The notes beneath the pieces are model-generated. The model had not been told where the DNA came from. It made no database searches and worked only from the letters and a program-made list of their open reading frames with translations. 64,000 nt of DNA from Isoetes taiwanensis (taxonomy: Eukaryota; Streptophyta; Lycopodiopsida; Isoetales; Isoetaceae): contig JAJEKV010000002.1 in the NCBI GenBank assembly GCA_021234155.1, forward strand, positions 43,513,203 through 43,577,202, read 5' to 3'. The stretch's first letter is position 1, and each line of letters opens with the position of its first letter. Below, piece by piece: positions 1 through 64,000 of the stretch. The position numbers and the translations under genes were made by a program.

Positions 1-420
1 AAACTCTGCAAATGTTGTGACCGGAGTTTCCTTAGGTTGGTGCTTGAGTAGATCAAGCCACCAATCCTTAGCGACCCCTCCTAAATGACGTTCAGCAAAA
101 TAAAGCTGAGTGTCATCATCATCTTTGGTCTTGGCGAAATATGAGTTCAGATCTCGCAACCATGCAAAGAGTTCCTCTGCATCATCCGTGGCTGCCAAAT
201 AAGGTTTGAACTCAATTTTTCACATTGGCGCCCGATCTTAATACCAGCGACACGTGGATGTCACGCATCATGTGGCGGCTTCAATCTTAGAACCGCCCGA
301 AGCGAGTCCATGTCCTGAAGCTCCTGTATGCGAGCTAAAGCAGCTTCCAACTTTTCGCTCAAAATCGCATTGTCGGTCCAACTCCATTATCCGATCCACT
401 TCCTCAGCGGATTGGTCCAT
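1..420 (-). pseudogene. Ty3/Gypsy gag, N-terminal fragment, broken
   Basis: The minus strand from about 225 to 1 reads in one frame as a retrotransposon gag capsid segment, with an acidic stretch (KDDDDTQ), then AERHLGG and the aromatic DWWLDLLK motif typical of plant Gypsy gag. Upstream, a methionine at 418-420 starts a polar leader (MDQSAEEVDRIMELDRQC) in another frame, which stops at 268-270, so at least one frameshift separates the two parts. Its position just inside a tRNA primer-binding site (431-444) is where gag should start. The rest of the element lies left of the window. Gag would form the virus-like particle that packages the element RNA; this copy is probably dead. Confidence 0.75.
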
Positions 421-430
421 CACAACTTGA

Positions 431-444
431 AGCTCTGATACCAA
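431..444 (-). promoter_or_regulatory. tRNA-iMet-type primer-binding site
   Basis: On the minus strand this reads TTGGTATCAGAGCT, containing the TGGTATCAGAGC complement of the initiator methionine tRNA 3' end that primes minus-strand DNA synthesis in most plant LTR retrotransposons. It lies one base inside the LTR end at 446. Confidence 0.85.
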
Positions 445-445
445 C

Positions 446-602
446 TGTAACGTTCCTAATCGACATGCCCTTAACCAACTGGGCAAAACCGTCTAGACGT
501 TTATGAGTAGTCGCTTCTACCCATTTATGCCGGTGTCTCGGGAACGCCCCACAGGCACATTCAAGGTTCGAATACTCGGCGGTCTACCATGGGCCCGTTA
601 CA
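446..602 (-). repeat. Short LTR (157 bp), TGTAACG ends
   Basis: The segment has inverted ends TGTAACG and CGTTACA, starting TG and ending CA as retroviral-type LTRs do. On its left is a primer-binding site followed by gag. On its right, 603-614 reads on the minus strand as a purine tract (GTGGGAGAGAC) of the kind that primes plus-strand synthesis. An LTR with internal-type sequence on both sides suggests two tandem element copies sharing one LTR, or a recombination product. 157 bp is short for a plant Gypsy LTR. Confidence 0.6.
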
Positions 603-690
603 GTCTCTCCCACTAGAACTATGCTCGTCCTCGAGCATCCAAGGCTATACCATGTCTATGTCATACCATGAGAGAGACTAGAACTATGCT
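603..690 (-). promoter_or_regulatory. Polypurine tract and flanking repeats of a Gypsy 3' end
   Basis: The minus strand carries GTGGGAGAGAC directly against the LTR, preceded by CGAGGACGAGCATAG. That resembles the CTGAGGACAGCATTATCC plus purine tract found before the second LTR at 5466-5490. A direct repeat CTAGAACTATGCTCG occurs at about 613 and 674. No coding continues here; 690-1165 holds nothing I recognise. Confidence 0.5.
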
Positions 691-1165
691 CGGGTCCATT
701 ATGTTAATTATTCCATGACCTCAAGTACAAATGGGTATCCTTGTTGAACTACAATGTAATGTAATTTCCCTTGTAGTTTCATGAATTCATATTTCTATTA
801 GCAAGTAGCTTATAGCCTTACAAAGTTCTGTGTTCCAGCTATAAATTTGCACATGAGATGGCATGCAAGAAATGACAAGTCACATTTCCATCCATGTTTT
901 TATTGGGCAAGATTACTCCCCGCAAAACAGGAGGAGCATGGTAAAATACACAAAAATAGTAAAAGAAAACCTTAATCAATTTTAGATTTCTTCTGTTTGA
1001 TCAACGGTTCGCATTCAAACTTCTTCGTAAGCCGTTGCAATTTCTAAGATGGATTAGAACCAGTTACTCTACTGTCAACAAATATTCTTAGGCATGCGAC
1101 AAGAAGGAAAGTGGTGTCAGCTTATTGAATTGGGAATCCAAATGGAAGATGGCCTTTATGTATAA

Positions 1166-1260
1166 GGGAAAATACCCCTCGAGGGTTTTTTGGGGGAAAA
1201 TCTGCGAGGCGGCGCCACCGAGCAGATTGCCCCCAGAAAACCCAAGTGGGGTATTTTCCC
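1166..1260. repeat. Foldback hairpin element A (95 bp)
   Basis: Two arms of about 40 bp are near-complementary: GGGAAAATACCCC at 1166-1178 pairs with GGGGTATTTTCCC at 1248-1260, and pairing continues inward with a few mismatches to CTGC/GCAG. A GC-rich loop of about 16 bases (GGCGGCGCC core) separates them. Open reading through the hairpin on both strands is a by-product of symmetry. It could be a tiny foldback transposon, a deletion derivative, or a hairpin RNA source. No host gene is nearby; 1261-1996 shows nothing further. Confidence 0.8.
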
Positions 1261-1996
1261 ATGCGTAATCAATAAGAGGCTAAAATTTCCAGTAAAATCA
1301 TGCCACGTGGCATGCTTCCTCTCTGTTCTGGCAGGGCTCCGTTCTGGCAAAGCTTGGCGGCAGGACGATCCCTTGAATGAGCACGGCAACGGACTTGGAA
1401 TGCTTAGCAATACAAACCTTATTCAAGGGATTTGGACTTAGCAACGGATTTGATATTTAACAACGGATTTAAGCAATGGTTCTGGCTTAGCAATGAATTT
1501 AGGCTCTACAACTTGATTGCCGGAGCTCTACATCTTGATTTTTGAGTTTCTACAAAGTTTTATTGCAAGATTCTCACATACACTGCTGGGATAGATATGC
1601 GGGTTGCTGGCCGCCATCCCGGCCCAACGCCTGGGACAATGGGTATAACATATCAAAAAATACATTTAAAGACATGAAGCAGATGTCTACAGAAAAGAGT
1701 TAATGCATGTTTAAAAGCATGACGACCAGCCTATTGATGTCCAATGCTGGAAGACGAACCTAATAGAGGAACTTGTAAGGGACCTTAGTCATTTAATGAG
1801 GTCTTCATAGAGAACTTTTAGCAATTTATACGGCCACTACAACCTATTTCAAGGTCGTCGAGAAATCCAAATTTCTCTAACTAATTAATTCTTGCTTTTT
1901 TGGGCTGCGTTGTTATAGGCTAAGGCCTGACAGTCAGGCAGCATCATTCTAGTTGGTGCTTGAGAGTAATATCTATACATATGAATAATGCCTCCC

Positions 1997-3049
1997 TTTT
2001 TTTTTTTCCTGGAGAGAAGGGATTTTATATTAGTCATAAATAGTTACATAACAAAGAAGGTTGTAAAAACCAACCTGTAAACTTACACATAAAACAAAGG
2101 AAAAGTAGGGTAGTAGGCCCCGCTCTTTACCACTCTGATCCAAGAAGGACTACATGCCAAAATTCCCTTTATTGAACCAAAATGTTCCACAACCTCTATG
2201 CAGGAATGTACATCAGAAGAAAAACATCAGCTGACCTCAAAGGCTATCACAGTAGTCTCCTTTTTAGGGCTCAAGCACACTTTTCTACTAATGCCGGTCC
2301 ATGAGCAGGAATTGATCAGGATCCGACTCCTCCTCTTCATCATCAATTATCACCAGATCTGTAGCCGCCAGGTCCACCTGCCATCCAATGTCAACCCAAT
2401 CTGGGGGGGAATGCAAAGTACCAGAGGGGACGAGTATTAGAGAATAGAATTAGAGCCTCTCCTTGAGCATCTTGTTTTGCTTTATGATGATAGAACATGT
2501 CTCAGAACATATGGAATTGCTCTTCAGTAAGCAGCCTAAGAACCTATCTAAGATAAAGGCTTGGTAACCATTAAGCAAGAAGGGCTTCAGATTTAACAGA
2601 TCAGAAGCTATGCTAGGAGTTAAAGGCCAAAGGTGTTCATTGGTGAATAACTCAGTAGAAGTTGCATAGGCCGATAGGTCCTCAAAGTTCGGCTTACAAT
2701 TCATCCTCGTTGTGAATGCTATCAGCATCTCTGAATATCACAAAATAGTCATTAGTAAGAACCATGTCATTGCAGATGAATACATTAATAAAACCTTCAA
2801 ATCTACCTATAGCCGACCAACCACTATCTGCTTTTTCTAACTTTCTAACTTTAGGGGTCGTAGCAGTTTTGGATAGTTGGAAAGCTACTTTTATCCAAGT
2901 AACGTCGACTCTTTTGTTTGAATAGTTAACTCTGTTCCTGTGTTTCAATATGGCCCAAAGAATAGAATAGAATGGAGCTGTTTGTTTAGCTGTATTAGGA
3001 AAATGATTCGATCCCTTATGCACATTCATAGGATTGGCCCAATTGCCAA
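1997..3049 (-). mobile_element. LINE relic, 3' part (interrupted by a hAT-like element)
   Basis: A run of T at about 1999-2009 is the poly(A) tail of a minus-strand element. ORFs at 2694-3029 and 2450-2728 (minus) read as the region just after the zinc-binding domain of a plant LINE, including an ILWAILKHRN segment like the FLWAIWKHRN that follows the C-terminal cysteine-histidine motif. The preceding zinc-binding part lies at 3932-4130, so the LINE is one copy split by the insertion 3058-3923. Frameshifts and stops make it a pseudogene. Confidence 0.55.
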
Positions 3050-3931
3050 ATTATAACCATGGTATTTTTTAATCTCCCTACATATTTGAAGGGGCATAAA
3101 ATATTGGCCACTACTTATCTTGGAGAAATTGCTAATCGTAGTTTGGCCTGGCCATTTTTCGAATTGTTATGCCAAGAGGTTGTAACTTAACTGGCAAAAC
3201 CATGGAACTAATTTTTTTTCAAAAAAATCAAATTGGCCACATCCATACATCTAGCATGTAAAGTCGATATCCTGTCTATGATGCTCTATATAGTTATCAG
3301 AAAAAAAATGCATGCTATGCCTCTCTTATTATAAGATCAGTTAACATGTTGTCTGTAGATAGCACAACTGGTTTTGGTAGGGTGAATCTCACCAGAAACC
3401 ATTTGGAAACTAACCTTGATTTGATTTGGGAAGATGAAGAGCAAATTCAGGCAGGATGATGAAGAGCAGATTTGGGATGCAAATTGCAAATCGAATAAAA
3501 AAAATTGAACCAAGTCATCAGAAGGAAAAACACCGTATTATTATAAAGACCATTAGACTTCTAGGGCTAGACTCGAAACAAGTTTTAGAGCCCCCTAAGT
3601 GGCAATCTTATGTCCCTATACGTGGCTAATATAGAGCCTGGCCACACCCCTAAAGAAATTAAAATTGTTGTATGTTCTAAATGGCCTTCCCAAGAAGTTG
3701 CTTGTGCGTGTGATATTTTGAAATGGCCATGCTCTATAGGTTTAAAGATTTAGCAAATATTAAATTGGCCACTTATAGAGTGAGAGTAATAAGTTGGTGG
3801 TTTGAACTGGCCACTACCCCTTCATCATGGTGAGATTGCATCCTACTCCGGCGTGGCCGACTATTTTTCAAAAAATGTGAATGTGTGGCCCGACTGGCCC
3901 GCCGGGGCCACTAAAAAACCCTGATTATAAC
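3050..3931. mobile_element. Non-autonomous hAT-like element with 8-bp target duplication
   Basis: ATTATAAC occurs at 3050-3057 and again at 3924-3931, an 8-bp target duplication typical of hAT transposons. Between them, 3058-3923 (866 bp) starts CATGGTATTTTTTAATC and ends, read inverted, CAGGGTTTTTTAGTGGCC: imperfect terminal inverted repeats starting with CA as in the Ac/hAT group. TGGCCAC-type motifs recur inside (about 3106, 3235, 3768, 3811 and at the right end), as expected for subterminal transposase-binding sites. No transposase ORF is present, so it would depend on an enzyme made elsewhere. It sits inside a LINE, which dates it as the younger insertion. Confidence 0.75.
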
Positions 3932-4130
3932 CTTTCTCTTTGAGCTAGCTATCCAGCCATCTCCAAAATTCCCTTATCTTTGGGCAATTTAAAACGTGGG
4001 GGATAGTTTCAATTCTATGGCCATATAGTTTACATTGAGGAGAGTCAACCTAATATGGGAACCTAGCATGCATGATCTGATTTGTAGGAAGGACTTGATA
4101 AAGGCATCTCCAGACAGTCTGAACCTTAGG
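3932..4130 (-). pseudogene. LINE reverse transcriptase zinc-binding region, fragment
   Basis: Minus-strand reading gives GHRIETIPHVLNCPKIREFW, matching the cysteine/histidine zinc-binding region (zf-RVT) at the C-terminus of plant LINE ORF2, where the pattern is C..C...ETI.H....C....W. It continues into 1997-3049 once the hAT-like insertion is removed. The upstream reverse transcriptase is missing, so this LINE is 5'-truncated. About 4131-4840 is AT-rich with nothing recognised. Confidence 0.6.
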
Positions 4131-4839
4131 TTGAGAATAAGATTTCTAATTATTTATCATGTATATTGCAATCATTTTGTTTACACAAGATCTACACAAG
4201 GATTTCTTTCAAGGTAATCCTTGTTAGAAACTGGTTTTCAGAAAGAAACAGACAGAATTTTACTTGGATTTCAACAAACATAAACATGAATTATTCACTT
4301 TCACATAAACTAACACTCATAATAATAAAAAAAAGAAGGCATCATGCATAAGCAATGATGGACCGATTCTGCACCAGGACACTCAGGCAAGAAGCAGAGA
4401 GCAGACACGAATAGGCACAAAAAGGGTGCATTTTCATTCACGTTGTTTTTCTCTTATACAATTCCAATAGAATTTGGACCATTAAACAATTATAATCTTT
4501 GCCGTCCATGTGGATAACTAGAGAAACTTCCTTAAGCTCCAAGATTTTGACATATAAGCGATCCTTAATCTTCCATCTCTTCCAATCACATAATTTGTGC
4601 TTTCTTTTACAATTTTTGCACCATTAAAATAGTCTTGAACCATGGAATATAGGGGTCTTCTACCATACTCAATGTCAACTCCTTAGTTATAACACAAAAT
4701 AACATCATAATTGCGCATTTTCTCCCATTTGCAAAACAAGACACTATAATCATGCCAAATATGCTCCAAGCTGCTTCAAAAACAAAATTTGGCCACATCA
4801 CAATACATCTAAGCCTAATCACATGCATCTAACTTACAG

Positions 4840-5465
4840 TTAGGTTTCATCGATTAGGGTTCAAAACCTAGACTGAGGGTTCTAGGAAGGCTCTACTAGC
4901 AAGATAAGATACTAGCTCATCTGGAATCCTAGGTTCCAGATGATCTACCTATGAAGCTACTATGAATACCTGCTCTCGGACGAACTTCCTTTGACTCGTG
5001 GGGTCTCCATGACTTGTCAATGAGTTGAGTGATTCCTCCTCCTTCTGCTGAGTGCACTGCCTTGGGGTTGTCGATCTGAGCTATGCCGCAATGAACGGTG
5101 TTCGAAATGGAGTTCTGAGCAAAGAACAGGTCTCAAGGCAGGTGGAGCCAAAAAGTGGCCTAGGGTTAGGGTTAGGGTTAGGGTTAGGGTTAGGGTTAGG
5201 GTTAGGATTAGGGTTAGGGTACTTATAGGTTAGGGTTCCATGTCACTGCCACGTGGCTCCAATGGGGTGCTTCCATGTGGTGGGTACCCACTAGGTTGAG
5301 GCCATGTGGAAATGGCCTTAAGCCTAAGGTTGGCTAAGTTATGTAAATAACTTAGCCATGCTCCTTTTCCACTTACTATGGTGTACAAGGCTATAATGAT
5401 AGGCTTGTACGGTGACGAGGCCTAGAAATATACATTTTTATGCGTATATTTCGGGGAACGTTACA
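4840..5465 (-). repeat. Chromovirus LTR (left limit approximate)
   Basis: On the minus strand a new segment begins TGTAACGTTCCCC at 5465, right after the purine tract AAGGGGGGAGAA (5466-5477). This is the standard 3' boundary of a Gypsy internal region. The LTR then contains a TATA-like CTATAAGT at 5222-5229, followed at once by the CCCTAA-type array (5161-5220), which would lie in the transcript leader. The left end was not located because no clean inverted end or target duplication was visible; 4840 is an estimate. It belongs with the pol fragment at 6312-6895. Confidence 0.55.
5161..5220 (+). repeat. Interstitial telomere-like array, ten TTAGGG-type hexamers
   Basis: Ten tandem hexamers TAGGGT, the eighth varied to TAGGAT. 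The unit is the six-base TTAGGG, not the seven-base TTTAGGG of most land plants. It lies inside an LTR just after a TATA-like box, so it is more likely part of the element than a healed chromosome end. Confidence 0.9.
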
Positions 5466-5490
5466 TTCTCCCCCCTTAGGATAATGCTGT
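5466..5490 (-). promoter_or_regulatory. Polypurine tract of a chromovirus
   Basis: Minus strand reads GAGGACAGCATTATCCTAAG followed by GGGGGAGAA directly before the LTR start. A GAGGAC...purine-tract arrangement at the end of the Gypsy internal region is common in plant chromoviruses and primes plus-strand DNA. Confidence 0.75.
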
Positions 5491-5799
5491 CCTCAGCATT
5501 ACGCTAAGGTGACGAACCTGCACTATCCCTGCAAGATCACACATATGAATATAAAGACTTACTTTATTGAAACGATCAACTTGTTATTAGCTACTTATTA
5601 TGTATATATAGGCTATATTTGTACCTATACAAAATTATATAGCTGTCACAAGTGTTACTTATCACAATATATCCATAACATTATTACAGCAGTTATTAGG
5701 AGTTCATAGTTAAGTTCAAAATTATGACTCATGCCTTCTCGTAATGTGCTCCCTCGTCCATGCTCCCCTTCACTGGCCTGCACAAGTAGCACATTATAT

Positions 5800-6300
5800 T
5801 AGTTTAGTTAATAAGTTTGTGGTTTCAGGGGACCACCCCCCTTACTACCTCCATCAGCCGAAATACTAGCTCAAGGTTACCTCTACTACATTGCACTTGA
5901 TCATGGCCCTTAGGATTTGAGCTTAAGGACCATTTAAGATGATCCTATCATCGCCCATGATCGGGTGCTACCTTGTACAAGATCCCCTTGATCGAGTACA
6001 CCAATGCCTCATGCCCCCGGGGGTTTAAGCTAGGGAACGTCTCACGATCCCATCATCGCGCATGATCACGCGTACCTCACCATGAGGCCCCTATGGTCAT
6101 GTGCATGTGCCCTGCATCGTGGCATAGAGATCATCCAAGTGATGGTCTCATCATCGCCCACCATGCTGCGCTCCTCTCACATGACCTTTCTGGTCACGCG
6201 CACTCTTGGTGCGTGCTGGCCTAGAGAACACCTTTGGAGAGTATCTCATCATCGCCTACACTCCATGATTCCCACGTATGCACCCTACTAGCCTAGAATG
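5800..6300. repeat. Diverged repeats with TCATCGCCCATGATC core, 3' region of chromovirus
   Basis: The motif ATCATCGCCCATGATC or close variants recurs about every 70-110 bp (about 5948, 6053, 6151, 6247) between the chromodomain stop and the polypurine tract. ORF-like reading through here is incidental. It looks like a degenerate minisatellite inside the element's 3' untranslated segment. Confidence 0.5.
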
Positions 6301-6311
6301 CATACACTTTC

Positions 6312-6895
6312 CTACATATACATTAAGACATAACAAAGCTTAGCTAAATCACCTGACAGTTTGGCATTGACCAATTCGGAGATGACTTGGCCGTTGAATT
6401 GCTTCATGAAGTCCAGATATTGCTTCTTTAAATCTTGCTTCAATACCCATGTTGCATCTTTCCACGGGCAAGTGCTTCCACTTGACTAAATATTGAAGGA
6501 ACTGGGACCTTCTTGTCTTTTCAAATGCCTTATCGAGAATTAACTCAGGAATTATCTCGATTTGCTCCTGTTGACTTTGAGATGGGCTGGCAATTCGGCT
6601 TGTAGGCTTGATTCCTTACTCGCTCTAAGATCTTGAAAGGTCCCGCCCATCTTGGAGCAAGCTTCTTGCAATTTCCGATTTGAAACTTTGCTTGCTTGAC
6701 CGTTATCTTAAGCCAAACCTTATCCCCAACTTGGAATTCTCTTGTATGATTGTCGGCTATGCTCTTTTGCCGACTTCTTGCTGCCAGAAGATAGTCTCTA
6801 ACTTCTTCCACTCACTGCTGCATATCGGTCAACATTTATTGAGAAACTTCAACTTTAGACACTTGGGTTATGCCAAGTGTCTAGTACACTCATTG
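6312..6895 (-). pseudogene. Chromovirus pol C-terminus with chromodomain
   Basis: The minus strand from 6895 gives the end of a Gypsy integrase: KVEVSQ, a premature stop, then VEEVRDYLLAARSRQKS, FQVGDKVWLKI and KLAPRWAGPFKILERV, the conserved GPF/Y-type module. Next comes a chromodomain (about 6400-6540) with FLQYLVKWKHLPVE, then after a one-base shift DATWVLKQDL, so the aromatic chromodomain residues Y, W and W are seen. It ends at the stop 6312-6314. Chromodomains direct integration to marked heterochromatin. The upstream pol is gone (break near 6900), there is one in-frame stop and one frameshift, so it is inactive. Confidence 0.85.
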
Positions 6896-7030
6896 AAATG
6901 ATGTGGATTTTTTTTTGGCTCCAATCATGATAAAGGGGAACATGATGGGAAGGCTACAGAGCTAAAACAGTGGCTAAGGGAGTTGATCAAGAGGTCACAT
7001 TCTATAAAAGTATAATGTGCTGTTGATATT

Positions 7031-7951
7031 GTGAATATAGCCAGGAAGAATTTCCCATTTGTTGCTCCATCTTCAAGTGTAAACAAGAAACCAGTAAGAA
7101 GGTGTTTTGGGGAAGTGATAAATGTAGATAGGAAGAATGAGGACACGAGGAACATTCATTTTGTGCATGCATTTAACTTGGCATCTCCTATGCAATTGCA
7201 TATAAGGCGTTTATCTTATTTCTATGCATATTGCCTTGATGCACAATGGAAGAAGTGTCTGAATAAGGAATATGTAGATGATCTGGAGCTCGCAGTTATT
7301 GAGCCAATCAAGGTTATAGCTGATGTACGAGTTGCGTAGATCTGAAAGAGCTCTTTTCTCTGGAGATGCAACTATGTTGAGTGATTTGGTAAGGGAAGGA
7401 CATAATTTCATTGTCGTAGCTCCAAAGGACAATGATGAGGGCTCCTTATTTTGGCTATGTTGAGTGATTTGATAAGGGAAGGACATAATTTCATTGTCGT
7501 AGCTCCAAAGGACAATGGTGAGGGCTCCTTATTTTGGATGTTATTGCGTACAAAAGAGAAATACATGGTTTAGATAGATTTTGAAGCCTATGGAGATTGG
7601 TTCTATAAAGGGGAAGAAGTTTTAAAGGAAACTTACTACAAAAAATTCCCAATATCGCTTACAAGTTTTACTTTATGTTCTAACGCGCCAAAAGGCATTG
7701 TTTATGCAACCCAAGTTTGCGCAATAGGACTTGACATGGCACAAGCAAAACATAGGCTAAAAGGAAACCAGGTTGTTTACAAATTTTATGAAGCTGATAG
7801 TGAAGAGATTTTAGACAACAGGCCTTCAATTAAAAAAAAGAAGAATTTAGACAATCTCCTTGATGTGCTATCAGACGAGAGGATTAAACATTCAGCAAAA
7901 TCATTTCCAGTTTTTCATAGTGAAGGTATTTGGCTTGGGCAGGTCTACTAG
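7031..7951 (+). pseudogene. Unrecognised coding block with an internal 83-bp duplication
   Basis: Three consecutive readable stretches lie on the plus strand: 7031-7339 (102 residues; RRLSYFYAYCLDAQWKKCLN), then in another frame a segment with GHNFIVVAPKDN and GSLFWLL, then 7580-7951 with GDWFYKGEEV, ETYYKKFP and a lysine-rich tail. The middle segment is copied in tandem (7374-7456 and 7457-7537, about 97% alike). Because the unit is 83 bp it shifts the frame, giving a clear cause of death for the gene. An in-frame stop also follows the second copy. I do not recognise the family; the pattern suggests a multi-copy plant protein carried by transposons, but that is a guess. Confidence 0.4.
7374..7537 (+). 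repeat. 83-bp tandem duplication inside a broken gene
   Basis: Two copies starting ATGTTGAGTGATTTG differ at only a few positions (T/A and A/G changes), so the duplication is recent compared with the decay around it. From 7952 to 9390 the sequence is AT-rich with one short ORF (8430-8750) that I cannot assign and no other feature. Confidence 0.85.
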
Positions 7952-9390
7952 TTTATAGTTGCTTGATTTATTGGAATTTAGTTAGTGTTACACATCTGTT
8001 AGTGTTGCAATTACTGTTGTAGTTAGTGTTATTAGACAAATCAAGTTTTGACCTGTACAAGCTATTTGGGTTGAATGGCTTCTTGAGGGGTCTGCTTTAT
8101 ATTTGTGCAGTTATGATGTCTTTGTGAAGTTGTTAAGCATGTTATTTGCAACTATAAGTGACAAAAACAAATTGAAGGATCTACCAGAAAAGAGTTGATG
8201 TAAATCTCTTATTATGTTGATGTAAATCTGTTATTATATTGTTGATGTTGAATCATCAACAATCAGTTATTTGAAGTCAAAATTTGGACTTATATTGTAC
8301 TGTTAGTTGCATCTTGAATAAAAAGAAATATCCTTGCTCTGGTTTGGAAATATTTGTTTGGATGTATATTTGTATTATCACTGTTTTGATTTGGAAGTAC
8401 TAGATTTGCATTGTTCCATCTATTATTAAGTGTTGGCTGCAGCAAGAGAAAGAAAGGTGATAACAGTGCGAAGAAAAGCTTTAACAGAGCAAATTATTGG
8501 CATTGACCAAAACATTGTAGTATCTCGCGTTCAAATACTTAAAACAATTGATCTCATGGAAGTAACTAAATTGGCAAGGAGAGACTTACGACAAATTGGA
8601 ACAGATATATGCATGAAACTCTTGCAAACTTGCACTCAAATTAAACACTTTCACAGTTTTTTTGCACACAAAATTAACATTTGCGAACACAAATTGAATA
8701 CAGATGGCACATTTGCATTTGGATTGAACATCTGCACCTATAAAATATAGTACAATGATAGATCTGTAACTACAATCTAAGTAAAACCTTACAAAAAAAA
8801 TTGCAAATCAATGGAAATCAATTAATCTCAACCTTGGACCTGCAATATGTCAACAAACACAAACAACGCCAAAGAAATATTAGTCGAACACAAGCAGATC
8901 TTAGCAAAAGATTTTGATTCACATAAATACATTGCAAACAAAATTAGTGCTCTAAAAATTTCAAAACAACCTCATACAAAACAACACTTATATTAGCCAG
9001 CAACCAAGAAAAGGTTTTAAGTCCATATTAGCTAAGATTTTTTTTTTGTCAAAAAGGGTTAGCTATTTATAAAAGCGGATTTTTTGCTCCTAATAGAACT
9101 CACATGCATAGGAAGGGCTCAGGACTTCATACATGCACCAGGAATCCCCATGTCTCACAAAGTTTACTTCCAGATGCATCATTTGGCGCAGTGGTGCTGC
9201 CTCAGCCCAAGCTAGAATTTGATCCACGATTTTTCCTTAGACTCTGTCGGCTCCAACTGCCATTTGGCATAATATCTTTAATCTTTTTCCTTTATAATTG
9301 GAAGCAAGACTTTATAAGCTGGGCAAATATATTTTCTGCAAGGCATATACCACCAGCAAGATCTTTACACAACGAAAATTGCATCCATAA

Positions 9391-9487
9391 TTTCTCATGT
9401 TCGAAATTCTAGAATTAAACAAGCATAATTTCTCATATTCGTAAACAAGCATAATTTCTCATATTCGAAATTCTAGAATTAAACAAG
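9391..9487 (+). repeat. Short tandem repeats, CATAATTTCTCATATTCG
   Basis: The motif CATAATTTCTCATATTCG occurs three times with variations, and TTCGAAATTCTAGAATTAAAC twice in shortened form, giving a small slippage-type array. No coding sense. The ORFs at 9493-9789 on both strands have no recognisable product. Confidence 0.7.
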
Positions 9488-9984
9488 GTTAAATGGCAAC
9501 AACAAATCCATACCTTGTTTTAATCTATGTCTGTTTGAAAGTAAATGCTTGTCGTTTCACAGCCAGGCTATGTGAACAGTCGAATCTTGTAGACAAGCCA
9601 CTTACCTTGGAGATGTTTAGCTGGACGACCAACTTATCAATCCAAGCATCATGGCAATTAGTGATTCTATGGTTAGTCGAAATCCCAAGATCCAGAAATC
9701 CGAATTCTAGACCAATCAAAGGCCAACTTGAATCATCCAATAAAACCATACTTTTGGTTATAAAATTTAAGCAACCTACTTTTTCTTGAGTCCCCCCTCA
9801 AGAACATGAAGTTCTAAAAACTGTCATTTAAAAAAACTCCAGATACAAGCATGTCATATGTGATTTTGAGATGCTTATCCACTACCATAAGCATTTACAA
9901 GTCAAATAGTGATATGTGATCCGCCATCGATCTGGCTATGCCCTTTGGGCAGTCGTTTTGTCGCCACATGCAAAGCCTTAATAT

Positions 9985-10206
9985 TACGTCAAGGTAAGTG
10001 GATGTCTTATGTTATTTTCTTGATTCATTCTTTTGCAGAATGACAGATCGCCTTACCGAAACTTGCAGAATCCAGCCAAGCTTACCTTGACGTAGTGGAA
10101 TGGAAAGGGGTTAGGCATTCTTGCGCCCCCGACTCCGAGAATCGACGCCTCGATTTTGCGGGATTTTTCGGGGTCGGCAAGAATGCCCCGACCCTTTCCA
10201 TTCCAC
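9985..10206. repeat. Composite double-hairpin element B
   Basis: Two foldbacks are joined end to end. The first has arms TACGTCAAGGTAAG (9985-9998) and CTTACCTTGACGTA (10081-10094). The second starts at the next base, with GTGGAATGGAAAGGG pairing with CCCTTTCCATTCCAC (10192-10206) and continuing inward through GGCATTCTTGC/GCAAGAATGCC. A related pair in the opposite order is at 59543-59677, which indicates a mobile family rather than chance. Confidence 0.8.
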
Positions 10207-10879
10207 ATAACATCGACCTAATCTTGGGCGACTAATGAATCTGTATCAGGCCATATAATCAAAGGTAAAATTGGCCCCCATATTTTTGGTAAAATATCCA
10301 CCCAAAACCATAATATTAGAACAGAAGTCATTTCCTTATGAAGTACCCTTGCTAAAAACCTTAGCAACCAAGGTAAGCATACAAGGCAAGCCAAAAAATA
10401 ATTTTTTCTAGATCGTCCAAGGCCCATCGTCTTTGATCTATGGCACTTGTTTGGCCCTAAGGCTTGGAGACCATGTTACAAATCTCCTAAGAACTCTGTC
10501 GTCCGTGCTTACAAGGTGGAGCTCAAAAATATCACAAGTGCCCTAAATATGATAGGCTATTAATGACTTTGTATTTGGCCTTACGGTAGAAAGGCTTATA
10601 GAAAGCCACACATCCAAAACGTAATGGCAAATATGTAACAAGCCAATACCTTATTCAACATTGACTTGGTCATGGTAGCATTTAAAGGTTTAGCAATGGC
10701 TTGTCTCACTTAATGATTATAAGGAAATCTTAGAAGTTCTTGACAAGATTAACTAATCAATCTTTAATTCTATAGTGCATTAGCATTGGCTTTATCAGCA
10801 CGAAAAGACGCATCAAGTCCAAGCAATTTGACTAGGACTAGGATTAGGACTAGGACTTTGACAATATGATGGGTAAACT

Positions 10880-10974
10880 GCATTGGGGAGGGGGTTTCTT
10901 GGAATAAACCCCCTAGCGGCCGCCCGCAGCGACGTCGCTAGGGGGTTTATTTCAGGAAACCTCCAAGCCAATGC
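10880..10974. repeat. Foldback hairpin element C (95 bp)
   Basis: Outer arms GCATTGG (10880-10886) and CCAATGC (10968-10974) continue inward as GGGTTTCTTGGAATAAACCC against GGGTTTATTTCAGGAAACC, then TAGCG/CGCTA, around a GC-rich loop. Architecture and length match elements at 1166 and 59775, but the sequence differs. It lies in a gene-free stretch. Confidence 0.8.
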
Positions 10975-11173
10975 ACTTAACAACATAAATGTACCGAAGA
11001 CCGATTTTTTTGCTACGTGGCAATTTTTTAAAAGTTTTTAGCAGGCTTGCCTAACCCCTCCTGCAACGATTGTTGCAATTCTAGCCTATCCACATGCCTG
11101 TCATGTCATGATAAAAATGATGTGGGATGAAGCGCATAAAAGAATTGCCAACATAGCTATTCCCCAAAAATTG

Positions 11174-11758
11174 TGATTTGCACTAATATTTTTTTTTTTT
11201 TTTTTTGAAGAACTGTGTCATCAATATATTAAAAGAATGGTAATGTTACAAAGCAAGTGAGGAGGAAGGAGAACTGCCCCAAAGAGACAGCGATACCTCG
11301 ACACTCCACAACAAACTCACAAAAAACCGCAACTCCCATCTTTGCACAAACCACCATCACCATCTACAACACCCAAGAAGTCCCGCCAAATGGCAAACTT
11401 CCGCTCTATTAATCCCGGGAACACCAGAAAGCTTTGAAATGGCTTGTATCTGAGTCGAGGAATCAGAGAGGCTGCAGACTGCTGAATCCCCTGAAAGATC
11501 CACAACCGTCGCCGCTTCCAAATCAACCACACCAACCAAGCCACGCACAGATGCAAGGCTTGCTGCCGCAAGAGCGGCCAAGCACCAGGATACACATGAA
11601 GCAACAACTGATGACTAGTCAATCTCACCTGAAATAGAGCCCTGACCCAATCCCAGGCAGCCTGCAAGTGAGGGCATAAAACCAGACAATGCTCCACAGT
11701 CTCACGATGAAGGCCACAACAAGGGCAAAGAGGGCTCACATGATTTGCACTAATATTT
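11174..11758 (-). mobile_element. 5'-truncated LINE with 18-bp target-site duplication
   Basis: TGATTTGCACTAATATTT is present at 11174-11191 and 11741-11758, a perfect 18-bp target duplication. Between them the plus strand begins with a T run (poly(A) tail of a minus-strand element). The minus ORF 11317-11739 encodes the extreme C-terminus of a plant LINE: CPCCGLHRETVEHCLVLCPH, a cysteine-histidine zinc-binding motif with the C..C...E...H...C spacing, then AAWDWVRALF and a tryptophan-rich LVWLIWKRR. The start is truncated by incomplete reverse transcription, the usual LINE outcome. Low divergence of the duplication argues for a fairly recent insertion. Confidence 0.92.
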
Positions 11759-12579
11759 ATACATTATACCCATAAAAATTTACCGTTAAGGGCTAGGTCA
11801 AAATTTAAGGCTGTTAAATTATATGGCATACCACATCTTACATATTTTGCAAATTTGCCCTTAAAAGTAACTAGAAAAAGTACCTAGTGGTTGTTTGGCG
11901 AGGCGAGACATGTGGTTTCCTGTTAATTTGACCTACCCAGGCACATGTTTGGATGGCGTTAAAAGTGAGACGAATGTTTGCCCACTGCTTCAAGGAGGCA
12001 ATCCCTTGTGCTAGTCGGGGTAAATATCTATACCATTTGTCTTGAAAATTGAGATGTAAGGGTTGATTTTGTAGTTTACCCAAGAACTTGATGTTCCTTA
12101 AAGAAGTACTTTGTGACGTAATCGTTGTAATCATTATGCCTAAGTAATAGATGTGGTTGTCGATAGTTAGAACAAGAATTTGACTATGATTTGTTCCTTG
12201 ATATTGAACCTCCAGTTCAACACACTCGTAGTCGATTGGCCTAAGTACACACCAAAATAGCACTACTTAAGCACAACCACAATTCCATGCCTCCAATCTT
12301 TTTTTCCTAGTCCTTTTCTCCAAGCCTGGCCTACTGCTAGTTTTTTTTTTTTTGGATCTACCTTTCTCTTCTGGTGAGCGATGGATCGTGGTGAGCATTT
12401 TGCTTGCAGCTGCACTAAATGACGGATTTGGTGATAGATTTGGTGGCTATGATGATGGACTTGGCGACAGATTTGGTGGCTATGGCAAATTTTCTTTCTT
12501 CTGTGGAATGCCAAGTTCTTGCATTCTGTTTTTAGGTTAGTTTTATAGAGACCGTGAATCCTATTTGATGTGGAAGAAA

Positions 12580-13200
12580 CCAGTATAGCGGAGCTATGGC
12601 GCTATAGCATTTAGAGAACACCAGAAACACAAACCGAGCTCCATAGCCAGAGCTTTTCAAAGCGAAATATTACATTCTATCCAGAGCTTTAAACTATTCC
12701 CTTTCAGAAACAACTTTCTTGACGGAGCTCTAGCGACCAAGAACTTTCAGAAACAGCTTCCGGCTATGGCTCTGAGGTCCAACTCAGAAATAAGAAAACC
12801 TTCTGGAGGTTTCTTGGCAGAGCTCTAGCGGTGCCAGCTCCCGACCAGGGTGGTTTATGTTTTAAACAAAAGGATAAAAAACAAGAAAGTTCGACTTTGT
12901 GGGCATTTACGTAATAAATCTAATGAACACTTTGTGCTAGGGAACCGCCTAGTACGAGGGTTTTCGGCGGGAAACCGGCAGCAACGCCATCGCGAGTGGC
13001 GTTAGCTGCAAACAGCAGCACCGCTGCCGATTTCCCCCCCGAAACCCCGAGAACCAGGCGGCTCCCTCACGTAAACCCACCAGTGAGCAAAAATTCCGGC
13101 CACCTGGCAGAAGATTAATTTCTTTTTTTTTCGGCACTTTTTTTTACCTTCTTTCTTGCTCAGCTATGGCGGAGCACCAGAGCTTTGGCGATGGCGCTAT
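12580..13200 (+). repeat. Scattered GAGCTATGGCG / GAGCTCTAGCG motifs around hairpin D
   Basis: Variants of GAGCTATGGCG or GAGCTCTAGCGG recur about six times (about 12590, 12725, 12822, 13161 and shorter forms), on both sides of the hairpin at 12940-13066. Similar AGAGCTATGG and TTGCCATAG words occur near 59955-60060 next to another hairpin. They may be subterminal binding sites of a transposon family; the element's ends were not found. 11759-12580 shows no gene I can support. Confidence 0.35.
12940..13066. repeat. Foldback hairpin element D (127 bp) with nested inner palindrome
   Basis: Outer arms GGGAACCGCCTAG pair with the inverted right arm GGGAGCCGCCTGG, and pairing continues through GGGTTT and GAAACCGGCAGC. 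The loop itself holds a second palindrome, AACGCCA and TGGCGTT around seven bases. The minus ORF here is a by-product. Same architecture as A, C and G. Confidence 0.8.
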
Positions 13201-13743
13201 GTCATTCCGTCGAGGCGCTTAATGATTTGACGACTTTTTGGAGCTGATTGTATCTGGCGCTTCCCTTGGATCGACTTTTTTGGCGTTAGGGAGGTTTTCT
13301 TTGAAGATCAAGGTCTGTTTTCTTTGTTGCAGGCAAGTTTTCGGCCGTGCTTGCCTCCTTTTTGTTCTTGCCTTCCTGCTTGCTTGTTTCTAACAAATGT
13401 TTATCTTTCTTGTAGGTGATCCTGAAGTATTACCTTCATCCCCGACTTTATGGCTTCATTCCTCGAGTTTCTTGCTTCATTCATCGACTTTCTTGCTTCA
13501 TTCGTCGAGTTTCTGGCTCTGTTACAAGGTTGCAGTAGGTTGCAGTTGTTCGTTCTGTTATGGAACCTCGTGGTCTAAAGTTTAAGCTGGAGGTTTCCTA
13601 GGTTGGAGGTTTCTTAGTTTTTGGAGCTACAGTAAACCTGTGCGTTTCTATAAGGTAAATTTTCTATGTTTTTGCATGCATGTATGTTTTGTAAGTTGCA
13701 TGTATGTTTTGTAAGTTGCATGCGGTAGGTTAACACATTTAAT

Positions 13744-13953
13744 TTGTTATTACAAGAGCTAATGGCAATGGAGGAAGCAAGGTGCTTGTTAATTTGTTAT
13801 TGTTTTGGACTAGCCCTTGCTTATGCTGCTGTAAGTATCAGTCCTTCTTTTTCCTTGGATTTGGGGCCTGAAATGAACATTCTGGACGATAATATGCTTG
13901 AGGATGAGACGGTTGCTGCGGAGAAGTTAATTCAGAATACCAAACTGTACTGA
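13744..13953 (+). CDS. Small unrecognised ORF (69 residues)
   Basis: A 69-codon ORF has a hydrophobic start (LLICYCFGLALAYAA) that could be a membrane or signal segment, then an acidic stretch (MNILDDNMLEDETVAAEKL). The acidic part, with its D-N-x-L-x-x-E spacing, faintly resembles the N-terminus of the Crypton-like ORF at 60613. Both follow a GC-rich hairpin by several hundred bases. That may be coincidence. Upstream, 13450-13520 carries three imperfect copies of TTCATTCGTCGAGTTTC. Treat as a weak candidate. Confidence 0.2.
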   Translation: MLLQELMAMEEARCLLICYCFGLALAYAAVSISPSFSLDLGPEMNILDDNMLEDETVAAEKLIQNTKLY

Positions 13954-14017
13954 AAAATCAAATTGTCTGAACGATATCAGTTATCTGAATTTGATCTTTG
14001 ATCTTAATCTATTGTTT

Positions 14018-14215
14018 GATCACTTAGTGGTCCATTTTTGTAATCTGTTGTTTGATCTTTGATCTTAATCTGTTGTTTGATCACTATCAGTGATCAATTT
14101 TGAGGCATTAAATTTTGATCACTCAGTGGTCCATTTTTGTAATCTGTTGTTTGATCTTTGATCTTAATCTGTTGTTTGATCATTATCAGTGGTCGAGTTT
14201 GAGGCATTAAAATTT
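14018..14215 (+). repeat. 99-bp tandem duplication
   Basis: Two copies of a unit starting GATCACTTAGTGGTCC and containing TGTTTGATCTTTGATC, themselves built from shorter TTTGATC words. The second starts at 14117. A short hairpin GGCGGTGCTG/CGGCGCCGCC follows at 14238. No gene. Confidence 0.8.
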
Positions 14216-14599
14216 GAGACAAAATTTTAATGTACTTGTGGCGGTGCTGTAAGCGGCGCCGCCAGAAACCTACAACCCAAAAAATACATGTTTTAAACAA
14301 TTAAGCCAAAATCCAGGAATTTTGGCTCCCTGTTGGTAACTTCAAATGGATGTATTTTGATCTCGTAGAAAAAGATATTGCAGGTAAACATTTCTAGCCG
14401 AATCCGCCTAGGCTGCCAGAGGTTTATTCAAGCTCGCAACTCTGGAATTTGCCGGAATGAAGTTATCAAGCAGAAATTTGCCAGATTATGTCTATTTGGA
14501 GCAACAGATGAAATTATAGTATCTGTGCAGGTGTTTTGTTTTTGAATCTTTACATGATTTCAAAGCAAGTTTTTGATCTTAAGAATTCTGAAGCGAACC

Positions 14600-14700
14600 T
14601 TTTTTTTTTTTTTTTTTTTTTTTGATGAACGTGGACCTTTATTACTCAAATGAATACAAAGAGTACATGGGGGACTCAAAACCCAGTATCATCGATCACA
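14600..14700 (-). mobile_element. Poly(T) start of a probable short LINE 3' fragment
   Basis: A run of about 24 T at 14600-14623 is followed by GATGAACGTGGACC, which is how minus-strand retroposon tails begin. The body is too short to show a domain and no target duplication was found, so this could also be a simple homopolymer. Confidence 0.3.
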
Positions 14701-15415
14701 TAAGTCTGTAATTTTTTTGATGATCAATGATAAAAGCTCATTATTCACTGTTGTAAATAACTTTGTAAAAAAAAACAGTGTAATCTCTGTAATAGCAGTG
14801 TACAGAAGCAGTGTTAATCTTAATTTACGATTGTAAATAAACTTGCCGCCGAGAAACGCAGGGGAAAATAACCTATTTTAAACAAACATCAAAAAATCGA
14901 GGAATTTCGCCTTCCGACGGTTTAAGATTAAGAAAACTAGTATTGCCATTTCCTTTAATCCTATTAGTTGCATCCTTTTTTGCCAAACCGATCTAGTTTC
15001 TGAAGCAAAATAAATCCAAGTGAATAGTTGTCCATGCATTTAAATTCTAACAGATTCTTTTGAGGCACAATCATTAGGCAAAAATGTGAATGCAAGAGTA
15101 ACCTTTTGTTCCGATGGCTTAGGAAATTATGGTATATTCCAGAATGATGCAATGGCTACGTGGCCGCAAAACCAAAAGAAGGTTCGGGAATTCTCAGGAA
15201 CCCTGGCTCGGCAGACGTATTTAGAGTTCCATTCTTTTCTCAGCCCCTTTGTCAAGCGCTCGCTTGATTTTGCGCCCTATCGATATACTGGATCCGTCTC
15301 ATTACCTACGGCATCTTCTCCTGGATTTTACAAGTTCTATCAGGTTGATTTTTGGCATTTGTAGATCAGATTAGGTTGATTGCTTGCGCCGCTTCTCAGA
15401 TTTTTTGGCTCAAAA

Positions 15416-18400
15416 ATGAGTGTAGTAGGATTTGACGTAGGTAATGAGAGTTGTGTAGTGGGAGTAGCCAGACAAAGGGGAATTGATGTGGTTCTTAATG
15501 AGGAATCCAAAAGGGAAACACCGGCCATGGTGTCATTTGGCGACAAGCAGAGATTTCTTGGCACTGCTGCTGCCGGTTCTGCAACTATGAATCCCAAAAA
15601 TACTATATCTCAAATCAAGCAGCTTATAGGAAGGAATTTTAGGGATCCTGAGGTACAAAGGACTTTGCAAATGCTGCCTTTTAATGTAGTTCAGGGCCCT
15701 GATGGAACTCCATTAATAAATGTGGAGTATTTAGGTGAGACCCGTTCTTATACCCCAACCCAGTTGTTGGGAATGGTGCTCTCCAACTTGAAATCAATAG
15801 CAGAAAAAAATTTGGGTACTCATGTTGTGGATTGTGTAATTGGGGTCCCTGTGTTCTTCACAGAGCTCCAAAGGCGAGCTGTTCTACATGCTGCTAAAAT
15901 CGCCAAGCTGCATCCTTTGCGTCTCATGCACGAGACCACTGCAACGGCTTTAGCATATGGTATATATAGAACTGATTTGCCAGAAAATGATCCTATTCAT
16001 GTTGTTTTTGTTGATATGGGGCATGCTAGCATGCAAGTTTGTGTGGTTGCTTTCAAAAAGGGACACCTTCAGGTATTGGCGCATTCCTTTGATCGTTGCT
16101 TGGGTGGACGAGATTTTGATGAGGTATTGTTCAATCATTTTGCAGCCAAGTTTAAGGAAGAATATAAGATAGATGTAGTTACCAATGTCCGTGCAAGTCA
16201 GAGGTTAAGAACAGCCTGTGAGAAACTGAAGAAGGTGCTTAGTGCTAATCCAGAAGCACCCATAAATATTGAATGCTTGATGGATGAAAAGGATGTCCGA
16301 GGTTTCATAAAGAGGGAAGAGTTTGAAAAGCTTGCTGCTCCGATATTAGATCGGATTAAAGCTCCTCTTCAGAAGGCTTTAGATGAGTCAGGTCTCTCTC
16401 TCGACAAAATAAATTCAGTTGAGGTTGTTGGATCTGGCTCAAGGATTCCAGCGGTAATTCGAATTATAACAACTACTTTTAATAGAGAACCTAAAAGGTC
16501 ACTGAATGCCAGCGAGTCTGTTGCAAGAGGTTGTGCTCTTCAATGTGCAATGCTAAGTCCAACGTTCCGTGTGAAAGAGTTCCAGGTATGTTGCTAATTT
16601 AATAATTTGTTTTGGCAGTCCTGTTGCCTTTTATTTGTTACCTTGCCTGACACAACTATTTTGTTAGGTCCAAGATGCATTCCCATTCCCTGTTGCTTTA
16701 TCTTGGAAGGGCTCAGCACCAGAGGTTGAGGATGGTGTAGAAGAAACGCATGCAAAAGATATTGTTTTCAAGAAAGGGAATGCTATTCCAAGTACCAAGG
16801 TATTGACATTCTTCAGATCGGGGACCTTCACAATTGATGCTCTGTACGCTGATCCAAGGGATTTGCCACCTGGAACCCCCGCAAAAATTAGTACATTTAC
16901 GGTATGTGCAATAAGTACGACTCTTATGGGTTTTATGATTCTTCCACTGAGAGAGAATGAGGCACTATAGTTAGGTCTAATATTATAGTTTACATCTCAT
17001 GATTGTTCTCTCTTTACAGATAGGTCCTTTCGCTTCTAAGGTTGAACGGCCAAAGATAAAGGTCAAGATTCGTCTCAACCTTCATGGAATTATTTCTGTG
17101 GAATCTGCTACTGTGAGTGCACATCACCCAATGCTTCAGCTTGTAATGGTGGTAAGAGAGGGAATGTCTTATGATGCGAATTATGATGCTGCAGCTTTAT
17201 GAAGAGGAGGATGTTGAAATTCCAGTACCCACTAAAGAAACAACTGCAATGGAAACTGATAAAGATGAGAAAGGTCCTCTTGAAGATAAGGATGTTAAAA
17301 TGGAGGGTGCCAATGGTGCGGAACCATCTCCAACGGTTGATCATTCAGAAGCCAATGCCACAAAAATGGAGTGTGATCCTATCAAGGTTTTACTCAATAC
17401 TTTAATATCATGAATGAGCCTTTTAGTTTCTAAAATCGTGAATGAGCGTTTTAGATTTTAGACCTGCAGTTGCAATATCAGATCTCTCTCTGGCATGTAT
17501 AAAAGCAAGAAAAAGGCTTTATCATTTTACTTTGTTGGTCATTATCTAATGCTATAATTTGATGTGCAGCCTGAGCCCACAAAGAAGAAAAAGACAAAGA
17601 AAATTGATGTTGCTGTTGGTGAGGCTATATTTGGGGGTTTGTCAGACTCTGCGCTGGAAAAAGCAGTTGAACATGAATACGAACTTGCACTTCAAGATCG
17701 GGTAATGGAAGAGACAAAGGATAAGAAGAATGCCCTAGAGGCCTATGTATATGATACCCGGAACAAGGTACTCTTAGACTCTTTGATGAAACTGTGATGT
17801 GCCAAGTTTGCAAGCTCTTCTTACCTTTTAGTGATATGTAGATATACGAGAAGCTGCAAGACTACATTACCGATGTAGAACGAACAGAGTTGATGCAGCG
17901 GCTTCAAGAAACGGAAGATTGGCTCTACGAGGAAGGTGAAGATCAAACAAAGGGTGTTTATATTGAAAAGCTGGCTGATTTGAAGAAGGTATGATTCCCC
18001 TATAATTTTATTAGTTTTGAACTTTTGCATATGGTCTGTAATTTTTGCATTTTTGCAGCTTGGAGATCCTATTGAAGAAAGGCACAAGGAAGCTGAAGCA
18101 CGGCACCCAGCAATTGAACAACTATTATATTGTGTCAATAGCTTCCGTGAGGCAGCATCTTCCAAGGATGCAAAGTACGACCATATAGATGTTGCCGAGA
18201 AAGATAAGGTAAATAAATGTACGTTACATAGAATATTGTCTCTTTTACGTCAATCATATCCTCATATATGAATTGTTATCAACGTGCAGGTGATTGTAGA
18301 ATGTAACAAAGCTGAGGAATGGTTGGCTGATAAACGTCGGCAACAAGATGCCTTGCCACTCTCTGCAAATCCTGTGTTAGTTTCTGGGGATATCAGAAAG

Positions 18401-18703
18401 AAGGCGGAAGTGTTGGATCGGTGAGTTTTCAGAAGTTCTTTTTTTAAATATATATTGTTCTTGATGTTTGTTTCTGATTTGCCTTGCCCGTTGAACAGTT
18501 TTTGCAAACCCATAATGACAAAGCCGAAGCCTGCTCCTCCTAAAGCTCCTCCTGCCCAGACTCCAGAGCCAAAAACAGCAGAAAAAAAGGATAAAACTGG
18601 TTTTCCAGGAGGGGACGTACCAGGTGGAACTGAGGCACCTTCAGAAGCTATGGATACAGATGCTACAGGAGAAGATGCTGATAGAATGCAAACCGATACA
18701 TAG
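15416..18703 (+). CDS. HSP110: Hsp110-class Hsp70-like chaperone, nine coding exons
   Basis: The start MSVVGFDVGNESC is the usual N-terminus of plant cytosolic Hsp110 proteins (Arabidopsis HSP70-14/15/16 group). Coding exons bounded by GT-AG: 15416-16585, 16668-16901, 17020-17112, 17195-17386, 17570-17767, 17842-17988, 18059-18208, 18290-18420, 18499-18703; seven junctions are phase 0 and the last is phase 2. The product is 839 residues, close to the family's roughly 830. Residues 1-390 form the ATPase domain (MHETTATALAYG, VFVDMGHASMQV, VVGSGSRIPAV). A beta-sandwich follows, then an acidic linker (about 470-560), a lysine-rich patch (PTKKKKTK), a helical bundle with DWLYEEGED, and an acidic tail. 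These proteins act as nucleotide-exchange factors for Hsp70 and hold unfolded proteins. A methionine-less extension upstream is not used. Confidence 0.96.
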
Positions 18704-19318
18704 ATCTTCCTGTAGTTGTATACAATCAGTCCAATTGATGGGATCAAAACCTGCTAATCAAGTACTGCGATAGTAGGTTAAAGTTTATACTTATCCATTA
18801 TTTCTGCCGTATGGGTACTGTTTTCTGCTGTTCTCAATTTGTTTTGCAGTGCAGATGTTTTGTCTGCAAGTTGTCTCTGCCATGTGGCAGTTAATGATGC
18901 TTTCTTCATAGTAAAATACGGCAATACTGCAGGAGAGTTAAAACTGTAAAGGAATGGAATACATTACAGTTACTGGAGTTCTTTTTGAAGTTAGGAGGAA
19001 ACGTGACAAGGATTGATAGGTTGGGGTTCAAAAAGAGTAAGACCGTCGTTTTTTTGTGCTAGACGTTTTGGTCTGGGCAAACCTTTTTAACCCGATCGGG
19101 ACTCGAAATATTTGGATATCAAAATATTTGGTTATTTCCAGTTCTCAAACGGAAATTGGTGTCGTCCCTGTGAAAACATGTATAGAAGTTTACTAGTTAG
19201 GGTCTGGATTTTTGACTGAACCCTGGAAAATTTTGAACCAACCCTGCTGTGAGCAAAAATTAATATAAGTCCAGGAAAAATGCGAGATGTGCAATGGCTG
19301 GCTGCTACCAAGGGCCTA

Positions 19319-19494
19319 CTAGTGTAGATAGCTTAAAAATGAAAGCAGTTGTGACCTATTAGTGTAGTTAGCTTAAAAATGAAAGCAGTTGTGACCTATT
19401 AGTGTAGTTAGCTTAAAACTGAAAGCAGTTGTGAGGTCTAGTTTCCATTGTGTAGATAGCTTAAAAATGAAAGCAGTTGTGAGGTCTAGTTTCG
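19319..19494 (+). repeat. Minisatellite, four units of about 40-48 bp
   Basis: Four units start GTGTAGATAGCTTAAAAATG or a one-base variant and share GAAAGCAGTTGTGA. The first two end ACCTATTA; the last two carry AGGTCTAGTTT. It lies about 600 bp past the chaperone stop codon. 18704-19318 holds the chaperone 3' untranslated region and otherwise nothing. Confidence 0.88.
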
Positions 19495-19855
19495 AGGTCT
19501 AGTTTCCATTGCATCTGGCTGTTGTACAAGAGCAAGGCTTATTTTCCATTGCATGTGGCTAAGCAAAAAACTATGTAAGAGAAAAAAATGCAACATATGC
19601 AATGGCTTTTGTATGAGTTAAAAAATTGCAACATAAAAATAATGGATAGCTAAGGTTTCTTTATGTCAAAGGGCAAAAAGAAGGGGGCAAAAGTTTGAAT
19701 GAAATTTGAGGTCACAAAACATCAAAGATGATTGCAACTAAAAGTAGGCCTAACCCAACCAAGGGTTTTGAGTACAAAACAAAGGTCATAAGTATAAATG
19801 AAATTTGAGGTCACAAAACATGAATGCCACTATAGGTAACCCAAGCAGGGGTTCC

Positions 19856-19949
19856 TAGGCCACTAGTCAAAAAGTCTTGTTGGCACATTGCCCATTCTTT
19901 TGTAGGCCACTAGTCAAAAAGTCTTGTTGGCACATTGCCCATTCTTTTG
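19856..19949 (+). repeat. 47-bp perfect tandem duplication
   Basis: Two identical units begin TAGGCCACTAGTCAAAAAGT and end CCCATTCTTTTG. Identity over 47 bp suggests recent slippage or duplication. A longer-spaced repeat TGAAATTTGAGGTCACAAAA occurs at about 19699 and 19799. Confidence 0.9.
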
Positions 19950-20410
19950 TAGCCTTGCGTCTCGAACCTTGCATAGCTCCTAAGGTTGTTGGGTGAACGG
20001 AATTGGGAAGAGGTTTTCCATCATAGGAAAAGTTACTCCATGTTGTAGCACATGCAGCCTATCCCACACGCAGAAAATTGCACTAGAATATGACTTGGTC
20101 GATCTGATCATTGAGTGCCAATTCTTCTTTCTTTCCTTTTTCTCTGTGCTTTAAAGGTTCTAGGGCTTAGTCTATATGTTGTATTCGTAAAAAAATGTGC
20201 AGTTGTCTCCGTATCTAAACAAGAGCATGTTTCTTATACCCCCCACTATACGTAAGTTCAAATTTCGGTCTTGCTTCCCTCTCATCTTGCCAATTCCAAA
20301 ACAATGGTTATAGGGCAAGGCACACAATTTGCCCCCTAAAGTTCCAATGTTATCATGTATTGTTGACTATGTTTTTGGCATGTTTTCTTGATTTTTGCTT
20401 TTTATATTTG

Positions 20411-23400
20411 ATTTAATTATAACAATGTTGTTTCATACTATGATCGGGAGGAACTCAACATCAATGATCCTTTCTTACATCTTGCAAAAGATGTAGCAGA
20501 TATGCGCAACAAAGGGCATGTATTCCTGATTGGTGACTTCAATGCTAGAGTTGGAGAGTGGCAAACTAATCTTATGGGAGAACTCAGCAATCTCTGGTTA
20601 CCCGAGACTGCAGCACGAGACATTGGATGGGAGCGAGAATCCATAGACTCCGAGCGAAATCAAATGGGTGAGTTTTTTAAGCAATTATATACAACATTTG
20701 ATTTACTTCTGTATAATGGCTCCAAATATTTTCCAAATACCTCTGGTTTTACTTACCGAGGTACATGCAGTATGAGCATTATGGATTGGTTAATAAGCAC
20801 ATCAAAAGCAGTTAATCTTATACAGAAATTTGAAATAAAAGAGAGCATAGAATCAGATCATGCAATCTCGACTTGGTTATTGCTATAAAAGATGCCCAAG
20901 CGTCAAAGCAGCCGGTTAATGGCAATAGAATCAAGATAAACCCAATGAAGGCAGATGCATATACCTTGGAGATAGAGTTACATATGCAGGGCAGTTGGCC
21001 AGATTCAGTGACAGGAAAAAATGATAAGCTTATACAGGCCATAATGAAATGTGCAGAACAAGTGTTTGGTAGAAGCAATGTATGTGAGAAGCAGCATCGT
21101 AACAAAAAATGGTGAGACTTGGAATGTAAGCAATATCGAGAATTTTGCTACAACACCCACACGCATTCAGAAGCCAGGAAACTATTAAAAAAGTTTGCTA
21201 AAGAAAAGGCATGGGAAGTGGGCTTGCAGCAACATATATCAAATGAACTCCAACATAACCCAAAGAACTTCTGGAAACGCTTCCAAGGAAATGCAGTGTC
21301 GCAAGTAATTTCTCAAGGACTGATTCGTTGTAGTATGCACAAGAACTCTATCATGTAATAGATGGGGATCCTATGGCATCCCTTGAAGAGGATGTACAAA
21401 ATATCTTCTCATCGGATGATGTAAAGAGAAGTCTCCAGCGGATGGTGAATGGAAAAGCCAGAGATGCCGAGGGCCTCACAGTGGAGCTCCTTAAATGGGG
21501 AGGTGATTGTGTGTATGGAAAAATTGCAGAAATGTTTAACCAAGCAGAAATGTTTAACCAACCAATACGAGATGGGTTCCCTAACCAATGGTGTAGCAAC
21601 CCCATTGTGCCCATTTCTAAAGCAGGAAACCGCAATATGGTAAAAAAGTACCGCACGATTATGGTCAACAGTGTAATGGCAAAACTTTTTGGGGCAATGC
21701 TTGAGAAGAAGATCAGCTCGTGGGACGAAGATCGTGGTGCAAGGGCATGGGGACAAGCTAGTTTCAGGGGAGACTTTTCTACAATTGACCATTTGGTCAC
21801 ACTCAGAGTCATTGCAGAAGGATCAAAAGGAGCAGATAATGTGCTTTATTATTGCTTTCTTGATTTCGCAAAAGCATTTGACATAGCATCATGTAAAAAT
21901 TTAAGCCAATGACTAGATGACTTGCAAGTTTCGCTAGAGTATAGAAAAGCCGTAAGCAGGTTGTATGAGAAGGTTTTGGTAGCATTGTCTTTCCCTATGG
22001 ATGGCCCAGAGAAAGTAGCATATAATGTGGGAGTGAAACAAGGGTGCCCCTTGTCTCCAACCATTTTCGGTCTTTTTATTGATGAGTTAGAATTGTGGAT
22101 TATACGAGAGGGAGGAGCGGGTGTGAAAGTTGCTGATTATGTGATACAATTGCTGCTATATGCTGATGATGTTGCTCTCCTATCTAGAACATCACTAGGA
22201 TTGCAACAACAATTGAATGTTCTTGAGTTGCGATGCAACAGGGATGCGGGTGAATAGAGGGAAAACCAAGGTGATGGTTATTGGGAGAAGGGAAAAAGTA
22301 GACCTGATATATGCTGAAGAAGTACTAGAACAAACACATGCATATAAATATCTGGAATTGAAGTAACAGATGGCTACAAATGGAATACAGGAGTGGAGCA
22401 GAGAATTGTGGAAGACAGCAGGCTCTATACAGTGTCGTGAGTCTATGGAAGAATAATGTCTGTAAATGGAATTTGAGGAAACTTATGATAGAACACTGGT
22501 GCAGACTGTCACATTATATGGATGTCAAGTTTGGGGACCCCGACAGGTTGAAAATGTTCAAAAGCGCTTTCTTGTAAATGAGTTAGGAGTAAAAGCCCAA
22601 ATTTCGTATCCAATGCTTATGGCAGAAGTAGGTTTTCTCCCACTTGAAGCTGAAGCCCTCTATCAAACCCTCTTATACTTGGTGAAGAATTTCGGATCAG
22701 ACACTAAGAGAATCAATGCAACAAGATTACACAGGATGGCACCAACAGTTGCATGAGTGGACAGAGCGATGGGGAATTAGCCTTCATGACCTACCTCAAA
22801 CAGATGCAGGGATCAGATGCTTAGTAACTGATAGCATGACTCAAAAGACATGAGAAACACCGGGAGCGAAAATGGAATTCTATAAAAGTGAAATTAATCC
22901 CATGCTGATCTACGTGGAGCAAGAATACTTGAGTACTAGCCTGCAGGGCAAAAACAGAAACATGATATCTCAATTAAGATTAAGCAGTCATAAACTTGAA
23001 ATTGAGGTCGATCGCTTTCAGGGGGTACCCGAGAACTTCGTTTCTGCTCCTGTTGTAGACGAGCTAGTGTGGAAGATGAGCAATATGCGCTATTGGTGTG
23101 CACGATGTTTTCCTCTTTGCGTGAGCAATATGCAATAGCAAGTGCTAATATACATGGTCTCCTGACACTAGATACTAGGGTTCTTGGGAATTACTTACGT
23201 GATTGGTGGAATCCGTAAAGAGAATGGTTTAGCTGATGAACTTGAGGCAAATGGCCTAATATAATTGCACATTTATGTAAAAACCACCTACACCTGAGGG
23301 TCTGAACGACAAGAGAAGACCATGGCTGTTGTGGTCTTGATTTTTTCCTCTGCATTAGAGTAGAGGACTCGGCTTTTGCATTCATGTGTGGCTCTGCTTC

Positions 23401-23534
23401 TACCCTAAGCCCTTCTGGATTCATGTGAGGCTCCGCTTCTAGCCTAAGTCCTTCTAACTCTTGTGGATTCATGGCAGTTTTAGAGGAAACTAGCAACAAC
23501 AACAACCTAAAAAGTCCGCCCAAAAAAAAAAAAA
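20411..23534 (+). mobile_element. 5'-truncated LINE with endonuclease and reverse transcriptase relics
   Basis: Readable parts in order: second half of an AP-type endonuclease (20411-20880) with GDFNARVGE and ESDHAIS active-site motifs; spacer; reverse transcriptase (21373-22257) with FLDFAKAFD, KQGCPLSPTIFG and the catalytic LLLYADDVALLS; thumb/connection (22466-22756) with GCQVWGPRQVENVQKRFLVN; C-terminal segment (22872-23217) with RLSSHKLEIEV and TRVLGNYLRDWW. A poly(A) run at 23521-23534 marks the 3' end. The first half of the endonuclease is absent, and stops at about 20887, 21115, 21911 and 22255 plus several frameshifts kill it. No target duplication was found. It resembles the copies at 25305 and 62416. 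Confidence 0.9.
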
Positions 23535-24488
23535 CCTCCACTTTAGTGAGTGTCGAAATCGTGAGACGTAAAATAATTCATTAAGATTCAAGTAAACTAC
23601 TAAGTTTTAAGTTCGACAGTTATAGGCACCCTAGAAATGCATTTTTCTCATTCTCTTCGATAAGTTTAAGTTATGATCTGACCCAGCTACTGACTCCACG
23701 AGGAAACTCCCGCATAGAGGTTGGCAGACTCAACAGAACATATTGCACTTGACGGGTCAAGCTTTTTCTAAAAGACAAGACCAAACGGATACTTAATAAA
23801 ATATACGCCAGTCCCTATATTAGTGTTGGACTTTCATTGGCAACGCCATCAGAAACTAGGGTATATCTTATTAAAATATCTTCCTAACCTTCCATGAGAG
23901 TACAACACCCATCGTTCGAAACCGCGTGACCAAAGCCAATAATGGCACAAGGAGAGGGCTATACACCTCAATGAAAGGTCGACCCTCGCTATCCTCGACA
24001 TTGGCAATGACACCCACCCTCGGCATGACACAATTCAACTGTAGCACACCAGGCGAGGATCACTACCTCAGCCTAGGACTCGCCGAAACACTAACACTAA
24101 ATCTCTCTTCAACTCCCTAACACTACTAATGTTGTCGATAAAAAGGGTAGGCAACAAAAGTTCTATTTTCTATTTTTTTCTTCTTTATTTTTTTCTTATT
24201 TTTATAACTTTACCTAAAAAAATAAGTCTGGCATTGTCTATAGAACAAGACGCTCACCATCGTCATGCCCCTCGATGGAGGGGGCAATAGGCAAGGGCCT
24301 AACCATGGACTTTAGCTAGACCTAGAAAAAGAAACAACAAACAAAATCTAACTAATTTTGGCCTGAAAACTAAGAAAAGGTAAGAAAAAACAAAAAAGGA
24401 CACAGTTTGTGGAGCAAGGCGCAGAAGATTTACCTCTTTCTGCACAAAAAACTCGAAACGGTGCTATAGATATATAAAAAAAACTTCG

Positions 24489-24581
24489 AGTAAGCGAAGC
24501 AGTTATTTCGCTTATGCGAAACAAAAAAATAAAATAAAATAAAATCGCGTAAGCGAAACTACTGCTTCGCTTACGCGAAAG
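24489..24581. repeat. Palindromic cluster of GTAAGCGAA motifs
   Basis: CGCGTAAGCGAA (24546-24557) and its exact inverse TTCGCTTACGCG (24566-24577) flank eight bases, and a second pair CGAGTAAGCGAAGCAG / TTTCGCTTATGCG lies 50 bp upstream. The AAGCGAA word appears repeatedly in both orientations in an otherwise A-rich, gene-free stretch (23600-24900). Confidence 0.75.
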
Positions 24582-24914
24582 ATTACGAGAAATACGTATA
24601 TAACCTAAAAATACATATTTTTGGACTATACATCTAAAAAAATGATTCTTTACGTACAGAACCTACCCGTGCTTAGTGGGGCAAAGGGAGCATTTATTGC
24701 CTAAAGAGACAATAATAGCACGTGTCTATTAAAGGTCAAGCATGTTGGTTGTGGTGCTTTTTACTATATTGTTTTCTTATGGTTTATAAGTACAACCTAA
24801 AGGTGCCTTTTACTATATTGGTCCATGCTTTTACAATCTAAAGGTCCATGCTTAATGTTTATATTTTAATAGACGAGTTGTGCTTCAAAGTAGCGTGTGG
24901 ATTGTGGTGGTTAC

Positions 24915-24945
24915 CATATTATTATTATTATTATTATTATTTATT
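24915..24945 (+). repeat. (ATT)n microsatellite
   Basis: About nine ATT units follow TTACC. A similar ATT run at 62427 is the 3' tail of a LINE, so this one may also mark an old LINE end. Confidence 0.85.
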
Positions 24946-25036
24946 TATCCAAAGTCCACCCAAAAAGACCAAGCTTAATGTGGGACATGTTAGTTTGTAC
25001 CAAATTTCTTGGACTATCTTTTCACAAATATCTAGC

Positions 25037-25115
25037 ATAATAACAGGGGGTTAAACTTTGTGATTTTTACACGCTTTTTATTATGGTTTCACTATGGTTT
25101 TATTGATGTATTCAT
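25037..25115 (+). repeat. Dispersed repeat shared with 45283-45370
   Basis: ATAATAACAGGGGGTT, then a T-rich stretch, ATATGGTTT/TATGGTTTC and TTGATGTATTC, occur in the same order here and at 45283-45370. The family is unknown. Confidence 0.55.
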
Positions 25116-25304
25116 GTGGATATATGAAACACTATTTCTAGAGCGCAGCCTTTCTGAACCATCAATTTTATATGAGGAAAATAACTATGTGATCATGATT
25201 TAGATTTGTGTGCATGTGATTTTGAACCCTAAATTAAAGTGTTCATGAAGATATAGACAGATATTTTTATATTGACAAATTGGAGACCTGGATACAAGAA
25301 CATG

Positions 25305-26230
25305 GAGGTGGTGGCCCACAGTTGCCAGAGGCATATACAATAAAATAATTGCTCTATACAGACGATGTGGGCTTATTGTCCCATACATCTAGGAGTATGT
25401 AGGAATATTGGACGCTCTCAGTGGATTCTGTGACATAGCAGGAATGACCGTGAACCAGCAGAAAACCAAGCTGCTGGCAATCCTGTCCGCGCAGCATGAT
25501 ATCCCAGACTTCTATTACAGAGGACAAAGGATGGATGTTGTAAGGACCTTTAAGTATCTGGGAATCGATTTTTCTGCTAACATGCTATGGGATGACTGTG
25601 TAGAAAGAAGGGTCAGCGTGGGATGGAAAGCCCTGTACGCAATGCAGAATAGCTCTTACAGAATAGATCTCTGCGATTGGGCACGCAAAGCACACCTGTT
25701 CAGAGCACTCGTGGAACCAGTATTGCTGTATGGGGTAGAGATCTGGGGTCCAGCGATTAGCAAGAACACTTGGATAAGCTAGAGAGGGTACATAAGGCCT
25801 TCTTGACATACAGCCTAGGCGTCAGGGACACGGTGCCTTATCCGATTTTGCTGTATGAGACGGGTTTTTGGCCCCTGCAGCATTCTGCTATGCGCAGGCA
25901 CCTTGCGTATTTCCATAAGGTTGACAGAATGGATGCGCAACGTCTCCCTCCCCGGGCTCTGTTATTGGCACAAGGGCCACAACGACTGAAGAGAGTGTGG
26001 CAGGAGCATTGTAAGGGGTGGTTCGCAAGATGGTCCATAGACTATCAACAAATTATGGCTATGCCGGATCCCGGGGGTTTCACCTAGGCATATGGGGATA
26101 CCACATCTGCGTGCAAGGGGTCCAGAGAAAACCCCTGTATACGACTTTTTGGAGGTGGAAAACCCCTACATACGTAAATAGGAAAAGCCAGTTTCCAAGC
26201 CCCTTTCCGTAGATGTACTTTCGGACTATC
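25305..26230 (+). mobile_element. LINE relic, reverse transcriptase C-terminal half
   Basis: The fragment begins just before the catalytic motif, which reads LLYTDDVGLLSH (A to T in the YADD box) after a stop codon. It continues with LSGFCDIAGMTVNQQKTK and RTFKYLGIDFS (25408-25782), PVLLYGVEIWGPAISK, then 25770-26087 with YSLGVRDTVPYPILLYETG. A further diverged stretch around 26110-26270 includes YDFLEVENPYI. No poly(A) tail and no zinc-binding end were found, so it is truncated on both sides. 26280-27090 shows no other feature. Confidence 0.85.
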
Positions 26231-27094
26231 CTAATTTTTACATACCCCTACCCGATCTTGTACTTGAGTTTGTGCTTGTGCACCTTACCCCTATGTACAG
26301 AATAAATAAAATTTCAAAATGTTTTTAATTGACATTTCTCGCATCTCGGTCTCGCATTTCCCTGGGGTTCTTACATGCATGCGACATTACAAGGGTAATT
26401 CTAAGGAGCCTTTGCAAAGCAAGACAAATGCAAACCGATTCGAGTAATATTAAGCATATGGACTATAAGCCTAAGCCTAAGCCTATAAAATGCATAAGTT
26501 CAATCATAAATGTTACAATGTTTTTCAAGCATTCGAGTGCATAGAACTTAACTTAAGCAGTTGTGAAAGTGTTCAATCATATTATCAAAAAGCCAAATGC
26601 TTTCACCATCGAGCTCCTTATCTGGTCAATCAAGCTATCCTTTATATTCCACAAAGACAACAATGTCGATGTTCAATTGCACACAACCACCTGCGTTGGG
26701 AGATTCCACGTCATATTGACTTAAATTGAACAAATTGTATAATAAATTAAACAGTTGTAAATCCATGTATTTTAAATGGTATTTTTAACGTATGTCCACC
26801 AATGAACATATAAATTTTGTTTAATGTATTGTCTGCCAAGGCTAGGCAAGAGACTAACAATAAGATGTAGAGCATGTAGCTGCTTGCATGAGACATGAAC
26901 ATAAATGTGTGAGAAACCATTGGTTGCATTGTCGCTGATTTGAGCACAAAAAGTTATATACAGGACTGGCACAAAGAATACAATAATATAAAATTAAGCT
27001 AAAATCTTGGATGATATACTCAATGGCCTGGTACATTTGCCTTGTGTAGAATGAAATTTATACAGCCTTATTTCACATGTTACAGTGACATGCA

Positions 27095-28091
27095 TTAAGT
27101 AGAGGGTGGAAGCTCGTCAGCACATGTTTTTGTCTTCAGAACAGATCCAAGTAGCTCCCATATTCTGCTAATAATATCCTGAAATGATGGCCGCAACTTG
27201 GGGTCGCTATCAAAATCAAGAATTTCAGAAAAGATAGTATGTCACACAAAAAGGATTCAACCACAGTAGGATACCTGTGCCAACAATCTTCAATCAGTCT
27301 AGCAGAAGCAGGATCTACATAGTCTGGAATCGTTAGCCTGCAGTTCATAAATCCTACAGCTCCAACAACCTGCATTCACGAGCTATCATGTGACTTGACC
27401 ACTCTAAATAAGCCTTGATGAAAATGAGAAAGTACACGAGACAAAGCAAAACGCAAAAGCCCAACACCATGGTGTACACGCCAGATTCTCATGTAGATGT
27501 TGATACAATGCACAAGATTAATTACCTGCATAGGGTTCATGCCATCCCATGGAACCTGTTCTATAAATAGCTCCCACAAAATGACTCCAAAGCTATACAC
27601 GTCGGACCTGCATATTAAGAGCAGTTACGGTTTTTGTAGTACATAGTAGCAGTTTTCTTTTAACCAGACCCTTGTGTTTTCAGATCTGGTTTAGTATAGC
27701 CGGTAAATTTATGTGTGGCAATCAGACTTAAAACTCCCTTCAAATCAGAAATTATCAGCTTACTTTTCATCAGAGAATTCGTTCCGCAGTACTTCTGGCG
27801 CCATCCATTGGAGCTGCACACGCACGTCAATCAAATCTATTTATCATGAAATAAATTATGCATATGAAAAGACAGGCTCTGCACATACTGTTCCTCTTCC
27901 AGACTTTGTTATTAGAAGAGTGGCATGTTTTATTCGTGATAAGCCAAAATCAGCTACCTGTATAAGGTTTAACAAACATTTCTTTCAGCAAACTGCAACC
28001 AACCAAGGGTAACATAAGTTGTACCTTTACTGTCCAGTCCTTATCCACCAAAAGGTTGGAGGATTTTAAATCATGATGTAATACACGGGGC
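27095..28091 (-). CDS. Raf-like protein kinase, C-lobe exons only
   Basis: Six GT-AG exons on the minus strand: 28091-28025, 27957-27889, 27813-27774, 27607-27526, 27369-27275, 27206-27095 (stop TAA). They encode the catalytic loop [24 protein letters not shown], the activation loop end [51 protein letters not shown] and [19 protein letters not shown]. The wording fits the plant Raf-like MAPKKK (CTR1/EDR1) group of cytosolic Ser/Thr kinases. The usual HRD is HHD: arginine lost, catalytic Asp, Lys and Asn kept. The N-lobe (glycine loop, ATP-binding lysine, alphaC glutamate) is absent; upstream lies lipoxygenase sequence instead. Alone it cannot be an active kinase. Confidence 0.88.
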
Positions 28092-28353
28092 CTGCAATGA
28101 TGAAGACAATTCATATCCCGTGCCTATTGATGACATATATCAGTTAACAGAGAAACCGAATCCAAGGTAACTAAGTATACATAACATTTCCAGAGAACTT
28201 CTGGGGGTTGCAAAGATATAAATCAACTGTCCTCTGTCATGAGGGTTCGATGACTACATGTGATATGAGTCTATAAATGCCAGCCGAAACAAAACGATTT
28301 ATTTCATAAGTAAACATAACTACTCATTTTTATCTGTTGTCTGATCCACTTAC

Positions 28354-29165
28354 AGGTGAGAGATTAGCTGATGATATCCTGCATCATTGATGGAAACATG
28401 TGCCTTGGCAAGTTCCCACAACCAGTCCCTGTTTCCATCCTTGGGAGGAACAAATACCCTGTTCGTGACCTCCCCTGGTAACTTCTTTGGTGGTAATCCC
28501 AACTCAATAACAACTGGTTTTAATGTTCCTTCCTTAGCTAGAAAAAATATGGTCCTTGAAGCATATCCTTGAGATCGTTTCAGTTCGTTAATCCTTGATA
28601 TATAGGGCATGAACAGGTCATAATAATCCAGGATGAAGCCTTTTGTTTTGTAGAGCCTGCAGCTGACTTCAGAGTTGGAATATGAAAATTTTGAAAGGAA
28701 TTTTACAGTGCCACAAGCTACCTGTTGAAGAGTAGAGCCTTCAAGCTGTTCAAGAATGTGTGATACACTTATGGATGATTCTGGTGGTCCATACTGTGCT
28801 GGATCGAGGCTGCTTCGTGGTGGAAATTCATGCAGAATCACTTCAAGCATGAGAACAAATAATCAAATGAAGGTTTTAGTAGAGAAATTACTTTCAGACA
28901 CTGGATAACAAGGGGATTTTCCCCTGCAAGTCTCTGCCTACCAAATTCTTCATCTTGCATCCAAGCATCTTCACTATCTGAAACCGAGTATAATTTTGTT
29001 ACCCTGGAAAATAATAGTACATATCGCCATATGAGATCAAAGCCAGAATGAAGAAAGAAATGCTCAAAAAACGTACCTCTCATAAATGTCTCTAGCAAAG
29101 GACAAAAATAAATAGGAGCAGCCAGCTGAAAGGGCAAGCATCTCTTGATGGTACAGAAGCTCTCT
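28354..29165 (-). pseudogene. Lipoxygenase fragment, truncated at the first iron ligand
   Basis: Four minus-strand segments match plant lipoxygenase in order. About 29165-29075 holds SFARDIYER. 29003-28892 has AWMQDEEFGRQRLAGENP, the substrate-entry helix. 28829-28722 has EFPPRSSLDPAQYGPPESSI. 28656-28354 has FILDYYDLFMPYISRIN, YASRTIFFLAKEGTLKP and WELAKAHVSINDAGYHQLISH, ending at the first iron-binding histidine. The PLAT domain and the rest of the catalytic domain (other iron ligands) are missing. Decay signs: the expected acceptor before EFPP is CAT, not CAG, and about two bases are missing after KR at the start of the last exon. DWLWELAKAHV resembles non-seed-plant lipoxygenases. It is followed immediately by the kinase exons. 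Confidence 0.85.
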
Positions 29166-29804
29166 ACATTGACCTGGTAAGCAAAAATCGAAGCTCCAGA
29201 TGCCCCAAGTTTTGAAAGAATGGCTTATCTGCCCGGATATGGATTAACATTCACCAAAGAATACCTTTAAGTTCTGAGAACAAACAGAGTAGTTCCATGC
29301 CGGCTGATTTTTTCCTGGGGTTTGCCCCATTCTTTCACCTCCTGCAAATGATGGACATCGTCAGCCGATATGCAAGATCTCCAGCCAAAAGAGATATAAT
29401 ACTTGGCTTTAAACAGAATTAAATGGACGTTTTTCTTAGCTGAAGACCCTTCAATCTGAAAAAAAAAAATGAAAGAAGGTTTACAAACTCGGCATAGTCT
29501 CGGATCTTCAAGAGGAATGCCTAATATGCCCCGGGATCACACCATCCACTTCCACAAATCGAGATATGGCAAGCAAATAGGAAACAAGTTTGCTAATCAC
29601 GCGTCTGTTCTTCAAGAGGAATGCCTAACGTATGATACGACATTCCTAGTTCCCGACCATCTTCCCCTTCTCGACCACCTACGGCTTCTTGGTGGTGGAA
29701 ACGTATGGGTGATTCGTCCGTATACGGACGTTTGAACAAAAAAAAAACCCCTATCCGGTCACGGTGTTGGACTATACGGGTCTACATGGTGAAACCCCCG
29801 GGTG

Positions 29805-30450
29805 CCGGATATCGGGGAACAGGAGCTGCATTTGAATGAGCACTTTGCTGCCTCTCTGTGGGATGTGCTCACTCTTGCGAAGCCCAAACCAGAGCACTAC
29901 CACATGCAGGTTAATCCGTCGCTGGAACATGGCCCACACTGATATTTGAAGGCACACTTCTCTACCAAGAAACGGAGAGCCATAGCTGCAATGAGGGCAG
30001 GGTCCCACCGGCATGAGAGACTATGCGAGACTATGCCAGTGTTGCCACATGCAGATAGTAGAAGATGAACACCATGCTCTACATGAGTGTCCGGCATATG
30101 CACACATCCGAGCAGCTCATGCCGATCTTAGATGCTCTGAGATAGCAATTCATCAATTGTTGGCTTCACCAATGGTTGCACGTCTTGCGTCCTACATTTT
30201 GCAAGTCTCCACCCTCAGAGAGTCCCTCACAACATAGGGAATTTGAGCGCCCAGATAGGGAATTTGAACGCCTACTACAAGGGTTTTTCCTCCCACATGG
30301 GGGGTTTTTTCGTCTCAGTAGTAGAGACACATTGTATAGGGCTTTTGTGGTTTTCTTTTGTGTTTGGATACTATCTGATATATTGTATTGTGACCGTCTC
30401 ATAGGCCAGTTAGCCTCCGTGGACGTTAAAATATCCTTCCTTCCTTCCTT
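29805..30450 (+). mobile_element. LINE 3' fragment with (TTCC)n tail
   Basis: From 29805 one frame reads ELHLNEHFAASLWDVLTLAK, a stop, then AHFSTKKRRAIAAMRAGSH. After a shift comes the zinc knuckle RLCQCCHMQIVEDEHHALHE followed by CPAY (30013-30110), the C-terminal CCHC of this LINE clade. The 3' untranslated region ends TGGACGTTAAAATA followed by (TTCC)4 at 30434-30450. The same GGACGTTAAA plus (TTCC)n end is on the minus-strand element at 51928-53700, so both belong to one family with a non-poly(A) tail. 29342-29800 has two copies of CTTCAAGAGGAATGCCTAA and otherwise nothing. Confidence 0.8.
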
Positions 30451-31139
30451 TATGGTTTTTTGCTTGCTAATATTTATCATGCACCGATAGATTCCACGGC
30501 TGCACAGCCAAATTCGTCTCCAGATACAAAATCTCAAAATCTCCAGCCCTTTTGTAAGTCAATGGATCATCCTCCTCTGGTTTCAACACAGTTAAACATT
30601 GCTTGCAAGAATGAAAGTTCACAGCATCAGGTTCTTCATCTCCATCGTTTACAACATCGGCTGTGTTTTGCGGAGCATCATCGACTTCTGGAGTATCTTC
30701 TGGAGTCCGGTATGTCTTAAGTGTTGGATTGTTGTGATTTAGTATTGGCGTTGTTATTATGAGCAGTCTGTGATTATGATTTACCTAAACAATCATTTCG
30801 CTTTTGCTGTGTAGTCTACAACCCAGTATCTTAAATCTTGCTGAACGACTAGAAAACCAGCAATTAGCTTGGTTCCATGAACGCCATATTATGAATATGC
30901 TGCAGGAAGCTTTCCATTTTCCCTTTCTTATGCAATCAGAGAAACTTTGGCATTATTTCTCTATTGCATTGTGTTACAGGTGCTCCCAGGGGTGACTCTT
31001 TTTACGGACTCCTGATGGATATCCATGAGCAGGGGGGTACCGTCGATAGCATGTCGAGGACATAGTGGCTATACGGCGGACCATAAGCTCGTAATCGGGC
31101 TATGGGGACGTTTTGGGGCTAGCAAAGTTGGCCCTAGGG

Positions 31140-31690
31140 GCGCAACATTTAATGTTTATGAATAAAACATTAGCTATGGTTCTTTAGACATTAATATTAA
31201 TGTTAAAGGGGGGCCACATGGCACTTTGGTATTGGTTCGAATGGGCCAATAAGGGAATGGCTTAGAAAAGCTCGAAGCTTTTCTGATATATGAGGCTGTG
31301 CAAATGGCAGCAGGTCGAATTGCTCTCCAGGATCGCATGCCAGGGCATGATAGACAGCTGGAGATGATCGAAACTGATAGATAGTGCATGCCAGAGCATA
31401 AATCGATCCTATTTAAAGCCAGAGGAGGTGCTTTGGAAAGACCCACGGATTGCCAAGACTTTGCAATTCTTCTATGCTTGTGCAGGTTTAATTACCTTTG
31501 CTGATTCGAAGCCCTACAGCTCAAATCCGACATATTAGATAGGTTTTGGCTCCTTGCTACACCACTGGGTGGTTGTGGAAAGAATCGGAATAATCTCTCT
31601 GATAATTGCTTGTGTTGCTTGCAAGCAATTCAGTTTGTTTATTGGAACACAAAGGCATTGCTTGCATTGAATTGCAGAACTGGTATTGAT
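31140..31690 (+). repeat. Possible solo LTR
   Basis: A gene-free stretch has a TATA-like TATTTAAA at 31410-31417 followed about 40-100 bp later by CT-rich leader-like sequence, and G-rich tract AGCAGGGGGG at about 31028 upstream. This is what an LTR promoter after a purine tract could look like, but I found no matching ends or target duplication. 30460-31130 and 31700-32520 hold only short ORFs I cannot assign. Confidence 0.2.
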
Positions 31691-32526
31691 TGCCAGAATC
31701 ATAACTGCATCCAAAGAATTATCTCATGGAGATAATTCGTCAATCCTTGTGTGCAAAGGATACTTCGATTCTAGTTGCCAGAATCAAGAGGAAGCTGGGC
31801 TTCCTGGTTAGTATCTGGGAGACTAATTCCATCGGTCGTGGGAAACTCTGGAAGTTCGTGTTGTGGGCGGTAGACCAGTGGCCCTTCCCCATTGTTTGGG
31901 AAGCTGCAAAATTGCTGTGTGACACATGCTATTTCAGCTCTTATATTATAACATTTGTTGTTAACAGATTACGACTTCATTCCAAGTATATTGCATTTTC
32001 CATTGTTTCTTAGGTTGTAAGTTATTTGAAGACATTTGCAATTCTTTACTTGTGACCTCAAGGTGTTTGGTCTCAAGGTATTTGATCTTTTCTTGTTTGT
32101 TGCTAATTGATATGCCCCAGCAAAGTTAAGAAAATTGTTCTTATTTCTTCAAAATATGTAGCATATGTATGGAGGAGCAGAGATTAAAACTACATGATGC
32201 CCTTTGTCTATTGGGACTACAACTACAGGGACTGCTACAGGTGGAGGTGCAGGTACGCAATAGCCCACTTCTGCAATTTTCATTCATCTTAACAAGGGTT
32301 CTCTTTATCATTACTAGCTTCCTAGTTGTCTTTGAAGTCCTAATCCTAAAGAGTATTATATGGTCTGCCTATACTCTGTCCATCAAATCCTTAACAAGCT
32401 GGTTTTTTTTCCTTGTTCTAATTGTCAGGAACTAACTTTATTAAGCACAATTTCATTAATTATGGACAATACCTGAATTTATGGACCATTTTTAGTACAC
32501 TTGGATGAATGACTCATTTTCATACA

Positions 32527-34510
32527 CTAGTTGACATCCCCTGCGAGTGCTGCATATGCCTCAGCAGCATGCACGGGTATCTTAATAGTATTAGGTATCT
32601 TCTTCTTATTTGATGGCTCCCAAGCGTAGTCGATATTCTCCACTTCTATGCGGTCACTTGCAGTCATTGGCCTCCATCTCTTCTTCCAGCAATTGGCATA
32701 ATTAGCTTGGTAGACTTGGTTCCTCACTGGGATTGGCTCCCACCAAGTCACCAGAATAGTCTCAAAGTTCTCCTTCTTATCATCCATTTGTGGATCCTCA
32801 GTAGTTAGGCCCACCCAAGTTGGGCACAACACATCATCGTATGTGCCATAATAAATATACCTTTCTTCAAATCTTTGTATGGGTTGAATTCCGGTACAGG
32901 TTTGTCCTTCCAGGGCCGACATAAGGAGGAGTGATAGTAGCAATTGGCTCCACCACTACAGCCTACATGAGGTGGAGCTTGTGCTTGCCTAGTATGCGTG
33001 GCCGTAAGTCATTATAAGTGCCTTCAATCACGGTGATGTTCCCGAAGTTCTTGCAAGAGTTTCATCCAATATTCAATCGTGGACGTGAACTGCGGCGTAG
33101 TACTTGGCGTTTCGAGCACCCTTGTTACTAGTTGAACAAGCAACCCAATGCAATATATGCTTGTGGATATTGCTTTCGCAAAGAGGCCAAGGTCCTTCAC
33201 CGATTTCTTGGGAGGAAGCAAATTTTAGGATATCCAACCGGCATCATGGGCTTCCCCGCCCTCTTTTTCTTTCCACATCTTTATTCCACCAAAAGAAAAC
33301 CAATCCAAGTAAGTGGGTCTAGTTTTGTAATACATGATCTGCCAATCACCATTCATAGCTTAATCTGAAAGTTAAGAGGGGTGGTATGACCGCCAATCTA
33401 TCATCTCCATCTGGTATGTAGCCTTCTATAAAACCCTTCCAATCCGGAACTTTGTCAACAACATAGGGCACAGGTGTATTCAAGTTGCATTTGTGGAATT
33501 CATACAATAGTTCTGGCATTGTGAGCACCTCAGCCTTCTTTAAAGATGTAGAGAAGTTACCAAACAAGGCATCGATATCATCATGTGTGTGACCGGGCAT
33601 CATGAACCCTAGCTCAATCTCTTCAAACGCACCAAGATATACTAGGTAAGAAAGATAGGAGAAGACGTAACTATTCTTGTTCCGGTCTGGATGCGTTGTC
33701 CAAATGCAAATAAAGTATCTTGGGCGAGGCTTCAATGATGGTCCCCTCGCCTGCGGGCAAATTAGCGTGTATGCCGGTATTGGATAGTGACAACTTTGAC
33801 TCCAAGGCCGTCATGTCTCGGGTGAATGAGGAGACCCATTTTGGAGCAGATGATTGTGTAATCGGCTTGTGTGGCCTCCTGCATACTCGTGCCCCATCTC
33901 TAATCTCTTCAAGATGCTATTCAAAGAACCTACATGGAAGTTAGAGTCATCTGGCCATAAGTCCAGGGCAAAGTTTCCATAGGATCCATTCCCATGACCA
34001 TGAGTCAATGCACCATCAATGTCGTTTTGAGCTTGTCAAGTCTCCAAGAGAGACTTCACGATTGTTGCAATTTTGGAATCATTGTTTTGGCTTGATCCAT
34101 TTTGTCGTGAATAATACAAAGATATTGGCGGGATACCGTGGGGAGTATAATCTCCACGACCCAGTCTTCGTGTGCGACACGAGGCCCCGCCTCCAGTCTA
34201 TGCGCTCTTCTTTCATCATGCAACATCCTCCTCTCTCCTTCATCTTTGGTCTTGAGAACCCGTGACGGATCACCTCACATGTATCGCATTTGGAGAATGC
34301 AATTTTCTTGGCGATCATCGACGTCCCGAAGCTCCGCCTCCACGTTCTATGAAAACCATGGGTGATACCTTCTTGCTACCAATGCCACAACCTCTGCATT
34401 AACCTCTTCTAGAATCTTTGGACTTAAGTAAACATTACGTGCAACTTCGACATTCTCTCTTATCCCTCCTCGTTTCTCTGCTTTGCGGTGGGGCAAGGAT
34501 TCACCGTTCT
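32527..34510 (-). pseudogene. DUF7869-like, transposon-associated protein, broken
   Basis: Minus-strand pieces align in order with a large protein family marked by GHTH(D/E)DID. N-terminal part (34510-34380): ENVEVARNVYLSPKILEEV. Then FSKCDTCEVIRHGFSRPK (34318-34260), DKMDQAKTMIPKLQQS (about 34090), THGHGNGSYGNFALDLWPDD (34008-33940), LYLHLDNAS (about 33715), SYVFSYLSYLVYLGAFEEIE and GHTHDDIDALFGNFS (33680-33540). The C-terminus is ETILVTWWEPIPV and CWKKRWRPMT (32860-32690). The conserved D-x-M-D, L-D-N and GHTHDDID residues hint at a nuclease-like acidic site, which is inference. At least five frameshifts make it a pseudogene. Relatives of this type occur in plants, algae, fungi and animals, often in mobile DNA. 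Confidence 0.7.
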
Positions 34511-34519
34511 CCCTCACAA

Positions 34520-35680
34520 ACATAACATGGCCTCACGGGGAGGAGCGAGGCTTCAAGGTGCCATAGTTACCATGTTCGGCGCTTTGCGTGCACCCTCAAG
34601 AAATTGTGCCTTCCATTTCGTGATACCGACTTTGAGATCCCGAGACCAAGGTACCACGCCCTTTCAAGAAACGAGATTTCTTTGCAAAGACTAGTCGTCC
34701 CACTCTTCGACCTTTCATGTTGTTGGCTAACATGTCATAAACAAAAGTAACCCTATCACTTGATTTCATGGCAAGGGAATTCCTTTTCGCATGTTAACAA
34801 CTTGATTCAGAGAGAACTTGACGCAACACCTATTCTTGCAACACAAGGTCCTCCCCAGAATCGAGGATAGCATTCTCGAGTGGTGAGACGAGCAAGCTTT
34901 GGTGGCCTTACAACCTTCTTGGGCTGTCGGGAATGAAAAGTGTAATGTCGTTTCTCATAATTTGGGTGCCGATGCTCGAGCTCCCCGGCCGGACACAATA
35001 TTCGCTTCCGCGCGGTGTTTGCGGTCAATATCTCCGGTGAAATTTACTCCATCAACAAGGACGAGGTCATTGCTCCATCTCATGAGCATCCTCGGTTTGG
35101 TAAATGCAAGCAACCCCGGCAACGGATGTTCACTTCAGAAAGGGAGGGAAAACTTCCCGATTCTGGATACTCCCACAAACTTGAAACCCGTAAACTGGTC
35201 ACAAACCGCATCATCATCGGGGCGGTGAAAGATATGAATCCCTTTCCGGCGCGATAATGGAGTCGCAGGAGTGCCATATCTCACAATCCTTTTCAAGAAG
35301 GGTATATCTTGTCGTGGTTGTGTCTCCTTTCCCACCTCTCGTCATTTGTCTTTTCTTTGGGGACGTGATTAGCGCGGGCGACTCACGAGCATCTTCGCCT
35401 TCTCCAGAGAACGAATGAGCCCCCGCTTCGCTATTGTGTTTGCATCTGGAGTTGGCCAAGGAAGGGTATGGTGGCCTTCGAACACTTCCTCCACACCTAC
35501 GCTCACTACTCCATTCGATATCTCCTTGAAGTGGCATTGTGTCATTTGCCCCACAACTCCCTTTGCTACTAGATGTTCATTAAGGAAGAGATACACAACC
35601 TGCACAAGGATTTCAGTAGTGTTAAAATCGAGTAAGGAAGACGAGAAAGCAATGCAAAGGACATGGGGGGATGGCCATTC
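34520..35680 (-). other. ORF-rich stretch upstream of the DUF7869-like relic, unassigned
   Basis: Several overlapping short ORFs lie on both strands (for example 35369-35755 minus, 128 residues, and 35415-35777 plus). The minus strand may hold the broken N-terminus of the DUF7869-like protein (PKKVVRPPKLARL; KFVGVSRIGKFSLPF), but I could not connect frames. Base composition is clearly more GC-rich than the flanks. No firm product. Confidence 0.25.
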
Positions 35681-35778
35681 AATGGTTGCACGCACAATGA
35701 AATTGGGCGGGTGCCCTTTTTTACATATGAGGTCTTTAGATTCCCCTTGTTGCAAATTGGGCGGCCGCCCAATTTGAA

Positions 35779-36276
35779 CCGAATGAGGCGCTTATATAAG
35801 GTTAGTATTGATGCAGTCAGTCTCACAATGGGTACAAAGAAAGGTTCTCGCCTCGAACAAGGCCATGACATTACGGACAATTGGGCCCGCCCAATTTGGT
35901 CGTGGTTGTAGAAGAACTGTAAAGAAGGCAGAGACTCGGCGCCCACCCAATTTAGCTGCCATAGAGAAGACACATTCGAGTGACAACTTGAGAATAGGCA
36001 CAATAGGCACAACTTGAGATACTTCAACCGAATGAGGCGCTTATAAAGGGTTAGTATTGATGCAGTCAGTCTCACAATGGGTACAAAAAAAGGTTCTCGC
36101 TCTGAACAGGCCATGACCGCTTACAAATTGGGCGCCCGCCCAATTTGGTCGTGGTTGTAGAAGAGTCAGAAGTAGGCAGAGACTCCCCGCCCAATTTAGC
36201 CGCCATAGAGAAAACACATCTGAAAGTGACAACTTGAGAATAGGCACAATAGGCACAACTTGAGATATGGTTTGCC
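35779..36276 (+). repeat. 249-bp tandem duplication including palindromes
   Basis: Two units, starting CCGAATGAGGCGCTTATA at 35779 and 36028, are about 90% alike. Each carries GTATTGATGCAGTCAGTCTC, a palindrome copy, GGTCGTGGTTGTAGAAGA and GACAACTTGAGAATAGGCAC. The palindromes differ more between units than the surrounding sequence does, suggesting they change faster (small insertions in the centre). The minus ORFs 35569-36114 and 36041-36421 reflect the repeat. Confidence 0.88.
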
Positions 36277-36679
36277 CACCGCCCATTTCACCTATTCGGT
36301 CATTTACACAAAAGGGACAATCTGGCATCGCCCAATTTGTCCCTTTCTGTAAATGAAACTGAAAGAGGCAGACACTAAAAGAACCCCCTTCGATTGAAAG
36401 GGGGAGGGTTGGACTGGTCACCTAAGTGGAATCCATCATCGAGCTACCAAAACAAATACAATCGAGCATTGGAAGGGCCTGACTACAAACAAGGGTGGAC
36501 TTATCAGGGTAGTTCTTGGGGGCAAACAAACGAGCATGGAGAAAACAAAGCAGCACACAATTCCCGCACACCAATTTTCGTGAAAAGGAAGGATCGCATC
36601 GAAACTTAGAGTTTATATAAATGTGACAAAGAGTCGCCAAGTCCAAACTTCAAAAATGTGACCGAACAACCACCCCGGT

Positions 36680-36800
36680 GAATGATGAGGAGTAAATCAA
36701 CAGGCGCCATCGAAAAGGCGTGAATGAAGAGGTGTGAATGAACAGGCGTGCTTGAAGAGGTGCGAATGAACAGCCGTGAATGGAAAGGCGTGAATGATTA
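36680..36800 (+). repeat. Short tandem repeats AGGCGTGAATGAA
   Basis: About eight units of roughly 15 bp (AGGCGTGAATGAAGAGGTGTG variants in pieces) occur in tandem between 36705 and 36800, with GTGAATG and GGCG constant. No coding assignment; the minus ORF across it (36650-36997) is repeat-derived. Confidence 0.7.
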
Positions 36801-36998
36801 CATTCCTTCAGATTACATTTGCAGCAATTACACATCGAGCTATGGCAAATAAAACTGAGGAGCAGCACAAACCTTTGGAGATTTCGTGGCCATGAGTATG
36901 AAGCGCTGAAGATGTTTGCGTCTTGAAGAAAAGATAGTGGCCAAACAGAAAAAGGCTGAAAAACAATAGGTCCAAGCGCATTTACATTTAAACACAAA

Positions 36999-37085
36999 TT
37001 CCCCCCAAAATTTGAATGTAATTTCCCCCCTATTTTGAAAGTTAAATGTCCCCCCTAATTTTGAGGTAATATGTCCGGCCCGGAA
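36999..37085 (+). repeat. Three short repeats with CCCCCC followed by AATTTTGA
   Basis: Three units of about 26-28 bp each read TTCCCCCC, a short A/T block with TTTGA, then GTAAT/GTTAAATG. They form a small array just left of a possible promoter. 36400-36990 contains runs of GGCGTGAATGAA-type repeats (36680-36800) and no clear gene. Confidence 0.6.
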
Positions 37086-37310
37086 CTTTTAAACACAACT
37101 TCCCGCCTAAAACACGTGCGACACGTGCATGACTCGAATTAAATTTGGGCGGGCTTTAAATGACGGATTTGAAATTTAAAATCTCCGTGCAATTATTAAT
37201 AAGGTCCACAATTAATTCCTCACGCTCGAACCCATCAACGGTCCATTTTTATTTGAAAAGTCCAAACTCTCACATGCACGACACTTGTCTTCGCTCATGA
37301 AAGGTCCATA

Positions 37311-37622
37311 ACCCTTTAAAAGCCCTCATCCTCCCTCGACCGCAGTTTTAGAAAATTTCGTTTCCTTGGCGCCGCCCGCTTAACACTTGTCGCCTTCATA
37401 TTTTTACCCAGGAAAGTCATTCTCATCCCTATCCTTGCCGCCCACACTATACTCCCGAAACGGTATTGGGCGGATCGAGCACTTGGCGCCTTTGTGTTTT
37501 CGGCCGCTTGTCGCCATCCCTGGCGCCTTCCTCTCATTCATTGTCCTATCGTGCGGGAACCCCAGTACACCAAGGAATCTTAGCGGTTGATGGCATCTCG
37601 CCCCACCACAGAGGAGGCAAAG
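37311..37622 (+). promoter_or_regulatory. Possible promoter and first exon of an island gene
   Basis: A TATA-like CCTTTAAAAG at about 37313 is followed by a pyrimidine-rich leader, and an ATG at 37589 opens MASRPTTEEAK directly into a donor-type GGTAAGT. A plausible acceptor (TTTGCAG) lies at 38398 ahead of the ORF RLLQERMQERKKRKN. If spliced, the gene would span the palindrome array. This is a prediction from signals only. Confidence 0.25.
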
Positions 37623-38010
37623 GTAAGTTTGGACTACTATCTAAATATAAACTTGAGCCGCCGATTGAGTATCCCACTTTTGCTTAGAGGAAATTGGGCC
37701 GTGGTCGACAAATTAACATCTTCTAGATGCCTCACCGGGTCCCCACAAATGCATACGAAATGCGTAACTTCATAGGGCACCCAATTGCTTCCCCGAGGGG
37801 CTTTCATTTTGCACAACATTGGCCTTTTTTCTCAAAAAAAAGAGGGCTACCCTTCCATCACGAGGGGTATCTTAACCACGCTCAAGGGCGTGAGAACGAA
37901 CTTCTCCCTTACACCAAATTAAAGGACGCTTAATTTACTCTTAAGGACAAAGACGACTTCCTTGGATGGTAGACTTGGCAGAGTAAATTGCCAATTCAAT
38001 TTGGTGTAAG

Positions 38011-38310
38011 GATCCGCCAAATTGGGCGGCGCTCAATTTGGCCTCTATGATGCAACCGCCTCCTCGCCCCAAGTCTCACTATGAGTTGAGCGGGAGTAAA
38101 TTGGGCGCCCAATTTGGTGTAGTAGGGATCCGCCAAGTGGGCTTCAATTTGGCCTCTATGATGCAATCGCCTCTTCACCACAAGTCTCACCATGAATTGA
38201 GGGGAGTAAATTGGGCGCCCAATTTATCGGTGTAGATCCGCCAAATTGGCAAGGCCCAATTTGGCCTCTATGATACAACCGCCTCTTCAGCCCCAAGTCT
38301 CCCAAGTACT
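38011..38310 (+). repeat. Three tandem units of about 110 bp, each with palindromes
   Basis: Units begin GGATCCGCCAA (38011, 38128) or GATCCGCCAA (38236) and share TTTGGCCTCTATGATGCAA, CCGCCTC and CAAGTCTCAC, then GGGAGTAAATTGGGCG. Each holds one diverged and one perfect palindrome copy, the third unit being cut short. This is where the palindromes are densest. Confidence 0.9.
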
Positions 38311-38393
38311 AACACTACTTTCCGCTCAAGTAGAATTATTATGGGCTTGAACAAAGCAGCATCGCCGGGTTCCCTTGGCCCCGCACTCCAAAT

Positions 38394-38723
38394 TTGCAGA
38401 GGCTATTGCAAGAGAGGATGCAAGAACGTAAGAAGAGAAAGAACTGCTTTGTCGGCATCCGTGTAGTGCCCCATGAAGTTTTGACGGCGGTCGAGGAATG
38501 GGTGCGGTGCATAGAGATAGGGAATATTCATCCCGGGTCCCGCACAAACCACCTCAAGGATCTTTTGCTTTTCTTTGGCAAGAGAGGGACAGGAAAAATG
38601 AACTCGGCGGGTATCGTCATCGACATGGAGGTCTCGCCTGAGAACAACGATGACTTCCTCATCGATGTTGAAGACAATCAGAGATCGACTTCCGTCCGCT
38701 ATAAAGTTCCACTTTCTAGGTAA
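38394..38723 (+). CDS. Unknown island ORF 1
   Basis: Reads RLLQERMQERKKRKNCFVGI, HEVLTAVEEWVRC and later FLIDVEDNQRSTSVRYKVPL, ending at 38723. The region 38725-38840 continues in another frame with KPTFLRHRGWALDSYESL, so the gene is probably longer and broken. A basic N-terminal part and an acidic later part are visible. I do not recognise it. An acceptor-like TTTGCAG precedes it. Confidence 0.35.
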   Translation: MQRLLQERMQERKKRKNCFVGIRVVPHEVLTAVEEWVRCIEIGNIHPGSRTNHLKDLLLFFGKRGTGKMNSAGIVIDMEVSPENNDDFLIDVEDNQRSTSVRYKVPLSR

Positions 38724-38893
38724 CGAGCCATGTATGATGAACGCAAGTATAAAGGAAAGCCCACATTCTTGCGCCATAGAGGATGGGCGCTAGACTCATA
38801 TGAAAGTTTAGAGCGGGCATCAAATCAAGAATGATATCTTGATGGCTACTACTGCCGTAGTGGATATTAGAACACAAACAAAACAGGTCGAAA

Positions 38894-39460
38894 GCACTGT
38901 TCACGGAGTATCAGGGCAAAAACCAACCTAAAGTATACGATTCTAAGTGGCTTAAGTCTAGATACAAGAAAAGTGAGACAAAAGATAAGCAAGCAGCGCC
39001 GCCCATGGAGACCGAGACAGCAGTAAAGAAGGCGAGGACACCTGCTACAGCTATTCCCCGCAAAGCTGCCCCTAAACTTGTATTCGGTGGAATGTCTACA
39101 ATAGCAAGGTCGCCCCAGGTGAGTGCAGAAGAGGACCAGTCGTCTGAAGAGGAACCCTCTAAGCGCAGAGGAAAAGATTTAGGTGGTCCGTCCAAGAGGC
39201 GCAAGCGGGACATCTCATCACAGAGCCCAAATAGTTCGGAGAGGGAGTCTTTGTCTGCTTCTTCATCTGAAGAACGGGAGACTAGCCGGCAGATCGTGAA
39301 GTTCACTCCATCTGGTGGCGACGTCACACAGGAGAGCAGACATGAGTTGTCACAGAGCGCCATAGCAAGCATCAAGCAATGTGGAGAGAATCTACCCTCG
39401 GGGGTGGGCTTCGAGATTGAAGTCGATGTGTTCAAGATGCATAAAGCCCCGCAAATATGA
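38894..39460 (+). CDS. Unknown island ORF 2, lysine/serine/acid-rich
   Basis: The frame is open before the first ATG (39005), starting KALFTEYQGKNQPKVYDSKW, then a low-complexity region typical of disordered nuclear proteins: KKARTPATAIPRKAAPK, EEDQSSEEEPSKRR, PSKRRKRD and SSSEERETS. These could be bipartite nuclear localisation signals. The final part (IKQCGENLPSGVGFEIEVDV) looks more folded. No family is recognised. The stop at 39460 is followed, after about 620 bp of unassigned sequence, by palindromes at 40087-40185. Confidence 0.4.
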   Translation, partial: ALFTEYQGKNQPKVYDSKWLKSRYKKSETKDKQAAPPMETETAVKKARTPATAIPRKAAPKLVFGGMSTIARSPQVSAEEDQSSEEEPSKRRGKDLGGPSKRRKRDISSQSPNSSERESLSASSSEERETSRQIVKFTPSGGDVTQESRHELSQSAIASIKQCGENLPSGVGFEIEVDVFKMHKAPQI

Positions 39461-40440
39461 CTTGTAGGGTCATAAGTCGAGCACTTGACACTCTCTATTT
39501 AATCGCTTATCAGCCATCGGATGCACCCTCCCCGTGGCCGATGTCGGTCGCTCGATCTACGCATTGCAGGCGCAGCAATTAAGTGGAAGAAGGCGAGAGG
39601 ACCGCAAAATGCGTAATTTTGATTGTAAATGGCAACCATAACGACCACGGTTGCTCAACCGCTTGTCACACAAGCTTTGTTAAAAGAGGGGGCCGGATAG
39701 GTTAAATGAGGAGGGCGGATACTACGCCATCGCAGGGCCGGATTCTTCAATAGAGGGGGGGCGGATCCTTCAAGCGTCTCGGCAGAAATCTCTCACAAAG
39801 AATCGAAGTACGTGCTCGTGTCGGCCCGGAGAATAATGACGTAACAAAGAAGACTATATACACGAAGAAGTATTCTTGAAGAAATTCAGCAGCCTTGAAA
39901 CTAGTGGGCATTCTACGGGGAAGCCTAAAAGGGAAAAAACGGGCACTCTCGTCGGTGGAGCTTTATTCCGTGGAGTGCACTACCACCATTATTTTCGAGT
40001 TCGTGCTATCCACGGTTTTCAAATACCACCAATTTCGAGATCGTTGACACTTTTTTTCCATGGCACCCAATTTTCTCGGAACGAGTGCAAATTGGGCCCG
40101 CCCTATTTGGGACCCGTCTAGGAAATTGGGCGCCGGCCAGCCACCGGTGTCGGATGGTCCGAAATTGGGCGCCTCAATTTGGGACAGCTAGTGCAAGCAA
40201 ATTAAGATGATGTGTATGGGCCTTATCTAATGCCTTCGTCATGCGAGGGATTGGAAAGTCAGAAGGCCGCAAACGATTAAGAAGTCAACTATGCGTGACT
40301 ACTTAACTACTTTGTATATCTTGATAACTTAATCATGGTCAATGTGCACCAAGTTGCCCGCTTATTCTACTTAAGACCGGTTGAAGGACTAGAAGGGAGA
40401 AAGAATTGAAGTGAAAGATAGGCTTAGACTTTTCACCAAC

Positions 40441-41160
40441 AATTCTTGTCGCCCATTAAAGTCCATGCATCTTCTAGATCTGCAAAGGCTGATGAAGGAG
40501 ATCAAGGATGGCACCACATTCCCGGAAGGGAAGCAAGGATTATACCGAGACGCACTCATGAAAGTCGAGCCTTAGAGCTGAAGAAGATTGGAACAATGGA
40601 GCGGGCCCTTGTCGATACATGAAGGAAGTGAAGAAACTTCCTTTTCAAGACATGGTCGCCTTGAGGCAAGCTCATCCCATATTCACAGAGAATCGATGCT
40701 TATGTTCGCCAAGTAGTATCGATGGATGGGCGTAAGGGACGCAAAGAGATGGAGAAGGAAAGCTTTCCGAGTCCCTCTACAAACAAAGTAGATCTAATAT
40801 CTTCTTGGGCCGCTTGAGGAGGGTGGCAAACCGTTCAAGTGTTTCCACGTTAGTCCGCGGGGTTTGTGCGTGGACGTGGTAAACACTTCTGCCCGCTTCA
40901 TTGGATGCGACTTCAGATATACAAAGAAATGGCCAAAGGAAGATTATGAAAAATTCCTTGACCAGCTTAGCACAATGATGGACCAGCAGCTTTTCTTGGA
41001 TAGCTATATTTATTACCCGGACCGCCTCAATGAGTGCCTATCCACCATGAAGACAATAGACGGTGGCGGCCGTGTTTGGGTTGGTTCCTACCAGACCCCC
41101 GCCGTAACCGCTTCTACCTCGGAGTTCGAGAGTTGCAATGTCTTGTCCCGCTAATGTATG
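40441..41160 (+). pseudogene. Unknown island gene 3, broken
   Basis: Readable parts in changing frames: 40441-40570 (KSMHLLDLQRLMKEIKDG, FPEGKQGLYRDALMKVEP), then 40864-41154 (ARFIGCDFRYTKKWPKEDYE and LDQLSTMMDQQLFLDSYIYY), continuing in another frame to 41396 (NRFYLGVRELQCLVPLMYVA, EINICFANSDHPKQ). The second part looks like a compact alpha/beta protein. It is not recognised. A palindrome copy at 41321 and an acceptor-like TTTTCCCCCGCAG at 41383 follow. At least two frameshifts. Confidence 0.35.
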
Positions 41161-41944
41161 TTGCGAGAGACGACGCTCCGCCATCCGTATGTGAAATAAA
41201 TATTTGTTTCGCCAATTCCGACCATCCAAAGCAATATGCTAAGTTTCCCAAGCATTTTAGAAAAAAACAGACATCGAAAAGAATTTGCCTCGATCATGAG
41301 TGTGCAGCGGTATGCATTTTAAATTGGGCACCAATTTTGTTGTTGACTATCAATGTTTCTAACATTTGTTTTCCCCCGCAGAACTTATTGGTCTGATCGT
41401 CCTTGGTGCGACAAGGGTGCGGCAGTGGGGAGGAGTACTTCGTGCGTAATCGGGGTTGGAAAGTAGGACGTGCACCTATCTAGTACGCAGTTGATGTTGG
41501 AAGGTTGCAATCGTTTTCGACTTCTTTTCCGGTGGTGCTTTTAGCCGAAATGCGCAGGTGCGAGGGCTATAAAACATTGTCTTTTGAAACGACGAGAAGC
41601 TGGAAATTAAGCTTGTACGGATATTCGAAAGCAACTCGATGTCATGTTAGACGAGAAAAATCAAGAGCTCGGGCACTACAAAAGATCAAAGAGGGAAAGA
41701 AGAAGGCCTCTACTTCCAAAAATGTTCCTCCCTCGCTTTCCGCTCCCGAAACACCTTGTCCGTTCTCCTCTACAACCATAAACGAAGTGCAATCCATTTC
41801 GAGACAGACAAGAGCTCGATTCAAGTAGAGCTCAAAAGGCAAAGGGCCCTTGGCTCTCGTGGATTTGGAACTATTTAGGAGAAGAAAAGACAACATCAAT
41901 GCAATCGGCGTGGACTATTAATCGGGTGAATACTCGTGACATGA

Positions 41945-42208
41945 TTGAGGCGACCTCAAAGTTCGAGGAAGAGGTTGCTAGGGATCCCGAAGTCCGCCGT
42001 TGTCATGGAAACACAAGAAGGGGACAATCGGGATGGAGAGGATGTGGTCCCCAACACATTGAACAGTCAAGATGTAGAGGAAGAGGTCGCGAACACAGAA
42101 GACAATCAGGGTGCAGATGAGGAGAATGAGGAACCGGGAGCCAAGATTTTAGGCAAAGAATGGAAAAGATCAAAGAGGCAAAAGACAACAACCTCCGCCC
42201 AAAGATGA
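41945..42208 (+). CDS. Unknown island ORF 4, acidic C-terminal tail
   Basis: This 87-residue ORF ends in an acidic, asparagine-rich tail (DNRDGEDVVPNTLNSQDVEE, EDNQGADEENEEPGAK) and a basic end (KEWKRSKRQKTTTSAQR). An upstream stretch around 41650-41720 in another frame has a similar KRSKRERRR end. It is followed by two palindromes (42372, 42490). The repetitive sequence favours a disordered tail of a larger broken protein. Unrecognised. Confidence 0.3.
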   Translation: MRRPQSSRKRLLGIPKSAVVMETQEGDNRDGEDVVPNTLNSQDVEEEVANTEDNQGADEENEEPGAKILGKEWKRSKRQKTTTSAQR

Positions 42209-42729
42209 AGAACCCAAAGAAGGATCATTTCAAGAGGTGCCTCCGCATCTAATGAGCGATTTATGATGTCAAAATATGTGAAATATTTATGAACAATTGT
42301 AATTACTTCTTTTTCAGAAATGATAACGTTGCACTCATTTCCTTGTCTTAAAATTTTCTAGTTTACTTTGCTAACCAAATTGGGCGGGCGCCCAATTTGG
42401 TTACCCGTAGAAACTAAAACCTTTAATTTAATTTATTTCACGACCAATCTTGTTGCTGTTAACTTGAGACCTTCGCTATCCTCGACCACAAATTGGGTGG
42501 GCGCCCAATTTACTAGCAGAGTAAACGTCATCAAACATGAAGTGAAGTGGAGGTGCAGAAACAGTGGAGATCAAAGAGCAGACCCTCAGGAATTACTCAG
42601 GTACGTTACATTATATAATATTGACTATGCTTATTACATCCTTACAACATTATTATATCCTTGTCAGGTACATTATCATATCCGAGTCTACAACGATTCA
42701 CTCGCCGTCAACGCCGCCAAGGATGCCAT

Positions 42730-42930
42730 TCACTCAAAGATCTGGCCGATCGGGAAGCCAATGGTGGACCACAACACGAAAGTGAGCTTCCCGCAAGCAC
42801 TCGCAGGTCCATCCGCTTTGGACCGGAGCCATGGATCAAGACTAACACCGCCATCATATAGCACCGGGTTAATATCGTTGTAGCTCAAGTAGCACTTGAA
42901 GGATCGGATGTTCTCCGGACGATCCCGCAA
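42730..42930 (-). CDS. Small island protein, LDPWL family member 1
   Basis: A 66-residue ORF contains LYDGGVSLDPWLRSKADG then CGKLTFVLWSTIGFPIGQIF. It shares with 43247-43525 and 43692-43925 the pattern of a glycine/lysine turn, L-D-P-W-L (or M-E-D-W-M), about 15-20 residues, then an alternating hydrophobic strand with I-x-x-x-W/L-W. Function unknown. Palindromes flank it on both sides. Confidence 0.4.
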   Translation of the reverse strand: MRDRPENIRSFKCYLSYNDINPVLYDGGVSLDPWLRSKADGPASACGKLTFVLWSTIGFPIGQIFE

Positions 42931-43246
42931 GAAAAGCCATGAGAGATGAATGCGTGGAGCTGCTTTTATAGTGGTGAAAAATTATTGATGTCAATTATTG
43001 GCGCACATTCTAGCTCGTATTGACCGTGATATCGGTATACCAGATGACCACACGAAATTGGGTGGCCGCCCAATTTCGCGTACCATTCACTATGCGCATT
43101 CAAGGGGAACCATTCTAGGGCAAAGTGGGCGGGCGCCTAATTTCACGGGACATGTTGGACAAGTTGCACATATAGAAGACAAGTTGTACTAATACTTTAT
43201 CTCATAGATGATTACGACCGATTACAACAAGATGACAAGCGTTCAT

Positions 43247-43525
43247 TTAGGGGGACTCTTCTGAGTCATTTTCACCGGGCACCCCAGCGATCTTCTCTAT
43301 CATGTACATTTGATGCTCTCTATTCCATATCAGATGGATGATAACATCGAAGGGATCAGGATAATGGCGAGGATTTAGAGCGACTGTGGTCATCCAGTCT
43401 TCCATGGGTATCTCTCGCCGCAAGACCGCTTGAAGTTTTCGCGGATTCATCTTGCAGGTGATAGAATCTCGTTCAGGACCAGAATGAGACCACATGGCTA
43501 GACGAAGGCCAAATTTGATGGACAA
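43247..43525 (-). CDS. Small island protein, LDPWL family member 2
   Basis: A 92-residue ORF has CKMNPRKLQAVLRREIPMED, WMTTVALNPRHYP and FDVIIHLIWNREHQMYMIEK, ending with an acidic tail ENDSEESP. The strand IIHLIWNREHQMYMIEKI aligns with IHIVWVPEREAFEINRI of member 3. It appears intact from ATG to stop, with palindromes 170-195 bp beyond the stop. No known domain is recognised. Confidence 0.5.
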   Translation of the reverse strand: MSIKFGLRLAMWSHSGPERDSITCKMNPRKLQAVLRREIPMEDWMTTVALNPRHYPDPFDVIIHLIWNREHQMYMIEKIAGVPGENDSEESP

Positions 43526-43691
43526 AATTGGTTTCAGATATATTTATACCCACCATGATTATTGATGGTATTATACGCAAAGATTATTGGATATACACCG
43601 TATATACACCCAATAATGCTGCTACAGTGGTCATCAATAATTCCATGGCTATAAATATAGCTGCATTCGAGGGCACAAAGACATTCACGCC

Positions 43692-43925
43692 ATGTCTCGC
43701 CATCTTCAAAGGCCCCATGTTGACACCCTTACTTGCCTTATGACCTTTGACGATCTTCATGCCTGCGAGTTGAAAGGGATATCCCTGGATCCCTGGCTGT
43801 ATGGTATAGCTACTGGTCGAAAGAAAGACTCCCCCGGCGAGTATCATGTTACTATCCATATTGTGTGGGTTCCGGAGCGCGAGGCTTTTGAGATTAATAG
43901 AATCACCAATAATTACAATCTATGA
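43692..43925 (+). CDS. Small island protein, LDPWL family member 3
   Basis: A 77-residue ORF reads DDLHACELKGISLDPWLYGI, ATGRKKDSPGEYHV then TIHIVWVPEREAFEINRITN. It lies opposite in orientation to member 2, so the pair may be an inverted duplication. An overlapping minus ORF (43584-43859) is most likely its shadow. The stop at 43925 is followed about 145-230 bp later by three palindrome copies. An upstream in-frame start cannot be excluded. Confidence 0.5.
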   Translation: MSRHLQRPHVDTLTCLMTFDDLHACELKGISLDPWLYGIATGRKKDSPGEYHVTIHIVWVPEREAFEINRITNNYNL

Positions 43926-44429
43926 CTTATGTATTTCATAACTTTATATGATATGATGATGTAACTGTGTTGTGCATGATTCAGTTGTAATCTTTCAGTT
44001 CTTATCTTCAGTTATGATCTACGTTTTCTCGTTTTCCTTTTGCCTACATGAAACTATCTTCAAGCCATCTGAAGGGCAAAGTGGAAAGGGCGCCCCAATT
44101 TCGGGGGAGACTATTCTCGAAGTAAAGTGGGCGGGTGCCCAATTTCCCCTGGAAGGAAAGTGGGCTGGGCTTCAATTTCCCCGGAAGGAAACAAGATATT
44201 ACTATTCAAAAATTGCACGTCATGGGCTGTTCTCAATGTAGACAAGAACCATTCTATTCATATAGGAATGGAGTACATGGATGGATTACATAGATAATAA
44301 TATCAACTAAACATCATGCCTCGAAAGAGATAGTTGAACAGAAAGATAATAGATAGTAATAGATAATATTAAACATGGACGTTTCACCAATATCCGGTTC
44401 CACCGCAATTAGATCCCCCGGATCGAACT

Positions 44430-44996
44430 CTATGGCTTGTCATGCGCTATACAGATCCAAACCGGCCATCCAATTCTCCCATTGATAGGGAGGCCGAGGA
44501 TGAGTTTGGTTACCAAACCCACACTCCCTTTTTTTTCCTTCTTGTAAAGCTTCTTAAATAAGGACCGAAGGAACTGTTGTGCGGCCAAACATCGCCCATT
44601 TTCAGCAACCTCTTTGAGCTTACGCCTGTAAATATGGCGTTTCAAGGAAATCAAACAGTCTTCCAGCTCTACCCTGCTGAGGTGATCCGGCTCATCACCA
44701 TCCTTCATCAACTCTCCACGACGAAGGAGCTTCCTCAGTTGGTGTCCCATTTCTTCTGTGCCATTTTTGTTTATCTCGTTCTGCACCTCAAGCTGAAGCT
44801 GATTCGCATGAGCTAATATTGGCTGGGAGATATGGCACTGCATTTCGCTCATTGTGAATCCGTCGCTGCGCCTAGTTCGGACCATTCTGACTGTCCCGAC
44901 TATGAATCTAAACTGTGCAGATTTGCGAATGCCGGTTGGTGTGGCGAGACCATGTTCAGTGAAGGCGCTTGGGCGGCAAACAAACTCGGATGTCAC
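44430..44996 (-). CDS. Unknown island protein, 188 residues, charged and helical
   Basis: The longest intact ORF of the island. After an N-terminus rich in R, T and F (AQFRFIVGTVRMVRTRRSDG), it is strongly helical and charged: AHANQLQLEVQNEINKNGTE, GHQLRKLLRRGEL, RVELEDCLISLKRHIYRRKL and QFLRSLFKKLYKKEKKG, suggesting a coiled coil or basic DNA/RNA-contacting protein. No family recognised. It converges with member 3 of the LDPWL family on a palindrome cluster (44068-44175). The first ATG is unproven; an internal start at about 44853 (MSEMQCHISQ) is possible. Confidence 0.5.
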   Translation of the reverse strand: MTSEFVCRPSAFTEHGLATPTGIRKSAQFRFIVGTVRMVRTRRSDGFTMSEMQCHISQPILAHANQLQLEVQNEINKNGTEEMGHQLRKLLRRGELMKDGDEPDHLSRVELEDCLISLKRHIYRRKLKEVAENGRCLAAQQFLRSLFKKLYKKEKKGSVGLVTKLILGLPINGRIGWPVWICIAHDKP

Positions 44997-45282
44997 TTCT
45001 TTGGCATAGTTGATAAAAGGCCTGCCAACTCACCTACCTGCACGCATTTCGAAATTTTGCATCATTCCACCAAATAAAACCCTTATTTTTTAATAAATGG
45101 GGTCCATTTGGGAGTCATATGGACTTAGCCAAAGTCCACAATTAATGAAATTATGCTTTATTGATGTCTTTCTTTATACTCTTGATTACATCATGAGCAT
45201 ATGTGTCTCTCCTTCTTCCATGCAAGGACTTCAATGATGCAGTAGCAAACATACAAGAACAACGTAGTTAGATATAATATAT

Positions 45283-45370
45283 GGCATAATAACAGGGGGT
45301 TTCCTTCATGTTTTTTTGTAAGCTTTTCAATATGGTTTTGCTATGATTTGGTTGATGTATTCGTTTGATT
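45283..45370 (+). repeat. Dispersed repeat shared with 25037-25115
   Basis: Contains ATAATAACAGGGGGTT, TTTTTTGTAAGC, CAATATGGTTTTGC and TTGATGTATTCG in the same order as the earlier copy. From 45371 to 50430 the sequence is AT-rich. It holds only short ORFs without recognisable products and a few small word repeats (AATATAGGTCTAATGC at about 46160 and 46210); I see no gene there. Confidence 0.5.
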
Positions 45371-48300
45371 GTACTAAATAGTACTAGTTATGGTGCCCGA
45401 CATTGCCGGGCTTTAGTGATAATTTGAAGCGATGGTTGTTTTGGCTGAAGCAAATAATGTGGTTTGGAGGGGAAAGAGTCAATGGTGAGGCATTGGTAGG
45501 CTCCAGCAATCTGTAGAAATTTGCATTGCAATGTGAAGGCAACAATAATTATAGTTGAAATTGTGTATTTCAACTCTAAGTATTGTTTGCTTAGAAGTTG
45601 TAGATGTAGTTACATTGAGTTGCCCTAGCATGGCAATTAATTGTGTTTTTTTTTTTAATTTATGCATTTGTAGATGGCACAAATCTATTTATGTGGGAAA
45701 CCAACGGTTTGAGAACATAAGTTATTGGGGTTGAGAGGAAAGAGCATCAATCACATTATATGTTTGATTAGGCCACGAAAGCATAATGATTGGAGAATTT
45801 TATGAATGCACCCCTCATTTCCATGAAGACTGAAATGCAAACATTACTTAGCCGCACATATTTGATTGGTTAAATAAAATAGTACTTGGTTATATGGTCT
45901 TATCAAATGTGATCATATATGTCTTATACATGAGAGGTAGTGGTGTTCAGTATAGGAGAACATACACGTTTGGTATTTGATGCATATCAATGAACATATT
46001 TAATAGTCCAATGATTCCTTAAGAGCAGTTGACTTCAAAAATAAAGGTATTATCAGCAATAGTCAAAACGTAAGTTATTGGCCTCATACTTATGAACCGT
46101 CACCTATAAGTGTACCCTCCAGAAACTCACCCTAATAATGGACTAATGCTAATTCGCCCTAATATAGGTCTAATGCTAATTCACGCACCTATCCTTGAGA
46201 AATACATCATAATATAGGTCTAATGCTTCACGCAATAAATAAAAAGAGAACATCTATTCAATGTCTATTCAAGCATAGTTTTGTGCTTATTTCTTGAAAA
46301 AGTGTAGTTGTTAGCGTTATGTCGAATTCCCATTCGTAGTAAATAAGAAACACATATTTTTATTCAATGTCTATCCAAGTGAGTCAATGCTTATGGCCTA
46401 TTTGTTTTCATTACTTATTGATAAAGTTGGTTGTGAAATAGCTAATAATGTTGCATGCTGCTTCCAGTCCAGTAATCCATGCATTCTATATTAAGTAAAT
46501 TCCTCAAACACTCTTTCCACACAGTTACAATGCAGTCATCTCCACTATATATATGCTTTAAATGTTCATTCAGCACTGGACGTCCTGCAATAGCTAAACA
46601 AACATGCACTATTCCAAAAGAAATCTTGAAAAGTGAATGTGATGTATACCTTTGGATTGGAATTGTTTGAGCAGAAAATGCACATGGGATTTGTTGATGT
46701 GGAGCTACAACTGTAGTACATGTTGGATAAATTTCAAAGGTGCAAACATAACAAACAAAATGGAGTGCGCTCAATATGTACCTAAAATGGATTCTTGAGA
46801 ATAATAGCTATCAACTTTTAACTCCAAGATGCATTAGACTGCAAGAATGTAGTTGCAAGAATGTAGTAAAACTGTATTGGTTGAGTCTTAAAATTGTGAA
46901 GAGAATGCTATGAATGTTATTGTTGTCTCTATGGCAGTGATTGTTGATGCAAGTGGTGTTCGATGTCTGGCTATTACATGTGAGATCTAGATTTTATCTT
47001 TTTTTTGTCCATGTCCACTTTAAAAGAAAGAGACAATGTGAGACAATGAGCTGAGCAACAAATGAATACTTGCAGAAATTGAAGAAAAGGAAGTAAAATA
47101 CGTTATGAGGTTCGTTTTGGGCATGAACAAAAAGAGACAAAGCTGCTATACTGTTACAATGCATTTGCAAATATGCCTGAAACCATCATTCACCATTGTA
47201 GAAGACAAACCTTTCAAGGTAGGAATAGAAAAATAGCAAATCACCAAAGTCTGTCAAATCATGTATGCACTACATGACACCTGAGCTATACTGTGAACTA
47301 CCAAAGAAGCTTGCTAGCTGCAAGGAGACATGGAACTTAGAGATGAATGCGGGCTTGAGTCTCTTGTACCCTTGGATTAGGATTGTTCGAACCACTTACA
47401 TGATCCATCTTATTGCTCTTCAAATTTTTGCTCCATGCTTTTAGTAAGCCCTCATCCAACAAATTAGAGAGAATGTTAGCTCTAGACTTTGGTGTACAAA
47501 TGGAAACAGATGTACAGATCTGATCAATCTTAGAGCTTTTTGAAGCAATTATTCCCTACTTCTAATAAGCTTGGAACTATCGGAGTAAAGAGAATGTTAC
47601 TCGTGGATTTGGACATAGGATCTATCATTAGAGTTCGTCTATCATTCTAATATATAAAAAATGCAAAGCAGAAATATTTCAGCTGGTACTGGTAGTCAGA
47701 TCTCTGCATGGATGAGAAGATACTATGATCTAGAGTTCGTTCCCCACCATCTCTCTTTCTTCAATGAGTGCTTTTACAGACTGCATCACAATATTGTGAT
47801 CCTACATTGTTCCTAAATATTTGATGAAATTACACATCTGATAAGCAACGTTCCTAGTTTGAATTACGCGTCTGAAAACTCCACATGATGATGTGATATG
47901 TTACAAAGTTGACTTCGAGTTATGGACCTTAGCTACTCCAATAGATACAGATGAGTCTTTATAGTGAGAATATGCCTTCAAACATCATTATTACGCTTGT
48001 ATTGCTTGCCTAAAGTTGCCTGGCATCAATCTGAGCAATATTATTCTAGAAGGTGGCAGCGAGGTCTGTCACATCCTCTGTCCAGTGTTTTGAGCGATAG
48101 TTGCAAGATTTCTCACCCCTAGCTGCAACACAGGAGCCGCTGGCTGCAACATAGATACACGAAAGAGTTAGACTAATCTTTGCACTTCTTGACGTATTAA
48201 TGTCTACAGAAGACCCAAAGGATCAGACCTAATAAATAGTGTCCTTGAAGCTTGTAAGGGCATCATTGCAACTTGCATGAAATGTTTCACATTTGTATGA

Positions 48301-50450
48301 ACAATCAACCTCATGTATGAAGTTGAAAGAAGAGCCTAAGGGATCGTAAAAGTTCAAAAAAGAAGGCATGTAAAAGAAATCTAGAGAGTCCATATATTTG
48401 GACGATCTGATTGAGTAAATAACTTGCAGATTAAGTATCCTGCATAAGGTGGTCTACAGAGACTGCAAAAATAGGCTGCCTCCAAAGAGCGGACGTGGCA
48501 AAACATATCATACTAAATTTTTTTTGAAAGTAAGATGCATATCGGTGAGTGAAACAAAGCCATACATACCTCATTTTGTTGATAAATCTAGACAATGAAC
48601 CCCAATGTCATGAACAATAAAAAGCACCTACAGAGGAGAGGAACAAATCATTGCTTGATCCCATAGATGATAAAAGAATAGCTCTAAATTACCACCAAAC
48701 TATCTGGATCTAGGTCTTAAGCACATCTTGATGGACATGTGTTATTAATGCCCGAGCAAGGGAGCTGGATAAGTTATGAGTACCCGTTGTTACCATTGAT
48801 AGGATGGACTCTTCTACGTTGTACTTTGATACATGCAAGGTTATCATCCGCTCGTGTCTTCATATACCGCAAGTATATGGAAGTTGTGTAAGCTTCAAGA
48901 AGCATATACTGTAAATGCCCCAAATTTTGTTCAAACATAATTTCAGTATTTAGAACAACAAAAATATGAGACACATGTATATCCACCAATCAATATAAAA
49001 AATTGGCATTAGTCTAAAGCCACCAATAAAGGAATGATTTATGTTGTATCACATAACAATTACAAACCTTCCAACACAGCAAGCTGATTGAATGGCTTGC
49101 TATAAGAAAATATAGAGTTCTTGCTTGGTTAGGAACTCAGATGAAGTATCCTAGCAAAAATGGTAAAGAATTTATAAGCAATGACCGAGCATACAAAATA
49201 AGGCCCATTCTTCTGATCCCAATAATTGCAGAAAAGGCCTCAATAACTTAGTCCTCAGTCCTAATCATACAAAACTCATAGAGGCGAGATAAAATTTACA
49301 TGATTATTATGTTCATTCATATCCATTCTTTGAGGCAAGATAACCTTTATCTGCTCATTACATTTACGTCCAACATGTCCATTCATGTGTAACAAAATTT
49401 AGTCATTCAATAGATCTTCTAACATGAGCCTAGTGTGTAAATTAGATTATAAATAATACAACATGATGAGTCTGATGTGCAAAATAATACAATATGGCCA
49501 ATATTTCTTGCGAGGATCTAAAGAGATCTTTTATTCTCAAAAAAACAGAGCTGGTGCTTCTTTATAGCTTTAGGATTATAAGATTATTCCAAGACCACAG
49601 ACATTCAGTAGACGATACTGCATTAAATAAATATAGCATGGCAATAAGGAAGAACACAGACCATGCATTACCTAGAATATCTTTAACTTGGTTGCCTCAC
49701 TACTTAAAACCATTAACCGAGGGAAAAAATTGGTAGTCTCAAGCACGATTTCTCCTCCTAGAGTTTAAGCTCTTAAATTCCAATTGACCGGTGTTACCTA
49801 TTTTGCAATTTTGAATAGCGGAAGAGTTGATGTGCACAACTACGTTTCGAACCCCTCTTTGCCGAAATAGGGCTAGGCCTTAATGTAGAAAACTTGGAGT
49901 TACAATGGCCCTTTCTCACCAATTTGTTTCTCATCGCCAATGAATTCCCTCCATGATCCCACTTCAGTAGGAAAATAAAACCATTTACACTCGAAGCTTT
50001 GTCTGTCCATGGTTGATAGCTCAAATTTAGCATGGCTCTTGAAACCCCAAACTCCCCGAGGGCAAGAATCCAAAAATAAATAAGCTGATAAAAAATCTAT
50101 CAAGCTACAACCTGAGACCATTCACCTTGCGCTCAATTGCAGGCAATCATCACCGTGGAAACCATTCTGAAGCATGCATGCAACCACCTTCTAGCGCACA
50201 ACAACCATCGGATGGATGCGAAGAGAGAGGGAAAAAAATATCACTCTGAAATTTTACTAAACGAAATTATACAAAGTTTTTTCCCGAAAATCGAGAATCT
50301 TTTTCGGCTGCCAAACTCCCACAAAACCTTAGGAAATCATTTTAGAAAAATTCCAAAAGTATTATTGCGCAAACCGGAAAATCCCAAATTAACAAAATAG
50401 ATTTCTAGAGTGCACCTTTTCTTGGCCGTTGATTTCAAAAAAAAAAAAAA

Positions 50451-50541
50451 AAAGAGATTGTGTGGTTGTATGTGAATATTAGATAAAGCTAAAAAAGAGA
50501 GATTGTGTGGTTGTTTGTGAATATTAGATAAAGTCTTGGCT
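50451..50541 (+). repeat. 46-bp tandem duplication after a poly(A) run
   Basis: A run of about 17 A (50436-50452) is followed by two copies of GAGATTGTGTGGTTGT then GTGAATATTAGATAAAG. The A-run may be a retroposon tail. The ORFs from 50536 to 50860 contain a second internal repeat (TTGGGATCAT...TTTCGGCCTCC, twice, about 115 bp apart) and no recognised product. Confidence 0.7.
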
Positions 50542-51723
50542 GATTTGGTGATGGCGCAGCTCATTGGGGCTAGGGTTTTGGCGTTGCTTCAATCTCATAT
50601 ATCTCCCTCCTCGGGTGTCCATTTTGAGCGATTTTTAATGCATTGGGAAGTCCTTGTAGTAAGTTTTTCAAGGTGGTGTATGGTATCAGGTAGTTTTCTC
50701 TCTACTTCCGTCCCTGAATTGGGATCATCTATTTCGGCCTCCAAAGTTACCCTCAGTTTTGGCGTTGCTTGGTGTATAGCATCATGTGGTTTTCTTTGTA
50801 ATTCAGTACCGTAATTGGGATCATGCATTTCGGCCTCCATGGTTACGACTGCCGACATGCGATCTTGCTCTCAATTTCTGCTTCTATGGCCTCTTCAACA
50901 CTGCTTCCTAATTGTCATCTCAATTTTCTTGCTCATGCCCTTGCTTCCATAGCGAACTGTATTATTATAATATTTATTTTATTAGATGCTTTGTGTACAT
51001 CTCAGTGCTTTGTAGTTTTTAACCAAGAATGAAGGATTATAAAATATATGCAGGTCTACGGCATGAAATCTGAAGCAAACTTCAATTCTCACCCCTTTAT
51101 TATAATCTCTACAGATTCTGTAAGTCCATCTAAGATGCTTGTCACATTCAAATGTCTCAGATTGATCAGGTTTGACATGTGCAGTGCTGAAGTGGTCAGG
51201 CTTGGCATGTGGAGTACTCAATAAAGCTTGTTGGTTTAAAACTTAAACTGTTTGTTTGCTTCGTTAAAATTTTAAAATTTATTTGATGGAAATCAATGGC
51301 TGGCGTTTGCATGACACATGGTACTCTTTTCCATCCTTGCAGTTTGCAAAGGCTTGGTATACAAAGGAGATTTTTGCAATGGGAAGCTTAATGGTGGCTT
51401 TTAATGCCAATAGTTCTCTTAAATGTTATATTTTGACATTGATATTCAAATGTCATATTTCTGGATTTGGAAACCACGTGTAGACCTATTATAACTTAAC
51501 CCTTAAATATGGGTCGTGTAAAACTTCAATGTCAAACTTGGAAAACTATTTCTTATTGCTCGGGATATCTTTCTTATTGTTTCTTTCCTGTATTTCATTG
51601 TTTTTTTACAAGTTATATTGTTTCTTTGCTTATTCTAGTATTTTCATGGCTATTTTTGTATATTTATATATACCCTTTTCTCTAATTTGTACACCACCTT
51701 TTCCTAGGCCCTGAAGGCATAGT

Positions 51724-51862
51724 TACCGGGAACGCCGTTCCGAACGCGTTCCCTAGGGTTCTACGTTCCCGGAATGCCAAGTTCCAGTTTCGGACGGTTT
51801 GTTACCCGGAACGCCGTTCCGAACACCGTTCCCATGGGAACGGCGTTCCTGATAAGTTCCCA
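51724..51862. repeat. GGAACG/CGTTCC palindrome cluster
   Basis: About ten copies of GGAACG or its inverse are packed in 140 bp, several as direct palindromes (GGAACGCCGTTCC at about 51729 and 51816, GGGAACGGCGTTCC at about 51837). A weaker group of the same words is at 55537-55640. The two may be the flanks of one older element into which the sequence 51.9-55.5 kb inserted; not proven. Confidence 0.7.
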
Positions 51863-52199
51863 AAAAAAGTAAGAAAATCAATGGTTTATAGTTCATTTTT
51901 TCTCCTTCTTTGCTTCTTTTTTTAGTAGGAAGGAAGGAAGGAAGAAATTTTTAACGTCCATGAAACCCAATTGGGTTATGGGACCAGAACAAACAAAGGG
52001 GGCATAAGCCCTAACAGAACCGAGGGCCGAAGCTAGAAAACAGAGCATGGGGCCTAAGCCCCGTTACAACACACAAATAAAGAAAACTGAACCAACCCAA
52101 AAACAGGGAGCCCGTGGCTATGCCAAAACTGTCCAAGGATCAGCCGCCATCGATCCCCGAATGATAGCCCGGCCTCCCTATATACACGCGCATTTTAGT

Positions 52200-53063
52200 T
52201 GTAGGGCGAAGCCTCAGGCGACTCGACATAGCTCTTCTTTCGGCCTGCAAAGCTGTGCTGGGGTCAAGTCTTCCTGAACAGAGAAGGTGGTTCCCTTCAA
52301 ATGATTGCCATGCCGTAAGATGTGCAGCCTGGAAAGAGCATCCCAAAAAGGCACCAAGAGATGACGGGCGGTCGGGCGCGGCCGCTCAAACTGGCCGGGG
52401 CGAAAGGATGCCGTCGGCAGGTATGTGCATCACCTGACTGAAAAAAGAGGCAGCCTCATCTGTAGCAGGCGAGTTATCCATCTCCTTCAGACCTACAATA
52501 CGCAAGGTCAGGGTCAATGCATGTTTGGTGGCACTACCAAACTCAGAAGGCAGGACCTCGGCATGGGCAGTGGGCAACAAATCCTCAAGCGGAGGCTGTG
52601 TGGGCATTGAGACCGGTTCATCAGTCCCAGGCATAGCATCGGCCGCAGGCATAGCACTCACATGGTCAGGCGGGGGCCCTGTGCTAGACACTGAAACATT
52701 ATTGTGATTGGCTGAGCTATACCCCACAGACTGTAGCAATAACTCAAGAAGTTGTACCCAGCCTTCTAGTGGCAACTGAGCAGACGTCTTTGTGAGAGTA
52801 ACGGTAGAGCAGACCGTGTGGATCCTGGTAAGTATCCCTGGAGGCAAACACTGGAGCTGAGCATCAATCCTGTCCAAGGCCGCAGCTAAAGATGCACCGG
52901 AAAGAGGGGTCAGGATGGGACGCTGGGGCCCAAAGAAGGGGGCTGCCTGAAGGTATGGCTCAATTGTGGGGTCATAGGGTTTGTCAAAGCCTGACGCAGG
53001 TGCCTGAATCAGGTTGTTTGATTTGCGGGTCTCCCTAGCCATGCGCTTAATCTTCCGGGTCAT
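52200..53063 (-). pseudogene. LINE ORF1-like nucleic-acid-binding protein, one frameshift
   Basis: The 225-codon ORF (53063-52386) begins MTRKIKRMARETRKSNN, has an amphipathic middle (ALDRIDAQLQCLPPG), a proline/alanine-rich linker, then TLTLRIVGLKEMD and AASFFSQVMHIPADG, the start of the RRM-like core of L1-type ORF1. After its stop, another frame continues with RPTARHLLVPFWDALSRLHI, then KGTTFSVQEDLTPAQ, which matches the ORF1 C-terminal domain (usual wording I-x-I-x-E-D-L-(S/T)). So one shift near 52390 breaks an otherwise intact gene. ORF1 proteins coat LINE RNA in the retroposition complex. Confidence 0.7.
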
Positions 53064-53214
53064 GCTGACGCTTTATTAGGCCGTAACTGAGGAAGGAACG
53101 TGAAAAGGATAAAGGAAACTAAAGCGAGCAAGGATGCTGGAGGAGGACAGAGCAAACCAGTGCAACAAGGCAAGTCAAGGCAAATTAATAGGCCCAGCGT
53201 AATGTATGGGCAAG

Positions 53215-53333
53215 GCAGACCAAAGCGAATCGGATCTAAGCAAATCAATAGACAAGATCAAAGCAAATCAACAGGACCAAAACAAATCAATAAGAAAGCA
53301 GTGGACATGAATAGGAAAGCAAATCAATAGCAA
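53215..53333 (+). repeat. Degenerate AAGCAAATCAATAG repeats
   Basis: The words CAAATCAATAG, CAAATCAACAGGACC and CAAATCAATAAG recur five or six times. This lies upstream of LINE ORF1 on the minus strand and may be promoter repeats of the element. Confidence 0.65.
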
Positions 53334-54232
53334 AGCCCAACCTAATGTACTGGAGAAGGTAACTGGAAACCAAAGCAAAGCCAACGAACTGCCAGATGCG
53401 AGAAGAGGAGTAGGTAGGCTGGACGAGCATGATACAGCCAGATCTGCAGAGAGCAGCCGGGTGCAAAAGGAGGGGCCGAAGAAGTTCGTTGCTGGGCAAG
53501 TCCGGCCTCCCTGTGGCCGAGCACAATATGTCTGTGGCAAAAATCCGTGGCCAGGGACCCGATGCTGGGCTGGCTGAGTCTCCTCTGACGAATCGCCTCT
53601 TGACCAAGCCGCTTATGCTGTTAGCTGCATCCGATTCCTGGGTCTGGGTTCAAGGCCGTGGCTGCAAGGGCTGCTTGGATCCTGTACCATGAATCTAAAC
53701 TGATACCGTGCTGTGGATCTCGTGGCTCGGTGGGGCTTCTGCCTGTTGCTTGTTCTATCCCCCTGGGCTAGCTACGTGATGGCGGCTATGGCGCAGGTGC
53801 TAGGCGGTGGAGAGGGAAGGAATGGCGCAATTAGCAATGGCTCTTTGTTCAGTGTTTTTCATACACACACACATAAAGTGCTCTGTAGCGGACTACACAA
53901 ATGTTTCGTGACTGTCTCTTGTTTGTTGTTTAATTTACGTTCCTCCTCTGCTATATCTCTCAATTTGTGATCTCATTTATAATCTAACATTTTGCATTTT
54001 AATGATGGGAAATTCGATTTGTTTTTCCAGCTGAGTCAGAGGGACTTGCATTGGAGAAAGCCATGTGTTCTTGAAGAACAACTTGTGGGAGACTCTAGGT
54101 GGGAAAAGAGAAGTAAGTTTAAGAAGTTTAAGGGGTGTTAAAGAGTTGAGAAAACTTGCTGCAGAATTGTAGAATCTATTTTTGATGGAGATTTGTAGTG
54201 CTGCATTGTAACAGATTAAGTGGCACTATTGA

Positions 54233-54954
54233 TCCCATCGATCCGAGACATCGGATCGCCATTCTAGAATGGGGCGAGCATGCATGTCTTGCATGCATGC
54301 ATGCGGCGCATGCCCTTTCTGGTTGGGAGTTCGCTATTTTAGGCGCGGTTCGGCATCAACGTCTCATCGGGCGCTTCCCTTCTCTCTCCAGCACCTTATT
54401 CTCTTTGAACCCACCCTCCCCCTTCTTTGTTTATTGTATTTATCGCCCGCACGCGCGGATCAGCCCTCTATTTGAAGAGGTTTTTGTTTGTTGTTTCCAG
54501 GAAGGAGGGGCTTCTCCCCGCTTGGTTTGGCTAATTTGGTGTTTCTTTCATGCCGTGGCATGTCCTTTTCGCCTTGGCTCTTCTTTAGCCTTCATCCCGT
54601 GACCTTCGGCCTCGATTCCAGTTTGTTAAGGAAGTTCTCTCGCTATTCGGCGGTTTGTTGGTTTCATAAAGAGCCCCATTCTAGAATCCCATCGATCCGG
54701 AGACATCGGATCACCATTCTAGAATGGGGCGAAAGCATGCATGTCTTGCATGCATGCATGCGGGCGCATGCCCTTTCTCGGTTGGGAGTTCGCTATTTTA
54801 GGCGCTGTTCGGCATCAACGCCTCATCGGCTCTTCCTCTTTCTCTCGCCAGCATCTTTATTCTCTTTGAACCCACCCTCCCCCTTCGTTGTTTATTGTAT
54901 TTGTCACCCGCACGTGTGATCAGCCCCTCTATTTGAAGAGGTTTTGTTTTTGTC
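54233..54954 (+). repeat. Direct duplication of about 260 bp, 453 bp apart
   Basis: Copy 1 (54233-54493) and copy 2 (54686-54954) share CCCATCGATCC, GACATCGGATC, CATTCTAGAATGGGGCGA, a GCATGCATGTCTTGCATGCA tract, GGGAGTTCGCTATTTTAGGC and CTATTTGAAGAGGTTTT, with about 90% identity. A third partial match (CAGCCCCTC with GGAGG, and CGGTTTGTTGGTTTCAT) follows at 54972 and 55353. ORFs on the plus strand across the unit are also duplicated, but indels break them. Could be LTRs of a very short element or a tandem duplication. Confidence 0.85.
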
Positions 54955-55116
54955 GCGTGACACGCCGCGGATCAGCCCCTCCACTGGGAGGTTTGTTTTG
55001 TCTCGTTTTTTGTGTTGGTGATGTGCGTACAGGTTGGCGAGAAGCATCTGTTTTCGACTTCTCCATTCGTGGGTTTTGGGAGCGATTTCTATGCCTTACG
55101 TTTGTCCAAGCCCCTT

Positions 55117-55196
55117 GTCGAAGGCTTATCACTAGGGTTTTTCCTCTAAAACCCGAAAGGGCGGGGTTTTTTAATCCCGGTGATAAGCTTTCGGCA
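55117..55196. repeat. Foldback hairpin element E (80 bp)
   Basis: TGTCGAAGGCTTATCA (from 55117) pairs with TGATAAGCTTTCGGCA (55181-55196). Pairing continues inward with gaps (GGGTTTTTCC against GGGATTAAAAAACC, AAAACCCG against GCGGGGTTTT) to a short AAAGG loop. Same plan as hairpins A, C, D and G. Confidence 0.75.
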
Positions 55197-55676
55197 GGTA
55201 CACCAGCCAAACATCTATTAGCATTGTATTTTTTGGGGTCCAAATGATATAATTGGATTTTCCCTTTATTTTTCGTGGGTAGTTCGCATGTGTGCGGCTA
55301 CTCACTATCCACCATTGTAGAAAATCTGCTGAGATGAATGAGAAGCCTATCTATGGCGGTTTGTTGGTTTCATGCGAGCCCCATTCTTTGATTTTGAGAA
55401 ATGTTATCTCTAAGACAAAGGTAAATATTGCAACATGCATTTTTTTTAGTTTGTCAAAGGCCTCAGTGCTAAGCTTAACTTCCCTATCTTGCTTATTTTA
55501 GACTTCTATGTGTTCCCAAATGATCATTATGCAAAGGGAACGCCAAAACTGTTTTTAGATTTTAAAAATTCGAATGTTGGCGTTCTGCTCCGATTTGTTC
55601 CCCGTTCGTTCCAAATTTTAGGTGCATGTTCCTCGCTTCGTCCCCGTTTAAAGGGTAAGTGTGCTTGAAGGGGCCT

Positions 55677-55695
55677 TTTTTTTTTTTTTTTGAAT
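55677..55695 (+). repeat. Poly(T) run
   Basis: A run of about 17 T, followed by AT-rich sequence that leads into the MITE at 55754. Possibly a minus-strand retroposon tail. Confidence 0.6.
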
Positions 55696-55753
55696 TAATA
55701 TAACCATTAAATTCAACAATTTAAAATTAAATTCCCCCTAAAACCCCGTTTGG

Positions 55754-56020
55754 TTTGGGTGCATATTCACACGGGGGTAAGTAGGGCAGTGAGAGCCTCT
55801 AAAATCATATAATACATATAAAATCAACAACATTTAGTACATTGCCTCAAACCTTATAGTATTTTGCAAACCTCGTTATACAGTATATCAAAATTTGTAC
55901 AAGAATACCCCACAAATGAGGATCGCTATCTATGGTCTAGATCAAGGAATATTGAGTAAATATGCCTATCTGACAGCTCTCGATGACCGGAGTCATCCCC
56001 CGTGTGAATATGCACCCAAA
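55754..56020. mobile_element. MITE with perfect 24-bp terminal inverted repeats (267 bp)
   Basis: TTTGGGTGCATATTCACACG plus GGGG at 55754-55777 is matched exactly in inverted orientation at 55997-56020. The 219-bp interior is AT-rich and non-coding. Flanks contain GTTTGG and GGTTTG, so the exact target duplication is unclear; the superfamily is therefore open. Perfect ends suggest recent activity. 56021-56485 is AT-rich with nothing recognised. Confidence 0.85.
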
Positions 56021-56489
56021 TATGGTTTGTAAGTGTTCAGACTTATGGCAAGACATAGTTGCCATGCTCAAGGCTCCAAACGAGATTTATTTGTTTGTTT
56101 GTTTCTTAAAATAGTTCTAATTAATGCATTTTATATATAACTTGCAAGCATTAGATGTATCTTATATAGATGTAAGATACAAAGATGGTCGTGTTTGCTG
56201 ATCTTTGTAAAATGCATGTCAATATAGAATTAAAACTCCTATATTAGGGTTCTCTTTATTGTTTCCATATGATTCCTTATCTGTTTATCTTTATTCTAAT
56301 ACTGGCAAATCACTATATTCTTACAGTTGTTTTCTAAACCTCTACATTGTTTATTTTTTGGCACTTACATACTTATATAAACAACCTCTATAGTGTTTAT
56401 TTCTTAACACTTACATACTTACATAAATAGGCTAACTGACTTCTACTTTGTTATCAATTCCTACACAATTCCTAGTTTGTTCTTCACCT

Positions 56490-58947
56490 TTTAGTGCTCC
56501 TGTCTTGTTGGTTAAGAAAAAAGATAATTCCTGGTGCATGTGTATAGACTATCACGCTTTGAAAAAGATAACTATAAAAAATAAGTTTCCTATATCATAG
56601 GCGGATGATTTGTTTGATCAACTCCAAGGTGCCATAGTTTTTAGCCGTCTTGATCTTAAGTCAGGGTATTGGCAACTTAATGTTGCGCCTGAAGATGTAC
56701 ATAAGACTGCATTTCGGACAACCTTTGGATATTATGAGTTTTTAGTCATGCCATTTGGACTTACAAATGTGCCAGCTTCTTTTGCAAGGCTAATGGGGCG
56801 AATATTTGAAGATGTGCATGGCGCATATATTGTCATTTTCTTTGGTGACATATATTAGCTTTAGTAAGTCCGAGGAAGACTATTACTTGCATTTACGAGA
56901 GATTTTTCGTCGGTTAAGGAGTGAGTCTATTACTCTTAATCCTAAGAAAAGTATCGTTTTCCAATCAAAAATTAACTATTTGGGTCATATTGTTTGCGCT
57001 GATGGTCTTAAAGTGGATCCCAGTAAGGTACAAGCAATTGTGGATTGGCCAATACCTACTTCGGTTGCTGCATTATGTTCCTTTTTGGGCTTGTGCAGTT
57101 ATTATAGGAAGTTTGTACAGAATTTTGCTCGTTTAGCTTCAAATCTATATTTGTTGCTATGAAAAGATGTTCCTTTCCAATGGAATCATAATAATCACTT
57201 CGCTTTCCAAGTTTTAAAGGATGCCATGGTTAATCCTCCTGTTCTGCATTTGCCAAAGTTTGGACTACCTTACTTGTTATGTGTTGATGCAAGTGGTATG
57301 GCTTTGGGGGCACAATTTTGATGCAGGATGGTCATCCTATTGCTTATGAAATTCGGAAGTCTTCTGACACGGAAAGTAAATATATAGTGTTTATGACCTG
57401 GGTCATCATTCATGCTTTGAAAGTGCAGTGACACTATCTTTTAGAGTCAATGGTTTATATTTTGACTGACCACCAAAGCATTGGGCGCATTGTTTCGCAG
57501 AAAACATTATCAGAAAGGCCACTGAAATGGGTTGCTTTTATGCAGCAATATGATTTCTTGGTAGACTATCGTCCTGGTAAAGAGAATGTCATGGCGGATG
57601 CTTTAAGTAGGCGTTATGCAGTTTGTTCTCTTTCTATAGCACAATCCAACCATTTGGAGGAAATGAAGCCGTTGTATGCCACTGACCATGATTATAAGGA
57701 TATTTGGTTATTGGCTCACAGTGGCAATGCATATGGATATAAGATCGTTAATGGGTTCTTATATAAAGGTCCAACGCTATGCATTGTTCATGGCATGGGG
57801 ACGACTTTAGCAAAGCTTGACCCATACTTTATTTGGCCTGGATTGCGGAGAGATATCTTGGTTCATATTTGTCATTGTGTCCCTTGCCAATGGATAAAAA
57901 AAGCGAACAAGAAACCTCATGGTGTTCCTTTATCCTTGCCTATTCCAGAAGCAAAGTGGGAGCAAATCACTATGTATTTCATTGTTGGTTGATCAACTAA
58001 ACATGCACTGTCATTTGGACAATTGTTGATTGTTTAACTAAACATGCACATGTTATTCCTTGTTTGGTGTTTATTAAAGAAATATTTAAGCTATGGGTGT
58101 TGCCTAAGGATACAAGTAAATTCTGCAAGGCATTATTTATGCAATTGGGAACTGACACTGCATTTCCCCAAGAAAATGATGGACAACTTGAGGTGGTGAA
58201 CAAAGTTACTTGTTCCATCTTAAGAGGCTTTGTCAATGAACATCAAGAACGTAGCAAGCGTAATTACCTACGGCTAAATTTGTATACAACAACACATATC
58301 GGTCTACCATAAAGATGACCCTTTTTTAGGCAGTCTATGGTCAGCCTATACGGGAGCCACTCTTTCGAGTGTGTGAGGATGTTCCCGCTGCTGATAATTT
58401 GGTTATTGAGCATAAGAATCTTATAGACGCTTCAGGCTCGTATTCGAGATGCTCAAGCATCTTTTGCAAATAAATCATCTAAGTTGCGGCAACCAATGGT
58501 TTTTAAGGAAGGAGATTAGGTATGGATGAGGATCCATAAAGGCCACTTTAAGAAAGATGCGTGCAAGAAAGATCTTAAGTTGGCACCCCATTTCCATGGA
58601 CCATTTCAAGTTATAAGTGGTTAATGAGAGTGCATATCAATTACGATTGCCTCAATGTTAGAAAATGTATGATATAGTGAATGTATAATTCCTAAAAGCT
58701 TATCAAGGTAAAGACTTACCTCCAGTTGAGAGGTTAAGTGAGCCAGAATTGATTGGTATTTCTAAAGTTCTAGAATCGGGAAACAATTTTGGAAGAAAAA
58801 TTCACTAGTGGTTCAAGACAGTATTTGGTAAAATTTGCTCACAAACCTACGAAGGACGCTTCATGGATACGTGGCAATGTTTTAGAAGTTTATCCTGATA
58901 TTTTTATGGAATATAAAGATCGGAAAGAAAAGGAAGCCGAGAGATAA
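56490..58947 (+). mobile_element. Degenerate Ty3/Gypsy chromovirus (RT to chromodomain)
   Basis: Pol domains in order. Reverse transcriptase 56500-57160: [53 protein letters not shown], then VIFFGDIY where Y/F-x-D-D has become FFGD, so a catalytic Asp is lost. RNase H 57290-57600: CVDASG, TDHQSI, DYRPGKENVMADALSR. Integrase 57680-58240: zinc finger end CHCVPCQWIKKANKKPHG, core remnant FPQENDGQLEVV. Chromodomain 58737-58947: RQYLVKFAHKPTKDASW, ending KEAER. Gag and protease are missing. Frameshifts at about 56855 and 57320 and a stop at 57160 confirm it is dead. It differs in sequence from the chromovirus at 6312. Confidence 0.92.
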
Positions 58948-58999
58948 GTAGATGTCCAAGGACAGGCTTCTATTAGCCGGCCTACGCGAAGGCCAAGGA

Positions 59000-59480
59000 A
59001 GGACTATGCTCGAATGGATAAAGGTATTTAAACACCCTTTTGCAGCAGAGGACTGCTGCAATGTCAAGAGGGAGGGAATAATATATGCCAAGGACGTGGC
59101 AAAAGTCTTTGGGTCTTTTTGGGCCACGTGGGCCTTTGTCCAAAGGAGGTTTTGGTCCAAAGGAGGACCAAAGGGGCATGCATGCTATATAGTTGCTCGG
59201 GGGAGAGCTCTGGGGCAGCTGTGTATTGGCTGAGAGCTCGTGATTGGGTGGTGAGATAGCATGTCACGCCAAGTGTCTGTTTTAGGAACTAATAGATTTA
59301 GTCACGACATTCAATCCTCCATATGCATTGTCTGTAAATCTGTTAATCCGTATCTATAGACCGGTGAATCCTTAGCTGTAGATCTAGCATACAATTGACT
59401 CAATTCTGACCCAGAAAGGTTTTCGAATCAAAAATACTCTTCTACCAGGGGACCATGGCATATTCGCATAGAATCAAGGC
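59000..59480 (+). repeat. Possible 3' LTR of the chromovirus
   Basis: After the chromodomain stop there is a purine tract CAAGAGGGAGGGAATAAT (59073-59090) of the type that precedes a 3' LTR. The following 400 bp is non-coding with GGGCCACGTGGGCC-like words. No second LTR is in the window for comparison, so the right limit is a guess. Confidence 0.35.
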
Positions 59481-59542
59481 AAAAAGATGTATATATGTGA
59501 TGTAGAATGGCATGGGGGAAGCCATTCTTTCTGCTGATGTAG

Positions 59543-59677
59543 AATGGCATGGGGGAAGCCATTCTTCCTGCCCCCATGCCATTGTACTTCGTCAAGGCAA
59601 GAAGGACCAGATTCTACAGGTTTTGTGGAGTAGCTTTTCATTCTTGAGGCAAGAATGCAGACTCACTTGCCTTGACG
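59543..59677. repeat. Composite double-hairpin element F, inverted relative of B
   Basis: AATGGCATGGGGG (59543-59555) pairs with CCCCCATGCCATT (59571-59583). Then CGTCAAGGCAAG (59590-59601) pairs with CTTGCCTTGACG (59666-59677). The same two hairpin types, with CGTCAAGGTAAG and GAATGGAAAGGGG arms, make up element B at 9985-10206 but in the reverse order. A partial copy GTAGAATGGCATGGGGGAAG also precedes at 59503-59530. Confidence 0.8.
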
Positions 59678-59774
59678 TTTAGAAAATAGAAAGCGGGAGG
59701 CCATTCTTGCATGGAATGGTGACCTCAAAACACCTTTGTAATAGGTAAAGGCCATTGAGGCGATTTTTCTGGCA

Positions 59775-59872
59775 GAAAAGGCCTGGCGGCGGCGAGGCAA
59801 GCTGGCAGGCCGTAAGCGACGGAGCCGCGAGCGGCTTCATGCCAGCGAGCCTCATCGCCGCCAGGCCTTTTC
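59775..59872. repeat. Foldback hairpin element G (98 bp)
   Basis: GAAAAGGCCTGGCGGCG at the left pairs with CGCCGCCAGGCCTTTTC at the right, apart from one or two changes, and pairing continues through GAGGC(AAG/TCG)CTGGCA to an internal loop with GAGCCGCGAGCGGCT. It lies about 730 bp upstream of the Crypton-like ORF. Confidence 0.82.
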
Positions 59873-60612
59873 CACATTCCGCCGTCAGCAAAGTATATAA
59901 GTTTTTTCTTTCCTCCTTTCTTCCGGCGATACTTTCATCGTCATAGTCGTGCACAGAGCTATGGTGATATCTCTTTTGGCATGGGCGTTGCCTTTTTTCT
60001 GTTGCCATAGCATTTGTGCATGGTTTACCAGTTGCCATAGGCGATTTTTTTGCGGATCGCCATACTTTTGGTGTTGATCTTTCAGTTTTTGTGGATTTTT
60101 TCATTCCGGCAGTCGCCATGGCTGGTTTTCAGAGTTTTTCTTGGAGTTTGTGTCGCTGAAGCTCAGGTAAAAAAGCAAATCTGTTAATCTTTTACTAACA
60201 GAGTGCCGAGATCTTACTTTCAATGGTTTTTTGTAGATTTGGAAGGATCTTTTGTGAAGATTTGAGAAGGTAACTTCATTTGCATGCCTTTCTTTGGATT
60301 ATTTACCCTGTTTGCGTCTCTAACACATTTCTTTGTGTATTTAGATGCCTACATTTACCTGGATGCGCTGTGGAGTCTGTTAGACCGTTAGATTCACTAT
60401 TAACAGTTGCTTCAAGAATATGCCTAGTTTATTTCTATGCCAAGTTGCTTCAAGAAGATGCCTAGCTTATTCCTATGCTTGTTTTTTTTCCATATTTCTT
60501 TATCCTGTTAGCATTTACCTCTAGCAAATCTTGTTAAAGGTTTGATGCTTCACAATGTCTTTCCCTTTTATCCTTTCTGTCCTTGCTAATCTTGTGCTCA
60601 TTATTGTAAAGA

Positions 60613-61047
60613 TGAGCATGGAAGATATAGATGTTGATGAACCTGAAATTGTTGTCCCGAACTTTGGCCTTAACCTTACTCAAGAGCTTTCTCTTCTGGA
60701 TAACATTTTGCCTGCTGAGGTTGACGAGATAATTGGGAAGATCGATTCTATGGTACTGACTGAACATCAGCAGGAGTTTGAAGGAATAGAATGGGGATGT
60801 TGAAGAGGACGTTGCACAAGAAAAGGATGATGAATTCTTACATTTGGATGAAGATGGAGAAGATAATTCATCAGCTCTAACTGAGTGGGCAAGAAGAAGG
60901 TTTGATTCATGGAGAAAATGCTTTAATCATGATGTTTCTATTCCTATTGAGGATCTTGATCACCGAGTTTTGAATAACATGCTGGTTCCCTTCATCATCC
61001 AAGTAAAGAAGAAAAACGGTCTGTTGTATCATGCTGACATGTTCTAG
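60613..61047 (+). pseudogene. Crypton-like tyrosine recombinase, N-terminal part
   Basis: From ATG 60613 an acidic leader reads MSMEDIDVDEPEIVV, LNLTQELSLLDNILPAEVDE; the frame stops at 60801. Another frame then carries DVEEDVAQEKDDEFLHLDED, ALTEWARRRFDSWRKCFNHD, IEDLDHRVLNNMLVPFIIQV and KKKNGLLYHADMF. The L-T-x-W-A-x-x-R-F-x-x-W ... L...L..FI..V(R/K)KK(D/N)G..Y pattern matches the core-binding part of eukaryotic Crypton/DUF3504-type recombinases. The catalytic domain (R-H-x-R-Y) is not found downstream. One frameshift at about 60790 and truncation at 61047 make it non-functional here, unless an intron restores it (no good donor seen). Confidence 0.5.
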
Positions 61048-61323
61048 AGTTTAAATATAGTTGAGCCAAAATAGTATCCTTACCTTTAAAAGTCAAAGAT
61101 AAATATAAAAGGAACTAAAGCCAAAATTAGTTTGAAAGGAAAAGGAAGACGTAAGTATTAAACTATAAAAGAAACGATGGGCATGAATAGTTATTATTGG
61201 TTAAAGTTCTAGAGTTTAAATATAGTTGAGCCAAAATAGTATCCTTACCTTTAAAAGTCAAAGATAAATATAAAAGGAACTAAAGCCAAAATTAGTTTGA
61301 AAGGAAAAGGAAGACGTAAGTAT
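61041..61323 (+). repeat. Direct duplication, 120 bp unit, 165 bp apart
   Basis: GTTCTAGAGTTTAAATATAG to GGAAGACGTAAGTAT is repeated almost exactly (61041-61161 and 61206-61323). The first copy begins right at the end of the Crypton-like ORF, so the duplication includes the former gene's downstream part. Confidence 0.88.
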
Positions 61324-61525
61324 GAATAGTTATTATTGGATGACCATTTTTTGTGTACAAACTACTTTAGCTTTAACTCTAATTCGAATTCCAATATCTC
61401 CTTGACCATGTGACCGCAATCATGTTCTGATAGACCGCCCTTGCTTGTTGGTTTGCCATTGCCAGCAAGCCTTGCCATTTCTGTGAGTTCTTAGCACCGA
61501 GTGACCCGTTGGGTGGTGAATTACC

Positions 61526-61677
61526 AAAGACTGGTTAATGCTTCTGGATCTAGCTCTAGTTTTGGTGAACTAAGAGCTTGACCAATCTAAGTTATTGGTG
61601 TAAAGACTGGTTAATGCTTCTGGATCTATCTCTAGTTTTGATGAACTAAGAGCTTGACCAATCTGAGTTATTGGTAT
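61526..61677 (+). repeat. 76-bp tandem duplication
   Basis: Two units begin AAAGACTGGTTAATGCTTCT and contain GAACTAAGAGCTTGACCAAT. They differ at about three positions. They sit within the putative LTR that ends at 61883. Confidence 0.88.
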
Positions 61678-61883
61678 AACTCATATGTTATGTTTATTGT
61701 ACCTGTGCTTATTTGTCGTCTTATTTCATACTTAGATCATTTTGTCATTGCTAACGATTTATTCTGTGGATTGTGTAGCAAACCTGGACGGTTTACAGGT
61801 TATGAGATATGATTTGTTTGAAGAAGTCTAGTATTTTGTTTAGAAGAGATAAAAGGTTTGGTTCATTGTTGTGAACCATAACA

Positions 61884-61900
61884 ATTGGTATCAGAGCCTA
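61884..61900 (+). promoter_or_regulatory. LTR end and tRNA-iMet primer-binding site
   Basis: AACCATAACA is followed two bases later by TGGTATCAGAGC (61886-61897), the initiator-tRNA complement. This marks the 3' end of a plus-strand 5' LTR at about 61883 and the start of an internal region. The 500 bp that follow have no clear gag, with TTTGCAAAGAC / ATTGCAAACAGGAATAGA repeats, and the element is then cut by the LINE at 62416. The LTR left end was not identified. Confidence 0.7.
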
Positions 61901-62415
61901 GCTATTCCTAAAGTTTGCAAAGACTTTCGGTTAGTGCTGGAGATTGCAAACAGGAATAGAGAACCTTATTCTGGCTATTCTTGATGTTTGTAAGTCATCT
62001 AGTTGGTGCTAGTGATTGCAAACTGGAATAGAATTCCTCCTCCTGAGAATCTAAATGATCTTCTTTCTATGAATTTAAAATTTTAACTTCTTGGATCATT
62101 CTTTCCAATCGGATTCTACCCAGAGTAATCAATCTTTGGATATCGGTAAATCGTTTGTGGCAGGAAACATATAGGTGCAAGTGATTGGTGACGTGGAATA
62201 AGCAGAGGGAACTGAGCCTAATCTTCCTGATCAATCCATTTCATTTGTCAAAATGGATCTCCTTCCAATCAAGCCTAACCAGAACTGACAATCCATCTCC
62301 TTGGCCAGCATGGATCTCCGTTGAAACTTTTCCTGCATCTACAAAGGGCGTATCTATGGTGGACGGATCAATCTTTATCTGAACTCTCCATCCTTCACAA
62401 ATCTTGAATTCCTAA

Positions 62416-64000
62416 CTAAACGAATTTTATTATTATTATTATGTAATGTCTAATGCTCACTTGGGCCTCGAGAGGCCATGGAGCACATGAACAACAATTT
62501 ACAATTTTAATAGCAAGGAACGGTGTGCATCCACCGCCCTTATATATGGTCCCAGCATCATTGGTGGTATATTGCAACAGTGAAGAAAAATCCTCGGCCT
62601 GGATGCCAAAATTGTGTCTAATATCTGCATATTCGGAACAATGTATGAAAGTATGATTTTCGTCTTCAACACATCCTGTCTTGCATATTCTACAATGACG
62701 TTTTCTCGCTGGTATTTTTAGCCCATCCACTGCTTTCTATTTCCAGATTGTGTGACCCGGTTCTATACCGGCTATTAGTTTCCTTTGTCTTTGGCGGGAT
62801 GTTGGCCCTTAAATATAGGTGGCTCTCGTGATGTTCTCATGCAATTAACATCTGCCCCTGCATGTTGCATTCTCTTCCCCTGGATCAGCCCATAATTTTT
62901 CCAATGCCATCCTTTCAAGTAAAGCTGGGACTTCATCTTTCTCTCATTTGGCCATGAAGAGCTCTCTAAACCCCATTTACCAGCCCATGCCATGGCTTCC
63001 TCGCCATTCGAAGTTTTCCATTGCTTGATGTGACAAAGCCTATTAGGACTTTGTGCTTTAACCCTGTTATAGAAATTTATAGCATGAAAAAGCCCTTCTA
63101 ACTCAAGCGGGAACATACCTGCCTCTGCTAGAGTTATGGCGTATGGAGTCTGTGATCTTATCCCAATTCTGGACCCCCTCTATTTGTTTCCACATTCTTG
63201 AAGAGATTTCTGGCCCCCAAATTGGAGCACCATACAGCACAACTGTCTGAACAAGAGTTTTGAATAGCATCTTCTTCAGGTTCCAGTTAGTGAGGGAGGC
63301 TTTTCTACACTTCGCCATCATGCTAAATAACGCTGCCTTACCGCCTGAGACTCGCCTATTTATGCAGTTCTTCTAGCTGTAATTGGATGCAATGTCAAGT
63401 CCTAGATATTTATATGAGTCAACTGTTTCTAAAATCTGCCCCTTATATGTGAAAACAGGCCGCTCCCTTGTCCCAAAAACCATGACCTTGGATTTCGAGA
63501 GGTTAACACTCATCTTTTTTGCTTTGTAGAACTGCTCCAACTTCTGTAAGTGATCTTGCAAGGTTGCCTTCTTACTAGCAAGAAGGACTACATCGTCTGC
63601 GTATAGGAGAAGCTGCACTATGTATGTGCCTAATTTTGTTCCTGCTAAAGATCTGGCTCGAAGCCAATCATCTAACTCATCTATAAAAACTCCGAACAGA
63701 GTCGGGGAAAGGGGACACCCTTGTCGAACCCCTATGGTGCTTTTGATTTCTGTGTCTAAGTCCCATGCTACCTTGATCAATACTTCACTGTATAACTGGG
63801 ATACTGCACTCCTTAGCTCCATAGGGACACCTATCTGAATTAATATGTCACTGAGTTCCTTGCGTGAGATCGTATCAAATGCCTTTGTGAAGTCTATAAA
63901 AGCCATGTACAGGGATGCGTTTGGAGCTTTGGCTTTCTCTATCAACGCTCTGAGCGTTAGCACATGGTCCAATGTATTATGTTTCTGCCTAAAACCTGCT
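62416..64000 (-). mobile_element. LINE with reverse transcriptase, runs off the right edge
   Basis: Minus strand, from the edge: 63972-63373 (open to the window edge) encodes reverse transcriptase with YMAFIDFTKAFDTISR, VRQGCPLSPTLFGVFIDELD, the intact catalytic LLLYADDVVLLA and SYKYLGLDIASNYS, then a stop. A frame shift leads to 63321-63103 (SLTNWNLKKMLFKTLVQTVV, LYGAPIWGPEISSRMWKQ) and 63116-62775, then 62730-62416 with the zinc knuckle KRHCRICKTGCVEDENHTFI, HC. The tail is (ATA)n (ATT run on plus at 62427-62442) instead of poly(A). The reverse transcriptase is the best preserved in the window. It is related to the copies at 20411 and 25305. Confidence 0.92.

Follow-up and report, generated by a model that had tools for sequence, protein, structure and literature searches.

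We found that the feature under study in the 64-kb window (the whole stretch of DNA analysed) is one of many copies of a dispersed 12.7-kb DNA transposon, with AAGCA.. terminal inverted repeats (TIRs), a 4-bp target-site duplication (TSD) and a gene for a DUF7869 protein, and that its palindromes are a conserved inverted-repeat motif of the element's noncoding DNA. Another gene (gene 2) opens with the exact histone H3 tail in copies that preserve its start, and its protein is conserved between subfamilies. We give roughly even chances to the reading that the palindromes are sites of a dimeric element-encoded protein acting on noncoding DNA; more tentatively, the gene 2 protein, with its H3 tail, may be that factor or its partner.

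A DNA transposon encloses the palindromes

Comparison by blastn with other copies placed the palindromes inside a subfamily A copy, with identities of about 83–88% for most subfamily A matches and 65–72% against subfamilies B and C, and with ends common to all. The element has at least these three subfamilies, and the boundaries of the window copy are as follows.

32443..45158, unstranded: transposon copy, 12,716 bp, subfamily A (blastn to other copies, TIRs and TSD)
32439..32442, unstranded: left target-site duplication, TATT
45159..45162, unstranded: right target-site duplication, TATT
32443..32467, plus strand: left TIR, AAGCACAATTTCATTAATTATGGAC (inverted-end match; genome-wide pattern count)
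45134..45158, minus strand: right TIR, AAGCATAATTTCATTAATTGTGGAC as read on the minus strand (inverted-end match; genome-wide pattern count)

The terminal pattern had 1,011 matches (482 + 529) in the 1.66-Gb genome, against 0 for the control, and an exact 4-bp TSD flanked 17 of 18 other copies examined. Fifteen shortened copies of 1.6–5.7 kb had the same ends and are internally deleted derivatives. Matching inverted ends, TSDs, dispersed copies and deleted derivatives are thus all present, as in a DNA transposon with TIRs. The gene content of the window copy, much of it decayed, is listed below.

32533..35617, minus strand: gene 1, decayed, encoding a DUF7869 protein that is a putative DDE transposase (Pfam profile; extent by tblastn)
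38341..39949, plus strand: gene 2, decayed, MARTKQTAR start destroyed in this copy (tblastn and comparison with less decayed copies)
40243..41091, plus strand: gene 3, first exon, decayed (tblastn)
41356..41909, plus strand: gene 3, second exon, decayed (tblastn)
43250..43543, minus strand: gene 5, encoding a small protein paralogous to that of gene 6 (similarity search)
43641..43922, plus strand: gene 6, encoding a small protein paralogous to that of gene 5 (tblastn and similarity search)
44433..45029, minus strand: gene 7, also present in subfamily B (tblastn)

The PF25273 profile (cut-off 26 bits) matched gene 1 at 33346–33807 in the window (E=1.4e-23, 83.9 bits) and in copy L012 (E=1e-42, 146.3 bits). 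The family is annotated with unknown function only, and no paper naming DUF7869 or PF25273 was found in the literature searched; the gene 1 product is a putative DDE transposase, and when five gene 1 pieces were compared with Pfam, none of the matches up to E=1 was to a MULE profile. For the second exon of gene 3, relatives carry VLDFFSGGSFSRAA, a weak methyltransferase-like motif. Genes 5 and 6 match each other at E=2e-9 (28% over 65 aa) and gene 5 recurs in copies C812 and C301.

Sola superfamily elements have 4-bp TSDs, and the variable-sequence 4-bp TSD found here agrees with them, a comparison based on the TSD. One report (PMC9587614) gives TTAA-specific target duplications for piggyBac and Kolobok; we rejected both, as the TSDs vary among copies (TATT, ATAC, TATC, GATG and others), with TTAA in 1 of 18.

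The first-pass annotation had offered two origins, a large mobile element with a DUF7869-like gene and a relic of a large DNA virus. The former was borne out: this is a large mobile element, apparently undescribed, of which the DUF7869 gene is part. A relic of a nucleocytoplasmic large DNA virus would account for several closely spaced genes on both strands with palindromes between them, but is contradicted by the TIRs with their exact TSD, the dispersed copies and the short derivatives. In viral contigs the 22-bp palindrome had 0 exact matches and genes 1 and 2 had no relatives, and the capsid profile PF04451 gave 0 matches genome-wide, a weak test given that control genomes were silent too. 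We consider a viral origin extremely improbable.

Palindromes occupy the noncoding DNA of full-length and shortened copies

The palindrome has the form AAATTGGGCG(NN)CGCCCAATTT, a conserved inverted-repeat motif of 18 or 22 bp. Allowing at most 4 mismatches over both arms (20 bases) and a centre between -2 and 8 bases long, we found 18 palindromes in the window, close to the approximately 20 reported earlier; 60 first-order Markov simulations of the element averaged 0.12 and never gave more than 1. Exact matches in the window, 9 of AAATTGGGCG and 10 of CGCCCAATTT, all fell within 35700–43076. We recovered the five palindromes with perfect 10-bp arms (35754, 36125, 38098, 38208 and 42377) and the one whose arms extend to 15 bp, read by eye at 42377. 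Their confinement to one part of the window also held, with 18 of 18 inside 32443–45158, but the interval originally drawn (35690–44185) is only the inside of this larger unit.

35700..36338, unstranded: palindrome cluster I, upstream of gene 1 (motif search)
37691..37715, unstranded: weak palindrome with 4 mismatches, in the gene 1–gene 2 spacer (motif search)
38019..38262, unstranded: palindrome cluster II, upstream of gene 2 (motif search)
40089..40179, unstranded: palindrome cluster III, between genes 2 and 3 (motif search)
41321..41338, unstranded: palindrome, 4 mismatches, presumed gene 3 intron (motif search and tblastn gene model)
42377..42511, unstranded: palindrome cluster IV, one member with 15-bp arms (motif search)
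43055..43143, unstranded: palindrome cluster V (motif search)
44124..44145, unstranded: palindrome VI, where the 3' ends of genes 6 and 7 face each other (motif search)

The motif is not unique to this locus: a genome-wide count gave 14,662 matches of AAATTGGGCG versus 994 for the reversed control, clustered among the first 100 matches listed, and AAATTGGGCGCCCAATTT occurred at 112 places against 0 for its control. The top de novo 8-mer was part of a palindrome arm in each of four groups. In 69 instances from subfamily A and 91 from short copies, flanks held almost no information (mostly 0.0–0.2 bits), and the centre, two bases long, was freer (0.4–0.9 bits) than the arms (0.8–2.2 bits, values partly built in by choosing instances with ≤3 mismatches to the arms).

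Ten of the 18 window palindromes lie between the divergent starts of genes 1 and 2 (35617–38341), two between genes 2 and 3, one in the presumed gene 3 intron, four where genes 3 and 5 converge with their 3' ends, and one where genes 6 and 7 do so. The annotation had tied them to ORF stops, as a bidirectional signal at transcript 3' ends; in the right half of the element, genes 3, 5, 6 and 7 indeed have clusters beyond their 3' ends, and the motif would be expected to fold as a hairpin. That tie is not general, since more than half of the palindromes separate gene starts, none lies between the 3' end of gene 1 and the left TIR, and palindromes do not follow every gene stop in the window. Palindromes also persist in copies where little coding DNA, or none, was found, and we regard a function as 3'-end hairpins as very unlikely.

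Across the copies examined, coding-like DNA makes up 52% of the sequence and holds 1 of 283 palindromes (p=1.7e-87), or 13 of 283 (p=3.6e-72) when the doubtful ORF 42362–42880, which contains two of the four palindromes of the gene 3–gene 5 interval, is counted as coding. The shortened copies, selected by TIRs and not by palindromes, retained palindromes in 14 of 15 cases, with at most 451 bp of coding-like DNA in 14 of 15; two of them (L022 and L030) carry palindromes with no coding remnant found, L032 has 2 palindromes, and the 2-kb L021, with a perfect TSD, has none.

Retention in shortened copies, which need cis sequences to move, and conservation between subfamilies would also suit cis sites of the transposition machinery, bound by the transposase or an accessory protein and serving movement, not expression, much like CACTA subterminal repeats. 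Two observations speak against this: the window palindromes sit between genes and leave the outermost DNA free, the first cluster lying 3.3 kb in from the left end and the last palindrome 1 kb in from the right, and L021 has none. We hold this explanation to be possible, though fairly unlikely. CACTA (EnSpm) elements combine CACTA termini, a 3-bp TSD, subterminal repeats and several genes; ours shares several genes and element-specific repeated motifs, but the motifs are internal instead of subterminal, and we rejected membership on the AAGCA termini and 4-bp TSD.

The motif persists over saturating divergence

Tandem arrays with the motif inside the repeat unit were present in 7 of 9 copies run through TRF, with periods mostly of 49–231 bp (full range listed 11–355); the window copy and L012 had no such array. 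The arrays favour a minisatellite-like expansion, in which palindromes seed tandem duplication in unconstrained noncoding DNA and have no function, and absence from coding DNA would be expected of any expansion. The two copies lacking an array argue against it, as does the divergence between subfamilies. Synonymous differences in gene 2 between A, B and C reached 0.71–0.83 per site (64–253 codons per pair), and the spacer of genes 1 and 2 showed no similarity between groups and was unalignable. Since synonymous sites are saturated and the spacer cannot be aligned, neutral DNA has been randomised while the motif stays, and the same motif recurs in flanks that subfamily A and the shortened copies do not share. 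Its conservation may stem in part from tandem duplication or gene conversion; a neutral expansion as the whole explanation seems to us rather unlikely.

The ratio of observed to expected CpG was 0.64 in the 150-bp flanks of palindromes, 0.79 in coding-like DNA and 0.90 in other noncoding DNA. CpG depletion is therefore not relaxed around palindromes, and the sequence bears no mark of long-term hypomethylation there.

Gene 2 begins with the histone H3 tail

In less decayed copies the gene 2 protein opens with MARTKQTAR, nine residues, start Met counted, that are identical to the beginning of histone H3. Among 17 copies reaching the gene 2 start, five from subfamilies A, B and C had it intact (L001, L005, L006, L012 and L013), three had 1–2 changes (L007, L017 and L018), and in nine, the window copy included, the tail was not recognisable within 2 mismatches, which we read as probable general decay. 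The five intact tails showed 4–7 synonymous and 0 nonsynonymous differences between subfamilies. An open A-type copy, L047, has MARTKQTAR intact and two perfect-arm palindromes within 200 bp upstream. For gene 2, dN/dS was 0.76 between two A copies (64 codons, near neutral) and 0.27 for a B pair, and the genome holds at least 122 gene 2 matches, many with long open frames (119 of 2,097 candidates scored).

The tail keeps R2, K4 and R8, with V or M in place of K9. Where its start is intact, gene 2 has the conserved, exact H3 N-terminal sequence expected of an H3-tail mimic. Influenza NS1 is a parasite protein with a short H3-tail-like sequence; gene 2 differs from mimics of that type in that its tail stands at the true N-terminus, is exact over nine residues and is transposon-borne. 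No example of a transposon with an H3 tail was found in the literature searched. Capture of a whole histone H3 gene was rejected, as Pfam matches of gene 2 pieces up to E=1 included no histone profile and tblastn with H3 found the tail alone. Gene 2 had no recognised DNA-binding domain, with no match above the Pfam/NCBIfam cut-off and no significant PDB match.

Giant H3-like proteins with the same tail are carried by other repeated sequences of the same genome.

Discussion

According to two reports (PMC5735166; PMC10398659), the VANDAL elements of Arabidopsis, which are MULEs, have several genes and carry repeats of a short motif in their noncoding DNA, including introns and the region upstream of a gene, often in tandem; a VANC protein acts on other element copies, and VANC21 and VANC6 target different motifs, the VANDAL motif being YAGTATTAY. 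Our element is likewise a DNA transposon with several genes and arrays of a noncoding motif. It differs in that gene 1 encodes a DUF7869 protein, with a 4-bp TSD, and not a MULE (MudR-type) transposase, in that the motif is a long palindrome, the same in three subfamilies, and in its H3 tail; no VANC-like protein was found in it.

In the reading to which we give even chances, a homodimeric protein made by the element would bind the palindrome, arrays of sites between genes would hold the noncoding DNA of the element in an expressed or accessible state, and shortened copies would be served in trans through their palindromes, as by VANC. The persistence of the motif through saturated neutral divergence, its placement in noncoding DNA and its retention in shortened copies speak for this reading; the undiminished CpG depletion around palindromes, the palindrome-free copy L021, the near-neutral A pair and the many damaged gene 2 starts speak against it. 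More tentatively, the gene 2 protein could be the palindrome-binding factor or its partner, its binding to the palindrome being speculation, and its H3 tail could engage host readers or writers of active chromatin, a possible disguise by which the element would pass for active chromatin.

A bolder version, which we think unlikely, is that the transposon makes its own active chromatin: a dimeric gene 2 protein on the palindrome arrays, between genes and in shortened copies, would display the H3 tail, the host H3K4 machinery would read or write it, and silencing would be overridden without a nucleosome. Given the other repeats with the same H3-like tail, capture of this tail would then be a recurrent weapon of mobile DNA.

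To our knowledge, anti-silencing through noncoding motif arrays is otherwise known from VANDAL elements only. Should a protein of the element target the palindromes, this mechanism would extend to an unrelated class of transposon, with a motif constant over saturating divergence. If the gene 2 tail works, mobile DNA would have turned to its own use a peptide that is among the most regulated in eukaryotic chromatin, and imitation of the H3K4 state by parasites would become open to direct testing with one protein and one 22-bp site.

The palindrome-bearing island is a DNA transposon

Twenty stretches around palindrome matches were fetched and compared with the window, and window positions 32442 to about 45158 aligned to them with common ends, at identities mostly of 83–88% within subfamily A (down to 72% in noncoding parts) and of 65–72% for the others. 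The ends are inverted repeats starting AAGCA and flanked by TATT on both sides. Of 18 other copies with both ends defined, 17 carry an exact 4-bp duplication, the sequence of which varies from copy to copy. Searching the I. taiwanensis genome (1.66 Gb, 1,110 contigs) for the terminal pattern gave 482 and 529 matches on the two strands and none for the reversed control; among the matches listed, many pair convergently about 12.4 kb or 1.5–5.7 kb apart, and a few pairs have other spacings. The feature is a DNA transposon found both at autonomous size (subfamilies A, B and C) and in shortened forms with the same ends. The first-pass annotation had proposed either a large DNA virus or a mobile element; inverted ends, TATT duplication and dispersed copies bear out the latter, and the viral reading was not supported. 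The features in the window are as follows.

32443-45158: element copy of subfamily A, 12,716 bp, decayed (long open frames occur in other copies)
35700-43076: all 19 exact matches to AAATTGGGCG and its complement
42362-42880: doubtful ORF running across two palindromes
43250-43543 and 43641-43922: genes 5 and 6, small divergent paralogues (28% identity over 65 aa)
54232-54441 and 54683-55286: a second repeat, with 77–86% identity to an insertion in element copy L004 (8906-9468)

From left to right, A and B comprise the TIR, gene 1 (minus), palindrome cluster I, a spacer of 1.2–2 kb, cluster II, gene 2 (plus), cluster III and the two-exon gene 3 (plus), followed by cluster IV and gene 7 (minus), with genes 5 and 6 intervening in A. 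The same order is seen in C up to gene 2, the limit of its 10-kb piece L012, and in a 7.8-kb B copy (contig C162) a single cluster replaces I and II. CpG depletion was weaker in element DNA (32443-45158 and related copies; 0.64–0.90 by class, 1.06 in the palindromes themselves) than in the window's host DNA (0.53 and 0.56), as in sequence that is younger or carries less methylation.

Gene 1 matches DUF7869 (window copy, E=1.4e-23; L012, E=1e-42), and its conserved aspartate motifs look like those of a DDE transposase. A genome-wide DUF7869 (PF25273) search returned 9,902 first-look candidates, which are not copy counts; all 150 scored were above cut-off, and because the strongest reached 187 bits against 146 bits for the L012 copy, the element's gene appears to be a single branch within a large expansion. 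Part of gene 3, VLDFFSGGSFSRAAMCEGYKATAFESDEN (L006 5534-6421), is reminiscent of the motif by which N4/N6 DNA methyltransferases bind SAM, with non-significant profile support. The predicted fold of gene 6 was fairly confident (pLDDT 74) and had no clear relative.

Palindromes are almost confined to noncoding DNA

With up to four mismatches allowed, the window holds 18 palindromes, 18/18 of them within 32443-45158, where simulations at the element's composition gave a mean of 0.12, so the palindromes noticed at first pass stand. The prevailing forms are AAATTGGGCGCCCAATTT and AAATTGGGCGNNCGCCCAATTT. Density per 10 kb was 16.3 in A (9 copies), 19.3 in B (6) and 11.0 in C (1), values biased upward since these stretches were mostly selected by palindromes, and 20.7 in the 15 short copies, which were selected by their ends. 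In each of the four groups, the most over-represented 8-mer, obtained without prior input, was part of the palindrome arm.

Coding-like DNA makes up 52% of bases in 16 gene-bearing copies and holds 1 of 283 palindromes, or 13 if the doubtful ORF is counted as coding. In the window, the interval from the start of gene 1 to that of gene 2 holds ten of the 18, which does not support the bidirectional 3'-end signal suggested earlier. Palindromes are kept in 14 of 15 short copies, two of these without detectable coding remnant; L032 has two and L021 none. Flanking positions are almost uninformative in A (n=69) and in the short copies (n=91). They are more informative in B (n=48), which has units repeated in tandem; the C sample (n=6) was too small.

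The palindrome outlasts unselected sequence

Among A, B and C, synonymous sites of gene 2 are saturated (0.71–0.83 differences per site, 64–253 codons per pair), with nonsynonymous differences of 0.19–0.33, and the spacer between genes 1 and 2 lacks between-group similarity in nucleotide and protein comparison. Unselected DNA is thus no longer alike, whereas the palindrome still is, which speaks for a protein that binds this DNA, probably as a homodimer. The palindromes could also have been kept alike by gene conversion from one family to another, a weaker though possible explanation. Within B, dN/dS was 0.27 over 297 codons; two decaying A copies compared with each other gave 0.76 over 64 codons.

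Gene 2 begins with a histone H3 tail

The N-terminus of gene 2, MARTKQTAR, matches that of histone H3 exactly, start Met through R8. Scanning the 17 copies that reach the gene-2 start at ≤2 mismatches found the tail intact in five (L001 and L005 of A, L006 and L013 of B, L012 of C), with one or two changes in three (L007, L017, L018) and unrecognisable in nine (the window copy, L002, L003, L004, L009, L010, L011, L014, L016). The intact tails differ by 7 (A–B), 4 (A–C) or 4–5 (B–C) synonymous changes and by no nonsynonymous ones. In the short copy L026 the tail persists but lacks its Met, and L047, selected for its open frame of 744 codons, starts MARTKQTAR downstream of two perfect-arm palindromes. 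VPG or MPG follows residue 9, so H3 K9 is missing, and no histone fold was found in gene 2. In all three subfamilies, inspection by eye places a splice acceptor-like AG immediately before the start, and cluster II may therefore sit in a 5'-leader intron. The C-terminal part, FWIVNGNHTTAVAQ (L012 8138-8905), is reminiscent of a ParB-like domain, a likeness with no profile support.

Genome-wide, the MARTKQTAR coding pattern gave 1,888 matches (control 0). Among the matches listed, two other sites (contigs C97 and C105) are ordinary-looking H3 genes, and five selected for differing codons were read onward, none continuing as histone H3. One of these five (L045/L046; G000:C63:103529-104518, minus) starts MARTKQTARK, stays open for at least 320 codons and, about 300 residues on, reaches the apparent start of an H3 fold (SPFARVLREIRHFQRSYGFLIPRAAF; by eye); it looks like a giant H3-like protein. 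The histone profile PF00125 gave 8,705 first-look candidates (not copy counts), with 150/150 scored above cut-off, about 15 of them ordinary-looking H3 genes and many others in open frames of 200–490 codons. Together, the giant frame, the tail matches and the PF00125 candidates suggest a large repeated family of giant H3-like proteins; we treat the H3-tail, PF00125 and DUF7869 candidate sets as leads.

A model for the palindrome arrays

In the best model, an element-encoded protein would bind the palindrome arrays, the bound arrays would keep the element's noncoding DNA active, and the same protein would serve short copies in trans. We infer that the gene 2 protein may be the binder and speculate that its H3 tail recruits active-chromatin factors. 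Against this, no DNA-binding domain was recognised in gene 2, and around the arrays CpG depletion shows no relaxation (0.64; coding-like DNA 0.79, other noncoding DNA 0.90).

A precedent for a short motif repeated in noncoding DNA and bound by the element's own protein is VANC of VANDAL elements, which binds such a motif in noncoding tandem arrays upstream of a gene and in introns (PMC5735166) and causes silent marks to be lost (PMC10398659). Unlike VANDAL, our element has no MULE profile and differs in TSD and motif, and we do not assign it to that system. What is new here is a palindrome that stays constant through saturating divergence in the noncoding DNA of a DUF7869 transposon, together with a protein of this transposon that bears a histone H3 tail.
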